Made by a program: the position numbers and the translations under genes. Below, in pieces: positions 1 to 64,000 of a DNA stretch of 64,000 bases; position 1 is the stretch's first letter; the number at the start of each line of letters is the position of its first letter. Source of the DNA: Streptomyces sp. Y2F8-2 (GTDB lineage: Bacteria > Actinomycetota > Actinomycetes > Streptomycetales > Streptomycetaceae); the NCBI RefSeq assembly GCF_014905555.1, contig NZ_BNGS01000014.1, positions 1 through 64,000 on the forward strand, written 5' to 3'. The notes under the pieces were generated by a model. That model was not told the origin of the DNA. It saw only the letters and a program-made list of their open reading frames with translations, and made no database searches.

Positions 1-300
1 ACAGCGTCCTCGCTGTGTTATTTCAAAGGAACCTCGACCATCGGAATCATCCGACGGACGGGGTATCAACATATCTGGCGTTGACTTTTGGCACGCTGTT
101 GAGTTCTCAAGGAACGGACGCTTCCTTTGTACTCACCGGAGAGACTCACTCTCTCGGCTTTCCTCCGGGCGCTTCCCTTCGGTGTTTCCGACTCTATCAG
201 ATCTTTTCTCGATCCGATTCCCGGTCGGCGGGATTGTCTTGAGTCCGGGCTTTTCGGCCCCGGCCTTTCGACATTCACTACGTTAGCCGATTCCCGTCGT
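1..300 (-). other. 5' leader of an rRNA operon (16S gene off the left edge)
   Basis: Read on the minus strand, positions 112-60 carry the conserved actinobacterial pre-16S leader block, with the core TTGAGAACTCAACAGCGTGCC followed by the CAACGCCAGATATGTTGATA motif. In Streptomyces this lies between the rRNA promoters and the 16S gene and takes part in antitermination and precursor processing. The rRNA operon therefore runs leftwards and only its leader is present; no mature rRNA lies inside the window. The match is from memory of Streptomyces rrn leaders. Short ORFs in this stretch are noise. Confidence 0.85.
185..232 (-). promoter_or_regulatory. Probable rRNA promoter element
   Basis: On the minus strand a TAGAGT hexamer (191-196) follows GATCTGA, the arrangement I recall for one of the tandem Streptomyces rrn promoters. 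No clear -35 hexamer stands 17-19 bases upstream. Streptomyces rRNA operons usually have several promoters, so others are likely in 230-440, but none can be fixed from the sequence alone. Confidence 0.4.
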
Positions 301-464
301 AGCTCATAATCGAGTCTCCGAGTTCGAATTCCAGGCATGCGGGCACGCCGAAATCCGCCCTCTGAGAGGGAGTCGCATGTAGTGGGTTGGCCGCCTCGGC
401 TGCTGGCTGAACGCCGTAACCGTTCCAGCGGCTCGGGACACATTACGCATCCTCCAGGGACGCG

Positions 465-1106
465 TCAACTTCGGCGCCGTCGGGGCGTGTGCGCCCGATA
501 GGGGCTCACCGTCGGATCGTTGGCGACCCAGAAACGCCACGGATGGACGGCTCCGTCGCCGGCTACGCCGGTGCGCGGGCCGCTTCGTACCTGGTCAGGG
601 GGGACCGACGTGCCTGTCAGGATGCGCAGTGGGGTCTCGCCCGTGGTGCAGGCGTCCGTGCCGTCGAGGGCGCGGTCCACGCCCAGGGCCGTGGCCAGGC
701 GGGCGGGACCTTTGGCTAGTTCTTTGTCATTCCGGGCCGAGAGTCGACGCTTCCGAGCCAGCTCGGCGCCCTCGATGATCTCGCCGGCGCGGAGCAGCAC
801 GGCACTCGCCCTGCCGACCGGACCGCACACCAGGTTCATGCAGTGCCACATGCCGTAGGTGAAGTAGACGTACACATGGCCGGGGGGACCGAACATCACG
901 TCGTTGCGGGGTGTGCGGCCGCGATAGGCGTGGGAGCCGGGGTCGTTCGGGCCGTCGTACGCCTCCACCTCCGTCAGGCGCAGCGCGATCGGACCGTCCG
1001 GTGTTGTGCGGACGAGGATGCGCCCCAGGAGGTCGGGCGCGACCTCGAGTACAGGCCGGTCGAAGAACTCCCTGGGGAGGGGCGTACGGTCGGGGGTCGC
1101 GATCAT
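465..1106 (-). CDS. 3-methyladenine DNA glycosylase (AAG/MPG family)
   Basis: A 213-residue protein of the alkyladenine DNA glycosylase family, which flips out and excises alkylated purines such as 3-methyladenine in base-excision repair. The family core is visible: TEVEAY at residues 45-50, whose glutamate is the expected catalytic base, then [27 protein letters not shown] and the CMNLVCG strand. Length fits the family (about 200). The ATG at 1106 is chosen because the domain starts at once ([20 protein letters not shown]) and the longer frame upstream is a shadow of the spo0M gene. It is divergent from spo0M and is followed by the rRNA leader, so it is probably transcribed alone. Confidence 0.93.
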
Positions 1107-1287
1107 GGCGTACGAGCGTAGTCCAGATGGGTGTGTGCCCAAGGGTGGCCGAGTGTCCTCGTCCTTGGAAGGGTTGGGAGAGTAGGGCGCGGAACCGGCT
1201 TCTGGCCGTATCGCGTGTCTACGGATCCACGGATCGGACGGATATACGGGGCTACGGGTCAAGACGTTGCCTGGGAGGGAAGATTTC

Positions 1288-2070
1288 ATGGGGTTCAAGC
1301 GGCTGCTCGCGAGCCTGGGAGCCGGCGGCGCGTCGGTCGAGACGGTGCTGACCGAGGTCAATGTCGTGCCGGGCGGTGTCGTCCAGGGCGAGGTGCGGAT
1401 CCAGGGCGGGTCCGTCAACCAGGCGATCGAGGGCCTGAACGTCGGTCTGCAGGCCAAGGTCGAGGTCGAGAGCGGCGACGAGGAGTACCGGCAGAACATC
1501 GAGTTCACGAAGGTCCGGCTCGGCGGTGCCTTCGAGCTCCAGGCGGGCGCGGTGCACGCCGTGCCGTTCGGGCTGGAGATTCCCTGGGAGACCCCCGTCA
1601 CCATGATCGACGGGCAGGCACTGCGCGGGATGCACATCGGGGTGACGACCGAGCTGGAGATCGCGCGGGCCGTGGACTCGACCGACCTGGACCCGATCAA
1701 CGTGCATCCGCTGCCCGCGCAGAAGGCGATCCTGGACGCGTTCATCCAGCTGGGCTTCCGCTTCAAGACCGCGGACATGGAGCGCGGGCACATCCGGGGT
1801 ACACGGCAGACGCTGCCGTTCTACCAGGAGATCGAGTTCTTCCCGCCGTCTCAGTACCGCGGTCTTAACCAGGTCGAGTTGAGCTTCGTCGCCGACGCGT
1901 ACGAGATGGACGTCATCCTGGAGATGGACAAGAAGCCGGGGCTGTTCAGTGAGGGCAGCGACTCGTACCGTGCCTTCAAGGTCGGCCTGAACGACTTCCA
2001 GGGCACCGACTGGGCCGCGTACCTCCATCAGTGGCTGTCGGAGGTCGGCAGCAAGCGCAGCTGGTTCTAG
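1288..2070 (+). CDS. Spo0M-like sporulation-control protein
   Basis: A 260-residue protein of the Spo0M (SpoOM) family, an arrestin-like beta-sandwich fold linked in Bacillus to control of sporulation; its biochemical activity is not established. Visible features are the N-terminal [19 protein letters not shown], the repeated beta pattern ([21 protein letters not shown]) and the C-terminal acidic/aromatic segment [10 protein letters not shown]. The ATG at 1288 has a strong GGGAGGGA site at 1273-1280; an in-frame ATG at 1267 lacks one. It is divergent from the glycosylase and is followed 45 bases on by the PEBP gene, with which it could be co-transcribed. In Streptomyces a developmental role is plausible but unproven. 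Confidence 0.88.
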
Positions 2071-2115
2071 GCTCGGAACTGGAATCGGTTGATCCACTGA
2101 CTTGGAGGTACCGAG

Positions 2116-2655
2116 GTGACCGAGCAGAAGAGGCCGCCGCTGCCGCATGACTTCCATCCGCCCGTGCCGTCGTTCACGGTGACGAGCGAGGACGTCGAGC
2201 CGGGTGCCAGGCTCAAGGACGCTCAGGTCCACTCGGCCGGGAACACCTCGCCCCAGTTGCGCTGGGAGGGCTTCCCGCCGGAGACCAAGAGCTTCGCCGT
2301 GACCTGTTACGACCCCGACGCCCCGACGGGGAGCGGGTTCTGGCACTGGGTCCTGTTCGACATCCCGGCCTCGGTCACCGAGCTGCCGGCGGGTGCGGGC
2401 GGCGGGAAGTTCGAAGGGCTGCCCGAGGGCGCGGTGCACGCGCGCAACGACTACGGGACGAAGGACTTCGGCGGTGCCGCGCCGCCGCCCGGGGACGGGC
2501 CGCACCGGTATGTGTTCACGGTGTACGCCGTGGACCGGGAGAAGCTCGGTCCGGACTCGGACGCCTCTCCTGCCGTGGTCGGTTTCAACCTGCGGTTCCA
2601 CACGCTGGCGCGCGCGCAGCTCATCGGTGAGTACGAGAATCCGGCCGAGGGCTGA
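2116..2655 (+). CDS. YbhB/YbcL family PEBP protein
   Basis: A 179-residue cytosolic protein of the phosphatidylethanolamine-binding / Raf-kinase-inhibitor-like family. The ligand-pocket motifs are visible: the [21 protein letters not shown] segment and the later [13 protein letters not shown] strand. Bacterial members are small anion-pocket proteins without an agreed role. The GTG at 2116 follows a GGAGG site at 2104-2108. The gene sits 45 bases behind spo0M and is closed by a strong intrinsic terminator at 2693, so the two genes may form one transcription unit. Confidence 0.92.
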
Positions 2656-2692
2656 CCCAGGCCCCCGTAAAACTGACGTTCATTGAACGTTT

Positions 2693-2734
2693 GCCCGCCT
2701 CTGGTCTTGGAAGTGATCAGAGGCGGGCATTTTT
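2693..2734 (+). terminator. Intrinsic terminator after the PEBP gene
   Basis: Perfect 11-bp stem GCCCGCCTCTG (2693-2703) with CAGAGGCGGGC (2718-2728), a 14-base loop, then ATTTTTTATT. It is one of the few classical T-tract terminators in this window and separates the PEBP gene from the HNH gene. Confidence 0.9.
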
Positions 2735-2819
2735 TATTGCGTTGTCCATCTCGGCGTGCCCGGCCAGAGTTGATCCAGCCCGCCGCGGGGTGGGCAGGTG
2801 CACACAGGAGGTGGGCTGG

Positions 2820-3326
2820 ATGCGTGACACGCTGGTGCTGAACGCGAGCTTCGAGCCGCTGTCGACGGTGACGCTGAACCGAGCCGTCGTTCTGGTGCTG
2901 CAGGCCAAGGCCGTCGTCGAGCAGGCCCACCCCGAACTCCGTATGCGGGGCGCCGATGTGGACATACCGGCGCCCCGGGTCATCAGGCTCTGCAGATACG
3001 TACGGGTGCCGTTCCGAAGACAAGCCCCGTGGTCGAGGCGGGGTGTCCTGGTGCGGGACCGGCACAGGTGTGCCTACTGCGGGAGGCGGGCGACGACCGT
3101 GGACCACGTGCTGCCGCGGTCGCAGGGTGGTGGCGACACCTGGCTGAACACGGTCGCCGCGTGTGCCGAGGACAACCACCGCAAGGCGAACCGGACTCCG
3201 GAGGAGGCAGGGATGACGCTGCTGCGGCAGCCGTTCGAGCCGACGCCGGCCGACGCGATGCTGCTGGCCCTCGGGCAGGACGACTTCAGGGCGCTGCCGG
3301 AGTGGCTGTCGCAGAGCGCGGCGTAG
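2820..3326 (+). CDS. HNH endonuclease
   Basis: A 168-residue HNH-family nuclease. The beta-beta-alpha-metal motif is complete: CAYC (84-87), DH at 95-96, N110, and H120 with N124; Cys84/Cys87 plus a later Cys115 suggest a structural zinc. The N-terminal MRDTLVLNASFEPLSTV opening is typical of a single-copy HNH protein widespread in actinobacteria, whose function is unknown and is not obviously part of a mobile element. The ATG at 2820 is preceded by AGGAGGTG (2806-2813). Flanking terminators on both sides imply a monocistronic unit. Confidence 0.92.
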   Translation: MRDTLVLNASFEPLSTVTLNRAVVLVLQAKAVVEQAHPELRMRGADVDIPAPRVIRLCRYVRVPFRRQAPWSRRGVLVRDRHRCAYCGRRATTVDHVLPRSQGGGDTWLNTVAACAEDNHRKANRTPEEAGMTLLRQPFEPTPADAMLLALGQDDFRALPEWLSQSAA

Positions 3327-3342
3327 TCCGTACGTAAGACGT

Positions 3343-3382
3343 GAGCTGGGGCCCGCCTTCCCGGGAAGGCGGGCCCCAGCTC
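3343..3382. terminator. Bidirectional hairpin between HNH and SPFH genes
   Basis: A perfect 40-bp palindrome: 3343-3362 pairs with 3363-3382, so in RNA about 18 bp close on a CCGG tetraloop. There is no T tract. It sits between two convergent genes and would serve both, as U-less hairpins commonly do in Streptomyces. Confidence 0.75.
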
Positions 3383-3407
3383 GTGTGAAGGGCGTGGCGG
3401 TGCCGTG

Positions 3408-4382
3408 TCAGTCGATGGACGGCTTCTCGCGGCGTTCCGTGTTCGTGCCGCCGTTGTTGGTGGAGGACGAGCCGGAGGAGCCGCCGCTGCCACCCGAACC
3501 GCCCGCCAGAGGGCCGAAGTTGCCCATGGCGCCGGACAGGCCCTTGAGAGCGTCGCCGATCTCGCTGGGGACGATCCAGAGCTTGTTGGCGTCGCCTTCG
3601 GCGATCTTCGGGAGCATCTGCAGGTACTGGTAGGACAGCAGCTTCTGGTCCGGGTCACCGGCGTGGATCGCCTCGAAGACCGTACGAACGGCCTGGGCCT
3701 CGCCCTCGGCGCGCAGCGCGGCGGCCTTGGCCTCACCCTCGGCCTTGAGGATCGCGGACTGCTTCTCGCCCTCCGCGGTGAGGATGGCGGCCTGGCGCGT
3801 ACCTTCGGCGGTGAGGATCGCGGCGCGCTTGTCACGGTCGGCGCGCATCTGCTTCTCCATCGAGTCCTGGATGGAGGTCGGGGGCTCGATCGCCTTCAGC
3901 TCGACGCGGTTGACGCGGATGCCCCACTTGCCGGTGGCCTCGTCGAGGACGCCGCGCAGGGCCGCGTTGATCTCCTCGCGGGAGGTCAGGGTGCGCTCGA
4001 GGTCCATGCCGCCGATGATGTTGCGCAGGGTGGTGACGGTGAGCTGCTCGATGGCCTGGATGTAGCTGGCTACCTCGTAGGTGGCGGCCCGGGCGTCGGT
4101 CACCTGGTAGTAGATGACGGTGTCGATGTTGACCACCAGGTTGTCCTGGGTGATCACCGGCTGCGGTGGGAACGGTACGACCTGTTCGCGCAGGTCGATG
4201 CGGTTGCGGATGGAGTCGATGAACGGGACCACGATGTTCAGGCCCGCGTTCAGTGTCCGTGTGTAGCGGCCGAAGCGCTCGACGATGGCCGCGCTCGCCT
4301 GGGGGATGACCTGGATCGTCTTGATCAGGGCGATGAAGACCAACACCACCAGAATGATCAGGACGATGACGACCGGTCCCAT
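3408..4382 (-). CDS. SPFH/band-7 (stomatin-like) membrane protein
   Basis: A 324-residue protein with one N-terminal membrane anchor (about residues 3-20), a band-7/SPFH domain (about 22-180; ERFGRYTRTLNAGLNIVVPF) and a coiled-coil region with repeated AEG heptads (about 188-232; ILTAEGTRQAAILTAEG). The tail is a Gly/Ser-rich linker ending in charged residues. Such stomatin/QmcA-type proteins oligomerise on the inner membrane face and scaffold membrane proteases or lipid domains. The NfeD-family gene lies 129 bases upstream on the same strand; SPFH and NfeD proteins are a well-known gene pair, which supports both calls. Confidence 0.93.
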   Translation of the reverse strand: MGPVVIVLIILVVLVFIALIKTIQVIPQASAAIVERFGRYTRTLNAGLNIVVPFIDSIRNRIDLREQVVPFPPQPVITQDNLVVNIDTVIYYQVTDARAATYEVASYIQAIEQLTVTTLRNIIGGMDLERTLTSREEINAALRGVLDEATGKWGIRVNRVELKAIEPPTSIQDSMEKQMRADRDKRAAILTAEGTRQAAILTAEGEKQSAILKAEGEAKAAALRAEGEAQAVRTVFEAIHAGDPDQKLLSYQYLQMLPKIAEGDANKLWIVPSEIGDALKGLSGAMGNFGPLAGGSGGSGGSSGSSSTNNGGTNTERREKPSID

Positions 4383-4511
4383 CGTGATTCCCTGCTTCCT
4401 TCTCCGCCTCGGCGCCTGTGGGATCTTACGGTTGTTGAAGATCTTGCTGGTCGAGTGTGACAGACCGTCGCGTACCTCGTGGGCTGTTCGGCGCAGTTGC
4501 GTCCTTCGAGG

Positions 4512-4940
4512 TCACATGATGATCGCCGTGGCTCCGTCGATGTCCACGACGTCGACTTCCTGGCCCACGTCGTAGGCGAGTTCGCTGTTGAGGGGTCGGG
4601 CCGACCAGACCTCACCGGCGAGCTTGATGCGGCCGCCGCTCGCGTCGACGCGCTCGAGGACGACGGCCTGCCTGCCCTTCAAGGCCTCGATGCCGGTGGC
4701 GAGTTGGGGTCGCTGGGCGCTGTGCCGGGCCGCGATGGGCCGGACCACGGCGATGAGCGCGACCGAGACGACGGCGAACACGGCGACCTGGAAGACCGCG
4801 TCGCCGCCGAGCCCATCGATCACGGCCGCCGCGATGGCGCCCACCGCGAGCATCCCGAGCTCCGGCATCGCGGTGATCACGAGTCCGATGCCGAGCGCTG
4901 CCGCGCCGATCAGCCACCACACCCACGCGTCGATGTCCAC
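4512..4940 (-). CDS. NfeD-family membrane protein
   Basis: A 142-residue protein with three to four membrane segments (about 8-30, 32-46, 50-68) followed by a soluble OB-fold domain (about 82-142; GRQAVVLERVDASGGRIKLAGEVW) typical of the short NfeD class. It begins with GTG at 4940. NfeD proteins partner with SPFH proteins encoded next door; here the SPFH gene is immediately downstream on the same strand. There is no attached ClpP-like protease domain, so it belongs to the short NfeD1b-type group. Confidence 0.88.
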   Translation of the reverse strand: MDIDAWVWWLIGAAALGIGLVITAMPELGMLAVGAIAAAVIDGLGGDAVFQVAVFAVVSVALIAVVRPIAARHSAQRPQLATGIEALKGRQAVVLERVDASGGRIKLAGEVWSARPLNSELAYDVGQEVDVVDIDGATAIIM

Positions 4941-5023
4941 ACGGTCATGGTAGGACCGCCGACACGACCGCGGACAGGGCGCAGAGTGCGGCGTAGGCGG
5001 CTTCTTACCGAGGTTTGCGCGGG

Positions 5024-5821
<798 letters not shown>

Positions 5822-5972
5822 GAGCGCGTTGTCTCCCCTTGCAGTGTGGCCTGTGTCGGCTCTCGCGTACGCCTGTGGGCGCGGTCCGCCACGCCGGTGG
5901 GCGCAGCCCCCAAGAAATCTACGCCACCGGTCGCCCGGCCCATTCCATAGGTCGGCTCCTTAGGGTGGGGGC

Positions 5973-6755
5973 ATGCTCTCGGAACCACGCTCAGGACGGC
6001 TGGCCGCATGGGGAAATGCCCTTTTGGCCGGACTTGTTTCGCCGGACGACGCCGCGTCCGCCATCGTCGGTGAGGATGCGGTGCACCGGGTGGAGGGGCT
6101 GCCGGGTGAGTCGGCGCCCGTCGGTCTCACGCTCGCGCTGGGGCGGCTGCGCACGCTCGGGGTGACCGGGCTGCGGGTGGCGCTGCCCGCGCCGGGGCAT
6201 CCGCTGGGGTTGAGCGGGCCGCCGGAGTTCAATGCGCGGGCGTTGGACGCCGAGGAGGCGGTGGTCTGCTACGGGGCCGCCTTCGGGTTGGTGCCCTCGG
6301 TGGCCGACGCGGGGCCGGAGGGCGATCTGCATGTGGAGGTCGTCTGGCAGTGTCTGCCCGTGCGGGAGGCGCCGCCCGCCGATGTGCCGTCGCTCGGGGA
6401 GGCCGAGCGGGAGCTGGCGGAGGCGCTGCGCGAGGCGACGGGGGTGTTGTCGCGGCTGGACGTGGCGGGGTCGGGGCCGGTGGCGGAGGCGGCGATCGAC
6501 GCGTACCGGGCGCGGGCCGAGGCGGGGCGGGAGGTGCTGGCGCCGGGGTATCCGCCGCGGGCGGTGCGGGTGCTGGAGATGGCCCAGCGGGTGGCTTTGC
6601 TGCTGTCGCTGGCGCACGAGAACGGGCACGGCGGTGCGGTGAGCGCCTCGGAGATGGCTGCGCGCGCGCAGGCGCTGCGGCCGGTGGAGCGGACGGCTCG
6701 GCGGGCGCAGGTCGCGGCGTACAACTCCGTTGTGGAGCAGCGGGAGCGGGGGTGA
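5973..6755 (+). CDS. Conserved hypothetical protein, function unknown
   Basis: I do not recognise this 260-residue protein beyond a general sense of a conserved Streptomyces hypothetical. It has no signal peptide, no membrane helix and no cysteine pair. The N-terminal half (SPDDAASAIVGEDAVHRVEGLPG; GLTLALGRLRTLGVTGLRVALPAPGHPLGL) looks alpha/beta, and the C-terminal half (about 130-258) is helical and Ala/Glu/Arg-rich, possibly coiled coil. The start at 5973 follows GGGTGGGGGC. It is divergent from the ABC ATPase and followed by a repeat-rich spacer. Codon use is normal, so it is a real resident gene. Confidence 0.8.
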   Translation: MLSEPRSGRLAAWGNALLAGLVSPDDAASAIVGEDAVHRVEGLPGESAPVGLTLALGRLRTLGVTGLRVALPAPGHPLGLSGPPEFNARALDAEEAVVCYGAAFGLVPSVADAGPEGDLHVEVVWQCLPVREAPPADVPSLGEAERELAEALREATGVLSRLDVAGSGPVAEAAIDAYRARAEAGREVLAPGYPPRAVRVLEMAQRVALLLSLAHENGHGGAVSASEMAARAQALRPVERTARRAQVAAYNSVVEQRERG

Positions 6756-6792
6756 CCGCCGGGTTGTCGCTGCCCGGGGGCGGGGTGGCCGT

Positions 6793-6930
6793 CCCTGGGG
6801 GCTGCGCCCACAGACCCCCGTCGGCCTGAACGGCCTCGTCCTCAAATGCCGGACGGGCTGACATCGCCCGGCCTCGGCCAAAAGGTGCGGTGAGGAACGC
6901 CCGCCGCGCTGAAATCGCCTGGCCTCGGCT
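6793..6930. repeat. Streptomyces intergenic repeat cluster
   Basis: 6793-6820 resembles the abundant Streptomyces element with core CCCTGGGGGCTGCGCCC, here with one mismatch in the palindrome. 6821-6861 is the equally common block around CGTCCTCAAATGCCGGACGG. A further near-direct repeat follows: 6857-6878 and 6908-6929 match in 20 of 22 positions (GCTGACATCGCCCGGCCTC and GCTGAAATCGCCTGGCCTC). The family identification is from memory. They lie in the spacer between the hypothetical gene and chpE. Confidence 0.6.
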
Positions 6931-6947
6931 ACGGGCAGAGGATACAT

Positions 6948-6978
6948 CGGCCTCCCGGACGTGGTGTCCGGGAGGCCG
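6948..6978 (-). terminator. Hairpin terminator after chpE
   Basis: A 13-bp perfect stem CGGCCTCCCGGAC (6948-6960) with its complement (6966-6978) around a GTGGT loop, 26 bases beyond the chpE stop codon. No T tract, as usual in this genome. Confidence 0.75.
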
Positions 6979-7003
6979 GGGAGGCAGATGTCGGCCTCAG
7001 GGC

Positions 7004-7246
7004 TCAGTGGTTGAGGCCCAGGTTGCCGAAGGCCGGGTTCAGGGCGCCGATCACGTTGACCGTGTTGCCGACCACGTTCACCGGGACGTGGACCGGGGCC
7101 TGGATGACGTTGCCGGAGATGACGCCCGGGGAGCCCACCGCCTTGCCGTCGGCGTGCGCCGAGTGGGCGGAGGCCATGCCCGTGCCGGCGGCGAGCAGAC
7201 CGCCGGCCACCATCGTCACGGCTGCGGCCTTCTTCAGGTTCTTCAC
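7004..7246 (-). CDS. chpE: Short chaplin ChpE
   Basis: An 80-residue secreted hydrophobic protein that assembles on the cell and aerial-hypha surface. A signal peptide (KNLKKAAAVTMVAGGLLAAG...ASA, residues 2-27) precedes one chaplin domain (about 38-75: SPGVISGNVIQAPVHVPVNV...NVIGALNPAFGN). It ends GLNH. Most chaplins have two conserved cysteines in this domain; here both positions are non-cysteine, which in my recollection is diagnostic of ChpE among the short chaplins. The GTG at 7246 is preceded by AAGGAGGA (7255-7262); the longer reading frame upstream lacks such a site. It lies 116 bases downstream of the response-regulator gene on the same strand but has room for its own promoter. Confidence 0.92.
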   Translation of the reverse strand: MKNLKKAAAVTMVAGGLLAAGTGMASAHSAHADGKAVGSPGVISGNVIQAPVHVPVNVVGNTVNVIGALNPAFGNLGLNH

Positions 7247-7362
7247 TTCCGAGTCCTCCTTGCGATCACTGCGGCAGGTCCGCAGCACGCCTTGGAGAAC
7301 GGCCGAGATCCACTGAGGATGCGCCACCCAGGTGACATACACCCGACGGTATGAAGATCGGC

Positions 7363-8004
7363 TCAGCCGTTAACGCCGTGTCGTACCGCCCACAGCGCCG
7401 CCTGCGTACGGTCGGCCAGGTCCAGCTTCATCAGGATGTTCGAGACGTGGGTCTTGACCGTCTTCTCGGACAGCACCAGGGCGCGGGCGATCTCGCGGTT
7501 GGACCGGCCGTCCGCGATCAGGGCCAGCACCTCCCGTTCCCGCTCGGTGAGTGATCCCGCTCTGCCCTGGCCCGCGCCAGCCTCCTCCTGGGACAGCAGT
7601 GCTCCCGCGACCTCCGACTGGAGGAGGATGTGGCCCGCGTTCACCGAGCGGATGGCTCCGGCGAGCGCGTCGGGGTCCACGTCCTTGTACACGTACCCGG
7701 CGGCGCCCGCGCGCAGTGCGGGCACCACCGTGCGCTGCTCGGTGAAGCTGGTGACGATCAGCACGCGCGCGGGGTTGTCGAGTTCGCGGAGCTTGCGCAG
7801 CGCCTCGATGCCGTCCATCCCCGGCATCTTGACGTCCATGAGAACCACGTCCGGTTGCAGTTCCTGGGCTCGGGCGACCCCCTCGGCGCCGTCGGAGGCC
7901 TCTCCCACGACCTCGATGTCGTCCTGCACCTCCAGGAAGGTGCGCAGTCCGCGGCGGACCACCTGGTGGTCGTCGACGAGCAGCACCTTGATTGCGTCAG
8001 CCAC
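7363..8004 (-). CDS. NarL/FixJ-family response regulator
   Basis: A 213-residue two-component regulator. Receiver domain 5-120 with acidic pair DD11-12, phosphoacceptor D57 (VVLMDVKMPGMDG), T85 and K107. LuxR-type HTH about 150-208 (LTEREREVLALIADGRSNREIA...SEKTVKTHVSNIL). GTG start at 8004, overlapping the end of the histidine-kinase gene by eight bases, so the two are translationally coupled and almost certainly form one signalling pair. Targets are unknown; chpE lies directly downstream. Confidence 0.95.
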   Translation of the reverse strand: MADAIKVLLVDDHQVVRRGLRTFLEVQDDIEVVGEASDGAEGVARAQELQPDVVLMDVKMPGMDGIEALRKLRELDNPARVLIVTSFTEQRTVVPALRAGAAGYVYKDVDPDALAGAIRSVNAGHILLQSEVAGALLSQEEAGAGQGRAGSLTEREREVLALIADGRSNREIARALVLSEKTVKTHVSNILMKLDLADRTQAALWAVRHGVNG

Positions 8005-9142
8005 CAGGGACCTCCATCTCGATCGTGGTGCCCTTCCCGGGCTCCGATTCCACGGTCAGCGCGCCGCCGACCCCGCTCGCCCGGTCGCGCATGGAGACCA
8101 GGCCGAGGTGGCGCCCCGCCCGGCGTATCGCCCGGGGGTCGAATCCACTGCCGTCGTCCATGACGCGCAGCACGGCGCCCGGGCCGCGCTTCTCCAGGGT
8201 GACGTCGACCCGCTCGGCCCCCGAGTGCCGCAGCGCGTTGTGCAGGGCCTCCTGGGCGACACGCAGCAGCGCCTCCTCCTGGGCGGCCGGCAGCGCCCGT
8301 ACGCCACGGGTGGAGAAGGTCACGCGTGCGGTGTGGGCCCGGTCCAGAACCTGGACCTGGGTGCGCAGGGTGGCGATCAGGCCGTCCTCGTCGAGGGCCG
8401 CCGGGCGCAACTCGACGACGGCGGCGCGCAGTTCGTCGGCGGCCTCCGCGGCGAGCGCCGCCACCTGCTGCAGCTCGCCCTTGGCCCGTCCGGGGTCGCG
8501 GTCGACCAGGGCGGCCGCCGCCTGGGCGGTCAGGCGCAGGGAGAAGAGCTTCTGGCTGACCGCGTCGTGCAGTTCGTGCGCCAGCCGTGAGCGCTCCTCG
8601 GCGATGGTCAGCTCGCGGCTGCGCTCGTACAGCCGGGCGTTGGTGAGGGCGATCGCGGCGTGCTGCGCGAGGATCGACAGCAGTTCCTCGTCGTCCTCGG
8701 TGAAGCCGCAGCCACCCTCCGGTTTCGGGCACTTCTTGTTCGCGAGGAACAGCGCGCCGATGATCTCGTCGCCGTCGCGGATGGGCAGGCCCAGGAAGTC
8801 GGACATCTCGGGGTGGGCGCTCGGCCAGCCCTCGAAGCGGGGGTCCTCGCGGACGTCGGCGAGCCGCTCGGGCCTCGCCTCGTGCAGCATCGCGGCGAGG
8901 ATGCCGTGCTGGCGTGGCAGCGGGCCGATGGCCTTCCACTGCTCGTCGGAGACGCCGTCCACGACGAACTGGGCGAAGCCGCCGTGGTCGTCCGGGACGC
9001 CGAGCGCCGCGTACTCCGCGTCGAGCAGCTCGCGGGCCGAGGCGACGATCGTCTTCAGGACGTCGCGCACCTCGAGGTGCCTGCTCATGGCCAGCAGCGC
9101 GGTGCTGACCGCGTACAGGCCCGACCGGGGTCCATGGCTCAT
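7997..9142 (-). CDS. GAF-domain sensor histidine kinase
   Basis: A 381-residue soluble kinase: GAF domain (about 25-172), HisKA_3 dimerisation helix with phosphoacceptor H192 in ERSRLAHELHDAV, and a HATPase_c domain (N box EALHNALRH; G box DDGSGFDP). The GAF domain resembles the DevS/DosS-type class, but no haem-binding residue can be assigned by eye; two cysteines (CPKPEGGCGF, about 138-145) sit in one loop. No membrane segment, so it senses a cytosolic ligand or redox state. It is the first gene of an operon with the response regulator. A perfect inverted repeat overlaps its translation start. Confidence 0.94.
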   Translation of the reverse strand: MSHGPRSGLYAVSTALLAMSRHLEVRDVLKTIVASARELLDAEYAALGVPDDHGGFAQFVVDGVSDEQWKAIGPLPRQHGILAAMLHEARPERLADVREDPRFEGWPSAHPEMSDFLGLPIRDGDEIIGALFLANKKCPKPEGGCGFTEDDEELLSILAQHAAIALTNARLYERSRELTIAEERSRLAHELHDAVSQKLFSLRLTAQAAAALVDRDPGRAKGELQQVAALAAEAADELRAAVVELRPAALDEDGLIATLRTQVQVLDRAHTARVTFSTRGVRALPAAQEEALLRVAQEALHNALRHSGAERVDVTLEKRGPGAVLRVMDDGSGFDPRAIRRAGRHLGLVSMRDRASGVGGALTVESEPGKGTTIEMEVPGG

Positions 9143-9143
9143 G

Positions 9144-9164
9144 ACCTCACCGTACCGGTGAGGT
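9144..9164. promoter_or_regulatory. Perfect inverted repeat at the kinase start
   Basis: ACCTCACCG-tac-CGGTGAGGT, 9-bp arms with a 3-base spacer, begins two bases upstream of the kinase ATG. It contains the GGTGAGG ribosome-site sequence. It could be an operator for autoregulation by the neighbouring response regulator or an RNA hairpin hiding the ribosome site. Confidence 0.5.
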
Positions 9165-9329
9165 GTGACAGTGCGTATCCGACGAGTGGCGGCCCTGCCT
9201 GGTCCGCCGGCCCTAGGGCCAAGGGCCCTGGTTCTCTGCGGCCCGCGTCCGAGGCGGCCGGACGGATGCCGTTCCTACGGTGAGGCCACCGCCGAGCACC
9301 GGCGGTCACGGAACCAGGGGACGGTCATC

Positions 9330-10025
9330 ATGCCGGTTGCGATCATCACAGGGGCTTCGAAGGGGCTGGGGCGGGCGCTGGGCGCGGCGCTGGCGCGGCG
9401 CGGCTGGGATCTGGTGCTGGACGCCAGGGCCGCGCCCGTCCTGGTGGAGACGGCGGAGACGCTGGCCGGGCTCGGGACCCGCGTGGAGGCCCTGCCGGGG
9501 GACGTCGCGGACGCCGCGCACCGCGCGGAACTGGTGGCGGCGGCCCGGAAGCTGGGCGGCCTCGATCTGCTGGTGCACAACGCGAGCGCGCTCGGCGCCG
9601 AGCCGCTCGTACGGCTGGAGGCGTTGACCCTGGACGGGCTGCGGCGGGCGCTGGAGGTGAACGTGGTCGCCGCGCTGGGCCTGGTGCAGGAGGCGCTGCC
9701 GCTGCTGCGGGCGTCGGCCGCGGGCACGGTGATCGCGGTCAGCTCGGACGCGGCGGCCGAGGCGTACGAGACGTGGGGCGGGTACGGGGCGTCCAAGGCG
9801 GCGCTGGACCATCTGGCGGCGGTGCTCGGCGCGGAGGAGCCGGGGCTGCGGGTGTGGGCGGTCGATCCCGGGGACATGGCGACGGACCTGTACGCGGCGG
9901 CCGTACCGGACGACGCCGGTGCGCGGCCGGCGCCGGAGAGCGTGGTGCCCGCGTTCCTGCGGCTGCTGGACGAGCGTCCGGCGAGCGGTCGCTACGCTGC
10001 GCCGTCCCTGCTGGAGGCACGGTGA
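9330..10025 (+). CDS. SDR-family oxidoreductase
   Basis: A 231-residue short-chain dehydrogenase with the NAD(P)-binding TGASKGLG motif (7-14), NAG-type HNAS (83-86) and the catalytic triad S138/S139, Y152 and K156 (YGASK). Short for a classical SDR but with all catalytic residues present. ATG at 9330 starts right before the first Rossmann strand (PVAIITGASKG), although the site upstream is weak. Its stop overlaps the GTG of the QueA-like gene (GTGA), so the two are translationally coupled; that suggests joint function but the substrate cannot be predicted. Confidence 0.92.
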   Translation: MPVAIITGASKGLGRALGAALARRGWDLVLDARAAPVLVETAETLAGLGTRVEALPGDVADAAHRAELVAAARKLGGLDLLVHNASALGAEPLVRLEALTLDGLRRALEVNVVAALGLVQEALPLLRASAAGTVIAVSSDAAAEAYETWGGYGASKAALDHLAAVLGAEEPGLRVWAVDPGDMATDLYAAAVPDDAGARPAPESVVPAFLRLLDERPASGRYAAPSLLEAR

Positions 10026-11158
10026 GCACGGCGCTGAGGATTCCTCAGGAGCTGTCGGCGCGTGTTCCGGCCGAGCAGCGGGGTCCGGGCCGGGACCGGG
10101 ACTCGGTGCGGCTGCTGGTCTCGCGCGGCACCGAGGTCATGCACCACGCGTTCACCGAGCTGCCGCGGCTGCTGCGGGCCGGGGACCTGCTCGTCGTGAA
10201 CACCTCGCCGACGCTGGCGGCCGCGGTGGACGGGCTGATCGGGCACGCGCGCGTGGTGGTGCACTTCTCGACGCACGGGGACGACGGACGGTGGGCCGTC
10301 GAGCTGCGGGATCCGGACGGCGAGGGCACCACGCGCGCGCGTGCGGGAGGGCCCGCGGGAACACAGGTGTGTCTCCCGGACGGCATACGGCTGGTTCTGG
10401 AGGAGCCCCTGTCGGGGCGGAGCGGCCGTCTGTGGTGGGCCCGTGCGTCGGATGCGGACGTGTCCGGGCTGCTGGGCCGGCACGGGCGGCCCATTCGTTA
10501 CTCCTATACGGACAGGGACCAACCGCTCTCCGCGTACCAGACGGTGTTCGCGCTGCCGTCCCCGGATGGCGCGGGCAGCGCGGAGATGCCGAGCGCGGCG
10601 CGGCCCTTCACCGCGCGGATGGTGGCAGAGCTGGTGAGCCGGGGCGTGCGGTTCGCTCCGGTCACCCTGCACACCGGGGTGGCGTCGGCGGAGGCGCACG
10701 AGCCGCCGTATCCGGAGCGTTTCGCGGTGCCGGAGACGTCGGCGTGGCTGATCAACGCCGTCAAGGCGAATCAGGCAAGGCGCGAAGCGCTTGGTTGGAA
10801 GGGCGGTGGTGGGAGACGGGTGGGCGGCCGGGTGATCGCGGTCGGTACGACGGCCGTGCGGGCCGTGGAGTCGGCGGTGGGCCCCGGCGGTGTCGTACGG
10901 GCGCGGGAGGGCTGGACCGATCTCCTGGTGACGCCCGAACGGGGGGTGCGGGTGGTGGACGGGCTGCTGACCGGTCTGCACGAGCCGGAGGCCTCCCACC
11001 TGCTGATGCTGGAGGCGGTCGCGGGGCGGGAGGCGATCGAGCGCGGATACGAGCAGGCGCTGGCCGGGCGGTATCTCTGGCACGAATTCGGTGACACCCA
11101 TCTCATCCTGCCGCCGAAACCCCCTCACACACTGCATTGCTCCAGCAACTCCCAGTAA
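10022..11158 (+). CDS. QueA-like SAM:tRNA ribosyltransferase-isomerase family protein
   Basis: A 378-residue protein of the QueA family, whose classical members transfer the ribosyl moiety of S-adenosylmethionine to 7-aminomethyl-7-deazaguanine in tRNA during queuosine synthesis. Recognisable blocks: LLRAGDLLVVNTSPTLAA, YTDRDQPLSAYQTVFA, VGTTAVRAVES, TDLLVTPERGVRVVDGLLTGLHEPEASHLLML and the C-terminal YLWHEFGDTHLIL. The blocks are diverged (LHEP for the usual FHxP; LHTGVAS for LHVGxGT) and the protein is longer than QueA (about 345). The GTG at 10022 overlaps the SDR stop. No tgt, queC-F or queG gene is in the window and I recall queuosine as generally absent from Streptomyces, so the reaction here is uncertain. 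Confidence 0.85.
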   Translation: MSTALRIPQELSARVPAEQRGPGRDRDSVRLLVSRGTEVMHHAFTELPRLLRAGDLLVVNTSPTLAAAVDGLIGHARVVVHFSTHGDDGRWAVELRDPDGEGTTRARAGGPAGTQVCLPDGIRLVLEEPLSGRSGRLWWARASDADVSGLLGRHGRPIRYSYTDRDQPLSAYQTVFALPSPDGAGSAEMPSAARPFTARMVAELVSRGVRFAPVTLHTGVASAEAHEPPYPERFAVPETSAWLINAVKANQARREALGWKGGGGRRVGGRVIAVGTTAVRAVESAVGPGGVVRAREGWTDLLVTPERGVRVVDGLLTGLHEPEASHLLMLEAVAGREAIERGYEQALAGRYLWHEFGDTHLILPPKPPHTLHCSSNSQ

Positions 11159-11339
11159 GACCGATGCGAGTGGAATGTGAGGCCGCGCATAGGAGGTACG
11201 TCACGTACGAAGGAGATTAGGAGACCGAGAAGGAGCTTGTGAGCGGGGTGGAAGGGTGATCTGTCCCGTTTTGCCGTTCCTCGGGCCACTATCCGGGGTA
11301 GTACGTCACACCTTTGCCCAGCGATTTTGCGGCCGCTAA

Positions 11340-11446
11340 GAATTGCTTCCGTCGCTCGGCGCCGCGGTCTCGTACCCGCGGCGCTTGTGCTGGAAACACC
11401 TGTTCTTCCGCCGGCGCCAGAGCGACCTCCGCGCAATTCGAAGAGG
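11340..11446 (+). promoter_or_regulatory. Candidate structured RNA leader of the SLT gene
   Basis: Nested complementary segments lie just before the coding region: P1 GAATTGC (11340-11346) with GCAATTC (11433-11439); P2 GTCGCTC (11351-11357) with GAGCGAC (11420-11426); P3 hairpin 11359-11367 with 11376-11384 (9 bp, loop TCTCGTAC). P2 can instead extend through GGCGCC (11358-11363) with GGCGCC (11413-11418), which excludes P3. The ribosome site GAAGAGGT (11440-11446) directly abuts the 3' strand of P1. It does not show the ydaO (c-di-AMP) motifs I remember. Function is inferred from geometry only. Confidence 0.5.
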
Positions 11447-11456
11447 TCAATCAGTA

Positions 11457-12188
11457 ATGCCCAAGAACATTCTCGGTCGCACTCGTGCGCTCACCCAGAC
11501 CCATAAGCTCGCCATCGCCGGTACGGCCACTCTCGGTGCCGCGGCCCTCGCGTTCACCGCCGTGCCGAGCGAGGCGCAGACTCCCGCGCACGAAGCGACC
11601 GTCGCGTCGGCCCCGGTGTCGGTCGGCAACCAGCCGGTCAAGACCCTCAAGGTCGCCGTCACCGACCAGATGGCCGCCGCGGGCCTGAAGGCCGAGGCCA
11701 TCGCCGCGAAGCAGAAGGCCGCCCAGGACGCCGTCAAGAAGCAGGCCCAGCAGAAGGCCCAGGCCCAGAAGGCCCAGCAGGCTGCCAAGCAGCGCCCGGC
11801 GCAGCAGCAGGCCGCGAACCGCTCCGCGCAGCGTCCCGCGGCGCAGCCGGTCGCCGCGAAGACTTACGCCAACAACGTGGACGGCTGGATCCGCCAGTCC
11901 CTCGACATCATGAGGAAGAACGGGATTCCGGGTTCGTACAACGGTCTGTACCGCAACATCATGCGGGAGTCGTCCGGCAACCCGTCGGCGATCAACAACT
12001 GGGACATCAACGCCCGCAACGGCATCCCCTCCAAGGGACTGCTCCAGGTCATCGACCCGACCTTCCGCGCGTACCACGTGCCCGGCACCTCGTGGAACAT
12101 CTACGACCCGGTCGCCAACATCACCGCCGCCGCCAACTACGCGGCGCACCGATACGGCTCGATGGACAACGTCAACAGCGCGTACTGA
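11457..12188 (+). CDS. Secreted SLT-domain lytic transglycosylase-like protein
   Basis: A 243-residue exported protein. Residues 1-41 form a signal sequence (RALTQTHKLAIAGTATLGAAALAFTAVPSEAQ); about 80-138 is a low-complexity Ala/Gln/Lys linker; about 145-243 is a lysozyme-like SLT domain (YRNIMRESSGNPSAINNWDINA, with the catalytic-type glutamate in RESSG, then SKGLLQVIDPTF and NITAAANYAAHRYGS). Such proteins cleave or remodel peptidoglycan, in Streptomyces often during germination and growth. ATG at 11457 with AGAGG about nine bases upstream. Structured leader upstream and strong terminator downstream make it a self-contained unit. Confidence 0.9.
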   Translation: MPKNILGRTRALTQTHKLAIAGTATLGAAALAFTAVPSEAQTPAHEATVASAPVSVGNQPVKTLKVAVTDQMAAAGLKAEAIAAKQKAAQDAVKKQAQQKAQAQKAQQAAKQRPAQQQAANRSAQRPAAQPVAAKTYANNVDGWIRQSLDIMRKNGIPGSYNGLYRNIMRESSGNPSAINNWDINARNGIPSKGLLQVIDPTFRAYHVPGTSWNIYDPVANITAAANYAAHRYGSMDNVNSAY

Positions 12189-12237
12189 GGCAGCGCGGAC
12201 CTCGGTCGCACGACTCGCGTGCGGTCACATGGAGCCA

Positions 12238-12268
12238 AAGGGCGGCACCCTCGCAGGGTGCCGCCCTT
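12238..12268. terminator. Bidirectional terminator hairpin
   Basis: 14-bp perfect stem (12238-12251 with 12255-12268) on a CGC loop, ending in CCCTT. It lies between the SLT gene and the convergent FHA-ABC gene. Confidence 0.85.
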
Positions 12269-12295
12269 CCGCGTCGTACCGGTTGTACGGACCGG

Positions 12296-14809
12296 TTACT
12301 TGCGCATGACCTCCGGCTCGTGACGGCGCAGGAAGCGGGCCACCAGGAAGCCGCAGACCACGCCCAGGACGATGAGGGCGATCATGTCGAGGGTCCAGGC
12401 CCCGGCGGTGTGGTTCCACAGCGGGTCCGTGCTCGTCGGGTCGTCCGTGTTCGGCGCGATGTTGTTGAAGTCCAGCGTCGCACCGGCGGCGGCGACGGCC
12501 CAGCGGGACGGCATCAGGTACGAGAACTCGTTGACGCCGAGCGTGCCGTGCAGGGTGAAGAGGCAGCCGGTGAAGACGACCTGGATGATCGCGAACATGA
12601 CCAGCAGCGGCATGGTCTTCTCCGCGGTCTTCACCAGGGCGGAGATGACCAGACCGAACATCATCGAGCTGAAGCCCAGTGCCATGACCGGCAGGCACAG
12701 CTCGAACAGGGTGGCGTTGCCGAGGACGACGCCCTGCGCGGGGATCTCCCGGCTGGAGAAGCCGATCAGGCCGACCATGAGGCCCTGCAGCACGGTGATG
12801 ACGCCGAGCACGAACACCTTCGACATCAGGTACGCGGAACGGGACAGGCCGGTGGCGCGTTCCCGCTCGTAGATGACCCGTTCCTTGATCAGCTCACGGA
12901 CGGAGTTGGCGGCGCCCGCGAAGCACGCACCGACGGCGAGTATCAGCAGGACCGTGGTGGCGGTGCCGTTCGGGACGTGGATGCCGGTCCTGGGATTGAC
13001 CGGGTTGACCAGCAGGCCCCTGTTGTGGTCGATGAGCAGGCTCACCGCGCCGAGCACCGCCGGGAGGATCACCGTCAGCGCCAGGAAGCCCTTGTCGGAG
13101 GCGATGACCGCGACGTACCGCCGGATCAGGGTGCCGAACTGGGACAGCCAGCCCTGCGGCTTGGCCGGCTTGATCGCCTGCGGCGGCGGCATGTGCACCG
13201 ACTGCGGGGCGACGGCGTCGATGTCCGCGGCGTACAACCGGTAGTGCTCCGAGCCCTTCCAACGGCCCGCCCAGTCGTAGTCCCGGTAGTTCTCGAAGGC
13301 GGAGAAGACATCGGCCCAGGTTTCGTAGCCGAAGAAGTTCAGTGCCTCCTCCGGCGGGCCGAAATAGGCGACGGAGCCGCCCGGTGCCATCACGAGCAGC
13401 TTGTCGCACAGCGCCAGTTCGGCCACCGAGTGGGTGACGACGAGGACGGTGCGGCCGTCGTCGGCGAGGCCGCGCAGCAGCTGCATGACGTCCCGGTCCA
13501 TGCCCGGATCGAGACCGGAGGTCGGCTCGTCCAGGAAGATCAGCGACGGCTTGGTGAGCAGTTCGAGGGCCACCGAGACGCGCTTGCGCTGACCGCCGGA
13601 CAGGGAGGTGACCTTCTTGTCCTTGTGGACGTCCAGCTTCAGTTCGCGCAGCACCTCGTCGATGCGGTCCTGGCGCTCGGCGGCCGTGGTGTCGGCCGGG
13701 AAGCGCAGCTTGGCCGCGTACTTGAGGGCCTTCTTGACGCTCAGCTCCTTGTGCAGGATGTCGTCCTGCGGGACCAGGCCGATGCGCTGGCGCAGCTCGG
13801 CGAACTGCTTGTACAGGTTCCGGTTGTCGTAGAGCACGTCGCCCTGGTTGGCGGGGCGGTAGCCGGTGAGCGCCTTCAGCAGCGTGGACTTGCCGGAGCC
13901 CGAGGGGCCGATGACCGCGATGAGCGACTTCTCCGGGACGCCGAAGGAGACGTCCTTGAGGATCTGCTTGCCACCGTCGACCGTGACCGTGAGGTGGCGG
14001 GCGGAGAAGGAGATCTCACCGGTGTCGACGAACTCCTCGAGCCGGTCGCCGACCAGACGGAACGTCGAGTGGCCGACGCCGACGATGTCGTTCGGGCCGA
14101 TCAGCGCCGAGCCGCCCTTGCCGATCGGCATGCCGTTGACGAACGTGCCGTTGTGCGAGCCCAGGTCACGGATCTCGAAGCGGCCGTCGGGTGTGGCGTG
14201 GAACTCGGCGTGGTGGCGGGAGACCTGGAGGTCGGAGACGACCAGGTCGTTCTCGAGCGCACGGCCGATGCGCATCACCCGGCCGAGGGCGAGCTGGTGG
14301 AACGTGGTCGGGCTGCGGTCGCCGTAGACCGGCGGCGCCCCCGCGCCACCACCGGGGTTCTGCTGCTGCGGGATCTGCACAGCCGCCTGCTGCGGCTGCT
14401 GCCAGGCGGGCTGGGGCGCCTGCGGTTGCGGGGCCTGCTGGGCCCAGCCGGGGCCGGCGGCCTGGGCCGCGTACGGCTGCTGCTGGGGCTGGCCCTGCGG
14501 TGCGGCGACGGCGGCCGGGGCCCCGGACAGGGCCAGGCGCGGTCCGTCGGTGGCGTTGCCCAGGTGCACGGCCGAACCGGGGCCGATCTCCACCTGGTGG
14601 ATCCGCTGCCCCTGCACGAACGTGCCGTTGGTGCTGCCGTGGTCCTCGATGACCCAACCGCGGCCGTTGAAGCTGATCGTGGCGTGGCGCCAGGAGACCC
14701 TGGCGTCCGTGAGCACGATGTCCCCCTGCGGATCACGTCCCAGGGTGTACGTCCTGGACGCGTCGAGCGTCCAGCTGCGTCCGTTCAATTCCAGTACGAG
14801 TTCAGGCAC
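12296..14809 (-). CDS. FHA-domain ABC transporter (ATPase and permease fused)
   Basis: An 837-residue ABCG-type half-exporter with two N-terminal FHA domains. FHA1 about 18-75 (LGRDPQGDIVLTDARVSWRHA; DHGSTNGTFVQG), a Gln/Pro-rich linker about 95-180, FHA2 about 205-255 (IGRALENDLVVSDLQVSRHHAEF; DLGSHNGTFVNG), ATPase about 270-500 (Walker A GPSGSGKST, LSGGQRKR, Walker B FLDEPTSGLD), then an ABC2-type permease with about six helices to the C-terminus. The layout matches Mycobacterium Rv1747, whose FHA domains bind phosphothreonine on a Ser/Thr kinase. Phospho-regulated export is therefore likely; the substrate is unknown. GTG start at 14809. No kinase gene is adjacent. Confidence 0.93.
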   Translation of the reverse strand: MPELVLELNGRSWTLDASRTYTLGRDPQGDIVLTDARVSWRHATISFNGRGWVIEDHGSTNGTFVQGQRIHQVEIGPGSAVHLGNATDGPRLALSGAPAAVAAPQGQPQQQPYAAQAAGPGWAQQAPQPQAPQPAWQQPQQAAVQIPQQQNPGGGAGAPPVYGDRSPTTFHQLALGRVMRIGRALENDLVVSDLQVSRHHAEFHATPDGRFEIRDLGSHNGTFVNGMPIGKGGSALIGPNDIVGVGHSTFRLVGDRLEEFVDTGEISFSARHLTVTVDGGKQILKDVSFGVPEKSLIAVIGPSGSGKSTLLKALTGYRPANQGDVLYDNRNLYKQFAELRQRIGLVPQDDILHKELSVKKALKYAAKLRFPADTTAAERQDRIDEVLRELKLDVHKDKKVTSLSGGQRKRVSVALELLTKPSLIFLDEPTSGLDPGMDRDVMQLLRGLADDGRTVLVVTHSVAELALCDKLLVMAPGGSVAYFGPPEEALNFFGYETWADVFSAFENYRDYDWAGRWKGSEHYRLYAADIDAVAPQSVHMPPPQAIKPAKPQGWLSQFGTLIRRYVAVIASDKGFLALTVILPAVLGAVSLLIDHNRGLLVNPVNPRTGIHVPNGTATTVLLILAVGACFAGAANSVRELIKERVIYERERATGLSRSAYLMSKVFVLGVITVLQGLMVGLIGFSSREIPAQGVVLGNATLFELCLPVMALGFSSMMFGLVISALVKTAEKTMPLLVMFAIIQVVFTGCLFTLHGTLGVNEFSYLMPSRWAVAAAGATLDFNNIAPNTDDPTSTDPLWNHTAGAWTLDMIALIVLGVVCGFLVARFLRRHEPEVMRK

Positions 14810-15048
14810 TCCATGCCCCAGTGAGTTGTCCCCCGAATTGCCCCCATCACGGGGAGTCTAGGGATGTCGAACATCGTGGGGAACTATTTCAGGCGCGGCC
14901 CTCTGACCGAAACTCGGGCCTGGCGCAGGGGGCGTAGACGCACTGGTACGCGCGCCGTTGACGGGGCGGAAACCCGGTCGGAGAGTGGTAATCCACGCGA
15001 GCAGGGACATCCGCGGTGGATTGCCTCGGCGTGGATCGGGGGCTGACC

Positions 15049-16926
15049 ATGGGCATCGAGGCCGTGCGGGACGGTGGGAGGCTGCCGTGGGCGGACGTCC
15101 TGCTGTCCGCGATCGCCTCCGTGAGCTGGGCGTTGATCGGGATGGCGGGGACGGCGGCGCTCGGTCTGCATCTGCTCCGTGCGGACGCGGCGGGCTCGCT
15201 CGGGCCGATGACCGCGGCGGTGGTGGCCCTTGGGGCCAACGGGACGGTGACGCCGTCCGGGAACGTGTCGGCGTTCGGGCTGAAAGGCGCGGACGCGATC
15301 ACCGCCATCGATATCACGCCACTCGGTGTGAGCCTGGTGGGTGCGCTCCTGCTGTGCTGGTTCTTCCTGCGGTCCTTACGCACGGCGGGAGTTGTCGTCG
15401 GCCTGTCCGAACTCCTCGCGCGCGCAGGCGCGGTGGTCGTGCTGTTCGTCGTGATGCTGGGCGGGCTGGCATGGGCCGGCCATGACGTCATCACCATCGA
15501 CGGGGGCGCGCTCGGGCTCGACGGCCTGCCGGGCGGGGGCGGCGGCCTCGACATCCCCGGCCTGGGGGACGTCGGGGGGCTGCTGCCGGACCGGGTCGGC
15601 GACCTGATCCAGGCTCGGGCCGCGGTCGGCTTCACCGTCGACACGGTGCCCACGCTGCTGGGGGGCGCCGTATGGGCGGCCGGTGTCCTGGTGATCGCGC
15701 TGCTCGCGTCCCGGCGCGCACCGCTGCCACACGGCTGGGAGGCGGTGCACCGGGTGGTGCGTCCGGCCGCGTCCGCACTGGTGACGGTGTTGCTGGTCGC
15801 GGTGGTCGCCGGGCTCGGGGCCGCGGCGTACGCGGCGATGGGCGACGACCATCCGGCGCGGATCGTCGGGGCCGCACTGCTCGGCGCGCCCAACGGTGTG
15901 TGGCTGGGTGTGCCGGTCGGACTGTTCGTGCCGTGGGACGGCAGGGCCGGCGGCGGACTGGTGAACCTGCTGCCCGACCCGCTGGACCGGCTGCTGAGCG
16001 TGGGGACGGACCAGCGCGTCACGTTGGGGCGCCTGGCCGAGCTGGACGGCAGGGTGTGGCTGCTGGCCGTCGCCGCGGCACTCATGATGCTCTTCGCGGG
16101 CGTGCTGACGGCGGCGCGTACGCCACTCGTACGAGCCCGGGATGCGGCGCCTGGCCCCGGTACGTCCGGTGCGGTCGTACCGGATGCGGGTCCGCTCGGC
16201 TTCGCAGTGCACTGCGCGCTGCGGCTGGGGATCGTGACGGCGGCGGCACTACCGCTGCTGGTCCGGCTGGCGGGGGTGTCGGTGGACGCCTCGCTGTCGG
16301 TGCTCGGTCTCGACGCGTTCGGCGCGGCGATCGAGTTGCACGGGCAGCTGGGCATGGCACTGCTGCTCGGTGCGGTGTGGGGCGCGGGAGCGGGAGCCGC
16401 CGGGGCACTGCTGGCGTACGGGACGGGGGCGGCGGGGAGCCGGGCGGCGCCGCTGGCACGGGGCGACGCGGGGCTGCCGGAGCCCCCGCGGTACGCGCCG
16501 GTCGCGCAGTCATCGGGTCCCTACACCCCGGGCAGGCCGTACCGTCCGCCGAACCCGGACACGAACCCCTACCTACGGCTGCCGGAAGGACCGCGCGAGC
16601 CGGAGGACGCACGGCCGGGCAGCGCCCCGCGGGGCGGCGGACGGCGTGGTGGTGCCCCGACCGGGGCCACGCCGCCTCGGGGCGCGCCGCCTGACGGCAC
16701 GCAGGGCGCGAGCGCCCCCGTCGAAGGTGCAGCGCCCGACGGCCCGCCCTCGGAAGCAGCGCCGTCCCCTGCCACCGATGTGTATGGCGCGCCCACCGTG
16801 GTCCAGCCGATCGAGCCGCCGCGACGGCCGGCCCGCAGGACATCGGCGTCCTCCGACCGGTGGCCGCCCCCGCCGCCTCCCCCGCCTCCGCCACCGCCGC
16901 CCGACCGGCCCCGCGGGCGGCGGTGA
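15049..16926 (+). CDS. Streptophobe-family membrane protein with Pro-rich tail
   Basis: A 625-residue integral membrane protein of the actinobacterial streptophobe family, which has no assigned function. About ten hydrophobic helices fill residues 15-470; a Pro/Gly/Arg-rich cytosolic tail follows (about 475-625), ending with a run of thirteen prolines before DRPRGRR. Leu110 is encoded by TTA (15376-15378), the rare codon read only by the bldA tRNA in Streptomyces, so translation should be limited to later development. ATG at 15049 follows GGGGG; an in-frame GTG at 15016 is less well supported. Divergent from the FHA-ABC gene across a 239-base spacer with no other visible gene. Confidence 0.82.
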   Translation: MGIEAVRDGGRLPWADVLLSAIASVSWALIGMAGTAALGLHLLRADAAGSLGPMTAAVVALGANGTVTPSGNVSAFGLKGADAITAIDITPLGVSLVGALLLCWFFLRSLRTAGVVVGLSELLARAGAVVVLFVVMLGGLAWAGHDVITIDGGALGLDGLPGGGGGLDIPGLGDVGGLLPDRVGDLIQARAAVGFTVDTVPTLLGGAVWAAGVLVIALLASRRAPLPHGWEAVHRVVRPAASALVTVLLVAVVAGLGAAAYAAMGDDHPARIVGAALLGAPNGVWLGVPVGLFVPWDGRAGGGLVNLLPDPLDRLLSVGTDQRVTLGRLAELDGRVWLLAVAAALMMLFAGVLTAARTPLVRARDAAPGPGTSGAVVPDAGPLGFAVHCALRLGIVTAAALPLLVRLAGVSVDASLSVLGLDAFGAAIELHGQLGMALLLGAVWGAGAGAAGALLAYGTGAAGSRAAPLARGDAGLPEPPRYAPVAQSSGPYTPGRPYRPPNPDTNPYLRLPEGPREPEDARPGSAPRGGGRRGGAPTGATPPRGAPPDGTQGASAPVEGAAPDGPPSEAAPSPATDVYGAPTVVQPIEPPRRPARRTSASSDRWPPPPPPPPPPPPPDRPRGRR

Positions 16927-17080
16927 CGAGGCGGAGGCCCACATCGGCGGACCGTGCCCGTGGCCTGCGCTTTCGAGACCGGGTAACACGTACGCCATCT
17001 GTGCGCAACCCAGTGTTCCCCGTCCGCTGGGCGGACCAGGCAGGCGGTGCTCACGGGGCGCCGGATACGGTGGAAGCACC

Positions 17081-18292
17081 ATGAGCGCTGTGCAGACCTC
17101 CGACGCCCCCACTCTCCTTGTCAAGATCTTCGGCAAGGACCGGCCCGGCATGACCGCGGGCCTGTTCGACACCCTGGCCGCCTTCCACGTCGACGTGGTC
17201 GACATCGAGCAGGTCGTCACCCGGGGCCGGATGGTGCTCTGCGCCCTGGTGACCGTGCCCCCGTCCGGGCTCGAGGGTGATCTGCGGGCCACCGTCCACA
17301 CCTGGGCGGAGTCGATGAAGATGCAGGCGGAGATCATCTCCGGCATCGGCGACAACCGTCCGCGCGGCCTCGGCCGCTCCCTCGTCACCGTCCTCGGCCA
17401 TCCGCTCACCGCCCACGCCACGGCCGCGATCGCCGCCCGCATCGCGGCCGCCGGCGGCAACATCGACCGTATCTTCCGGCTCGCCAAGTACCCGGTGACC
17501 GCGGTCGAGTTCGCCGTGTCCGGCGTGGAGACCGAGCCGCTGCGCACCGCCCTGGTGACCGATGCCGCGGCACTCGGCGTCGACGTCGCCGTCGTCGCGG
17601 CCGGGCTGCACCGGAGGGCTCAGCGGCTGGTCGTGATGGACGTGGACTCCACGCTCATCCAGGACGAGGTCATCGAACTGTTCGCCGCGCACGCCGGCTG
17701 CGAGGCGGAGGTCGCCGAGGTGACGGCGGCCGCCATGCGAGGCGAGCTGGACTTCGAGCAGTCGCTGCACGCGCGCGTGGCGCTGCTGAAGGGGCTCGAC
17801 GCGTCGGTGGTGGACAAGGTGCGCGCCGAGGTCCGGCTCACTCCGGGCGCGCGCACCCTGATCCGTACGCTGAAACGACTCGGCTTCCAAGTGGGCGTCG
17901 TCTCGGGCGGCTTCACCCAGGTCACGGACGATCTCAAGGAGCGGCTCGGGCTCGATTTCGCGCAGGCCAACACCCTGGAGATCGTCGACGGGAAGCTGAC
18001 CGGCAAGGTCGTCGGGGAGATCGTGGACCGTGCGGGCAAGGCGCGGCTGCTGCGCCGGTTCGCCGCGGAGGCGGGGGTGCCGCTGGCGCAGACCGTGGCG
18101 ATCGGTGACGGGGCCAACGACCTCGACATGCTGAACGCGGCGGGTCTGGGGGTCGCCTTCAACGCCAAGCCCGTCGTCCGCGAGGCCGCGCACACCGCGG
18201 TGAACTTCCCCTTCCTGGACACCGTCCTGTACCTGCTCGGTGTCACCCGGGAAGAGGTCGAGGCGGCGGACGCGCACGACGACGGTCTCTGA
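17081..18292 (+). CDS. serB: Phosphoserine phosphatase SerB
   Basis: A 403-residue HAD-superfamily phosphatase catalysing the last step of serine synthesis, O-phosphoserine to serine. Two ACT-like regions (about 10-95 and 98-172: KIFGKDRPGMTAGLFDTLA; VTVLGHPLTAHATAAIAARI) precede the catalytic domain, where D187-x-D189-x-T (VMDVDSTLIQDEVIEL), SGG (VVSGGFTQV), the GKA lysine and GDGANDLDML are all present. The ACT domains suggest serine feedback. ATG at 17081 after GGTGGAAG. Flanked by a strong terminator at 18302. Confidence 0.96.
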   Translation: MSAVQTSDAPTLLVKIFGKDRPGMTAGLFDTLAAFHVDVVDIEQVVTRGRMVLCALVTVPPSGLEGDLRATVHTWAESMKMQAEIISGIGDNRPRGLGRSLVTVLGHPLTAHATAAIAARIAAAGGNIDRIFRLAKYPVTAVEFAVSGVETEPLRTALVTDAAALGVDVAVVAAGLHRRAQRLVVMDVDSTLIQDEVIELFAAHAGCEAEVAEVTAAAMRGELDFEQSLHARVALLKGLDASVVDKVRAEVRLTPGARTLIRTLKRLGFQVGVVSGGFTQVTDDLKERLGLDFAQANTLEIVDGKLTGKVVGEIVDRAGKARLLRRFAAEAGVPLAQTVAIGDGANDLDMLNAAGLGVAFNAKPVVREAAHTAVNFPFLDTVLYLLGVTREEVEAADAHDDGL

Positions 18293-18301
18293 CGGCATCG
18301 G

Positions 18302-18349
18302 ATCGCGAGCGGGGCCCGGCACCGTGCGGTGCCGGGCCCCGCTCGCGAT
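18302..18349. terminator. Bidirectional terminator between serB and sixA-like gene
   Basis: A perfect 22-bp stem (18302-18323 with 18328-18349) closed by GTGC, between two convergent genes; no T tract. Confidence 0.85.
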
Positions 18350-18377
18350 GTCGCGGGGTCGGAGCTCTTCGTAGCTC

Positions 18378-18896
18378 TTACTCGCTGGGTGCCCAGTAGT
18401 CGAGCAGGGTGGCCGTGCCCGGTTCCAGCGCCTTCCAGGAGCCGTCGAAGGAGAGCACGGCGAAGGCGGCGGCCGGGAAGCCGCGTCGGCTAATCCGCTC
18501 GCGGGCATCGCCCTCGGTCGCACCGGACAGGACGTCGGCGAGGCCCTGGATGCCGGGGTTGTGACCGATCAGGACCACGTTCCGCACGTCGTCGGCGGTT
18601 TCGTTGAGCACGGCGATCAGCTCGCCGGGCGAGGCCTCGTAGAGCCGCTCCTCATAGACGGTTTTCGGCCGATGCGGCAGCTCCTGGACGGCGAGCTTCC
18701 AGGTCTCGCGGGTGCGGACGGCGGTGGAGCACAGGGCCAGGTCGAAGGGGACGCCGGTCTCGGCCAGCTTGAGTCCGGCGGCGGCCGCGTCCTGGCGGCC
18801 CCGGTCGGCGAGCGGACGCTCGTGGTCGGGAACCTGCGGCCAGTCGGCCTTCGCATGCCGGAAGAGGACAATCCTGCGGGGTTCTGCGGAGCTCAT
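18378..18896 (-). CDS. SixA-like histidine phosphatase family protein
   Basis: A 172-residue protein of the histidine phosphatase superfamily, SixA type. The RHG motif appears as RHAK (about 13-16), with the second arginine region STAVRTRET (about 57-65) and the GHNPG motif (about 110). SixA of E. coli removes phosphate from phosphohistidine of phosphotransfer proteins; the target here is not predictable. ATG at 18896 opens directly with the first strand (RRIVLFRHAK). Convergent with serB. Confidence 0.9.
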   Translation of the reverse strand: MSSAEPRRIVLFRHAKADWPQVPDHERPLADRGRQDAAAAGLKLAETGVPFDLALCSTAVRTRETWKLAVQELPHRPKTVYEERLYEASPGELIAVLNETADDVRNVVLIGHNPGIQGLADVLSGATEGDARERISRRGFPAAAFAVLSFDGSWKALEPGTATLLDYWAPSE

Positions 18897-19041
18897 GAGT
18901 CCCAGCTTCGCATGAAACAGGCCAACGGGCGCAGGGAGTTGGCAGCGCCGCGATCTGCCTGCTCACCGGCCTCCTCACCGCCGAGTCCGCGGGAAGTCCA
19001 CCGCGTGCACCCGGGCGGTGTCACGACCCGGTCAGGCCGGG

Positions 19042-19254
19042 TCACTGCGCGTGGTGCGTCACCGCGTGCTGGACGCGCTCGAGGAGGTGGCTGAGGGCGG
19101 GGTCGCCGCCGGCGCTCGCGTCCGCCGGGTTGAGTATCAGCGCCAGCAGGGCGATGAAGGCGAGCGTGGGCAGGGCGAGGGCCCACCAGGGAAGCCGGAT
19201 GTCGACGCCGCCCGTGGTCGCCGGGCGTGGCCGGGTGTGCGTACGGGCCGGCAT
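19042..19254 (-). CDS. Small single-pass membrane protein
   Basis: A 70-residue protein with a basic N-terminus (MPARTHTRPRPATTGG), one strong membrane helix (about 22-42: WWALALPTLAFIALLALIL) and a short His-rich external tail ending QHAVTHHAQ. I do not recognise a family. The ATG at 19254 is well supported by GGAGG with a five-base spacer; the longer frame has none. Codon use is normal. Confidence 0.72.
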   Translation of the reverse strand: MPARTHTRPRPATTGGVDIRLPWWALALPTLAFIALLALILNPADASAGGDPALSHLLERVQHAVTHHAQ

Positions 19255-19440
19255 GGCTGCCTCCGTGGGTCCTCGAGTGGTCCATGGGCCGCACTCGCGG
19301 CCACATCTCGAAGGTACGGACGCGGCGGCCCTCGACCCATCCGGTGATCCACCCACTTGACCCTGACACTGGCCCCCTAGGGGATGGTGGGGCCAGCACC
19401 ACCATGGGCCGTCACCGGTGCGGGAACGGTGAGGCGATCG

Positions 19441-19557
19441 TCACGGTGAGGCGATCGTGGCAATGACGGCGATGATCGCGAAGATGGCGAAGAACGCGCC
19501 GAAGACGAGCAGCATCTTCTTCTGGCCGTTCCGGGGATTCGGTTCGAGCACGGGCAT
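19441..19557 (-). CDS. 38-residue SGM_5486-type transporter-associated peptide
   Basis: A 38-residue ORF (MPVLEPNPRNGQKKM then a membrane helix of about 20 residues rich in Phe/Ile/Ala, ending ASP). It matches my recollection of the SGM_5486-family transporter-associated micro-protein in Streptomyces. It starts 54 bases downstream of the MFS gene on the same strand, the position expected for a small transporter subunit or regulator. The ORF is in frame with normal third-position G/C. Confidence 0.75.
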   Translation of the reverse strand: MPVLEPNPRNGQKKMLLVFGAFFAIFAIIAVIATIASP

Positions 19558-19611
19558 ACGCCCAGTTTCGCACCCCTCCCCCACCCGGGCCGCGCCGGGG
19601 CGGCCCGTCGC

Positions 19612-20934
19612 TCAGTGCGTCGCCTCGTCCTCCACGATCCGGTCGCGGCCTGCCAGGACGCCCACCGCGACCTGCGGGATCATGAGCCCGGCCATGAGCG
19701 CGAGCGGCCGGCCCCAGCCGCCGCTGTGCTGGTAGAGGACGCCGACGAGCAGCGGCCCCGGGATCGACAGGAGATACCCGGTGCTCTGCGCGAACGCCGA
19801 CAGCTTGGCCACGCCCGCGCCGGTGCGGGCCCGCATGCCCACCATGGTGAGCGCGAGCGGGAAGGCGCAGTTGGAGACGCCGAGCAGCACCGCCCATGCC
19901 CAGGCCCCGCCCTCCGGGGCCCAGTACAGGCCCGCGTATCCGGCCAGACCGCAGACACCGAGCGCGATCACGATCGGGCCCTGGTGCGGCAGCCGGGCGG
20001 CCAGCCGCGGGATGACGAAGGCGAGGGGCACGCCCATGACCATGGTGACGGCCAGCAGCACACCGGCCGTGCCGGCGGGCACCCCGGCGTCGCGGAAGAT
20101 CTGCGCCATCCAGCCCATCGTGATGTAGGCCGCGGTGGCCTGGAGCCCGAAGAAGACGGCCAGCGCCCAAGCGGTACGGCTACGGGTGATCCGCAGCCCG
20201 TCGGGCTCCACGCGCGCGGAGGCGGTGTCGCTGTCGGGGGCGGTGCCGCTGTCCGCGGAGGCGGTGTCGCGGTCCGCGGAACCGGCACCGCGCGCGCGGA
20301 CGAACGGAATCCACGGCAGGACGGCCGCCGCCGCCGGCACAGCCCACACGGCAAGCCCGGTCTGCCACCGTCCGCCCAGCGCGTCGGTCGTGGGCACGGT
20401 GAGCGCTGCCGCGACGGAGGTGCCCAGAGCGAGCGCCATGGAGTACAGGCCCGTCATCGAGCCCACCCGGTCGGGGAACCAGCGTTTGACGATCACGGGC
20501 ATCAGGACGTTGCTGACCGCGATGCCCATCAGGGCGAGCGCGCTCGCGGCCAGGAAGCCGGCGGTGTTCCCGGCGTAGGGGCGGATCAGCAGGCCGGCGG
20601 TGATCGCGGCCATTCCGGCGCACACCACGGCGCCCGGCCCGAAGCGGCGGGCGAGTCGTGGCGCCATGACGCCGAAGACGGCGAAGCAGAGCGGCGGCAC
20701 GGAGGTGAGCAGGCCCGCGACGCTGCCGCTCATGCCGAGCCCGTCGCGCACCTCTTCCAGGAGGGCGCCGAGGCTGGTGATGGCGGGCCGCAGGTTGAGG
20801 GCGCTGAGGGCGATGCCGACGACCAGCAGACGCGTCCGCCACGCGCGCGTGGCGGAGACCCCGGCGTCGACCCGTTTCCCCCGGGAAACGCGTATCGGTG
20901 CGGACGTCGTCGTTCCGGTCTCTTCAGGTGCCAT
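19612..20934 (-). CDS. MFS transporter, CynX/NimT family
   Basis: A 440-residue twelve-helix major facilitator transporter. The opening ALSALNLRPAITSLGALLEEV is characteristic of the CynX/NimT (cyanate/nitroimidazole) subfamily. A charged, repetitive cytosolic loop of Ala/Asp/Ser/Thr (about 225-260) separates the two halves. The substrate is unknown. ATG at 20934 lies seven bases after a TATGAT -10-like hexamer, so the message is probably leaderless; an in-frame ATG at 20946 is the alternative. Divergent from an FCD regulator, with an AT-rich inverted repeat between them. Confidence 0.9.
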   Translation of the reverse strand: MAPEETGTTTSAPIRVSRGKRVDAGVSATRAWRTRLLVVGIALSALNLRPAITSLGALLEEVRDGLGMSGSVAGLLTSVPPLCFAVFGVMAPRLARRFGPGAVVCAGMAAITAGLLIRPYAGNTAGFLAASALALMGIAVSNVLMPVIVKRWFPDRVGSMTGLYSMALALGTSVAAALTVPTTDALGGRWQTGLAVWAVPAAAAVLPWIPFVRARGAGSADRDTASADSGTAPDSDTASARVEPDGLRITRSRTAWALAVFFGLQATAAYITMGWMAQIFRDAGVPAGTAGVLLAVTMVMGVPLAFVIPRLAARLPHQGPIVIALGVCGLAGYAGLYWAPEGGAWAWAVLLGVSNCAFPLALTMVGMRARTGAGVAKLSAFAQSTGYLLSIPGPLLVGVLYQHSGGWGRPLALMAGLMIPQVAVGVLAGRDRIVEDEATH

Positions 20935-20941
20935 GCGAACT

Positions 20942-20965
20942 ATCATAGAATCATAGGATGATTAT
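20942..20965. promoter_or_regulatory. Candidate FCD-regulator operator between MFS and regulator genes
   Basis: An unusually AT-rich stretch containing AATCAT-agg-ATGATT (20949-20963) with a further ATCATA copy at 20942-20947. It overlaps the -10 region of the leaderless MFS transcript. Position and symmetry suit binding by the adjacent GntR/FCD repressor. Confidence 0.55.
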
Positions 20966-21034
20966 GGGTGACAGGGGGCTGCGTTACGCTCCCGATCAGC
21001 CGGTCTCGCTCCCGGGCCCGTACGAAGGACGGTC

Positions 21035-21724
21035 ATGCCGCTGAGCCACCCCCGCCGATCCGCGCTGTCCGAGCAGGTCATCGCCGAGCTGCGAAACCAG
21101 ATCACCTCGGGTGAATGGCCGGTGGGCTCGCGCATCCCCACCGAGCCGGAACTGGTCGAGCAGCTGGGGGTCGCCCGCAACACGGTCCGCGAGGCCGTCC
21201 GCGCGCTCGCGCACAACGGCCTGCTGGACATCCGCCAGGGCTCCGGCACCTACGTGGTGGCGACCAGCGAGCTGGCGGGCGTGATGCACCGCCGCTTCGC
21301 CGGCGCCGACCCGGACCACATCGCCGAGCTGCGCCGCACCCTGGAGTCCAGCGCCGCCCGGCTGGCGGCCGAGCGGCGCACCGAGCGGGACCTCAAACAG
21401 CTGGACACCCTCCTCGTACGCCGTGCGGAGGCGTGGGAGTCCGGGGACGCGGAGGTGTTCGTGACCGCCGACGCGACCTTCCACCTGGCCGTGGTGGCCG
21501 CGTCGCACAACGACGTGATGACCGCGATGTACGCGGACCTGGGCGAGGTGCTGCGGGACTGGCTGCGCGGCGACGTCGGCGAGGAGCTCACCCCGGAGGC
21601 GTACATGGACCACGCGGCGCTGGTGGACGCCATCCGCGCGGGCGACGCCGACGCGGCGGGCGCGGCGGCGGCGAGCTATCCGCGGATGTGCGGTCCGGGG
21701 CGCCCGGAGTCCGTCGGCCGCTGA
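21035..21724 (+). CDS. FadR-subfamily GntR transcriptional regulator
   Basis: A 229-residue regulator: winged HTH about 5-72 (ALSEQVIAELRNQITSGEWPVGSRIPTEPELVEQLGVARNTVREAVRALAHNGLL in outline) and an all-helical FCD ligand domain about 90-215, with metal-site-type residues in DATFHLAVVAASHN and MDHAALVDAI. FCD regulators often bind carboxylates and repress a neighbouring transporter; the divergent MFS gene is the obvious target. ATG at 21035 with GAAGGA about nine bases upstream. Confidence 0.93.
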   Translation: MPLSHPRRSALSEQVIAELRNQITSGEWPVGSRIPTEPELVEQLGVARNTVREAVRALAHNGLLDIRQGSGTYVVATSELAGVMHRRFAGADPDHIAELRRTLESSAARLAAERRTERDLKQLDTLLVRRAEAWESGDAEVFVTADATFHLAVVAASHNDVMTAMYADLGEVLRDWLRGDVGEELTPEAYMDHAALVDAIRAGDADAAGAAAASYPRMCGPGRPESVGR

Positions 21725-21731
21725 GGCCCAC

Positions 21732-22100
21732 TCATCTCTGGTGGGTGACCCACGCCGAGCGCACCGCCTCCCAGCACCGCCCGGTCAGCCGTACCGTCAT
21801 CGCGGGACCCGCCTCGGCCGGGGCGGTGTCGGTGTCGATGTCCCACCACTGGGCGCACTCGATGTGCAGGCTCACGTGATCGGTGTCCGGATAGGGGTTG
21901 TGGCAGTACGCGACGACATGCGCGCCGGTGACAAGGACCCGGCACTCGGAGCCGAAGGGCGCCGGGTCGGCGGACTTTCCGGCGTCCTCGCGCGCGTGCG
22001 ACGCGGTGTGCTTCCCGTGCGGCGGCATGGCGTCGTACGGCAGGACCGTCACCAGGGCGAGCGAGAGGAAGGCCGGGGCGAAGCGGTGGGCCAAGCGCAC
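21732..22100 (-). CDS. Secreted hypothetical protein with four cysteines
   Basis: A 122-residue exported protein of unknown function. Signal peptide about 1-25 (RLAHRFAPAFLSLALVTVLPYDA), a charged linker, then a compact domain with four cysteines (SECRVL, VAYCHN, IECAQWW, GRCWEA) that could form two disulfides. GTG at 22100 is preceded by GAGGAGG. Convergent with the FCD regulator, seven bases apart. Confidence 0.75.
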   Translation of the reverse strand: MRLAHRFAPAFLSLALVTVLPYDAMPPHGKHTASHAREDAGKSADPAPFGSECRVLVTGAHVVAYCHNPYPDTDHVSLHIECAQWWDIDTDTAPAEAGPAMTVRLTGRCWEAVRSAWVTHQR

Positions 22101-22199
22101 AAGGGAACCTCCTCGGCCGTGCGGCGTGCGGGGCGGTGCGTTGCTCCCAGCGTGTGTCCCGGACGGCCCGGCACGCCCGGTCAGGTACTCCGAACGGGC

Positions 22200-22238
22200 G
22201 ACGCCCCGCTCCCCGCGCGCAGCGGGAAACGGGGCGTC
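22200..22238 (-). terminator. Second hairpin downstream of fabI
   Basis: GACGCCCCG (22200-22208) pairs with CGGGGCGTC (22230-22238), with a smaller hairpin in the loop. It lies between the fabI stop and the start of the secreted-protein gene, beyond the hairpin at 22265. Confidence 0.6.
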
Positions 22239-22264
22239 GGCCTCGTGCGACCGGGCGATGCGGG

Positions 22265-22294
22265 CGCGTAGGCGATTGCGCGATCGCCTACGCG
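22265..22294 (-). terminator. Terminator of the fabG-fabI operon
   Basis: A perfect 12-bp stem CGCGTAGGCGAT (22265-22276) with ATCGCCTACGCG (22283-22294) on a six-base loop, about 50 bases beyond the fabI stop codon. Confidence 0.75.
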
Positions 22295-22342
22295 GGCCGC
22301 GAGGACACTTTCTCGCGCCCTACGGCGTACACGCGGGCCTGC

Positions 22343-23110
22343 TCAGGCGCCGATGGCGTGCAGTCCGCCGTCCACGTGGATGATCTCGCCGGTGGTCTTC
22401 GGGAACCAGTCGCTCAGCAGGGCGACGATGCCGCGGCCGGCCGGCTCGGGGTCCTTGAGGTCCCACTCCAGGGGCGAGCGGCTGTCCCACACGGAGGCCA
22501 GCTCACCGAAGCCCGGGATGGACTTGGCGGCCATGGAGCCGAGCGGGCCCGCGGAGATGAGGTTGCAGCGGATGTTCTGCTTGCCGAGGTCGCGCGCCAT
22601 GTAGCGGTTGGTGGCCTCCAGGGCCGCCTTGGCCGGGCCCATCCAGTCGTACTGCGGCCAGGCGTACTGGGCGTCGAAGGTGAGACCGACGACCGAGCCG
22701 CCGTTCTGCATCAGCGGCAGGCAGGCCATGGTGAGCGACTTCAGGGAGAACGCCGAGACGTGCATGGCGGTGGCCACCGACTCGAACGGCGTGTTGAGGA
22801 AGTTGCCGCCGAGCGCGTCCTGGGGCGCGAAGCCGATGGAGTGCACGACGCCGTCGAGGCCGCCGAGCTCCTCGCCGACGATGTCGGCGAGGCGGCCGAG
22901 GTGCTCGTCATTGGTCACGTCGAGCTCGACGACCTTGGTGGGCTTCGGGAGCTTCTTGGCGACGCGCTCGGTCAGCGTGGGCCGCGGGAACGCGGTCAGG
23001 ATGATCTCGGCGCCCTGCTCCTGGGCGAGCTTGGCGGTGTGGAAGGCGATGGAGGCCTCCGTCAGCACACCGGTGATCAGGACGCGCTTGCCCTCGAGAA
23101 TTCCGCTCAT
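22343..23110 (-). CDS. fabI: Enoyl-[acyl-carrier-protein] reductase FabI (InhA type)
   Basis: A 255-residue NADH-dependent enoyl-ACP reductase, last step of the fatty-acid elongation cycle. SDR-like fold with the modified cofactor motif GVLTEASIAFHTAKL, the SIGFAP segment and the catalytic YDWMGPAKAALE (Y-x6-K spacing of FabI/InhA enzymes). ATG at 23110, only five bases after the fabG stop, so the genes are co-transcribed. Likely the essential housekeeping copy and the expected site of triclosan/isoniazid-type inhibition. Confidence 0.97.
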   Translation of the reverse strand: MSGILEGKRVLITGVLTEASIAFHTAKLAQEQGAEIILTAFPRPTLTERVAKKLPKPTKVVELDVTNDEHLGRLADIVGEELGGLDGVVHSIGFAPQDALGGNFLNTPFESVATAMHVSAFSLKSLTMACLPLMQNGGSVVGLTFDAQYAWPQYDWMGPAKAALEATNRYMARDLGKQNIRCNLISAGPLGSMAAKSIPGFGELASVWDSRSPLEWDLKDPEPAGRGIVALLSDWFPKTTGEIIHVDGGLHAIGA

Positions 23111-23115
23111 GGTGA

Positions 23116-23835
23116 TCAGTGACCCATTCCCAGTCCGCCGTCAACGGGGATGACGGCTCCAGTGATGTACGAGGCGTCGTCGGAGGCGAGGAACCGCACC
23201 GTCGCGGCGATCTCCTCGGGCTGCGCGTACCGGCCGAGCGGCACCTGCGACACGATGTTCTGGCGCTGCTCGTCGGTCAGCACCTTGGTCATGTCGGTGT
23301 CGACGAAGCCGGGCGCGACGACGTTGAAGGTGATGTTGCGCGAGCCGAGTTCACGGGCGAGGGAGCGCGCGAAGCCGACCAGGGCGGCCTTGGAGGCGGC
23401 GTAGTTGGCCTGCCCCGCCGAGCCGAGCAGTCCGACGACCGAGGAGATCAGCACCACGCGGCCCTTCTTGGCGCGCAGCATGCCGCGGTTGGCGCGCTTG
23501 ACGACGCGGAAGGTGCCGGTGAGGTTGGTGTCGATGACCGAGGTGAAGTCCTCCTCGGACATGCGCATCAGGAGCTGGTCCTTGGTGACGCCGGCGTTGG
23601 CGACGAGGATCTCGACCGGGCCGTGCTGGGCCTCGATCTCCTTGTAGGCCTGCTCCACCTGCTCGGTGTCGGTGATGTCGCACTTGACCGCGAGGCAGCC
23701 CAATTCCTTCAGGGCGGCCGGCGGCTCACCCGAGCGGTACGTGATCGCGACCTTGTCGCCGGCGTCGGCGAACGCTCGGGCGATGGCGAGGCCGATGCCC
23801 CGGTTGCCTCCAGTGACGAGAACCGAGCGGCTCAA
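23116..23835 (-). CDS. fabG: 3-oxoacyl-[acyl-carrier-protein] reductase FabG
   Basis: A 239-residue NADPH-dependent beta-ketoacyl-ACP reductase. TGGNRGIG cofactor motif (8-15), NAG (79-81), catalytic ISS, YAASK. The start is TTG at 23835 (SRSVLVTGGNRGIG follows at once), with AAGGGTGAT just upstream. It forms an operon with fabI, the usual actinobacterial mabA-inhA-like arrangement. A hrdB-type promoter lies about 60 bases upstream. Confidence 0.96.
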   Translation of the reverse strand: MSRSVLVTGGNRGIGLAIARAFADAGDKVAITYRSGEPPAALKELGCLAVKCDITDTEQVEQAYKEIEAQHGPVEILVANAGVTKDQLLMRMSEEDFTSVIDTNLTGTFRVVKRANRGMLRAKKGRVVLISSVVGLLGSAGQANYAASKAALVGFARSLARELGSRNITFNVVAPGFVDTDMTKVLTDEQRQNIVSQVPLGRYAQPEEIAATVRFLASDDASYITGAVIPVDGGLGMGH

Positions 23836-23892
23836 CGGATCACCCTTTCGTTAGCGGTCTGGAACCCCTGCAGGACAGGCGCCTACGTCGAA

Positions 23893-23923
23893 AACCTATC
23901 GGTCCGCCCGGCCGCGCGGACAA
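23893..23923 (-). promoter_or_regulatory. fabG-fabI promoter
   Basis: On the minus strand TTGTCC (23918-23923) and TAGGTT (23893-23898) are 19 bases apart and close to the vegetative HrdB consensus. It lies 58 bases upstream of the fabG TTG start. Confidence 0.6.
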
Positions 23924-23930
23924 TCGGGCA

Positions 23931-23968
23931 CCGACAGTGGCGTAGGGGACTCACTGTCGGGTCCCTAC
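23931..23968. promoter_or_regulatory. Interleaved inverted repeats upstream of tldD/fabG
   Basis: CCGACAGTG (23931-23939) matches CACTGTCGG (23952-23960); GTAGGGGAC (23942-23950) nearly matches GTCCCTAC (23961-23968, one bulge). The two pairs overlap and cannot form together as hairpins. Located between divergent fabG and tldD, they look like overlapping operator sites. Confidence 0.4.
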
Positions 23969-24094
23969 AGAAGCGTCCGCCGTGGGAACGGTCGCGGGCG
24001 GGTGGGTCCGGTCGCCGGACGCAAAGGTGTGGTCCCCGCCCCCGCCCGCACGACATGATCGGACCCGACAGGCCACGACAGCAGGGAGACCTCC

Positions 24095-25618
24095 GTGCCT
24101 CATTCCATCGACGAAGCCTTCACGGCACTGCCGCTGCGGGCCCTGGCCGACGCCGCGCTGGCACGCGCGCGGTCGCTCGGGGCCGAGCACGCCGACTTCC
24201 GGCTCGAGCGGGTGCGCAGTGCCGCCTGGCGGCTCAGGGACGGCAAGCCCGCCGGGTCCTCGGACACCACCGACCTGGGGTACGCGGTGCGGGTCGTGCA
24301 CGGTGGGACCTGGGGGTTCGCCTCGGGTGTCGATCTGACCCAGGACGCCGCCGCCAAGGTCGCGTCGCAGGCGGTGGCGATGGCCAAGCTGTCGGCGCAG
24401 GTGATCAAGGCGGCGGGGTCGGATGAGCGGGTGGAGCTCGCGGACGAGCCGGTGCACTCCGACAAGACGTGGGTCTCGTCGTACGAGATCGATCCCTTCA
24501 CCGTGCCCGACGAGGAGAAGACGGGTCTGCTCGCCGAGTGGAGCGGGCGGCTGCTCGCGGCCGACGGCGTCAACCACGTGGACGCCTCCCTGCTCACCGT
24601 GCACGAGAACAAGTTCTATGCCGACACCGCCGGGACCGTGACGACCCAGCAGCGGGTGCGGCTGCATCCGCAGCTGACCGCCGTGTCGGTGGACGAGTCC
24701 ACCGGTGAGTTCGACTCCATGCGCACCCTCGCGCCGCCGGTCGGGCGCGGGTGGGAGTACCTGACGGGCACCGGCTGGGACTGGGACGCGGAGCTGGAAC
24801 AGATCCCGGGGCTGCTCGCCGAGAAGATGCGCGCGCCGAGCGTCGAGGCCGGGGTGTACGACCTGGTCGTCGACCCGTCCAACCTGTGGCTGACCATCCA
24901 CGAGTCCATCGGGCACGCCACCGAACTGGACCGGGCCCTCGGCTACGAGGCCGCGTACGCCGGCACCTCCTTCGCCACCTTCGACCAGCTCGGCAAGCTC
25001 AGGTACGGCTCGGAGCTGATGAACGTCACCGGCGACCGCACCGCCGAGCACGGGCTCGCGACGATCGGGTACGACGACGAGGGCGTGGCGGCCCAGTCCT
25101 GGGACCTGGTCAAGGACGGGACGCTGGTCGGCTACCAGCTGGACCGGCGCATCGCGAGGCTCACCGGCTTCGAGCGGTCCAACGGGTGCGCGTACGCCGA
25201 CTCCCCCGCGCACGTGCCGGTGCAGCGCATGGCCAACGTGTCGTTGCAGCCGGACCCGGCCGGGCTGTCGACGGAGGATCTCATCGGGGGCGTGGACCGG
25301 GGCATCTACGTCGTCGGGGACCGCTCCTGGTCCATCGACATGCAGCGCTACAACTTCCAGTTCACCGGGCAGCGGTTCTTCAGGATCGAGAACGGGCGGA
25401 TCACCGGTCAGCTGCGGGATGTCGCGTACCAGGCCACGACGACGGACTTCTGGGGCTCCATGGCGGCCGTCGGCGGCCCCCAGACGTACGTCCTCGGCGG
25501 CGCCTTCAACTGCGGCAAGGCCCAGCCGGGCCAGGTCGCGTCCGTCTCGCACGGCTGCCCCTCGGCCCTCTTCAGGGGCGTCAACATCCTCAACACCACG
25601 CAGGAGGCCGGTCGATGA
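24095..25618 (+). CDS. tldD: TldD-family metallopeptidase
   Basis: A 507-residue subunit of the TldD/TldE (PmbA) heterodimeric zinc protease, which in other bacteria matures microcins and degrades CcdA-like antitoxins or unfolded peptides. The zinc motif H269-E270-xxx-H274 (TIHESIGHATELD) is intact, marking this as the catalytic TldD subunit. Length is normal. GTG start at 24095 after GGGAGACC. The gene ends in LNTTQEAGR, whose coding sequence is duplicated just downstream, separating it from tldE by 82 bases. Confidence 0.93.
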   Translation: MPHSIDEAFTALPLRALADAALARARSLGAEHADFRLERVRSAAWRLRDGKPAGSSDTTDLGYAVRVVHGGTWGFASGVDLTQDAAAKVASQAVAMAKLSAQVIKAAGSDERVELADEPVHSDKTWVSSYEIDPFTVPDEEKTGLLAEWSGRLLAADGVNHVDASLLTVHENKFYADTAGTVTTQQRVRLHPQLTAVSVDESTGEFDSMRTLAPPVGRGWEYLTGTGWDWDAELEQIPGLLAEKMRAPSVEAGVYDLVVDPSNLWLTIHESIGHATELDRALGYEAAYAGTSFATFDQLGKLRYGSELMNVTGDRTAEHGLATIGYDDEGVAAQSWDLVKDGTLVGYQLDRRIARLTGFERSNGCAYADSPAHVPVQRMANVSLQPDPAGLSTEDLIGGVDRGIYVVGDRSWSIDMQRYNFQFTGQRFFRIENGRITGQLRDVAYQATTTDFWGSMAAVGGPQTYVLGGAFNCGKAQPGQVASVSHGCPSALFRGVNILNTTQEAGR

Positions 25619-25707
25619 GCGTCAGCTGCGGAATCGGCCGGGGGTCCGGGGGTCGCCCCCCGGGACAGCACAGTCTCAACACCACGCAGGAGGCCGGTCG
25701 ATGAGCG
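25589..25707. repeat. 86-bp tandem unit with 33-bp identical ends at the tldD-tldE junction
   Basis: Positions 25589-25621 and 25675-25707 are identical over 33 bases and contain the tldD stop, ribosome site and ATG in the first copy, and the tldE ribosome site and ATG in the second. Between them lies a 53-base GC-rich segment containing CCGGGGG-tcg-CCCCCCGG, resembling a common Streptomyces intergenic palindrome. The first copy's ATG (25615, overlapping the tldD TGA) opens a 29-codon ORF, MSVSCGIG...LNTTQEAGR, whose last nine residues repeat the TldD C-terminus. Confidence 0.85.
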
Positions 25708-27095
25708 CCCGTACGAACAAGCCGCACGAGATCGTCGAGCGTGCTCTCGAGCTGTCCCGCGCGGACGGGTGTGTCGTCATCGCCGACGAGCACTCCACCG
25801 CCAATCTGCGGTGGGCGGGCAACGCGCTGACCACCAACGGTGTCACGCGCGGGCGCACCCTCACCGTCGTCGCGACCGTCGACGGCAAGGAGGGCACGGC
25901 CTCAGGTGTCGTCTCCCGCTCGGCGGTCACCGCGGACGAGCTGGAGCCGCTGGTCCGGGCCGCGGAGGCCGCCGCGCGCGGCGCCGGGCCGGCCGAGGAT
26001 GCACAGCCGCTGGTCACGGGCGTCGCCGAGTCGCCGGACTTCACGGACGCGCCCGCCGAGACCTCCTCCGCCGTCTTCACGGACTTCGCGCCGGCACTCG
26101 GCGAGTCGTTCGCCCGAGCCCGTGCGGGCGGGCGCGAGCTGTACGGCTTCGCCAACCACGAACTCGTGTCGACGTACCTGGGTACGTCCACCGGGCTGCG
26201 CCTGCGCCACGACCAGCCCAACGGCACGCTGGAGCTGAACGCGAAGTCCCCGGACCGTACCCGTTCGGCATGGGCGGGGCGTTCGACCCGCGACTTCAAG
26301 GACGTCGACCCGGCGGCGCTGGACGCGGAGCTGGCCCGGCGTCTGGCGTGGGCGGAGCGCAGGATCGAGCTGCCCGCGGGCCGCTACGAGACGCTGCTGC
26401 CCCCGACGGCGGTCGCGGACCTGCTGATCTACCAGCTGTGGTCGGCGTCGGCCCGGGACGCGGCCGAGGGCCGTACGGTCTTCAGCAAGCCCGGCGGCGG
26501 CACCCGCATCGGCGAGAAGCTCTCCGAGCTGCCGCTGACCCTGCGCAGCGATCCGAACGAGCCCGGGCTGGAGACACCGCCCTTCGTGGTCGCGCACGCC
26601 TCAGGCGACGACATGTCGGTGTTCGACAACGGGCTGCCGGTGCAGGCCACCGAGTGGATCGGCGACGGCGAGCTGAAGCATCTGACGACCACCCGGCACA
26701 CGGCGGCCCTGACCGGTCTGCCGCTCGCGCCCGCGATCGGGAACCTGATCCTGGACGGGGGCTCCGACCGCTCCCTGGAGGAGATGGTCTCCGACACCGA
26801 GCGCGGGCTGCTGCTGACCTGCCTGTGGTACATCCGTGAGGTCGATCCGGCGACCCTGCTGCTCACCGGCCTGACCCGGGACGGCGTCTACCTGGTCGAG
26901 AACGGCGAGGTCGTCGGCGAGGTCAACAACTTCCGGTTCAACGAGTCCCCGGTCGGCCTGCTGGGCCGGGCCACCGAGGCCGGCCGCACGGAGAAGACCC
27001 TGCCACGCGAGTGGAGCGACTGGTTCACCCGGGCCGCGATGCCGCCGCTTCGGGTGCCGGACTTCAACATGAGCTCGGTCAGCCAGGGCGTGTGA
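25701..27095 (+). CDS. tldE: TldE/PmbA-family metallopeptidase partner
   Basis: A 464-residue protein of the PmbA/TldE family, the non-catalytic partner of TldD; it lacks the HExxxH motif, as expected. Recognisable segments are ELVSTYLGTSTGLRLRHDQP, LPPTAVADLLIY and the C-terminal GEVVGEVNNFRFNESPVGLL. ATG at 25701 with GGAGG ten bases upstream, both inside the second copy of the junction repeat. The ancestral arrangement was probably an ATGA overlap with tldD. Confidence 0.93.
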   Translation: MSARTNKPHEIVERALELSRADGCVVIADEHSTANLRWAGNALTTNGVTRGRTLTVVATVDGKEGTASGVVSRSAVTADELEPLVRAAEAAARGAGPAEDAQPLVTGVAESPDFTDAPAETSSAVFTDFAPALGESFARARAGGRELYGFANHELVSTYLGTSTGLRLRHDQPNGTLELNAKSPDRTRSAWAGRSTRDFKDVDPAALDAELARRLAWAERRIELPAGRYETLLPPTAVADLLIYQLWSASARDAAEGRTVFSKPGGGTRIGEKLSELPLTLRSDPNEPGLETPPFVVAHASGDDMSVFDNGLPVQATEWIGDGELKHLTTTRHTAALTGLPLAPAIGNLILDGGSDRSLEEMVSDTERGLLLTCLWYIREVDPATLLLTGLTRDGVYLVENGEVVGEVNNFRFNESPVGLLGRATEAGRTEKTLPREWSDWFTRAAMPPLRVPDFNMSSVSQGV

Positions 27096-27122
27096 CCCCC
27101 TCCGGCCCGCAGGGCAGGAGGG

Positions 27123-27151
27123 AGGGGCGGTCCCGTCGTGGGCCCGCCCCT
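27123..27151. terminator. Terminator between tldE and the GlsB-like gene
   Basis: AGGGGCGG/CCGCCCCT (27123-27130 with 27144-27151) extended by CCC/GGG after one mismatch, loop GTCGT, then TCG. It separates convergent genes. Confidence 0.65.
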
Positions 27152-27162
27152 TCGCCGTTCCG

Positions 27163-27438
27163 TCATGCCCGCTGTCTGCTGCCCCTGCGTGTCATGTACG
27201 CCATCTCGCCGATGAAGACGAGGAGGACCGCCGCGGCGAGCTGGAGGCCGTGGCGGCCCCAGTCGATGCCCGGGGTGGCGGCGATGCCGATGGCGCGGGC
27301 GACGGCGTTCCCGACGAGGCCGCCGATCGTGCCCAGCAGGGTGGTCAGCCACAGGGGACTGTGCTGCTTGCCCGGCAGGATGAGCTTGGCCAGCAGGCCC
27401 AGCACGAATCCGACGATGATCGCCCACAACCAGCCCAT
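27163..27438 (-). CDS. GlsB/YeaQ/YmgE-family membrane protein
   Basis: A 91-residue protein with three membrane helices and the Gly-rich pattern of the transglycosylase-associated (GlsB/YeaQ/YmgE) family: WLWAIIVGFVLGLLAKLILPG, LLGTIGGLVGNAVARAIG, LQLAAAVLLVFIGEMAYM. These proteins are linked to general stress responses, with unknown mechanism. ATG at 27438 after GAGGAGG. Confidence 0.9.
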   Translation of the reverse strand: MGWLWAIIVGFVLGLLAKLILPGKQHSPLWLTTLLGTIGGLVGNAVARAIGIAATPGIDWGRHGLQLAAAVLLVFIGEMAYMTRRGSRQRA

Positions 27439-27700
27439 GGCTGCCTCCTCGGCTCCTCGCACGGTTGTACGGCTCGACGTGAGACGTGAGCAGTACGCCC
27501 AGTCTCGGACCGCCCGCCGTACGGCGCATGCCGGGATCACCCGTACGCGGGGTGCGCTGCGCGTTCACGCAGGCAGGAGGCGCCCCGGTCTCGATGGCGG
27601 CCGGGGCGCGGCGTAACGTGGTCAGTGTTCGGGCTCGGTCCTGACCGGCTACGGGGCAGGTACGGGCCGGGGAGAGTCCGGGACAGGCGGGTGGTGCAGT

Positions 27701-28102
27701 GTGATGCGGAAGCGGAGCGGCGGTGGCAGCAACGCCCAGGTGTTCCGGATCACGGGCGCCCGGCAGGGGCTCGAGGCGGACGTGCGTGGCCGGCAGCGCC
27801 GTTATGTCGTGTCGATGAGCATCCGCACGGTGTCGGTGATCCTCGCGGCCACCCTGTGGAACGTGGAGCGGCCCGTCGCGATCATCGCGCTGGTGCTCGG
27901 CGCCGTGCTGCCCTACATCGCCGTGGTCATCGCGAACGCCGGGCGTGAGAACGCGCCGTCACTGCCGTCGACGTTCATCAACGTCCCGGTGCGTCCGATG
28001 ATCGCGCCGCCGGCGGCGGACGCCTCGAAGGAATCCGGTCAGGACGACGCCACGGCGGAGCCCGCGGCGGGAGTCCCGAGCGAACCACGGGAGCGGACCT
28101 GA
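27701..28102 (+). CDS. DUF3099 membrane protein
   Basis: A 133-residue actinobacterial DUF3099 protein. The family core RRYVVSMSIRTVSVILAATLW is at about 33-53; two membrane helices (about 40-55 and 59-78) follow a basic N-terminus, and the C-terminal 55 residues form a Pro/Ala/Glu-rich tail. Function unknown. Start GTG at 27701 or ATG at 27704; no strong ribosome site is seen for either. Upstream, 27439-27700 separates it from the divergent GlsB-like gene with no further gene visible. Confidence 0.85.
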   Translation: MMRKRSGGGSNAQVFRITGARQGLEADVRGRQRRYVVSMSIRTVSVILAATLWNVERPVAIIALVLGAVLPYIAVVIANAGRENAPSLPSTFINVPVRPMIAPPAADASKESGQDDATAEPAAGVPSEPRERT

Positions 28103-28247
28103 CGACGACGGATGCCGGGCAAGCGGAATCGCACCCTGCACCAAGCTCAGGAAAAGCTCAGATCAATCATGTTGTTCCGGTGCCAGGTACTGGGTTACCC
28201 ATGACATACTTCGTACGCGCTCCGCATCCCCCGTCGGAGCGACAGAC

Positions 28248-28285
28248 CGACGCCGGGCAGCTCCCCCCGTGGCTGCTCGGCGTCG
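28248..28285 (+). promoter_or_regulatory. Leader hairpin upstream of the Cys/His micro-protein gene
   Basis: CGACGCCGGGCAGC (28248-28261) pairs with GCTGCTCGGCGTCG (28272-28285), 14 bp with one G-U, loop TCCCCCCGTG, followed by CCTTGTTTGCC. It lies 30 bases before the GTG at 28316 and could be an attenuator or a terminator for transcripts from upstream. Confidence 0.45.
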
Positions 28286-28315
28286 CCTTGTTTGCCGTGG
28301 CTGTGAGACGAAGCT

Positions 28316-28534
28316 GTGACTGACGAAACCCCGATCTGCTCCGCCAAGGGCTGCCGCGCCGACGCCGTGTGGGTGCTGGCGTGGAACAACCCGAAGATCC
28401 ACACGCCGGAGCGCCGCAAGACGTGGCTGGCGTGCGAGGAGCACCGGGAGCATCTGTCGCAGTTCCTCGGTGTGCGGGGGTTCCTGAAGGACGTCGTCAA
28501 GCTGGAGGACTGGGAAGCGCCCGAAGGCGCCTGA
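28316..28534 (+). CDS. Conserved Cys/His micro-protein (possible zinc binding)
   Basis: A 72-residue protein: MTDETPICSAKGCRADAVWV opens it, and C8, C13, C40, H43 and H46 are spaced like a zinc-binding site. I recall homologues being labelled acetone carboxylase in Streptomyces, which nothing here supports. GTG at 28316. It is convergent with moaA, 14 bases apart. Function unknown. Confidence 0.75.
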   Translation: MTDETPICSAKGCRADAVWVLAWNNPKIHTPERRKTWLACEEHREHLSQFLGVRGFLKDVVKLEDWEAPEGA

Positions 28535-28548
28535 AGCCCCAGCAGTCC

Positions 28549-29538
28549 CTAACCCCCGATCGCCGACATCGGCCGGTCCGGCTGGACGAACGACGGGTCG
28601 TCCAGGCCGGCGCCCGCCTTCTTGCCCCACATCGCGAGCCGCCAGATGCGGGCGATCTCCTCGTCCGGGGCGCCGGAGCGGAGCGCGCCGCGCAGGTCGG
28701 TCTCCTCGGTGGCGAACAGGCAGGTGCGTATCTGTCCGTCGGCCGTCAGGCGGGTGCGGTCGCAGGCCGCGCAGAACGGGCGGGTGACGGAGGCGATGAC
28801 GCCGACGCGGTGCGGACCGCCGTCGACCAGCCAGCGTTCGGCCGGGGCGGAGCCGCGCTCCTCGGCGCGCTCCGGGGTCAGCTCGAAACGGGTCCGCAGC
28901 GAGGCGAGGATGTCCCCGGCGGTGACCATGCCCTCGCGCTTCCAGCCGTGCTGGGCGTCCAGGGGCATCTGCTCGATGAAGCGCAGCTCGTAGTCGTGCT
29001 CCACCGCCCAGGCGAGCAGGTCCGGGGCCTCGTCGGCGTTCAGCCCCGGCATGAGGACCGCGTTGACCTTGACCGGGGTCAGGCCGGCCTCCCGGGCGGC
29101 CGTCAGGCCGTGGAGGACGTCCTTGTGGCGGTCCCTGCGGGTGAGGGTCTTGAAGACGTCCGGGCGCAGGGTGTCCAGCGAGACGTTCACCCGGTCCAGG
29201 CCCACCGCCTTCAGGGCCGCCGCGGTGCGTCCGAGGCCGATGCCGTTGGTGGTGAGGGACATCTGGGGGCGGGGCCGAAGGGCCGCGACCCGCTCCACGA
29301 TGCCGACCAGACCGGGGCGCAGCAGCGGCTCGCCGCCGGTGAAGCGGACCTCCTCGATGCCCAGTGAGGTGACCGCGATGTCGATCAGCCGGACGATCTC
29401 GTCGTCCGTGAGCAGGTCGGGCTTGGCCAGCCACTGCAGGCCCTCCTCGGGCATGCAGTACGTGCAGCGCAGATTGCACCGGTCGGTCAGCGAGACCCTG
29501 AGGTCGGTGGCCACCCGGCCGTAGGTGTCGATGAGCAC
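28549..29538 (-). CDS. moaA: GTP 3',8-cyclase MoaA
   Basis: A 329-residue radical SAM enzyme that with MoaC converts GTP to cyclic pyranopterin monophosphate, first step of molybdenum cofactor synthesis. The SAM cluster C21-x3-C25-x2-C28 (RCNLRCTYCMPEEG), the second cluster (FCAACDRTRL then TCLF) and the C-terminal double glycine (SAIGG), needed for activation, are all present. GTG at 29538 after GGGAGGGGG. No other moa gene is adjacent. Confidence 0.97.
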   Translation of the reverse strand: MLIDTYGRVATDLRVSLTDRCNLRCTYCMPEEGLQWLAKPDLLTDDEIVRLIDIAVTSLGIEEVRFTGGEPLLRPGLVGIVERVAALRPRPQMSLTTNGIGLGRTAAALKAVGLDRVNVSLDTLRPDVFKTLTRRDRHKDVLHGLTAAREAGLTPVKVNAVLMPGLNADEAPDLLAWAVEHDYELRFIEQMPLDAQHGWKREGMVTAGDILASLRTRFELTPERAEERGSAPAERWLVDGGPHRVGVIASVTRPFCAACDRTRLTADGQIRTCLFATEETDLRGALRSGAPDEEIARIWRLAMWGKKAGAGLDDPSFVQPDRPMSAIGG

Positions 29539-29645
29539 GTGGGCCCCCTCCCTCGTCGCGGATCACCCATTCTCCGTCACCCGCACCATCACCTGCGAGC
29601 CTACGTGACGCCACCGACAACGACAGCGGCGCGTTCCCACGAGGG

Positions 29646-29691
29646 ACGACGCGGCCGCGTCGTAGGACCCTACGATCCTGACGACGCGGCC
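29646..29691 (-). terminator. Hairpin cluster downstream of the acetate-type symporter
   Basis: An 18-bp perfect palindrome ACGACGCGG/CCGCGTCGT (29646-29663) overlaps a second hairpin CGTAG-gacc-CTACG (29661-29674); the ACGACGCGGCC half recurs directly at 29681-29691. Likely transcription end of the DUF485-symporter operon, 20-60 bases past its stop. Confidence 0.5.
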
Positions 29692-29709
29692 GTCGGCGAG
29701 TAGCGGATC

Positions 29710-31329
29710 TCAGTGCGCCCCGGCACCGGTCAGTGACCGCACCTCCAGCTCGGCGTACTTGCCGGCGTCGGGCTCCTCCTTCGACAGCAGGGTGCCGAGC
29801 CAGCCCAGCAGGAAGCCGACCGGGATGGAGATGATGCCCGGGTTGTCCAGCGGGAACCAGTAAAAGTCGACTTTGGGGAACATCGACGTCGGCTTGCCCG
29901 AGACCACCGGCGAGAACAGCACCAGGCCGACGGCGGTGACCAGGCCGCCGTAGATCGACCACAGGGCGCCGGAGGTGGTGAACCGCTTCCAGAACAGGCT
30001 GTAGAGGATCGTCGGCAGGTTGGCGGAGGCGGCGACCGCGAAGGCCAGGGCGACCAGGCCGGCCACGTTCAGGTCACGGGCCAGGGCGCCGAGGACGATG
30101 GACACGGCACCGATGCCGACCGTCGCCCATCGGGCCGCGCCCACCTCCTGCTTCTCGGTGGCGGTGCCCTTCTTGATGACGTTGGCGTAGATGTCGTGCG
30201 CGAACGACGAGGAGGAGGCCAGGGTCAGTCCGGCCACGACCGCGAGGATGGTGGCGAAGGCGACCGCGGAGATGGTGGCCAGCAGGATCGCGCCCCAGCT
30301 GGAGTCCACCCCGCCCAGGTGCAGGGCGAGCAGGGGTGCGGCGGTGTTGCCCGCCTTGTTGGAGGCGATGATCTCGTCCGGTTTGATCAGGGCGGCGGCA
30401 CCGAAGCCGAGGGCGAGCGTCATCAGGTAGAAGGCGCCGATGAGGCCGATCGCCCAGTTCACGGACTTCCGGGCGGCCTTGGCGGTGGGCACGGTGTAGA
30501 AGCGGATCAGGATGTGCGGCAGGCCGGCGGTGCCGAGGACCAGGGCGATGCCGAGCGAGAGGAAGTCCAGCTTGGTGGTGCCGGTGGCGCCGTACTTCAG
30601 GCCGGGCTCCAGGAAGGCGGAACCCTTGCCGCTGTTCTCGGCGGCCTTGCCGAGCAGGTCGGAGATGTTGAAGTGGAACTTCAGCAGCACCAGGAAGGTC
30701 AGCAGCAGAGCGCCCGCGATCAGCAGCACGGCCTTGACCATCTGCACCCAGGTGGTGCCCTTCATGCCGCCGATGGTGACGTACACGATCATCAGCAGGC
30801 CGACCAGGGCGACGATGCCGATCTTGCCGCCGTCGCTGGTGATACCAAGCAGCAGTGAGACGAGGACGCCCGCGCCCGCCATCTGTGCCAGCAGGTAGAA
30901 GATCGACACGACGATCGTGGAGGTGCCGGCGGCTGTGCGCACCGGGCGCTGGCGCATGCGGTAGGCCAGGACGTCGCCCATGGTGTAGCGGCCGGAGTTG
31001 CGCAGTGGTTCGGCGACCAGGAGCAGGGCGACCAGCCAGGCGACCAGGAAGCCGATGGAGTACAGGAAGCCGTCGTAGCCGAAGAGGGCGATGGCGCCCG
31101 CGATGCCGAGGAAGGACGCGGCGGACATGTAGTCGCCGGACACGGCGAGGCCGTTCTGGAAGGCGGTGAACTGCCGTCCGCCCGCGTAGAAGTCGGCGGC
31201 GTTCCTGGTCTGACGGCCCGCCCAGACGGTGATGACGAGGGTCGCGGCGACGAACACCGCGAACAGGGTGATGATCAGCGGCCGGTGCTTGCTCGCCTCA
31301 CCGGCGGCCAGGACGAGTGCGGGGCTCAT
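29710..31329 (-). CDS. Sodium:solute symporter, ActP-like (acetate type)
   Basis: A 539-residue, about thirteen-helix symporter of the SSS family close to ActP cation/acetate symporters. Family motifs: the RQTRNAADFYAGGR opening, SGDYMSAASFLGIAGAIAL, YTMGDVLAYRM and GTAGLPHILIRFYTVP. ATG at 31329 overlaps the DUF485 stop (ATGA); the longer upstream frame is spurious. The DUF485 small membrane protein is the standard partner of ActP. Expected role: uptake of acetate or related short carboxylates. Confidence 0.94.
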   Translation of the reverse strand: MSPALVLAAGEASKHRPLIITLFAVFVAATLVITVWAGRQTRNAADFYAGGRQFTAFQNGLAVSGDYMSAASFLGIAGAIALFGYDGFLYSIGFLVAWLVALLLVAEPLRNSGRYTMGDVLAYRMRQRPVRTAAGTSTIVVSIFYLLAQMAGAGVLVSLLLGITSDGGKIGIVALVGLLMIVYVTIGGMKGTTWVQMVKAVLLIAGALLLTFLVLLKFHFNISDLLGKAAENSGKGSAFLEPGLKYGATGTTKLDFLSLGIALVLGTAGLPHILIRFYTVPTAKAARKSVNWAIGLIGAFYLMTLALGFGAAALIKPDEIIASNKAGNTAAPLLALHLGGVDSSWGAILLATISAVAFATILAVVAGLTLASSSSFAHDIYANVIKKGTATEKQEVGAARWATVGIGAVSIVLGALARDLNVAGLVALAFAVAASANLPTILYSLFWKRFTTSGALWSIYGGLVTAVGLVLFSPVVSGKPTSMFPKVDFYWFPLDNPGIISIPVGFLLGWLGTLLSKEEPDAGKYAELEVRSLTGAGAH

Positions 31330-31682
31330 GCGCGGCCCTCCATCCGGGACTTGATGGCCTCGGCCTTGGGGTCGAGCTTGGCGGCGGCGTGCCGCGCGTA
31401 CCACCAGGCGATCAGGAACGTGGTGAGGAACTGGGCTAGGCCGAGCACCAGGGCGACGTTGACGTTGCCGAAGAGCTTGGTGCCCATGAAATCGCCTGCG
31501 TAGTTCGACAGCAGGACGTAGGCCAGGTACCAGGCGATGAACGCGACAGTCAGCGGGAAGGCGAACGAGCGGTGGGAGCGGCGCAGTTCGGCGAATTCGG
31601 CGCTCTGCTGCACCGCGCCGAACTCCTCGGCGGACGGCAGGACGTGTTCTGTCCTCGAGGGGGGAGGTGCGTCGGTGGCCAC
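31326..31682 (-). CDS. DUF485 membrane protein, symporter partner
   Basis: A 118-residue protein with a polar N-terminus and two membrane helices (about 43-65 and 79-100) in the DUF485 pattern RSHRSFAFPLTVAFIAWYLAYVLLSNYA...LVLGLAQFLTTFLIAWWYARHA. It resembles E. coli YjcH, encoded beside actP. GTG at 31682 is chosen over an in-frame ATG at 31721 because GAGGAG lies at 31687-31692. Four-base overlap with the symporter gene implies coupled translation. Confidence 0.9.
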   Translation of the reverse strand: MATDAPPPSRTEHVLPSAEEFGAVQQSAEFAELRRSHRSFAFPLTVAFIAWYLAYVLLSNYAGDFMGTKLFGNVNVALVLGLAQFLTTFLIAWWYARHAAAKLDPKAEAIKSRMEGRA

Positions 31683-31908
31683 GGTGTCTCCTCGCGTTGC
31701 GGGTGGGGTGACGGCAATCACGTAACCGGTTGCGACCGTAGCGCTCCGGAATGTGATCCGACAGGGGCCCTCGGCCGTGCTCGGGCTCCCTGCCCTGGGT
31801 CACGGCGCCGCGCGGGGGCCGGTTCAACTCGCTTTTTTTCTTTCGCTTGAACTTGTTGCTGCCCGGCCGGGGCGGCGGATAGCTTCACCCTGCACCACTC
31901 GTCATGTA

Positions 31909-31939
31909 CCTGCCGGTCACGTCATCCGTGTCCGGCAGG
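31909..31939 (+). promoter_or_regulatory. Hairpin in the leader of the S8 protease gene
   Basis: CCTGCCGG-t-CACG-tcatc-CGTG-t-CCGGCAGG, 12 paired bases with one T-T mismatch, ending 31 bases before the protease ATG. Could be a terminator for upstream transcription, a stabilising 5' structure or an operator. The rest of 31683-31970 shows only a T-rich patch (31836-31847) and no gene. Confidence 0.45.
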
Positions 31940-31970
31940 TTCACGTTTTCCCGGATGATGTGGAGATCCC

Positions 31971-33500
31971 ATGGTTCATCGCCGTTCGAGACGCCGCCTC
32001 GCCCTCGCCGTACCGGTCGTGCTGTCGCTCACCGCCTCGCTGGGCTTCCTGCCGGGTGCCGCGTCGGCCGCCCCGCGCACCGCCGCCGGCGCGCAGGCCG
32101 CCGAGGGACAGGAACTCGCCTACGTCGTCAACACCCGGACGGACCGTCACACGCTGTCGACGGTGCGGCAGGCGATAGCCGCGGCCGGCGGCACGATCGT
32201 GGTGACCTACGACAAGATCGGCGTCATCGTCGCGCACTCCGCCAATCCGGACTTCGCCCGCACCCTCCGCGCCGTCCGCGGAGTGCAGTCCGCGGGCGCC
32301 ACCCGGACCGCCCCGCTGACGGCCGCCGGCACGACGGACGAGGGCGCCGCGCAGTACCTGACGAAGGCGGAGGCGGCGAAGATCACGAAGTCCTCGGCGA
32401 CCGCGGACGGCAGCGAGCCCCTCGAGGCCGACCAGTGGGACCTGCGGGCGATAGGCGCCGACAAGGCCGCAAAGATCAACCCGGGCAGCCGCAACGTCAC
32501 GGTCGCCGTCATCGACACCGGTGTCGACGACACGCATCCGGACCTCGCTCCCAACTTCTCCGCGGCGCAGTCCGCGAACTGCGTCGGCGGCAAGGCGGAC
32601 ACCACGTACGGCGCCTGGCGGCCGGCGAAGCCCGAGCACTACCACGGCACCCATGTCGCCGGCGAGATCGCGGCGGCCCGCAACGGCATCGGCGTCGCCG
32701 GTGTCGCCCCGAACGTCAAGGTCTCCGCCATCAAGGTGGCCGACCCGGTCAACGAGCTCTTCTACCCCGAGAGCGTCGTCTGCGCGTTCGTGTTCGCCGC
32801 CGACCACGGCGTCGAGATCACGAACAACAGCTACTACGTGGACCCGTGGCTGTACAACTGCATGGACGACCCGGACCAGCGGGCCATCGTCGACGCGGTC
32901 AACCGGGCCCAGCTGTACGCCCAGCGCAAGGGCACCCTCAACGTCGCCTCGGCGGGCAACTCCAACGACGACCTCGACTCCCACGCCCTGGTCGACGATT
33001 CCAGCCCCGACGACTCGACCGCGGCGACCCGCACGGTCGACCCGCACGAGTGCTTCGACGTGCCGACCCAGCTGCCGGGCGTCGTCACGGTCAGCGCCAC
33101 GGGTGTCACCAACGCCAAGTCGTACTACTCCAGTTACGGCGACGGCGTGATCGACGTGGCGGGCCCGGGTGGAGACAAGTACCAGATCCCGGACACGCCG
33201 TCGAAGAACGGGCGCATCCTCTCCACGATGCCGAACGACCAGTACGGCTTCCTGCAGGGCACGTCGATGGCGTCGCCGCACGTCGCGGGCGTGGCCGCAC
33301 TGCTGAAGTCCGCGCACCCGTGGGCGACCCCGGCCCAGCTCCAGGCGCTCCTCAAGGCGCAGGCGGACAACCCGGGCTGCCCGACCGCGCCCTACGACGG
33401 CGACGGCGACGGGGTCGTCGACGCGACCTGCGTGGGCGGCAAGCGCGTGAACGGGTTCTACGGCTTCGGCGTCGTCAACGCCCTGCGCGCGGTGAAGTGA
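31971..33500 (+). CDS. Secreted subtilisin-like serine protease (S8 family)
   Basis: A 509-residue exported protease. Signal peptide about 1-33 (RRSRRRLALAVPVVLSLTASLG...ASA); propeptide of inhibitor-I9 type about 45-125; catalytic domain with D182 (AVIDTGVDDTHPDL), H225 (HGTHVAGEIAA), oxyanion N330 (SAGNSN) and S432 (GTSMASPHVAG). Several cysteines (NCVGG, VCAF, NCMDD, ECFD, GCPT, TCVGG) suggest disulfides in the extracellular enzyme. ATG at 31971 after GGAG. Closed by a terminator at 33505, so monocistronic. Confidence 0.95.
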   Translation: MVHRRSRRRLALAVPVVLSLTASLGFLPGAASAAPRTAAGAQAAEGQELAYVVNTRTDRHTLSTVRQAIAAAGGTIVVTYDKIGVIVAHSANPDFARTLRAVRGVQSAGATRTAPLTAAGTTDEGAAQYLTKAEAAKITKSSATADGSEPLEADQWDLRAIGADKAAKINPGSRNVTVAVIDTGVDDTHPDLAPNFSAAQSANCVGGKADTTYGAWRPAKPEHYHGTHVAGEIAAARNGIGVAGVAPNVKVSAIKVADPVNELFYPESVVCAFVFAADHGVEITNNSYYVDPWLYNCMDDPDQRAIVDAVNRAQLYAQRKGTLNVASAGNSNDDLDSHALVDDSSPDDSTAATRTVDPHECFDVPTQLPGVVTVSATGVTNAKSYYSSYGDGVIDVAGPGGDKYQIPDTPSKNGRILSTMPNDQYGFLQGTSMASPHVAGVAALLKSAHPWATPAQLQALLKAQADNPGCPTAPYDGDGDGVVDATCVGGKRVNGFYGFGVVNALRAVK

Positions 33501-33504
33501 CGTG

Positions 33505-33531
33505 AAGGGGCCGGGTCCTGCCCGGCCCCTT
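33505..33531 (+). terminator. Terminator after the S8 protease gene
   Basis: 11-bp stem AAGGGGCCGGG (33505-33515) with CCCGGCCCCTT (33521-33531), loop TCCTG, followed by CCCCCTGTT; five bases past the stop codon. Confidence 0.85.
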
Positions 33532-33568
33532 CCCCCTGTTGATCCGGTACACCCTGCATAGTGCCCTC

Positions 33569-34966
33569 ATGACCGATACGAACGTGGCATGGGCGGCACT
33601 CGGCGGGGATCCCGCGCTGCTGCCGAGGATCTCGACCGTCGTACGGGAGGGCGCGCTGCCCTCGCGGCTTCCCGTACGGGAGGTGGCGCGGGCCTGCGTC
33701 GGGGTGTGCGCGCTGGCCGCCGCCGAGTGGGGCGCCCGGCGGGCCGGGCTGCCGGCCGTGCCCGAGGTGCGGGTCGACGACGGAGCCGTGGCCACCGCCT
33801 TCCACAGCGAGCGGCATCTGCTGGTCGACGGCCGTGAACCGGTCAACTTCGCGCCGCTCTCGCGGTTCTGGCGCACGGCGGACGGCTGGGTGCGCACGCA
33901 CGCCAACTATCCGCACCACCGCAAGCGGCTGCTGGGCACCCTGGGGCTGGCCGCGGACGCGTCCGCGGAGACCGTGGCCGCCGTACTCGCCGAGCGGTCC
34001 TCCGTCGAGGTGGAGGAGAGTGTGTACGCGGCCGGGGGGCTCGCGGTCGCGCTGCGCACGCCCGGGGAGTGGGCGGCGCACGAACAGGGGCGGGCGATCG
34101 CCGCACACCCGCTGGTGGGCCGTGAACGTCTCGACGAGGCGCCCGTACGCCCGGTCGTGCCGCTCGACGGCGAGCCGCTGCTGCCCGCCGCGGGCCTCCG
34201 CGTCCTGGACCTCACCCGGGTCATCGCGGGCCCGGTGGCCACCCGGACCCTGGCGCTGCTCGGCGCGGACGTCCTGCGGATCGACGCTCCGCACCTGCCG
34301 GAACTGCTCGACCAGCACGCCGACATGGACATCGGCAAGCGGTCCGCGGTGCTCGACCTGCGGGCGGCCGGGGACCGGCGGACCTTCGAGGAACTGCTGG
34401 CGGAGGCGGACGTGGTCGTCACGGGCTACCGGCCCGGCGCGCTCGACCGGTTGGGGCTCTCCGCCGAGCAACTGGCCGAGCGCCGGCCCGGCCTGGTCGT
34501 GGCGCAGTTGTCGGCGTGGGGCGCGTACGGGCCGTGGGGCGAACGGCGGGGCTTCGACAGCCTGGTCCAGGTCGCAACCGGTATAGCGGCGACCGAGGGT
34601 TCGGCCGAGCGGCCGGGCGCGCTGCCCGCGCAGGCCCTCGATCACGGCACGGGGTATCTGCTGGCCGGGGCGGTCCTGAGGTCCCTGACCGAGCAGACCG
34701 AGGAGGGCGGGACCCGGGCCGTACGACTGGCGCTGGCTCGCACGGCGGCCTGGCTGACGGACGGCACCGCCCGGGACACGGGGTCGGCGCAGGCGGCGTA
34801 CGACGGCCCGGCCTCCTGGCTCGCGGAGAGCGACAGCGCGCTGGGCCGGCTGCGCTACGCCCTGCCACCGGTCCGTTTCGCGGGCGGCCCGGTCGACTGG
34901 GCGCGCCCGCCCGGGCGGTGGGGAGAGGATCCCGCGCGGTGGGACGAGGCGCCGCTCGGGGGCTGA
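33569..34966 (+). CDS. CaiB/BaiF (type III) CoA-transferase family protein
   Basis: A 465-residue protein of the formyl-CoA transferase family. The C-terminal half carries the conserved pattern LRVLDLTRVIAGPVATRTLALLGADVLRI (about 211-239), DIGKRSAVLDLR, ADVVVTGYRPGALDRLGLS and QLSAWGAYGPWGERRGFDSLVQVATG. The N-terminal 200 residues are a diverged domain, so the substrate cannot be named. ATG at 33569 lies six bases after CATAGT, so the message may be leaderless. A 40-bp imperfect tandem repeat covers the gene's 3' end. Confidence 0.9.
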   Translation: MTDTNVAWAALGGDPALLPRISTVVREGALPSRLPVREVARACVGVCALAAAEWGARRAGLPAVPEVRVDDGAVATAFHSERHLLVDGREPVNFAPLSRFWRTADGWVRTHANYPHHRKRLLGTLGLAADASAETVAAVLAERSSVEVEESVYAAGGLAVALRTPGEWAAHEQGRAIAAHPLVGRERLDEAPVRPVVPLDGEPLLPAAGLRVLDLTRVIAGPVATRTLALLGADVLRIDAPHLPELLDQHADMDIGKRSAVLDLRAAGDRRTFEELLAEADVVVTGYRPGALDRLGLSAEQLAERRPGLVVAQLSAWGAYGPWGERRGFDSLVQVATGIAATEGSAERPGALPAQALDHGTGYLLAGAVLRSLTEQTEEGGTRAVRLALARTAAWLTDGTARDTGSAQAAYDGPASWLAESDSALGRLRYALPPVRFAGGPVDWARPPGRWGEDPARWDEAPLGG

Positions 34967-35015
34967 GGCATCGGGCGGTGGGGCAGGGCACGCCCTCGGG
35001 GACCGAGGCATCGGG
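34937..35015. repeat. Imperfect 40-bp tandem repeat at the CoA-transferase 3' end
   Basis: Two adjacent units of about 40 bases each end in GAGGCATCGGG (34966-34976 and 35005-35015) and begin with CGGTGGG; the first unit encodes the last residues of the CoA-transferase, the second is beyond its stop. The copies have diverged by scattered substitutions, so the duplication is not recent. Confidence 0.6.
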
Positions 35016-35106
35016 TGGCCGGAATCGTGTCCCTGGGCGGAATGCCGGTCCCTCACTTGAATGACGTCCGTTGCCCGGTTCTGTGGCGACTGGCGAAGAT
35101 CGTGAC

Positions 35107-36174
35107 GTGAGCTCGACACGACCAGGCGCCGAATCCGACGGGACGGACGCCGACACGGCGTCCAGGCCCGTCGCGGTCGCCGCCCCGGTCGCGGTCGCCG
35201 CCCCCGTCGTCCGTCCCCCGGTTCGCCGGGCCGTCGCCGTGCTCGCCCTCGTGACGGCCGCCGCCCTGATACCGCTGCTCGGCCCCTCGGCCGCGCTGCA
35301 CGGCACGGGTGAGGCGGCCGCACCCGGCGTAGGCGGTATCGGACTGCTGCGTACGGCGCTGTTCGCGGCCCTGTGCGTATCCGGCGGCGAGCTCCTCGTC
35401 ACCCGTCTGGCCCGCCGGGTGCCGGGCGCGCCCCTGGCCGAGTCGCCGCGCAGCTGGGCGCCGTGCGCGGCGGGCGCGGGTTTCGTCGCGGCGCTGGGGC
35501 TCGCCTCGGTCGTCGCCACCGGCAATCTGGTCCCCGACCGGCTGGCCCAGATCGACGTCGGCGGGCTGTACCGCACCCGGGACGGCGCACTGGCCCTGCT
35601 GGAGGTCGACGCGTTCCTCGTGGCCGGGCTGTGCGCCCTGTCGCGCCGGCCGTCCCTCCAGGTGTTCCCGCTGGCCGCGGTGGCCGTCGCCGAGGCACTG
35701 CGCGCCCACCCCACCACGGAGCACTCCCCGCTGACCGGCACGGGTCTGACGCTCGTTCACCTCACCTGCGCGGCACTGTGGGCGGGCGGTCTGCTGCACA
35801 CGCTGCGGCTGCTGCGGCGCTGGCGTACGTCTCCCGGGGCCGGCACCGCGCTGCTCGGGCTCTACGCGCGCGTGGCGGCCGTCCTCCTGGCGGCGATCAC
35901 CGCGACAGGGGTGTGGAGTTCGCTGCGCCGTATGCCGCCGGACACGATCCTCGACCAGCTCACCACGACCGCCTACGGCCGGACCCTGCTCGCCAAGGCG
36001 CTGCTCGTGGCCGTCGTCGCCGTGCTCGCCCTGGTCGCCCGGCTGCGGCTGCGGCGCGCCGCCGACCCGCTCGGTGCCTGCGCCCCCGCCCGCGCGGAGG
36101 TGGTGGCGCTGGGCCTGGTCGTCGCGGTGTCGGGCCTGCTGACGGCGCTGCCGGTGCCGATCCGCTGGTCATGA
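35107..36174 (+). CDS. CopD-domain (copper resistance D) membrane protein
   Basis: A 355-residue integral membrane protein with eight to nine helices and a CopD-like C-terminal half: TLVHLTCAALWAGGLLHTLRLLRR, LYARVAAVLLAAITATGVWSSLRRM, and TTAYGRTLLAKALLVAVVAVLALVARLRLRR are typical. CopD proteins move copper across the membrane. GTG at 35107 is chosen because upstream residues look unlike coding sequence, but an in-frame GTG at 35071 is possible and the ribosome site is weak. No copC lies beside it. Confidence 0.85.
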   Translation: MSSTRPGAESDGTDADTASRPVAVAAPVAVAAPVVRPPVRRAVAVLALVTAAALIPLLGPSAALHGTGEAAAPGVGGIGLLRTALFAALCVSGGELLVTRLARRVPGAPLAESPRSWAPCAAGAGFVAALGLASVVATGNLVPDRLAQIDVGGLYRTRDGALALLEVDAFLVAGLCALSRRPSLQVFPLAAVAVAEALRAHPTTEHSPLTGTGLTLVHLTCAALWAGGLLHTLRLLRRWRTSPGAGTALLGLYARVAAVLLAAITATGVWSSLRRMPPDTILDQLTTTAYGRTLLAKALLVAVVAVLALVARLRLRRAADPLGACAPARAEVVALGLVVAVSGLLTALPVPIRWS

Positions 36175-36213
36175 CCGGACGGCCGCGGCGAGCGTGCCCA
36201 GAACCACCCGCGG

Positions 36214-36921
36214 TCACACACCCGCCGCCCCCAGCAACGCCCCCGCCGCATAGGTGACCCCCATAGCCAGCGCCCCGCCCACCACGTTCCGCCCCACGGC
36301 TCGGCCCGGTTTCGCCGCGCCGAGGCGGGCGCTGGACCAGCCGGTGACGACGAGGGCCGCCAGGACGGACGCCACCGTGATCGGGAGGCGGACGCCGGCC
36401 GGTGGGAGCACGATCGCCAGCAGGGGGAGCAGTGCCCCCACCGTGAACGCGAGGAAGCTCGCCCACGCCGCGTGCCAGGGGTTCGTCAGCTCGTCGGGGT
36501 CGATGCCGAGTTCCACGCGCGCGTGGGCGCGCAGGGCGTCGCGTGCCGTCAACTGCACCGCGGCCTCGCGGGCCACCTCCGGGGACAGGCCGCGCTGCTC
36601 CAGTATCTCCGCCAGTTCGGCGAGCTCGGCCTCCGGTTGCTCCTTCAGTTCCCGCCTCTCCATGGCCAGCGCCGCCTGTTCCGAGTCCCGTTGGGTCGAC
36701 ACGGACACGTACTCGCCCGCCGCCATCGACATGGAGCCGGCCAGCAGCCCGGCGAGGCCGGCCGTCAACAGCGTGCCGCGGTCCGTCGTCGCCCCGGCGA
36801 CGCCGACCACCAGGCCCGCCGTGGACACGATGCCGTCGTTGGCGCCGAGCACCGCCGCGCGCAGCCAGTTCAGCCGCGCGCCGAGGGCGCCGCCGTGTGC
36901 CTCGTCGTGCGTGGGTTCCAT
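36214..36921 (-). CDS. VIT1/CCC1-family metal transporter
   Basis: A 235-residue membrane protein of the vacuolar iron/manganese transporter family: RLNWLRAAVLGANDGIVSTAGLVVGVAGA, GLLAGSMSMAAGEYVSVSTQRDSE, a central acidic helical pair binding metal (ERRELKEQPEAELAELAEILEQRGLS), and three C-terminal helices. Bacterial members move Fe2+ or Mn2+. ATG at 36921, or GTG at 36924, six bases after CATCCT in a leaderless arrangement. Convergent with the CopD gene, 39 bases apart, without a clear hairpin. Confidence 0.93.
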   Translation of the reverse strand: MEPTHDEAHGGALGARLNWLRAAVLGANDGIVSTAGLVVGVAGATTDRGTLLTAGLAGLLAGSMSMAAGEYVSVSTQRDSEQAALAMERRELKEQPEAELAELAEILEQRGLSPEVAREAAVQLTARDALRAHARVELGIDPDELTNPWHAAWASFLAFTVGALLPLLAIVLPPAGVRLPITVASVLAALVVTGWSSARLGAAKPGRAVGRNVVGGALAMGVTYAAGALLGAAGV

Positions 36922-37116
36922 CACACGGGGAGGATGGCACCTCATGAGGTGGACGGCACCCGGGCGCGCCCGCCACCAGCTCCTCTGACGGGTTCTCAGC
37001 TTCGGTGCCGTCAACTGCTGCCGGTACGCCCGAGGGTTGTGCGCCCGGCGCAGGAGGACCGCGTGCAGTGGGTGGGGGCGTGGGGCTGTCAGTCGCGGCC
37101 CGTATCCTCAGTGACC

Positions 37117-38094
37117 ATGCTCGAAGACCGTACGACCGCAGCGTCCCCGGCCGCCTGGCCGGCCGCGTATCCGGAGGGGTACGCGGTCGTCGACGTGGAG
37201 ACCACCGGCCTGGCCCGGGACGACCGGATCATCTCGGCCGCCGTCTACCGGCTGGACGCGCGCGGTGAGGTCGAGGACCACTGGTACACGATGGTCAATC
37301 CGGAGCGCGACCCGGGCCCGGTGTGGATCCACGGTCTGACGAGCGAGGCCCTCGAAGGGGCGCCCCTGTTCCAGGACATCGCCGAGGAGTTCGCGGCCCG
37401 GCTCGACGGCCGCGTGCTCGTCGCGCACAACGCGGTCTTCGACTGGCAGATGATCGCCCGGGAGTACGCGCGCGCGGAACGCGAGGCGCCGGTCCGTCAG
37501 CGGCTGTGCACCATCGCGCTGTCGAAGGAACTGCGCCTGCCGCTGGCCAACCACAAGCTGGAGACGCTGGCCGCGCACTTCGGGGTGGTCCAGCAGCGGG
37601 CGCACCACGCGCTGGACGACGCTCGGGTGCTGGCCGAGGCGTTCCGGCCGAGTCTGCACGCCGCCGCCCGGAACGGCGTACGGCTGCCGCTGCTGGAATG
37701 CCGCCCGCTGACGGAGTGGTCCGCCGCCCCCACGGTGCCCCGCCAGTCCTCCGGGGGCTACCGCCCGAGCAGTTGGCGCCCCTCCCGCAGGCGCCCCTCC
37801 TGCCCCTACCCCAACCCGGGGCGGTACGAGGAAGGCAAGCGACTCAAGCAGGGCATGCGGGTGGCGTTCTCCGGGGACACCTCGGTCGACCGGGAACTGC
37901 TGGAGGACCGTGCCGTCGAGGCGGGGCTGCACGTGGCGACGAGCCTGTCCCGGCTCACCAGCCTGCTCGTCACCAACGACCCGGACTCGGGCACGTCCAA
38001 GACGGTGAAGGCGCGGCAGTACGGGACACCGGTGATCGACGAGGCCGCGTTCGGGCAACTGCTGCGGGACGTGGAACCCGCGTCGCCGGAGTGA
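37117..38094 (+). CDS. DEDDh 3'-5' exonuclease with C-terminal BRCT domain
   Basis: A 325-residue DNA polymerase III epsilon-like exonuclease. Exo I D26-x-E28 (VVDVETTGL), Exo II D109 (HNAVFDWQMI), Exo III H163-x-A-x-x-D168 (AHHALDDARVLAE). An Arg/Pro/Ser-rich linker (about 205-245) joins a BRCT domain (about 250-320: GMRVAFSGDTSVDRELLEDRAVEAGLHV...SLLVTNDPDSGTSKTVKARQYG). Likely proofreading or DNA-repair nuclease recruited through BRCT; it is not the replicative epsilon by context. TATCCT at 37103-37108 sits eight bases before the ATG, suggesting a leaderless message. Confidence 0.93.
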   Translation: MLEDRTTAASPAAWPAAYPEGYAVVDVETTGLARDDRIISAAVYRLDARGEVEDHWYTMVNPERDPGPVWIHGLTSEALEGAPLFQDIAEEFAARLDGRVLVAHNAVFDWQMIAREYARAEREAPVRQRLCTIALSKELRLPLANHKLETLAAHFGVVQQRAHHALDDARVLAEAFRPSLHAAARNGVRLPLLECRPLTEWSAAPTVPRQSSGGYRPSSWRPSRRRPSCPYPNPGRYEEGKRLKQGMRVAFSGDTSVDRELLEDRAVEAGLHVATSLSRLTSLLVTNDPDSGTSKTVKARQYGTPVIDEAAFGQLLRDVEPASPE

Positions 38095-38195
38095 CCCGTG
38101 CCGTCGGCGGAGTGACCCGTACGGACGGGTGATTGCCACGCGACTCGCCCGGCGCCCGCTCGCCCGCGCAGCGGCGACGGCTCACGCTGTGGCGC

Positions 38196-38429
38196 ATGGC
38201 ACGTTGCGAGGTCTGCGGAAACGACTACGGCATGACGTTCGAGGTGCACGCGCAGGGCGCGGTGCACGTCTTCGACTGTTTCGCCTGCGCCATCCACCGT
38301 ATGGCGCCCATCTGCGAACACTGTCGCGTCCAGATCATCGGCCAGGGCGTCGACGTCGACGGCCACTGGTACTGCGGCGCGCACTGCGCCCGCGCGGAGG
38401 GGCGGGTGGGGATCGTCGACCGGGTCTGA
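38196..38429 (+). CDS. Eight-cysteine zinc-ribbon micro-protein
   Basis: A 77-residue protein with four CxxC-like pairs: C4/C7, C28/C31, C40/C43 and C60/C64, enough for two zinc sites in a LIM-like or double-ribbon fold, plus several histidines. The N-terminus MARCEVCGNDYGMTFEV starts within three residues of the first cysteine. I recognise it as a conserved Streptomyces hypothetical but no function. ATG at 38196 is seven bases after CACGCT, possibly leaderless. It lies between the exonuclease and SURF1 genes. Confidence 0.8.
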   Translation: MARCEVCGNDYGMTFEVHAQGAVHVFDCFACAIHRMAPICEHCRVQIIGQGVDVDGHWYCGAHCARAEGRVGIVDRV

Positions 38430-38476
38430 GGCACCCCCGTGCGGGCGCGGCACGGTCCGAGATGTACCGTCGTGGG

Positions 38477-39301
38477 GTGTACCGCTTCCTGTTGTCCCGG
38501 CAGTGGGTGATCCTCACCCTCGTGGCTCTCCTGCTCATCCCCACGATGATCAGGCTGGGTTTCTGGCAGCTGCACCGTCACGACCACAGGCAGGCGCTGA
38601 ACAAGCTGATCAACGAATCGCTGGCGGCTCCGCCCGTGCCCGCCGAGTCGCTCACCTCGGTGGGCGGGACCGTCCGGCACGAGGACCTCTACCGCCGGGT
38701 GACCGCCAAGGGCCACTTCGACACGGCGCACGAACTGGTGGTGCGCCGTCGTACGAACGCCAATGGTGACGTCGGCTACCACGTGGTGACTCCTTTCGTG
38801 CTGAACGACGGCAGGACGCTCCTCGTCAACCGGGGCTGGATCGACTCCCCCGCCTCGCAGACCGCCTTCCCGGACATCCCGGCACCCGCCCGGGGCGAGA
38901 TCACGGTCACCGGCCGGTTGATGCAGGACGAGACGACGGCCGCGAGCGGCATCAAGAACCTCAAGGGGTTGCCCGACCGCCAGATCATGCTGATCAACAG
39001 CGAGCAGGTCGGCGCTCTGCTGCGCGACGCGGGCGACACCTCCGCCAAGGAGATGCTCGGCGGCTACGTCGAACTGGTCTCCCCCGCCCCGAAGGGCGGC
39101 AGCCCCGAGCTGATCCCGTCGCCCAAGGAGGACAGCAGCTGGATCGGGCTCGGCGACATCAACCTGCCGTACGCGGTCCAGTGGTGGCTGTTCGCGGCGG
39201 GTGTCCCCCTCGGCTGGGTGATCCTGGTCCGCCGAGAGGCCCGGGAGCGGGCGAAGGCGGCGCAGGAGACGAGCGAGGAGCCGGCACCGGCCACGGTCTG
39301 A
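38477..39301 (+). CDS. SURF1-family cytochrome oxidase biogenesis protein
   Basis: A 274-residue protein with two membrane helices (about 12-30 and 230-250) enclosing an extracytoplasmic domain, the SURF1 layout. Motifs: LGFWQLHRHDHR after helix 1, LVVRRRTNANGDVGYHVVTPFVLNDGRTLLVNRGWI, and NLPYAVQWWLFAAGVPLGWVILVRREA. SURF1 assists haem a insertion into cytochrome aa3 oxidase. The GTG at 38477 is preferred over ATG at 38462: TACCGT (38465-38470) lies six bases upstream as a leaderless -10, and homologues begin at YRFLL. Confidence 0.92.
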   Translation: MYRFLLSRQWVILTLVALLLIPTMIRLGFWQLHRHDHRQALNKLINESLAAPPVPAESLTSVGGTVRHEDLYRRVTAKGHFDTAHELVVRRRTNANGDVGYHVVTPFVLNDGRTLLVNRGWIDSPASQTAFPDIPAPARGEITVTGRLMQDETTAASGIKNLKGLPDRQIMLINSEQVGALLRDAGDTSAKEMLGGYVELVSPAPKGGSPELIPSPKEDSSWIGLGDINLPYAVQWWLFAAGVPLGWVILVRREARERAKAAQETSEEPAPATV

Positions 39302-39365
39302 CCGCGGCCGGGTCCGCTCGGGTCCGCAGGCGGTCGGCCAGGCGGTCCCGCCGGTGGAGAACGTG

Positions 39366-39410
39366 CGGGGCGGGCGCGCGGCGTCAGGGCGGGACGGCGC
39401 GCCCGCCCCG
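39366..39410. terminator. Terminator between SURF1 and ybdD
   Basis: 14-bp stem CGGGGCGGGCGCGC (39366-39379) with GCGCGCCCGCCCCG (39397-39410), 17-base loop, between convergent genes. Confidence 0.75.
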
Positions 39411-39427
39411 CGGTCCGTCGGCCGGTG

Positions 39428-39616
39428 TCAGCAGCAGCGGCCCTGCGGGTGGGTCTCCCGGTGCAGTGTGCGCAGCACCTCGTACTCGCGGCGGGTGGGC
39501 ACCGGAGCGAGGGGGTGGTGGCGGCGGTGCCGCTCGCAGTAGCGGTCGTACTCCGCCTCCCCGGTCAGCTCGCGCAGGTACCAGCGCACGGCTCCCGCCC
39601 ACTGCCGGGCGTTCAT
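39428..39616 (-). CDS. YbdD/YjiX-family small protein
   Basis: A 62-residue YbdD/YjiX protein, the standard small partner of CstA/BtsT pyruvate transporters: RWYLRELTGEAEYDRYCERHRRHHPLAPVPTRREYEVLR, ending in GRCC. ATG at 39616 overlaps the cstA stop (ATGA), so the two are translationally coupled. In E. coli these small proteins are needed for pyruvate transport. Confidence 0.92.
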   Translation of the reverse strand: MNARQWAGAVRWYLRELTGEAEYDRYCERHRRHHPLAPVPTRREYEVLRTLHRETHPQGRCC

Positions 39617-41766
39617 GACCGGGCTCCCACCAGTGCGTCGGCGGCCTGCTCGGGCACGTCGAGGCGGGACTCCACGTACGGCGCCTCGGTGGTCGGCAGT
39701 GCCCCGGGAGAGCGGACGGCCCGCACGCACACCACCGCGGCGTTGACGATCACGACCGCGACCAGCAGCAGGAACAGCGCGATCAGCACCCCGTCGACCG
39801 TCGAGTTGGTGACCACGGTGTGCATGTCGTGGGCGTTCTTGGCGGGCGGCAGGACCTGGCCGGCGTCGAGGGCGTCGGCGTACTTGGTCCGCTGGGCGAA
39901 GAACCCGACGCGCGGGTCACCGGAGAAGATCTTCTGCCAGCTCGCGGTGAAGGTGACGGCGACCACCCAGGCCAGCGGGATCCCGGTGACCCAGGCCCAG
40001 CGCAGCCGCCCGGACTTGATCAGGACCGTGGTGCAGACGGCGAGGGCGATGGCGGCGAGCAGCTGGTTCGCGATGCCGAAGAGCGGGAAGAGCTGGTTGA
40101 TCCCGCCCAGCGGGTCGGTGGCGCCGGTGTGGAGGAAGTAGCCCCAGGCGGCCACGACGAGACCGCTGCACAGCCAGCTGCCCGGCTTCCAGGTGATCCG
40201 GCCGACGGGCTTCCACACATTGCCGAGCATGTCCTGGAGCATGAAGCGCCCCACGCGGGTACCGGCGTCGACCGTCGTCAGGATGAACAACGCCTCGAAC
40301 ATGATCGCGAAGTGGTACCAGAAGGCCTTCATCGCGGTACCGCCCAGGACCCCGGAGAAGATCTCCGACATGCCGACGGCGAGGGTCGGCGCCCCGCCCG
40401 AGCGGGCGATCAGCGTCTGCTCCTCGACGGCCTTGGCGGCCTGGGTCAGCTGGTCGGGGCTGATGGTGAAGCCCAGGCCCGCCACGGCGTGGGAGGCCGA
40501 CTCGGCGGTCGCGCCGAGGAGGCCCGCGGGCGCGTTCATCGCGTAGTACAGGCCCGGCTCCAGCGTCGCGGCGGCGATCAGGGCCATGATCGCGACGAAC
40601 GACTCCATCAGCATGGCGCCGTAGCCGATCATGCGGACCTGGGACTCCTTCCGGATCAGCTTCGGGGTGGTCCCGGAAGCGACCAGCGCATGGAAACCGG
40701 ACAGCGCGCCGCAGGCGATGGTGATGAACAGGAACGGGAACAGGGAGCCGGCGAAGACCGGGCCCGCGCCGGAGCTCGCGAACCTGCTGACCGCGTCCGC
40801 GTGCAGCACCGGCGCGGCGACCACGACGCCGACCGCGAGCAGCGCGATGGTGCCGATCTTCATGAAGGTGGACAGGTAGTCGCGCGGCGCGAGCAGCATC
40901 CACACCGGCAGTACCGAGGCGACGAAGCCGTAGCCGATCAGGCAGAAGACCAGGGTCGTCGGGCTCAGGGTGAAGGCACCGGCGAGAGAGGAGTTCTGGA
41001 CCCAGCTGCCGCCGGCGATCGCCAGGAGCAGCAGCACGACGCCGACGAGGCTGGTCTCCACGACCCGGCCGGGGCGGATGCGGTGCAGCCAGAAGCCCAT
41101 GAACAGGGCGATGGGGACGGTCATGGCGACGGAGAAGGTGCCCCACGGGGAGTGGGCGAGCGCGTTGACCACGACCAGGGCCAGCACACCCAACAGAATG
41201 ATCATGATGGCGAAGACCGCGATCAGGGCTGCGGCCCCGCCCGCCCGGCCGATCTCGTCACGGGCCATCTGCCCGAGCGACTTTCCGTCCCGCCGCATGG
41301 ACAGGAACAGCACGACCATGTCCTGCACCGCCCCGGCGAAGATCACCCCGGCCACGATCCACAGGGTTCCGGGCAGGTATCCCATCTGTGCCGCGAGCAC
41401 CGGCCCGACCAGCGGCCCGGCGCCGGCGATGGCGGCGAAGTGGTGGCCGAGCAGCACCCGGCGGTCCGTCGGGTGGAAGTCGACGCCGTCCTCCAACCGT
41501 TCGGCGGGGGTGGCCCGGCGGTCGTCCGGTCGCAGTACGCGGCGGGCGATGAAGCGGGCGTAGAAGCGGTAGGCGATGGCGTACGAGCCGAGCGCGGCCA
41601 CCACCAGCCAGACCGCCGAGATCTTCTCCCCGCGGGCCAGCGCGATGACGCCCCAGGCGACAGCACCGAGCAGTGAGACGGCGGTCCAGACGAGAACCAC
41701 CCGGGGGGATACACGTGATTTTTCGGGCGCCTGGAGTCCGGATTCGGCCAGGGGTGATGCGGGCAT
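39613..41766 (-). CDS. cstA: CstA-family carbon starvation/pyruvate transporter
   Basis: A 717-residue transporter with about sixteen helices. CstA signatures: GHHFAAIAGAGPLVGPVLAAQMGYLPGTLWI, GFHALVASGTTPKLIRKESQVRMIGYGAMLMESFVAIMAL, and TTVDAGTRVGRFMLQDMLG. Family members import pyruvate and peptides on carbon starvation. Length matches E. coli CstA. ATG at 41766 after GGTGAGGAG. Divergent from a second (damaged) monocarboxylate symporter gene, with 228 bases between them and no further gene there. Confidence 0.95.
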   Translation of the reverse strand: MPASPLAESGLQAPEKSRVSPRVVLVWTAVSLLGAVAWGVIALARGEKISAVWLVVAALGSYAIAYRFYARFIARRVLRPDDRRATPAERLEDGVDFHPTDRRVLLGHHFAAIAGAGPLVGPVLAAQMGYLPGTLWIVAGVIFAGAVQDMVVLFLSMRRDGKSLGQMARDEIGRAGGAAALIAVFAIMIILLGVLALVVVNALAHSPWGTFSVAMTVPIALFMGFWLHRIRPGRVVETSLVGVVLLLLAIAGGSWVQNSSLAGAFTLSPTTLVFCLIGYGFVASVLPVWMLLAPRDYLSTFMKIGTIALLAVGVVVAAPVLHADAVSRFASSGAGPVFAGSLFPFLFITIACGALSGFHALVASGTTPKLIRKESQVRMIGYGAMLMESFVAIMALIAAATLEPGLYYAMNAPAGLLGATAESASHAVAGLGFTISPDQLTQAAKAVEEQTLIARSGGAPTLAVGMSEIFSGVLGGTAMKAFWYHFAIMFEALFILTTVDAGTRVGRFMLQDMLGNVWKPVGRITWKPGSWLCSGLVVAAWGYFLHTGATDPLGGINQLFPLFGIANQLLAAIALAVCTTVLIKSGRLRWAWVTGIPLAWVVAVTFTASWQKIFSGDPRVGFFAQRTKYADALDAGQVLPPAKNAHDMHTVVTNSTVDGVLIALFLLLVAVVIVNAAVVCVRAVRSPGALPTTEAPYVESRLDVPEQAADALVGARS

Positions 41767-41994
41767 GGCGGCTCCTCACCTCAAGGGTGGTGTGAGAATT
41801 CGTGACACTCGTGACAGGACGTGCGCGGTACGCGCGGCTCTCCCGCTCGCTGTCGGTTCGTGCAAGAGTTGCCCACCCGCCGGAAACGGTTGACAGCGAA
41901 TGTCCGGAAGATTTCCTCTCGGTTCCCTGTCCTCCGAACCGGCCGTCCGCGCAACTCTCCTGCGAGGGCACAGGCACACCAAGGACGGTGACCC

Positions 41995-43443
41995 ATGGCC
42001 GACGGCGCCATGACCGCGACGTTCCTCGCCGTGATCGGCGGAGCGTCCCTGCTCGCCGTCACCGCGCGCCGACTCACCGCCGTGCCCGGACTGGCGTACG
42101 GCAACGGCGCGCCCGCCTTCTTCGCGGTGCCGTACACGGTGATCGTCTCTCCGCTCGCCTTCGTCCTGCTGAGCCGCCTGTGGACCGTGGCCCGTCGGCA
42201 CGGCTACATCACCGCAGCCGACTTCGTGCGCGGCCGGTACGGCTCGCCGCCGCTGGCCCTGGTGGTGGCGCTGACCGGGATCCTGGCGACGATGCCGTAC
42301 CTCGCGCTGCAACTGCTCGGCATACGGGCCGTGCTGACGGCCGGGGGCGTGTCTTCGCGGGGCGCCACGGGCGACCTGGTGATGGTGGCGCTCTTCGCGG
42401 GGCTCGCCGTGGCGACCTACCGGCACGGGCTGCGGGCGCCGACCGTGATCGCCGCACTCAAGGCGGTGGCCGTGTTCGTCTCGCTCACCGCCGTCACCTG
42501 GCTCGTCCTCGACCGGCTCGGCGGCCCCGGCCCGGTGTTCGACGGCGCGGCCCGGCGCCTCGGCGGCACGGACACGGCGCACTCCGCGCTGTTGCTCACC
42601 CCCGCCCAGCAGCCCGCCTACGCCACCCTCGCCCTGGGCTCCGCGCTGGCCCTGCTGATGTACCCGCACGTGCTCACCGCCGGTTTCGCCGCCGACGGCC
42701 CGCGCACCCTGCGCAAGACCGCGGTGGCGCTGCCCGCCTGGACGGGGCTGCTCGCGCTCTTCGGTTTCCTCGGCATCGCGGCCCTCGCGGCCGGGGTGCG
42801 GGCGCCGGCGGGCGGCGCCGAGGCGGCCGTGCCGATGCTGGTGGACCGGCTGATGCCGGGGCCGCTGGCCGGGCTGGTGTTCGGCGCGATCACGGTGGGC
42901 GCACTGGTCCCCGCCTCGGTGATGTCGATCGCGGCCGCCACGAGTTTCGTACGCAACGTGTACGTCGAGTACGTGCACCCGACGGCCACGCCCAAGCGGC
43001 AGGTGCGCATCGCCCGGGCGGTGTCGCTCACCGCCAAAGTGGGCGCGGTGGCGTTCGTGTTCGGGCTGCGCGACCAGGACGCCGTCAACCTCCAACTGCT
43101 GGGCGGCGTGTGGATCCTGCAGATCTTCCCCGCGGTGGCCGTGGGCCTGGTCACCGGACGGCTGCACCCCCGGGCCCTGCTCGCCGGGTGGGGCGCGGGC
43201 ATGGTGGCCGGCACCTTCCTGGTGGTGCGGGAGGGGTTCTCCTCGATCGTGCCCTTCGCCACCGGCCGACCGCCGCTGGAGATCTACGCGGGGCTCGCCG
43301 CCCTGCTCCTCAACCTGATCGTCGCCGTGGTGGGGACCGCGGCCCTCGAACGCCTCGGCGTCCCGCGCGGCGCCGACACGACCGACCTGCCGTCGCGCCT
43401 GACCGTCAGGCGGCGCCCCGAGACGGGAGCGAACAACCCGTGA
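41995..43443 (+). CDS. Sodium:solute symporter (MctP-like) with internal N-terminal deletion
   Basis: A 482-residue SSS-family permease close to the monocarboxylate (MctP) group: FFAVPYTVIVSPLAFVLLSRLW, RRHGYITAADFVRGRYGS, LTGILATMPYLALQLLGIRAVL, MYPHVLTAGFAADGPRTLRKT. Compared from memory with complete homologues, about 40 residues are missing after residue 26: the GRSFG...LLGGDLYTAYTF stretch that contributes the first sodium/substrate-binding helix, so TARRLTAVPGLAYG joins the end of helix 1 directly to its far side. The deletion is in frame. It may be inactive or act only with a partner. The DUF3311 protein normally encoded beside mctP is absent. Stop overlaps the sigma-factor GTG. Confidence 0.85.
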   Translation: MADGAMTATFLAVIGGASLLAVTARRLTAVPGLAYGNGAPAFFAVPYTVIVSPLAFVLLSRLWTVARRHGYITAADFVRGRYGSPPLALVVALTGILATMPYLALQLLGIRAVLTAGGVSSRGATGDLVMVALFAGLAVATYRHGLRAPTVIAALKAVAVFVSLTAVTWLVLDRLGGPGPVFDGAARRLGGTDTAHSALLLTPAQQPAYATLALGSALALLMYPHVLTAGFAADGPRTLRKTAVALPAWTGLLALFGFLGIAALAAGVRAPAGGAEAAVPMLVDRLMPGPLAGLVFGAITVGALVPASVMSIAAATSFVRNVYVEYVHPTATPKRQVRIARAVSLTAKVGAVAFVFGLRDQDAVNLQLLGGVWILQIFPAVAVGLVTGRLHPRALLAGWGAGMVAGTFLVVREGFSSIVPFATGRPPLEIYAGLAALLLNLIVAVVGTAALERLGVPRGADTTDLPSRLTVRRRPETGANNP

Positions 43444-44027
43444 GACGCAGACAGCACACCCCCGTCACGCTGGCCCCCGTGCCACAGCCCGCCGGGCCGC
43501 CCGAGCCCCTCGCCCCCGCGGTGAGCGACCCGGCGGAGCTGGAGCGCGAGGCCGGTGTGGCGCGCCTGTTCGAGCGGCACTACGCCTCGATGCTGCGCCT
43601 GGCGGTGCTGCTGGGCGCCGACGACCCGGAGAACGTGGTGGCCGAGGCCTACTACCAGATCTACCGGAAGTGGCGGCGTCTGAAGGACACCGAGGCGGCG
43701 GAGGCGTATCTGCGCTCCACCGTCTGCAATCTGACGCGGATGCGCATACGCCACCTCCAAGTGGCCCGCAAGCACGAGGAGAAGCCCACGGAGGAGGTCG
43801 TCGCCTCCGCCGAGAGCACCGCGCTCCTCCACGACGACCAGCGGGTGCTGATCCGCGCCCTCCAGCAGCTGCCCGCCCGGCAGCGGGAGGCGCTCGTGCT
43901 GCGGCACTGGCTCGGACTGAAGGAGCAGGAGATCGCCGCGGCGATGGGGATCTCCTGCGGATCGGTCAAGACCCACACGGCGCGCGGCATCGCCGCCCTG
44001 ACCCAGGCGATGGAGGCCCGGCGATGA
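43440..44027 (+). CDS. ECF-type RNA polymerase sigma factor
   Basis: A 195-residue sigma-70-family factor with regions 2 and 4 only. Region 2 about 40-108 (LFERHYASMLRLAVLLGADDPENVVAEAYYQIYRKWRRL...YLRSTVCNLTRMRIRHLQ); region 4 about 132-190 (LPARQREALVLRHWLGLKEQEIAAAMGISCGSVKTHTARGIAAL). It resembles the SigE/ECF-like group that controls its own operon. GTG at 43440 overlaps the symporter stop (GTGA), and its own stop overlaps the next ATG, so the three genes are translationally coupled. A 28-residue Pro-rich extension precedes region 2. Confidence 0.93.
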   Translation: MRRRQHTPVTLAPVPQPAGPPEPLAPAVSDPAELEREAGVARLFERHYASMLRLAVLLGADDPENVVAEAYYQIYRKWRRLKDTEAAEAYLRSTVCNLTRMRIRHLQVARKHEEKPTEEVVASAESTALLHDDQRVLIRALQQLPARQREALVLRHWLGLKEQEIAAAMGISCGSVKTHTARGIAALTQAMEARR

Positions 44028-44356
44028 CGCATCGAGATGCGACTCCGTCGCGTGGCACCACCCCGGAGCGTACGGAGCGGGAGCTGCGCGAGGCCCTCGC
44101 CGCGCTGGCGGACGGGGTGCACGCCGCCCCCGACGCCTACCGGACGGCGCGCGGCACGTGGCTGCGCCGCGAGCGCCGGCGCCGGCTCGTCCTCACCGTG
44201 CTGGTCGCGGTCGTCTTCACCCTGGCCACGCTGATCGGCCTGTGGGTCCTCAACCAGACCCCGTCGCACCCGGGGGTGATCTTCTCCGGCGCGGGCGCCA
44301 CGAGCTCGGGCAGCGCCACACACCACGCGGCGTCACTCCCCCGGCCCACCCCCTGA
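44024..44356 (+). CDS. Single-pass membrane protein, likely sigma-factor partner
   Basis: A 110-residue protein: cytosolic N-terminus about 1-52 with helical ERTERELREALAALADGVHAAPDAYRTARGTW, a membrane helix about 57-78 (LVLTVLVAVVFTLATLIGLWVL), then a short Ser/Thr/His-rich external tail. The layout fits a membrane anti-sigma factor, but the zinc HxxxCxxC motif is absent (no cysteine at all). ATG overlaps the sigma stop by four bases (ATGA). Role is inferred from position only. Confidence 0.8.
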   Translation: MTHRDATPSRGTTPERTERELREALAALADGVHAAPDAYRTARGTWLRRERRRRLVLTVLVAVVFTLATLIGLWVLNQTPSHPGVIFSGAGATSSGSATHHAASLPRPTP

Positions 44357-44388
44357 TTGCCCGTCGGCCCATCGGGAACCCGCTTCCC

Positions 44389-46173
44389 GTGCATCCGCGG
44401 ATCGAGGACTACGCACTCATCGGCGACGAACAGACCGCCGCCCTGGTCGGCCGGGACGGGTCCATCGACTGGCTGTGCCTGCCCCGCTTCGACTCGCCCG
44501 CCTGCTTCGCCAAGCTGCTCGGCACCGAGGAGCACGGCCACTGGAGGATCGCGCCCAGGGGGGCCCGCCTGTGCACGCGCCGGGCCTACCGCCCCGACAC
44601 CCTCGTCCTCGACTCCGAATGGGACACCCCGGACGGCACGGTCCGCGTCACCGACTTCATGCCCCAGCGCGACCGCGCCCCCGACGTCGTACGCGTCATC
44701 GAGGGCCTGGCCGGCCGGGTCACCGTGCACGGCGAGCTCCGGCTGCGCTTCGACTACGGCTCGATCGTGCCGTGGATGCGGCGGAGCGACGGTCACCGGG
44801 TGGCCGTGGCAGGACCGGACTCGGTGTGGTTGCGCAGTGAGCCCCCCGTGCGCACCTGGGGCAAGGACTTCGCCACCCACTCCGAGTTCACCGTCGGCAA
44901 GGGGGACAAGGTCGCCTTCGTCCTCACCTGGCACCCCTCGCACGAGCCCCGCCCCGCCCTCGTCGACCCGTTCGAGGCGCTGGACAGCAGTGTCGAGGAC
45001 TGGCGCGCGTGGGCGGCGCGGTGCCGTTACCGCGGCCCGCACCGGGAGGTGGTGGTCCGCTCCCTGATCACCCTGAAGGCGCTCACCTACGCGCCCACCG
45101 GCGGTATCGTCGCGGCCCCCACGACCTCCCTGCCGGAGTCCCTGGGCGGCGTACGCAACTGGGACTACCGCTACAGCTGGCTGCGCGACTCCACGCTCAC
45201 CCTCCAGGCCCTGCTGGCGGCCGGCTACCACGAGGAGGCCGAGGCCTGGCGCGACTGGCTGCTGCGTGCGGTCGCCGGCAAACCGGCGGACCTGCAGATC
45301 ATGTACGGCATCTCGGGCGAGCGGCGGCTGCCCGAGTACGAGCTGCCCTGGCTGCCCGGTTTCCACGGCTCGGCGCCGGTCCGGGTCGGCAACGACGCGG
45401 TGAAGCAGTTCCAGCTGGACGTGTACGGCGAGGTCATCGACTCCCTGTCGGTGGCCCGCAGCGCGGGGCTGCCGGTGAGGCCGCACATGTGGCGGGTGCA
45501 GTGCGCGCTGCTGGAGTTCCTGCGGACGGCCTGGCGGCAACCGGACGCGGGACTGTGGGAGGTGCGCGGGCGGCGCCGCCACTTCGTGTACTCGAAGGTG
45601 ATGGCGTGGGTGGCCGCCGACCGCGGCGTGCGCACCCTGGAGGAGCATCCGCACCTCGACGGCGACCTCGACGGCTGGCGGGCCATGCGGGCGGAGGTGC
45701 ACCGGGATGTGTGCGAGCGGGGCTACGACCCCGACCGGAACACGTTCACCCAGTACTACGGCTCACGGGCGCTCGACGCCTCGCTGCTGCAGATCCCGCT
45801 CGTCGGCTTCCTGCCGCCGGACGACCCGCGGGTGACCGGAACGATCGACGCGGTGCGCGCGGAGCTGTCCTTGGACGGTCTCCTGCTCAGGTACGACCTG
45901 TGGCACACGGATGTGGATCCGCTGCCGGGCGGGGAGGGCGCGTTCCTCGCGTGCTCTTTCTGGCTCGCGGACGCCCTGCACCTCACCGGCCGCACGGACG
46001 AGGCCCGGGAGTTGTTCGAACGGCTGGTCGGGCTGTGCAACGACGTCGGTCTGCTCGCCGAGGAGTACGACCCGGTGACCGGCCGGCAGCTCGGCAACTT
46101 TCCGCAGGCGTTCAGCCATCTCGGCCTGGTGGGGACCGCCCTCGCCCTGGACGGGGGCGAGAAGGCAGGATAG
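44389..46173 (+). CDS. Glycoside hydrolase family 15 protein (trehalase/glucoamylase-like)
   Basis: A 594-residue cytosolic GH15-type enzyme. The family N-terminus HPRIEDYALIGDEQTAALVGRDGSIDWLCLPRFDSPACFAKLLGT begins at the GTG at 44389, which fixes the start although no ribosome site is seen. Later family blocks: GIVAAPTTSLPESLGGVRNWDYRYSWLRDSTL, the (alpha/alpha)6 barrel, and LLAEEYDPVTGRQLGNFPQAFSHLGL with a catalytic-type glutamate. In actinobacteria this group includes mycobacterial trehalase, so trehalose or short glucosides are likely substrates. It lies 32 bases after the membrane partner of the sigma factor. Confidence 0.92.
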   Translation: MHPRIEDYALIGDEQTAALVGRDGSIDWLCLPRFDSPACFAKLLGTEEHGHWRIAPRGARLCTRRAYRPDTLVLDSEWDTPDGTVRVTDFMPQRDRAPDVVRVIEGLAGRVTVHGELRLRFDYGSIVPWMRRSDGHRVAVAGPDSVWLRSEPPVRTWGKDFATHSEFTVGKGDKVAFVLTWHPSHEPRPALVDPFEALDSSVEDWRAWAARCRYRGPHREVVVRSLITLKALTYAPTGGIVAAPTTSLPESLGGVRNWDYRYSWLRDSTLTLQALLAAGYHEEAEAWRDWLLRAVAGKPADLQIMYGISGERRLPEYELPWLPGFHGSAPVRVGNDAVKQFQLDVYGEVIDSLSVARSAGLPVRPHMWRVQCALLEFLRTAWRQPDAGLWEVRGRRRHFVYSKVMAWVAADRGVRTLEEHPHLDGDLDGWRAMRAEVHRDVCERGYDPDRNTFTQYYGSRALDASLLQIPLVGFLPPDDPRVTGTIDAVRAELSLDGLLLRYDLWHTDVDPLPGGEGAFLACSFWLADALHLTGRTDEARELFERLVGLCNDVGLLAEEYDPVTGRQLGNFPQAFSHLGLVGTALALDGGEKAG

Positions 46174-46178
46174 GGGCC

Positions 46179-46934
46179 ATGGATCTTGGACTGAAGGACC
46201 GGGTGTACGTCGTCACCGGGGCGACCCGCGGACTGGGCAACGCGGCCGCGCGGGAACTCGTCGCAGACGGGGCGAAGGTGGTGATCACCGGCCGCGACGG
46301 GAAGCGGGCCGAGGAGGCGGCGGCGGAGCTGGGCGCGAACGCCGTGGGCGTGTCCGCCGACAACTCCGACCCGCAGGCGGCGGCCCGGCTGATCGCGACG
46401 GCCCGTGAGCACTTCGGCGGCTTCGACGGCATCCTCATCAGCGTCGGCGGGCCGCCGGCCGGAGGGGTCGCCGACAACACGGACGAGCAGTGGACCGCGG
46501 CGTTCGAGTCGGTGTTCCTGGGTGCGGTGCGGCTGGCCCGCGGGGCCGCCGCGGAGCTGACCGAGGGCGGCGTCATCGGGTTCGTGCTGTCCGGTTCCGT
46601 GTACGAGCCGATCCCGGGGCTGACCATCTCCAACGGGCTGCGCCCCGGGCTCGCGGGCTTCGCCAAGTCCATCGCGGACGAGCTGGGCCCGCGCGGCATC
46701 CGGGTCGTCGGCCTGCTCCCGGCCCGCATCGACACCGACCGGGTGCGCGAGCTGGACGCCCTGTCCCCCGACCCGGAGGCGGCCCGCGCGGCCAACGAGT
46801 CCCGCATCCCGCTGCGCCGCTACGGCACCCCGGACGAGTTCGGCCGCACGGCCGCGTTCCTGCTGTCCCCGGCTGCGTCGTACCTGACCGGCATCATGGT
46901 CCCGGTGGACGGCGGGGCGCTCCACGGCTTCTGA
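46179..46934 (+). CDS. Atypical SDR-family protein (Asn/Arg in place of Tyr/Lys)
   Basis: A 251-residue short-chain dehydrogenase-like protein with an intact TGATRGLG cofactor motif (13-20) and C-terminal SYLTGIMVPVDGG. The catalytic Y-x3-K is replaced by N-x3-R: SGSVYEPIPGLTISNGLRPG. That substitution defines a known subgroup of SDRs whose activity is unclear. ATG at 46179, five bases after the GH15 stop, with AGGGG upstream, so it is part of the same operon. Confidence 0.9.
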   Translation: MDLGLKDRVYVVTGATRGLGNAAARELVADGAKVVITGRDGKRAEEAAAELGANAVGVSADNSDPQAAARLIATAREHFGGFDGILISVGGPPAGGVADNTDEQWTAAFESVFLGAVRLARGAAAELTEGGVIGFVLSGSVYEPIPGLTISNGLRPGLAGFAKSIADELGPRGIRVVGLLPARIDTDRVRELDALSPDPEAARAANESRIPLRRYGTPDEFGRTAAFLLSPAASYLTGIMVPVDGGALHGF

Positions 46935-47092
46935 GCAGCGCGCGGCCGACCCACGACGCTCGGGCGCCGGCGCCGGACGCCACACAACCGCCCACGGACC
47001 TGGGGCCGGCGGCCCCGGACCCCGCGCGCAGCCGACCGACGGCGCCCCGGTCGATGCCGAACGCGCCGCAGGCGTACCCGGGCGGACCGAGC

Positions 47093-47119
47093 CACCAGGC
47101 CCGCGTCGCGGGCCTGGTG
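47093..47119. terminator. Terminator between the SDR and crotonase genes
   Basis: 12-bp stem CACCAGGCCCGC (47093-47104) with GCGGGCCTGGTG (47108-47119) on a GTC loop, between convergent genes. Confidence 0.75.
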
Positions 47120-47129
47120 CGGGGCACGT

Positions 47130-47921
47130 CTATTCGCCGACGCCCGCCAGATCCCGCAGCCGCCGGGCCTGGGCGGCCCGTTCCGCCGCGCGCTGGGCCT
47201 CGTAGGTCCGCTCCTGCGCGCCGCGCAGCAGCGCCTTGGTCTCGATCACGGCGTCGCGGGGCGCCGCGAGCAGGGCGGTCGCCAGGTCCCGTACCGTCTC
47301 GTCGAGCTGGTCGGGCGATACGGCGATGTTCGCGAGTCCGGTGGTCACTGCTTCCTCGGCCCCGACGAAGCGGCCCGTCGCGCAGATCTCCAGCGCGCGG
47401 GCATAGCCGACCAGGCCCACCAGCGGATGCGTGCCGGTGAGGTCCGGTACCAGGCCCAGGCTGGTCTCGCGCATGGCGAACTGCACGTCGTCGGCGACGA
47501 CGCGCAGGTCACAAGCGAGGGCCAGCTGGAACCCCGCTCCGATCGCATGGCCCTGTACAGCGGCGATGGACACGATGTCGCTCTGCCGCCACCAGGTGAA
47601 CGCCTCCTGGTACCCGGCGATGGTGGCGTCCAGCTCCGCGTCTCCGCTGCGCGCGAGGTCGATGAAGGTCGGTTCGCCCTCGATCCCCTCGGGCGTGAAC
47701 ATCTGACGGTCCAGCCCGGCCGAGAACGACTGACCCTCGGCACGCAGCACGACCACGCGGACCGAACCGGGCAGCGCCCGCCCGGCCTCCGTCAGCGCCC
47801 GCCACAGAGCGGGGCTCTGCGCGTTGCGCTTGGCCGGGTTGGTCAGCGTCACCGTGGCGATCGCCTCGTCGACGGTGAGCCGCACGCCGTCCTTGTCGAG
47901 TACCGGGTCGAGCGAAGCCAT
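47130..47921 (-). CDS. Enoyl-CoA hydratase/isomerase family protein
   Basis: A 263-residue crotonase-fold protein. The oxyanion-hole segments SFSAGLDRQMF and GHAIGAGFQLALACDLRV are present, as is the FAMRETSLGLVPDLTGTHPL segment that carries the usual catalytic-type glutamate. The exact acyl-CoA substrate cannot be predicted. ATG at 47921 after GGAGGCGCC; the longer frame upstream is not supported. An inverted repeat GATGCCGT-ggc-ACGGCATC (47953-47971) lies 32 bases upstream. Confidence 0.92.
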   Translation of the reverse strand: MASLDPVLDKDGVRLTVDEAIATVTLTNPAKRNAQSPALWRALTEAGRALPGSVRVVVLRAEGQSFSAGLDRQMFTPEGIEGEPTFIDLARSGDAELDATIAGYQEAFTWWRQSDIVSIAAVQGHAIGAGFQLALACDLRVVADDVQFAMRETSLGLVPDLTGTHPLVGLVGYARALEICATGRFVGAEEAVTTGLANIAVSPDQLDETVRDLATALLAAPRDAVIETKALLRGAQERTYEAQRAAERAAQARRLRDLAGVGE

Positions 47922-47952
47922 GAGGCGCCTCCGATGGGTGCGGTCAGCAGCG

Positions 47953-47971
47953 GATGCCGTGGCACGGCATC
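47953..47971. promoter_or_regulatory. Inverted repeat upstream of the crotonase gene
   Basis: GATGCCGT (47953-47960) and ACGGCATC (47964-47971) with a three-base spacer, perfect. It lies in the probable promoter region of the crotonase gene and is a candidate repressor site. Confidence 0.4.
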
Positions 47972-47990
47972 CTAAGTGACTGCACAGTAA

Positions 47991-48022
47991 CCACCCGGAC
48001 GGTCGCCTGACCGACCGGGTGG
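47991..48022 (-). terminator. Terminator downstream of the HTH gene
   Basis: CCACCCGG (47991-47998) pairs with CCGGGTGG (48015-48022), with an inner GGTC-gcct-GACC hairpin continuing the stem; about 30 bases beyond the HTH stop codon. Confidence 0.65.
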
Positions 48023-48052
48023 CCACCACCGAAGCCGATGGGCCGCCCGGCG

Positions 48053-48274
48053 TCAGGCCGACTGGGCCTTTTTGCCCCGCGTCGCCCCGCCACGCCCTCG
48101 CAGCGTGACGCCCGACTCGCTGAGCATCCGGTGGACGAAGCCATACGAGCGGCCGGTCTCCTCGGCCAGCGCCCGGATGCTCGCACCGGAGTCGTACTTC
48201 TTCTTCAGGTCTGCCGCGAGCTTGTCGCGCGCGGCGCCGGTCACCCGGCTGCCCTTCTTCAGAGTCTCGGCCAC
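48053..48274 (-). CDS. Small helix-turn-helix protein, conserved in Streptomyces
   Basis: A 73-residue basic protein: helical N-terminus (ETLKKGSRVTGAARDKLAADLKKKY), then an HTH of the resolvase/homeodomain-like type (SGASIRALAEETGRSYGFVHRMLSESGVTLRGRGG) and a Lys/Arg tail ATRGKKAQSA. It probably binds DNA, like other single-HTH proteins of this conserved family. GTG at 48274 has GAGGAGG upstream; an in-frame ATG at 48313 also has GGAGGGG, giving an 86-residue form, so the start is not certain. Confidence 0.85.
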   Translation of the reverse strand: MAETLKKGSRVTGAARDKLAADLKKKYDSGASIRALAEETGRSYGFVHRMLSESGVTLRGRGGATRGKKAQSA

Positions 48275-48641
48275 CCGTGCCTCCTCATGGGAAGTGCGCT
48301 CTGGTCTCCTCATGATCACCCCTCCGGGGCGGGATGGCCACCCATTCGGCAAGGTCCGTGCGACAAGGTTGTGACGACAGGAGCGCATCCCCACGAATGG
48401 AATCCGGGATTCCGCCCGGTCGTGTCCGTACACCCGAACGGGTTCATCGGGGAATCACCAGGTCAGCGACGCGCGACGGCCGAGCCCGCCTCACGGAGCG
48501 GCTCGGCCGTCGAATCGATGCAGGACACACCCGGGTACGAGGAGATCTCACACAGATGATGGATCACGGATCGGCCGAATGATCCATACGCAGTGGATCA
48601 GCCGTTCGATCAAGCGCCCCTGACCGCCCGGCGCGGGGCGG
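48275..48641. other. Intergenic stretch between HTH and ABC-F genes
   Basis: No convincing gene. It holds the alternative HTH start (48313) and its ribosome site, a 13-bp hairpin at 48474-48512, and three TGGATCA/TGATCCA copies at 48560-48600. Short reading frames here lack ribosome sites. Confidence 0.6.
48474..48512 (-). terminator. Terminator downstream of the ABC-F gene
   Basis: 13-bp perfect stem CGACGGCCGAGCC (48474-48486) with GGCTCGGCCGTCG (48500-48512), 13-base loop, about 130 bases past the ABC-F stop codon. Confidence 0.55.
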
Positions 48642-50240
<1,599 letters not shown>

Positions 50241-50691
50241 GGACAGACTCCTGGGCTGGGGACCCCTGCTCGAACGCAGTCGAGAGCTCGGGGAGGGTGG
50301 CGGGATGGGCGGCTGAGGACGTTCCCGCCGTCTAATGCGAGAGGAGAATGGCCATGGGCCCCAGTCTAACGGGGCGGTGCAAGCGCTTTTTCCGTGCGCG
50401 GCGTCCCGCGCTGTGCCGTCCGTCCCTCGCGGCAGCGTGACGGCGGTGGTGTGACGTTCACTACGCGGCAGCGGAGGATACGCGCGGGCGCGGCACACCG
50501 GGGCGCGACGCGGCCGGTGCGTCCCCCGTTCGGGCCATGACCCGGCGTCGTGCCGTGGGGCGGTGCCAGGCTGGCACTCCCGGCGCCAGGCCCTGTCGTC
50601 GAACTCCCGTCGTCAGCAGCGTTGTCAGTGGCCGGTGCCAGACTGAGCGACGGGCCGGGATTCGGGCCGGACACCGGAGGGAGTGACGGCG
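50241..50691. other. Intergenic stretch between ABC-F and VOC genes
   Basis: No long gene is credible here. It contains the ABC-F leader with the MAILLSH mini-ORF (50332-50355), its TAGACT -10-like element and a TTTTT run at 50388-50392, then spacer up to the VOC gene ribosome site at 50676-50682. Confidence 0.6.
50332..50355 (-). CDS. Possible leaderless leader ORF of the ABC-F gene
   Basis: Minus-strand ORF MAILLSH followed by TAG. TAGACT, a good -10 hexamer, ends seven bases before its ATG, so transcription would start at or next to the A of ATG, making it leaderless. It ends 91 bases upstream of the ABC-F GTG. ABC-F and other resistance genes often carry such short ORFs as ribosome-stalling attenuators. 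No -35 is convincing and expression is unproven. Confidence 0.35.
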   Translation of the reverse strand: MAILLSH

Positions 50692-51105
50692 ATGGCGGGC
50701 ATGGACGGCAGGCGTCCGAGCATCTGCCCGACGCTGCTGTACGCGGACGCGAAGGCGGCGATCAGGCAGCTCACGGAGGCCTTCGGTTTCACGGAGCTGT
50801 CGGTGTACGAGGGCGAGGACGGCTCGGTGCTGCACGCCGAGCTGGTGCAGGGCAACGGCGTGGTGATGCTGGGTTCGAAGGGCCGTGGCGGCCCCTTCGA
50901 CGAGGCGATGAGAGGGGCGGGTCCCTGCGGGGTGTACGTCGTGGTGGACGACGTCGACGCACACCACCAGCGGGCCGTGGAGCACGGCGCGGAGATCCTG
51001 ATGCCCCCGACGGACCAGGACTACGGGTCGCGTGACTACATGGCCCGGGACGCCGAGGGCAACATCTGGAGTTTCGGCACCTACGCCCCCGAGACAGCCG
51101 CCTGA
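50692..51105 (+). CDS. VOC-family (glyoxalase-like) protein
   Basis: A 137-residue vicinal-oxygen-chelate fold protein: two beta-alpha-beta3 repeats with ICPTLLYADAKAAIRQLTEAFGFTELS, then GVYVVVDDVDAHHQRAVEHGAEILMPPTDQDYGSRDYMARDAEGNIWSFGTY. The glyoxalase/bleomycin-resistance-like pattern fits, with no way to assign a substrate. ATG at 50692 is eleven bases after GGAGG; an in-frame GTG at 50683 is too close to it. Confidence 0.9.
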   Translation: MAGMDGRRPSICPTLLYADAKAAIRQLTEAFGFTELSVYEGEDGSVLHAELVQGNGVVMLGSKGRGGPFDEAMRGAGPCGVYVVVDDVDAHHQRAVEHGAEILMPPTDQDYGSRDYMARDAEGNIWSFGTYAPETAA

Positions 51106-51124
51106 CGACCGCTGTTCGAGGGGG

Positions 51125-52534
51125 TCAGCTGCCTCCGGTGTGGACCTGGAAGGCGGCGCGGCGCACGGCCCTGGCGAGCGCCGGGTCCGGGTGGGCGGCG
51201 GCGAGCGCGACCAGGACCTGGACGGTACGGGGGTGTCCGACCGCGCGCACCTCGTCGAGCAGCGCGGGCACGGTGGCCTGCACGGCGGACTCCAGGTGGC
51301 GGACCAGGAGCGGGGCCTCACCGTGGTCGGCGACGGCGGCGGCGGTGTCGACCCACAGCCAGGTGGCCTCCTCCCGGGTGAGCACCTCGTGGGCGTCCTC
51401 CGGGTCGGCGCCGTCGTGCTCGGCGAGCCAGAGCAGGGCGTAGGGGCGCAGTGTGGTCTCCTCGGCGGCGCGGCGCACCTCGGGCTCGGCGGGCGCGCCG
51501 ACCACACGCAGCGCCTCGAAGGCCAGACCGCGCAGCAGGGCGTCCTCGCCGCGGGCGGCGCCGAGGAGTTCGGTGACGGCGCTGCCGACGGGGCGGGCGG
51601 CCAGCCAGGCGCGGTACTCGGCGCGCGCCGCGTTCGGGCGGAGCCGGGCGCAGCCGCGGAGCATGTCCTCGGCGTTCTGCTCGATGTTCCCGGCGGGGCT
51701 CTGCGCGGCGACGCAGATCTGCTCCAGCTTGACCCAGACCGCCCAGCTGCCGAGCGGGGTGAGGGTGGCCTGCCCGTCGGCACAGGTGAGGGCGCCGACG
51801 TAGGCGAGCGCGTCGAGGGCCCAGGCGAGCAGGGGGGCCAGCTCGGACTCGTCGGCGGAGTCGGGGACCGGCGGCACGACAGGCTCGGGCCGGGGTCCGT
51901 AGGGGACCTCGCAGCGCTCGGTGCGCAGTTCGGTGACCCGCTGCTGGAGCAGGTCGAGGAGCTGCTCGACGGGCACGGGCCCGGCGGACAGCTGGAGGAA
52001 GGAGAGCACCTGGGGCATGGCCGAGACGACCTCGGCGACGGCGGCGTGCTCTCGGTCCGCCGGCTCGGGGCAGGCGAGCGACCAGGCGTCGAAGAGGGCG
52101 ACCCAGCCGCGCAGTACGGCGGAGTCGTCCCGGTCCCAGGCGCGCAGCCGCCAGCCGGGGCGGGCGCTGTCGCCGTGCACCTCGACGAGACCGGCCAGAC
52201 GCGCGGTGTCCCAGTCGGCGCGCACCTGATCGACGGTCAGGCCGAGGTCGGCGGCCGCCCGTTCCGCGGTGGCGTCGGACAGGGCGCCCTTGCCGTCGGG
52301 GGACGCGCCCTCGCGGCCGGGGCCGAGCGTGGCGTCGGCCCAGTGGGCGACACGGGCCGCTCCGGCCAGGCGGGCGCGGGCCATTTTGGCGAGTTCCGCG
52401 GGCGGCGGCGTGCCCTCCGGCGGCCTGGGTGCGGGGCGGCGCGTGCGGCGCTGGGTCACCGCTCGGGGGGCGGCGGCCAGCGGCCGCGGTCGGACGAGTC
52501 GGAGCCTGGAGTCGCGCGGAGTACGGGACGTCAC
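51125..52534 (-). CDS. Conserved hypothetical protein with helical-repeat region
   Basis: A 469-residue protein that I do not recognise. The basic N-terminal 50 residues (TSRTPRDSRLRLVRPRPLAAAP) are probably disordered; about 90-150 may be a winged-helix-like segment; the C-terminal half (about 280-469) is made of Ala/Leu/Glu-rich helices of 15-20 residues resembling HEAT-like repeats, for example GEDALLRGLAFEALRVVG and VPALLDEVRAVGHPRTVQVLVALAAAHPDPALARAV. No membrane segment. GTG at 52534 is chosen; ATG at 52570 is possible. Normal codon use. Confidence 0.8.
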   Translation of the reverse strand: MTSRTPRDSRLRLVRPRPLAAAPRAVTQRRTRRPAPRPPEGTPPPAELAKMARARLAGAARVAHWADATLGPGREGASPDGKGALSDATAERAAADLGLTVDQVRADWDTARLAGLVEVHGDSARPGWRLRAWDRDDSAVLRGWVALFDAWSLACPEPADREHAAVAEVVSAMPQVLSFLQLSAGPVPVEQLLDLLQQRVTELRTERCEVPYGPRPEPVVPPVPDSADESELAPLLAWALDALAYVGALTCADGQATLTPLGSWAVWVKLEQICVAAQSPAGNIEQNAEDMLRGCARLRPNAARAEYRAWLAARPVGSAVTELLGAARGEDALLRGLAFEALRVVGAPAEPEVRRAAEETTLRPYALLWLAEHDGADPEDAHEVLTREEATWLWVDTAAAVADHGEAPLLVRHLESAVQATVPALLDEVRAVGHPRTVQVLVALAAAHPDPALARAVRRAAFQVHTGGS

Positions 52535-52725
52535 AGGTGCAGTCTTCCGGTTGACGGTCCGAAAACCCAAACGGAATGCCTTGAGGGACGCCGCCGGGAG
52601 CCGGCGAGAGGTGCCTCAGAGGGCCGGGGAAAGGGGACAGTGCTGGTCGGGTGGGCCAAGCGGAAGCGGGTGCGAAAGGGCGCCGCGGCGTGTGCCCGCC
52701 GACGCGGGCCGTTGCTTCGACACCG

Positions 52726-53853
52726 TCACATCAGTGGCGTGAGGAAGCGCCGCATGGCCTCCTCGTAGGCCTCGGGGTCGGCGTTCCACATGGCGCCGTG
52801 CGGGGCGTTCTCCACCGTGTGCAGGGTGACCAGGTTCGCGCGCCGCTCGGCGAGACGGCGTGAAAGGCCCCAGGGGGCGATCGTGTCGTCGGGCCCGTGG
52901 AAGATCAGCACCGGCACGTTGAGGTGCTGCGGGTCCGCAGCCTTCTGGGTGCGGTCGCCGTGCACACCGGTGCGGCCCTGCGCGGCGCGGACGGCCAGCG
53001 GCAGCAGGGCTCCGGGGGTGCGGCGGGCGGCGGCCAGGGCGCGCAGCGTGGCCTCCCAGCTGAGGACGGGTGAGTCCAGGACGAGCCCGGAGACCCGCTC
53101 GCGCACCGCCGAGTGGGCGGCGGCGTGCAGCGCCATGGCGGCGCCGGTGGACCAGCCGTGCAGCACGATCCGTTCGGCCCCGGACCGCACCGCGTGGCGG
53201 ATCGCGGCGTCCACGTCGCGCCACTCGGTCTCGCCGAGGTGGTTCAGGCCGTCCGGGGAGCGGGGCGCCCCCGGGTCGCCGCGGTAGGCGATGTCGAGGA
53301 CCGGGAAGTGGTGGCGCTGCAGGAATCCCATGACGTTCATGGGGTGTTCGCGGGTGGTGCCCAGCCCGTGCACGGTGATCACCCAGGTGTCACGGGCGCC
53401 CGGCAGGAACCAGGCGGGCAGGGTCCCGAGTTCGCCGGGCACCTCCACGTCGGTGTGGTCGAGGCCGAGGGCGGTGCGGGGATCGCCGGTGTACAGGGCG
53501 GGGGTGAGCCAGACCTTGTCACCGGGCTCGAGCGTGCCGTGCGTGACGCGTTCCAGACGGCGTACGACCGTGTCGACGGTGTGCGGGGCGGAGTCCAGGA
53601 CCGGGCCGACGACCGCGTGCGAGCCGTCACCGGCCAGCCCGTAGGTGCCGGGACGCCGGGAGGCCAGGTCGCGGGTGAGGGCGATCCGGCCGGCCGCCAG
53701 GGAGTGCACGGTGAGGCGGGGTTCCGTGGGCAGCGGACGCCCCGGCGGCGCCTTCAGCGCGGCGTCGCTGGCGAAGCGGCCCGCGGCGACGCCGGCGGCG
53801 CCCGCGGCGATGGCTACGGTGACGGCTGCGGCCGCCGCTTTGACAGTGCGCAT
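52726..53853 (-). CDS. Alpha/beta hydrolase, membrane-anchored or exported
   Basis: A 375-residue hydrolase with an N-terminal hydrophobic segment (about 4-24: VKAAAAAVTVAIAAGAAGVAAG) serving as signal or anchor. Catalytic serine in the nucleophile elbow HGWSTG, aspartate in HGPDDTIAP and histidine in APHGAMW form the triad. The long N-terminal segment before the fold (about 25-170) is unusual and may be a separate domain. Esterase or thioesterase activity is likely; the substrate is unknown. ATG at 53853 after GGAGA. Confidence 0.9.
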   Translation of the reverse strand: MRTVKAAAAAVTVAIAAGAAGVAAGRFASDAALKAPPGRPLPTEPRLTVHSLAAGRIALTRDLASRRPGTYGLAGDGSHAVVGPVLDSAPHTVDTVVRRLERVTHGTLEPGDKVWLTPALYTGDPRTALGLDHTDVEVPGELGTLPAWFLPGARDTWVITVHGLGTTREHPMNVMGFLQRHHFPVLDIAYRGDPGAPRSPDGLNHLGETEWRDVDAAIRHAVRSGAERIVLHGWSTGAAMALHAAAHSAVRERVSGLVLDSPVLSWEATLRALAAARRTPGALLPLAVRAAQGRTGVHGDRTQKAADPQHLNVPVLIFHGPDDTIAPWGLSRRLAERRANLVTLHTVENAPHGAMWNADPEAYEEAMRRFLTPLM

Positions 53854-53953
53854 CCATCCAGTCTCCCGGTGGAGCCCGCCCCCGGCCAGTGGGGGGAAGG
53901 GCGCGGTGTGACCCACGGGGCGCGCCGCAAGGCGGCCCCGGCCGGCCGGTCCC

Positions 53954-54691
53954 CTAGGGTCTCGGCCCCTGATGCTGCCCGTACCCCCGCAACCGCTCCC
54001 CTACCTCCGCCACCTGCTCCCGGCTGAGCAGGTGCGGGGTGAGGCCCGGCACGGACGAGGCCGTCAGCCACACGCGGCACATCCACTCCAGCTGGGCCGT
54101 GCGGTCGTAGGCCTGGTCCAGTGAGGCACCGTGGGCGACCGTGCCGTGGTTCTGCAGCAGGCAGGCGCTCCGGTCGGTCAGGGCGCGGAGCATGTTCTCG
54201 GCCAACTCGGGGGTGCCGTAGGCCGCGTAGGGGGCGACCCGCACCGCACCTCCCAGCGCGGCGGCCATGTAGTGGATGAGCGGCAGCTCCTGTACGAGCG
54301 TGGAGACGGCCGTGGCGTAGGGGGCGTGGGTGTGCACGACGGCCCGGGCGTCCGTCGTGCGGTAGACGGCCAGGTGCATGGGCAGCTCGCTGGTCGGGCG
54401 CAGCGTGCCGAGCACCTGGTGTCCGTCCAGGTCGACTCCGACCACGTCGCCCGGCGTCAGCCGCTCGTACGGCACCCCGGTGGGGGTGACCAGCACGGTG
54501 TCGCCGACGCGTACGGAGACGTTGCCGGAGGTACCGACGACCAGTCCGTCGGCGACCGTGCGGCGGGCCGTCGCGACGAGCCGATCCCAGGCCCGCGCCA
54601 CCTCCTCCGCCGCCGCGGCCGGCGCAGCCGGCCCCCGCCCGTGCCGTACGGCCTCCCGGGCGTCCCCTGCGTCATGTCGCTGATCGGCCAT
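53954..54691 (-). CDS. Class II aldolase/adducin-family protein
   Basis: A 245-residue zinc-dependent class II aldolase of the fuculose-phosphate/adducin type. Recognisable: GLVVGTSGNVSVRV (about 52-65), VLVTPTGVPYERLTPGDVVGVDLDG, the SELPMHLAVY glutamate, the zinc ligand pair in HTHAPYATA and the third in NHGTVAHG. It may act on a sugar phosphate such as L-fuculose 1-phosphate or methylthioribulose phosphate. ATG at 54691 gives the best family length; no strong ribosome site. Upstream lies a 405-base spacer. Confidence 0.88.
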   Translation of the reverse strand: MADQRHDAGDAREAVRHGRGPAAPAAAAEEVARAWDRLVATARRTVADGLVVGTSGNVSVRVGDTVLVTPTGVPYERLTPGDVVGVDLDGHQVLGTLRPTSELPMHLAVYRTTDARAVVHTHAPYATAVSTLVQELPLIHYMAAALGGAVRVAPYAAYGTPELAENMLRALTDRSACLLQNHGTVAHGASLDQAYDRTAQLEWMCRVWLTASSVPGLTPHLLSREQVAEVGERLRGYGQHQGPRP

Positions 54692-55096
54692 GCCGCGATC
54701 CTGCCAGGCGGGGTCCGCGCGGGGGTGGCCCGGCGCACGGCAGGCTGGAAGCCACGGATCCGGAAGAGTACGTATAGGGATACACCTCCCTCCGGAGGCG
54801 GTACACAACAACGGAAGCCTGGAGGGTGACCGAAATCTCTTGAGCCGGTCCCGGGAGCGGCTCAACCGGTTCACGACGCGCCGGCGGAGAGCCCGGCTCA
54901 ACCCCCCGAGACGCACCAGAGCTTCCGGAAGCCTGAATTGCGGCTTCGTTCGAGGTGCGACCCTCGTCGGCCGACCACAAACGGAACGCCGATACGCCGA
55001 TCGGTACACCCTGCGGCCCGCCTCAGTTCATCTTCCGTTCACCCAGGTTGCCTACGGTCCAACAGCCACTGACCTTCCCCACAGAAGCCTGGGTAA
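54692..55096. other. Intergenic stretch upstream of the PiT gene
   Basis: No gene seen. It holds a hairpin TTGAGCCG-n10-CGGCTCAA (54840-54865), a related AGCCCGGCTCAA copy nearby (54890-54901), an AT-richer patch around TATAGGGATA (54775-54784) that may hold the aldolase promoter, and the PHO box at 55026-55053. Confidence 0.6.
55026..55053 (+). promoter_or_regulatory. PHO box (PhoP-binding direct repeats)
   Basis: GTTCATC (55026-55032) and GTTCACC (55037-55043) repeat with the 11-base period of Streptomyces PHO boxes (consensus GTTCACC), followed by a weaker TTGCCT unit. It lies about 45 bases upstream of the PiT phosphate transporter ATG. From memory, pitH2 of S. coelicolor is PhoP-controlled, which agrees. 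Confidence 0.75.
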
Positions 55097-56392
55097 ATGG
55101 AACACATCACGCTCCTCCTCGGAATCGTGATCGTCACCGCTCTCGTGTTCGATTTCACGAACGGTTTCCACGACACAGCCAACGCGATGGCGACGACCAT
55201 CTCGACCGGCGCCCTGAGGCCCAAGACGGCGGTGGCGATGTCCGCCGCGCTGAACCTCCTCGGCGCCTTCCTCTCTGTCGAGGTCGCCAAGACGATCTCC
55301 GGCGGCATCATCAACGAACAGGGCATACGCGTCGAAGTGATCTTCGCCGCCCTGGTGGGCGCCATCCTGTGGAACCTGCTGACCTGGCTCCTGGGTCTGC
55401 CGTCCAGCTCCTCCCACGCCCTCTTCGGCGGTCTGATCGGTGCGGCCGTCACCTCGGCCGGCTGGTCCGCGGTGAACGGCTCGACGATCGTCACCAAGGT
55501 CCTGATCCCCGCGGTGGCCGCGCCGCTCGTGGCGGGTCTCGCCTCGATGCTCGCCACCCGCCTGTCGTACGTGATCGGCAGCCGCGCCGACGAGAAGGCG
55601 ACCGCGAAGGGCTACCGGGCCGGCTCGATCGCCTCGGCGGGCCTGGTCTCCCTGGCCCACGGCACGAACGACGCGCAGAAGACGATGGGCATCATCACGC
55701 TGGCCCTGGTCACCGGCGGTGTCATCGCCCCCGGCTCGAACCCTCCCACCTGGGTCATCGTCTCGGCCGGTCTGGCCATAGCGCTCGGCACCTACCTGGG
55801 CGGCTGGCGCATCATCCGCACCCTCGGCAAGGGCCTGACGGACCTGGCGCCGCAGCAGGGCTTCGCCGCCCAGACCAGCGCGGCGACCGCGATCCTCGCC
55901 TCCTCGCACCTCGGCTTCTCGCTCTCCACCACCCAGGTCTGCTCCGGCGCCGTCATGGGCGCGGGACTCGGCCGCAAGGGCGGCGTGGTCCGCTGGTCCA
56001 CCGCGACCCGGATGCTGACCGCGTGGGTTCTGACGCTCCCGGCGGCCGGCCTGGTCGGCGCGGGCGCCGAACTCCTCACCAAGCAGGGCACCTGGGGCAC
56101 GGTCGCCACCGGCGTACTGCTGGTCGCCGGCGCCGGGGTCATCTGGACCCTGTCGCGCCGCAAGCCGGTCACGGTGGACAACGTCAACGACGTCGAGACG
56201 GAGCCCGCGGGCGTCGTCACCGCGGCGATCGCGGCGGTCATCCCGCCCCCGGCGGGCCCCGTCGTCGCGGCCGACAGCACGGCGCCCGGCGCCGCCCCGG
56301 CGGACACGGACGCCACCAGCGACCTGCAGGCCACGATCCCGGCCCCTGACGCCGGCCCCTCCCCCGAGCCGGCCCCCGCCGCCACGGTTTAA
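55097..56392 (+). CDS. PiT-family inorganic phosphate transporter (PitH2-like)
   Basis: A 431-residue low-affinity phosphate permease with about ten helices. The two PiT signatures are intact: DFTNGFHDTANAMATTISTG near the N-terminus and SLAHGTNDAQKTMGII near residue 190. The C-terminal 70 residues form an Ala/Pro-rich tail. Usually moves phosphate as a metal complex with protons. ATG at 55097, behind a PHO box, so induced or tuned by PhoR-PhoP under phosphate limitation. A 71-residue membrane protein follows in the same operon. Confidence 0.94.
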   Translation: MEHITLLLGIVIVTALVFDFTNGFHDTANAMATTISTGALRPKTAVAMSAALNLLGAFLSVEVAKTISGGIINEQGIRVEVIFAALVGAILWNLLTWLLGLPSSSSHALFGGLIGAAVTSAGWSAVNGSTIVTKVLIPAVAAPLVAGLASMLATRLSYVIGSRADEKATAKGYRAGSIASAGLVSLAHGTNDAQKTMGIITLALVTGGVIAPGSNPPTWVIVSAGLAIALGTYLGGWRIIRTLGKGLTDLAPQQGFAAQTSAATAILASSHLGFSLSTTQVCSGAVMGAGLGRKGGVVRWSTATRMLTAWVLTLPAAGLVGAGAELLTKQGTWGTVATGVLLVAGAGVIWTLSRRKPVTVDNVNDVETEPAGVVTAAIAAVIPPPAGPVVAADSTAPGAAPADTDATSDLQATIPAPDAGPSPEPAPAATV

Positions 56393-56405
56393 GGAATCAC
56401 CACTC

Positions 56406-56621
56406 ATGAAGATCGACTGGGCAGCTCTCGGCTCCGTCTTCGGCGTCAGCCTCGGGGTCACCGTGGCCCTGGTGGCCCTGTTCACCCTGGGCGTCGTGGG
56501 CCTCACCAAGAAGGACTCGGCCCGGGGCGGCGCGGCCGCCCTGGCGGCGACCGGCGCCTACGCCTGTTTCGCGGCGTGCGCGGCGGCGGTCGCGTACGGG
56601 ATCCATCTGATCGTCGCCTGA
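56406..56621 (+). CDS. Small membrane protein co-transcribed with PiT
   Basis: A 71-residue protein with two membrane helices (about 6-31 and 43-68) joined by a short charged loop (TKKDSARGG). Function unknown. ATG at 56406, 13 bases after the PiT stop with AAGGAA upstream, so it is co-transcribed and may be an accessory subunit of the transporter. Followed by a terminator. Confidence 0.85.
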   Translation: MKIDWAALGSVFGVSLGVTVALVALFTLGVVGLTKKDSARGGAAALAATGAYACFAACAAAVAYGIHLIVA

Positions 56622-56668
56622 CGGCCGGGGCACTTCGGAACCGCAGCGCAGCGCTGTCGCTGCGCGTC

Positions 56669-56696
56669 ACCCCCGCAGCGGTGTCGCTGCGGGGGT
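56669..56696. terminator. Terminator of the PiT operon
   Basis: 12-bp stem ACCCCCGCAGCG (56669-56680) with CGCTGCGGGGGT (56685-56696), loop GTGT, followed by TTCTCG; it also faces the convergent gene at 56705. Confidence 0.85.
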
Positions 56697-56704
56697 TTCT
56701 CGCG

Positions 56705-57022
56705 TTACCGAGGTCGAGGGGTCCGCGAGTCGCGTTGCCGGACGGCCGCCGTCGCCCGGCCCAGGACACGGAGACGCTCCGTGACCGGGGTGAGGCCCCA
56801 CCACAGTCCTGCGCAGGCGGCGGCCACGATGGTGACCACCAGCCACACGAGGGCCCGCGCCGGGGTTCCGGGCACCAGCAGCGCCGCCAGCGCACCGATG
56901 CCGACCGCGAACATCCCCGTCGTCAGGGAGAAGAGTGCCAGCGGAGCCGCTGCCGCCAGCGAGGGGTGCGGCGCGTGGGGACCTCCCGCGCCTGCCGAGA
57001 ATTCCTTGGCCCTGTCCCCCAT
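56705..57022 (-). CDS. Small integral membrane protein, function unknown
   Basis: A 105-residue protein: charged N-terminus (GDRAKEFSAGAGGPHAPHPSL), two membrane helices (about 25-52 and 57-75), then a basic tail (ERLRVLGRATAAVRQRDSRTPRPR). I do not recognise the family. ATG at 57022 has GGAGGG seven to twelve bases upstream, which excludes the longer frame. Convergent with the PiT operon. Confidence 0.75.
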   Translation of the reverse strand: MGDRAKEFSAGAGGPHAPHPSLAAAAPLALFSLTTGMFAVGIGALAALLVPGTPARALVWLVVTIVAAACAGLWWGLTPVTERLRVLGRATAAVRQRDSRTPRPR

Positions 57023-57299
57023 GTGGGTCCCTCCCGTCCTCTGGACGGTTCGCTCGGACACCGTCCACTGCCGGGTTTCTCGAGTTCGGCCAGCAAAGCA
57101 CACCCCGCCGTACGGCGAAAGACGACCACCGGAGCGGTGCGCCGTTTCGAGTCACGCGCCGGAACGCGCGCCCCCGGACCGCCTACTTCGACCGCCACTT
57201 CACAACGAAAAGCGCGATTCGGGCAACTGACGCGATTTCAGCGGTGTGGAACTCGGCACACCGCAGCGTCGCAGGTCAAGAGCAAGTTGACGGCTGTTC

Positions 57300-57432
57300 T
57301 GGGCGCGTGGTGGACTGCCGGAGCCAGTACGGCGGCAGGAGAGGAAGCCGGTGCAAGTCCGGCGCGGTCCCGCCACTGTCACCGGGGAAGAACTCCCCGG
57401 GAGCCAGGAACTCTCACCGCCGGTCTCGTCGA
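57300..57432 (+). promoter_or_regulatory. Cobalamin (AdoCbl) riboswitch
   Basis: The conserved core is clear: GAAGCCGGTGCAAGTCCGGC (57343-57362), then GCGGTCCCGCCACTGTCACC, and the B12 box GAGCCAGGAACTC (57401-57413), with helical segments on both sides. It precedes a cobalamin-synthesis operon, so adenosylcobalamin should repress it. A later hairpin CCGACCG-ca-CGGTCGG (57510-57525) just before the cobD ATG could be the expression platform that hides its ribosome site. Boundaries are approximate. Confidence 0.92.
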
Positions 57433-57469
57433 ACCAGGGCGTGGACACCCTGAGTGAGGACATATCGCC

Positions 57470-57529
57470 ATGCGCGGCTGCCGATTGAGGTTCTGTCACC
57501 GAGCACCGTCCGACCGCACGGTCGGCTGA
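57470..57529 (+). CDS. Leader ORF between riboswitch and cobD
   Basis: A 19-codon ORF (MRGCRLRFCHRAPSDRTVG) begins 38 bases after the riboswitch, with TGAGG about ten bases upstream, and stops four bases before the cobD ATG. Its 3' half overlaps the 57510-57525 hairpin. Translation of it would open that hairpin and couple to cobD, so it may be a functional leader peptide rather than a chance ORF. It is unproven. Confidence 0.45.
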   Translation: MRGCRLRFCHRAPSDRTVG

Positions 57530-57533
57530 GCCG

Positions 57534-58490
57534 ATGGGTGCCGATCGCGTCTTCGCGTACGGCGCCGCCGCCGGCCTCCTCGGCGACCTCCTGCTGGGCG
57601 ATCCACGCCGCGGGCATCCGGTCGCCGCGTTCGGGCGGGCCGCGGCGGCCGTGGAACGGGTGCTGTGGCGGGACCACCGCGGGTGGGGCGCACTGCACAC
57701 AGCCGTCTGCGCCGGGGGTGCCGTGACAGCGGCGGCGCTCGCCGCATCCGCCGTACGTCCCTCCCGTACCGCCGCCACGGCCCTGACCGCCGCCGCCACC
57801 TGGGCCGTGGTCGGGGGCACGTCGCTCGCCCGGGAGGCACGCGCCATCGGGCGCGCCCTGGAGGCGGGGGACGTCGAGGCCGCGCGCGCCCGGCTGCCGC
57901 ATCTGTGCGGGCGGGACCCGCAGGCGCTGGACGCGGACGGGATCGCCCGGGCGGTCGTCGAGTCCGTCGCCGAGAACACCTCCGACGCCGTGGTGGGCGC
58001 GCTCACCTGGGGAGCCGTCGCCGGAGTGCCCGGTCTCGCGGGGTTCCGCGCCGTCAACACGCTCGACGCCATGGTCGGGCACAAGTCGCCCCGCTACCGG
58101 CGTTACGGATGGGCCTCGGCACGCCTCGACGACGTCGTGGGATGGCCGGGAGCACGGCTCACCGCCGTTCTCGCGGCAGCGGCGGGCCCCGATCCGCGGG
58201 GCGCGGTGCGCGCCTGGCGTACCGACGCCGCGAAGCACCCGAGCCCCAACGCCGGGCCCGTGGAGGCGTCGTTCGCGGGCGCCCTGGGTGTGCGGCTGGG
58301 CGGGACGCTGTCGTACGGGGGGCGCGTGGAGCACCGGCCCGTGCTCAACGCGGCCGGGCGCGCCGTCTGTACGGACGACATCGAGCGGGCCGTACGGCTC
58401 TCCCGGCGCGTGAGCGGGCTCGCGCTCGGCATCACGGTCGCCGGGCGCCTGGCGGCCCGAAGGCTTCTCGCGAAGGGACGGACGTCATGA
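57534..58490 (+). CDS. cobD: Adenosylcobinamide-phosphate synthase CobD/CbiB
   Basis: A 318-residue membrane enzyme that attaches aminopropanol (or its phosphate) to adenosylcobyric acid. Family motifs: GLLGDLLLGDPRRGHPVAAFGRAA, LDADGIARAVVESVAENTSDAVVGALTWGAVAGVPGLAGFRAVNTLDAMVGHKSPRYRRYGWASARLDDVVGWPGARLTA in outline, and DAAKHPSPNAGPVEASFAGALGVRLGG. ATG at 57534. Its stop overlaps the cobQ ATG (ATGA). Regulated by the upstream cobalamin riboswitch. Confidence 0.95.
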   Translation: MGADRVFAYGAAAGLLGDLLLGDPRRGHPVAAFGRAAAAVERVLWRDHRGWGALHTAVCAGGAVTAAALAASAVRPSRTAATALTAAATWAVVGGTSLAREARAIGRALEAGDVEAARARLPHLCGRDPQALDADGIARAVVESVAENTSDAVVGALTWGAVAGVPGLAGFRAVNTLDAMVGHKSPRYRRYGWASARLDDVVGWPGARLTAVLAAAAGPDPRGAVRAWRTDAAKHPSPNAGPVEASFAGALGVRLGGTLSYGGRVEHRPVLNAAGRAVCTDDIERAVRLSRRVSGLALGITVAGRLAARRLLAKGRTS

Positions 58491-60015
58491 GCGGGGGACT
58501 CCTCGTCGCCGGTACCACCTCCGACGCCGGCAAGAGCGTCGTCACCGCCGGGATCTGCCGCTGGCTCGTACGGCAGGGGGTCAAGGTCGCGCCGTTCAAG
58601 GCGCAGAACATGTCCCTGAACTCCTTCGTCACCCGCGAGGGCGCCGAGATCGGGCGGGCGCAGGCCATGCAGGCCCAGGCGTGCCGTATCGAGCCGACCG
58701 CGCTGATGAACCCGGTGCTGCTCAAGCCGGGCGGCGAGCAGAGCAGCCAGGTCGTGCTGCTGGGCAAGCCGGTCGGCGAGCTGAGTGCGCGCGGGTACCA
58801 CGGGGGGCGGCAGCAGCGGCTCCTCGGCACCGTGCTGGACTGCCTCGCCGAGTTGCGGGGCACGTATGACGCGGTGATCTGTGAGGGGGCCGGCAGCCCG
58901 GCGGAGATCAACCTGCGGCGCACCGACATCGTGAACATGGGGATCGCCCGCAACGCCCGGCTGCCCGTGCTGGTCGTCGGCGACATCGACCGCGGCGGCG
59001 TCTTCGCGTCCTTCTTCGGGACGGTGGCGCTGCTCTCGCCCGAGGACCAGGAGCTCGTCGCCGGATTCCTGGTCAACAAGTTCCGCGGGGACGTCAGCCT
59101 GCTGGAACCGGGCCTCGACATGCTGCGGGACCTCACCGGGCGGCGCGCCTACGGAGTCCTGCCGTTCCGGCACGGGCTCGGGATCGACGAAGAAGACGGG
59201 CTCAGGGTGTCCCTGCGGGGCGCGGTCCGCGAGTCCGAAGTGACCGCCCCCGTCGGTGAGCACGTGCTGCGCGTCGCCGTCTGTGCCATTCCTCTCATGT
59301 CCAACTTCACGGACGTGGACGCGCTGGCCGCCGAGCCGGGTGTGGTCGTCCGGTTCGTGGACCGGCCGGAGGAGCTGGCGGACGCCGACCTCGTGGTGAT
59401 CCCGGGGACCCGGGGAACCGTCCGCGCCCTGGAGTGGCTGCGCGAGCGCGGCCTCGCGGACGCCCTCGTCCGAAGGGCCGCGGAAGGGCGGCCGATCCTC
59501 GGCGTCTGCGGCGGCTTCCAGATCCTCGGCGAGCACATCGAGGACGAGGTGGAGAGCCGCAGGGGGCACGTGGACGGGCTCGGAGTGCTGCCCGTGCGGG
59601 TGCGGTTCGCCCGCGAGAAGACCCTCACCCGGCCGACGGGGGAAGCCCTCGGCGAGCCCGTCGAGGGGTACGAGATCCATCACGGGGTCGCCGACATCAC
59701 CGGCGGCGACACGTTCATCTCCGATGACGAAGGACACAGCCTGGACGGCTGCCGGGTCGGGCAGACCTGGGGCACCCACTGGCACGGGTCCCTGGAGTCG
59801 GACGGCTTCCGGCGGGCCTTCCTGCGCGAGGTGGCCGCCGCCGCGGGCCGCCGCTTCGTGCCGTCCCCCGACACCTCGTTCGCCGCGCTGCGCGAGGAGC
59901 AGCTCGACCGGCTCGGCGACCTGATCGAACAGCACGCGGACACGGACGCGCTGTGGCGGCTCATCGAGTCGGGCGCGCCGCAAGGACTGCCTTTCATCCC
60001 CCCGGGAGCGCCCGC

Positions 60016-60019
<4 letters not shown>
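58487..60019 (+). CDS. cobQ: Cobyric acid synthase CobQ
   Basis: A 510-residue glutamine amidotransferase that amidates carboxylates b, d, e and g of adenosylcobyrinic acid a,c-diamide. An N-terminal P-loop synthetase (GTTSDAGKSVVTAGICRWL, residues 9-27) is followed by the triad-type amidotransferase domain: GVCGGFQILGEHIED with the catalytic cysteine and THWHGSLES with the histidine. Length is normal. ATG at 58487 overlaps cobD and its stop overlaps cobN, in an uninterrupted chain. Confidence 0.96.
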
Positions 60020-63665
<3,646 letters not shown>

Positions 63666-63669
<4 letters not shown>

Positions 63670-64000
63670 GTACCCCGTTTCCGTTCACGGCCGTCGTCGG
63701 CCAGGACGACCTGCGGCTCGCGCTGCTGCTGAACGCGGTCTCGCCGGCGGTCGGCGGTGTGCTGGTGCGCGGCGAGAAGGGCACCGCCAAGTCGACGGCC
63801 GTGCGCGCCCTGTCCGCGCTGCTGCCTCAGGTGGCGGTCGTCCCCGGGTGCCGATTCTCGTGCGACCCCGCGGCACCGGATCCGTCCTGCCCGGACGGGC
63901 CGCACGAGGCCGGGGCGGGGGTGTCCCGTCCGGCCCGCATGGTCGAGCTGCCCGTCGGGGCCTCCGAGGACCGGCTGGTGGGCGCCCTGGACATCGAGCG
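63666..64000 (+). CDS. Cobalt/magnesium-chelatase ATPase subunit (BchI/ChlI-like), truncated by window end
   Basis: The first 111 codons are present. Translation from GTG at 63666 gives [22 protein letters not shown], then Walker [10 protein letters not shown] (about 38-46), and a cysteine-bearing insert [17 protein letters not shown] (about 62-78) as in ChlI/BchI proteins. AAA+ chelatase subunits of this type power CobN. In Streptomyces this gene is usually a fused ChlI-ChlD protein with a C-terminal VWA domain, which would lie beyond 64000. GTGA overlap with cobN. Confidence 0.88.

Follow-up and report, generated by a model that had tools for sequence, protein, structure and literature searches.

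What controls an SLT-domain gene of Streptomyces sp. Y2F8-2, and is the element in front of it an RNA switch? The gene lies in a window of 64,000 nucleotides (contig NZ_BNGS01000014.1, positions 1 to 64,000; here "the window" is the whole stretch analysed), and the spacer upstream of it holds several complementary stretches that reach almost to the ribosome site. The original prediction read these as a bistable RNA leader in which a helix P1 encloses a helix P2, which in turn encloses a hairpin P3 or a competing GGCGCC pairing, and suggested a leader, perhaps ligand-binding, of a class other than the c-di-AMP (ydaO) riboswitches. A check of the sequence found every one of these stretches in place.

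Known systems offer several comparisons. Hairpins in 5' untranslated regions (UTRs) that sequester the Shine-Dalgarno (SD) sequence are found in translational leaders and RNA thermometers, and the E. coli ompA transcript carries a stabilising stem-loop at its 5' terminus. A c-di-AMP riboswitch is reported before seven hydrolases of S. coelicolor, and the rpfA riboswitch is reported to terminate transcription (PMC10117811). In the Streptomyces riboswitch candidates dauA, livJ and pntA, the SD is reported to lie within or beside a stem (PMC11109978). Our literature searches, within the portions of the sources that they covered, returned no description of the leader considered here.

Materials and Methods

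Homologous leaders were collected by DNA and by protein similarity. The upstream-block pattern was scanned against 179 Streptomyces genomes; 100 regions were fetched from the 153 genomes that matched, and 24 leaders from a separate DNA search were added. At these DNA-selected loci conservation inside the search pattern is biased, and the fair test of conservation is given by the protein-selected loci, which are the best 80 of 557 relatives, that is, the nearest ones. Five of the 80 were dropped from the leader set because the script found no start codon, and L024 to L028 were left out as further matches in genomes already represented. In all, 199 leaders were collected, of which 187 are distinct, 12 identical ones having been removed.

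Alignment A1 comprised 34 of 36 leaders, chosen from the 123 (of 124 in the length range) that end in GAGGTC, and the conservation of its SD strand is partly due to that selection.

Results

The locus and its genes

The features of the leader and its gene are collected in Table 1. The N-terminus of the SLT protein resembles a signal peptide, and the protein would thus be secreted. The leader is flanked by the SLT gene on one side and by a queuosine-biosynthesis-like gene (PF02547) on the other; downstream of the SLT gene, on the opposite strand, is an FHA/ABC transporter gene. The queA-like protein (window 10040-11155) matches Pfam despite scores far under the cut-offs of the NCBIfam queA equivalogs (142.9 vs 324 and 108.6 vs 267.45 bits) and may not be a true QueA; a table in one S. 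coelicolor paper gives QueA as SCO1804. Elsewhere in the window, a cobalamin riboswitch at 57294-57432 (50.8 bits) is the sole Rfam match at gathering score.

Table 1. Positions in the window of the putative promoter, the leader elements and the gene
Feature	Position	Strand	Remarks
Conserved DNA block CCACTA-N8-T(A/C)GTACGTCACACCTTTGCC	11286..11318	+	most columns 1.5-2.0 bits, 187 leaders
Putative -35, TTGCCC (TTGCCA in many species)	11314..11319	+	18 nt before AAGAAT
Putative -10, TAAGAAT	11337..11343	+	overlaps 5' strand of P1
Predicted transcription start, G11351 favoured	11350..11352	+	placed from the -10 position
P2 5' strand, GTCGCTC	11351..11357	+	pairs with 11420-11426
P3 hairpin	11358..11385	+	G.U 11358/11385, then 9 bp 11359-11367/11376-11384
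P2 3' strand, GAGCGAC	11420..11426	+	partner of 11351-11357
Anti-SD strand, GACCTC	11424..11429	+	shares GAC with P2; 97-98% paired with 11443-11448, main class
Apical mini-helix of SD hairpin, CG[CAATT]CG	11432..11440	+	2-bp helix
GAGGTC, contains Shine-Dalgarno core	11443..11448	+	pairs with 11424-11429
SLT-domain (lytic transglycosylase-like) protein, 243 aa	11457..12188	+	Pfam PF01464, E 6.1e-09

Distribution of the leader

The promoter and leader block was found in 153 of the 179 Streptomyces genomes and had no match in 26, and the reversed pattern, used as a control, gave zero matches in the same 179. Nearly all genomes with a match have a single block; the exception with two copies is G018, in which the second block and leader copy (L029, contig C35) stands before a frame truncated at the contig end. 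At 123 of the 124 loci found by DNA the same strand encodes an SLT domain downstream, L029 being the one that is cut; all 80 of the 80 loci found by protein have it too, by construction. By the distance from block to start codon the distinct leaders fall into a main class of 139-158 (130 leaders) and two others of 126-138 (13) and 86-125 (44). From predicted start to SD they measure 28 to 99 nt across all 187, and their interiors differ.

In a family-wide sample the pattern (up to 3 mismatches) occurred in 34 of 121 genomes, representing 7 of 17 genera. The six genera other than Streptomyces contribute ten loci, all ten with the promoter-like block; P2/P3-like pairings can be drawn in these, and an SLT domain follows in eight (five genera). 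The remaining two (L224 and L225), both of genus g12 in the same family, have the block and a P3-like hairpin before proteins of 229-262 aa that give no SLT match at E 1e-5; there a different gene may have acquired the control region, or retained it. At several loci of related genera CAACGA or CAACTA replaces CCACTA. Taken together, the comparison suggests that Streptomyces and related genera share a conserved 5'-UTR in front of one gene for an SLT-type cell-wall hydrolase.

A covariance model of the leader gave one copy in the strain's own genome at E up to 10 (150 of 15,360 first-look candidates scored). Among 21 genomes ten had a match at E up to 1, with seven strong matches at orthologous sites and weak ones elsewhere at no more than 25 bits, and 15 of 25 chosen loci matched at E up to 1, the two own-genome paralogues being without a match. 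Silence of this model is weak evidence because it misses sites that are orthologous but belong to other leader classes (G004, G005, G006 and G012).

A conserved DNA block and putative promoter

In full, the block reads CCACTA-N8-TCGTACGTCACACCTTTGCC-N6-TTTTGC-N4-GCTAAGAATTGC and is highly conserved; sister genera retain part of the stretch 11286..11318. All 80 protein-selected loci matched an ungapped 38-nt pattern, 73 with no mismatch and seven with one, and none had an insertion or deletion. A search with TCGTACGTCACACCTTTGCC, allowing up to three mismatches, matched 10 of 13 genomes, with the orthologous site in seven, and also gave matches with two or three mismatches. At two order-level loci (L210 and L211) the downstream pattern was absent.

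The spacing of TTTGCC and TAAGAAT resembles that of -35 and -10 elements, and the stretch 11286..11318 is likely, from its conservation, to comprise the -35 region and a candidate operator. Over the 187 leaders the -10 reads TAAGAAT in 168 and TAACAAT in 19. As a candidate housekeeping (HrdB-type) promoter, TTGCC(A/C)-18-AAGAAT is conserved, but TAAGAAT holds no perfect TAnnnT hexamer, the form reported for the S. lividans -10 motif (PMC8079986), and the -35/-10 pair of this strain fell below the threshold of a strict consensus scan for promoters. Separately, we observe that the DNA of 11286-11343 is conserved more than most of the leader and may be the site of a regulator.

Transcription probably starts at about 11351, as judged from the conserved promoter. 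In most leaders the best helix at the 5' end begins 7-8 nt past TAAGAAT; its start falls at offsets 41-42 (window 11350-11351) in 163 of 198 leaders, and in 175 of 187 when the search is restricted to offsets 40-49.

P1 and the GGCGCC pairing

Neither of these two proposed elements withstood comparison of the homologues. P1 (11340-11346/11433-11439) is 85.5% paired in the 130 main-class leaders and 85.2% with shuffled partners, and its fifth pair is U.U in 69 of the 130. Counted as matches of seven, own partners give 5.42 and swapped ones 5.27 (sd 0.035) over all classes, and 5.35 against 5.42 in the main class. The near-invariance of GAATTGC, the 5' strand of P1, is due to its overlap with TAAGAAT; from this promoter-like position the strand is most likely promoter DNA, and probably untranscribed. 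We therefore rejected P1 as an RNA helix, with no main-class excess over shuffled partners and a 5' strand in the putative -10 box. The GGCGCC/GGCGCC competitor (11358-11363/11413-11418), with 39.4% of cells paired in the main class against 39.1% shuffled, is not conserved and was likewise rejected.

P2 and P3

Both inner elements of the original prediction are conserved. P2 is almost invariant in the 130 main-class leaders (99.4% of cells paired), and across the 187 its duplex energy is -15.17 with the own partner and -13.59 with swapped ones (sd 0.14). It occurs as GTCGCTC/GAGCGAC, ATCGC/GCGAT and GTCGCA/TGCGGC, and as GAGCCGCAG/CTGCGGCTC in a sister genus; its strands change in step between lineages. 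Among main-class leaders P3 is 97.1% paired; the 34-sequence alignment gives 94.4% paired cells for it and compensatory changes in 5 of 10 pairs, and the P3 arms give -17.18 with own and -16.45 with swapped partners (sd 0.09). Jointly, P2 and P3 are 95.7% paired in the same alignment, against 93.7% when shuffled and at most 51.4% in slid controls. A stretch GUGC..GGAA, located after P3 and before the 3' strand of P2, shows partial conservation that is confined to the main class.

That the leader is structured, as had been supposed, is borne out by the fold of the 131-nt region (z -3.10; 1 of 200 dinucleotide shuffles was equal or better) and by a mean z-score of -2.36 in the main class. Under a tree-based null for the 130 main-class leaders no pair was individually significant for covariation (best 60.7; median null maximum 96). 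Among the leaders of the short class P2 on its own seldom does better than shuffled sequence, with 5% lying above the 95th percentile. The covariation sought among homologous leaders was found as compensatory change in P3 and co-change between lineages in P2; P1 and GGCGCC had no such support.

A hairpin over the Shine-Dalgarno sequence

A further pairing, GACCUC/GAGGUC, did not figure in the original prediction. It includes the SD and has three bases in common with P2, the GAC at 11424-11426. In the main class this helix, with the SD in it, is conserved, and no covariation was found there; its six pairs are nearly invariant and for that reason offer no covariation test. A C.A mismatch occurs within the six in 20 of 130 main-class leaders. 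An apical helix of 2 bp, closing a loop of 3-7 nt, occurs in 171 of 183 leaders (four of the 187, without AGAGG, were left out) against a shuffled control of 0.56. RNAalifold, run unguided, recovered four pairs of P2 (the inner ones), the greater part of P3 and the SD hairpin, apical pairs included; it also gave a 2-bp hairpin, which was disregarded.

In RNA taken from 11351, a forced full P2 and a forced SD hairpin lie on average +1.20 kcal/mol apart (sd 0.61, range -1.0 to 3.8) for the 89 main-class leaders (of 130) whose motifs are exact, and these near-equal values arise in part because both helices pair the same GAC with GUC. The probability that the SD is unpaired is 0.10 in these 89 leaders, so that it is mostly covered. 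Over the whole main class (130) the openness of the SD is 0.17, against 0.29 with shuffled upstream sequence; in the other classes the SD is not less open than in shuffled sequence (0.36 vs 0.29 in 44 leaders, 0.45 vs 0.35 in 13). A bistable leader, as first proposed, thus survives in so far as two nearly equal folds are possible, but with the SD hairpin as the competitor: as a candidate alternative fold, GACCUC/GAGGUC is better supported than GGCGCC.

Comparison with known RNA families

Between 11150 and 11500 no Rfam 15 family matched at gathering score, and a permissive threshold gave two weak and implausible matches of 13 bits, far below gathering scores. The c-di-AMP model RF00379 (ydaO/yuaA) had no match at the leader at either threshold, in agreement with the view that this is not a ydaO leader. 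The same model did match elsewhere in the genome (L221 702-900, contig C3, minus strand; 54.7 bits), upstream of a paralogous SLT region. A search for intrinsic terminators found no terminator-like site at the leader.

Discussion

Overall, the observation behind the original prediction is partly confirmed and its interpretation partly supported. Comparison of the leaders shows conservation, covariation in P3, co-change of P2 between lineages and, for the main class, an SD hairpin that hardly varies. On balance we lean towards a 5'-UTR particular to this family, which folds up the 5' end of the mRNA and limits translation, the leader probably hiding the site where the ribosome docks.

By this model, the first bases of the mRNA, GUCGCUC, would close P2 around the GC-rich P3 and so fold away the 5' end, and a second hairpin downstream, GACCUC/GAGGUC with its apical CG/CG, would cover the SD. 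P2 and the SD hairpin would compete for GAC, and we infer that the 5'-terminal GUC and the GUC of the SD strand swap places on it. With a full P2 the SD hairpin would keep only three of its six outer pairs and be more open; with a shortened P2 it could form. In the main lineage the predicted equilibrium tips slightly towards the closed state, which would hold translation of a potentially lytic enzyme low. An extension of this model, which we consider rather doubtful, is that the first three bases of the transcript set translation, the SD being toggled by choice of start site, by 5' trimming or by a factor that binds the 5' end.

It is possible, although we think it improbable, that P2 and P3 form a passive stem which only shields the 5' end of the mRNA from decay and insulates the SD, with no switching. 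P2 begins at the predicted +1 in most leaders, the interior varies in length and sequence, and leaders of the other classes show no special closure of the SD, all of which count in favour of such a stem. Against it speak the retention of the apical pairs and, for the main class, the near-invariance of both GACCUC and GAGGUC and an SD closure that exceeds shuffled sequence.

A longer transcript from an upstream start, in which P1 forms, holds P2 shut and controls the SD, is very unlikely. Strong conservation upstream of the putative promoter could mask a second promoter, P1 lies slightly above swapped partners over all classes, and its first pair is C-G for G-C in 6 of 187 leaders; yet that pair is a C.C mismatch in 12 of the 187, main-class pairing equals shuffled, the indel-free spacing at 80 of 80 protein-selected loci resembles promoter DNA, and the conserved 3' strand of P1 is also explained by the apex of the SD hairpin.

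We give hardly any weight to a new class of ligand-binding riboswitch that controls the hydrolase. A structured leader does precede a cell-wall gene, other Streptomyces hydrolases, including a paralogue in this genome, use the c-di-AMP riboswitch, and GUGC..GGAA is partly conserved in the main class; on the other side, inspection of the 187 leaders revealed no core common to all classes, and neither an Rfam match nor an intrinsic terminator was found at the leader. The idea of a ligand-binding leader is disfavoured by the range of 28-99 nt from start to SD, and the evolutionary lability of the interior, together with the single copy found in the strain's own genome, makes a ligand aptamer unlikely. 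Chance structure in GC-rich DNA, with conservation owed to promoter and ribosome site alone, is very improbable given the compensatory changes in P3, the own-against-swapped pairing of P2 and the mean main-class fold z-score, even though shuffled GC-rich leaders yield many helices and the tree-based null left no pair individually significant.

The translational model shares features with each of the known systems. As in SD-sequestering hairpins, an anti-SD strand lying upstream pairs with the SD, and the open and closed folds differ little in predicted energy, but here the anti-SD would double as part of the 5'-end stem. Like that of ompA, the stem is at the predicted 5' end, but it overlaps the anti-SD strand. 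The c-di-AMP riboswitch likewise forms a structured leader before a secreted wall hydrolase; that of rpfA is reported to terminate transcription, whereas no terminator-like site was found in the leader here. The dauA, livJ and pntA candidates are also Streptomyces leaders with the SD in or by a stem, but they belong to other genes, and the accessible text of that source names none before a Streptomyces SLT gene (PMC11109978).

We regard the leader as a narrow new family of probable translational leader. Wall hydrolases endanger their owner, and the SLT gene studied here appears to use a distinct leader, specific to its lineage, and alongside it a promoter block that is very conserved. Should the three-base exchange operate, it would be a minimal switch, accessible by point mutation, and paralogous hydrolases in one genome would be under different RNA controls.
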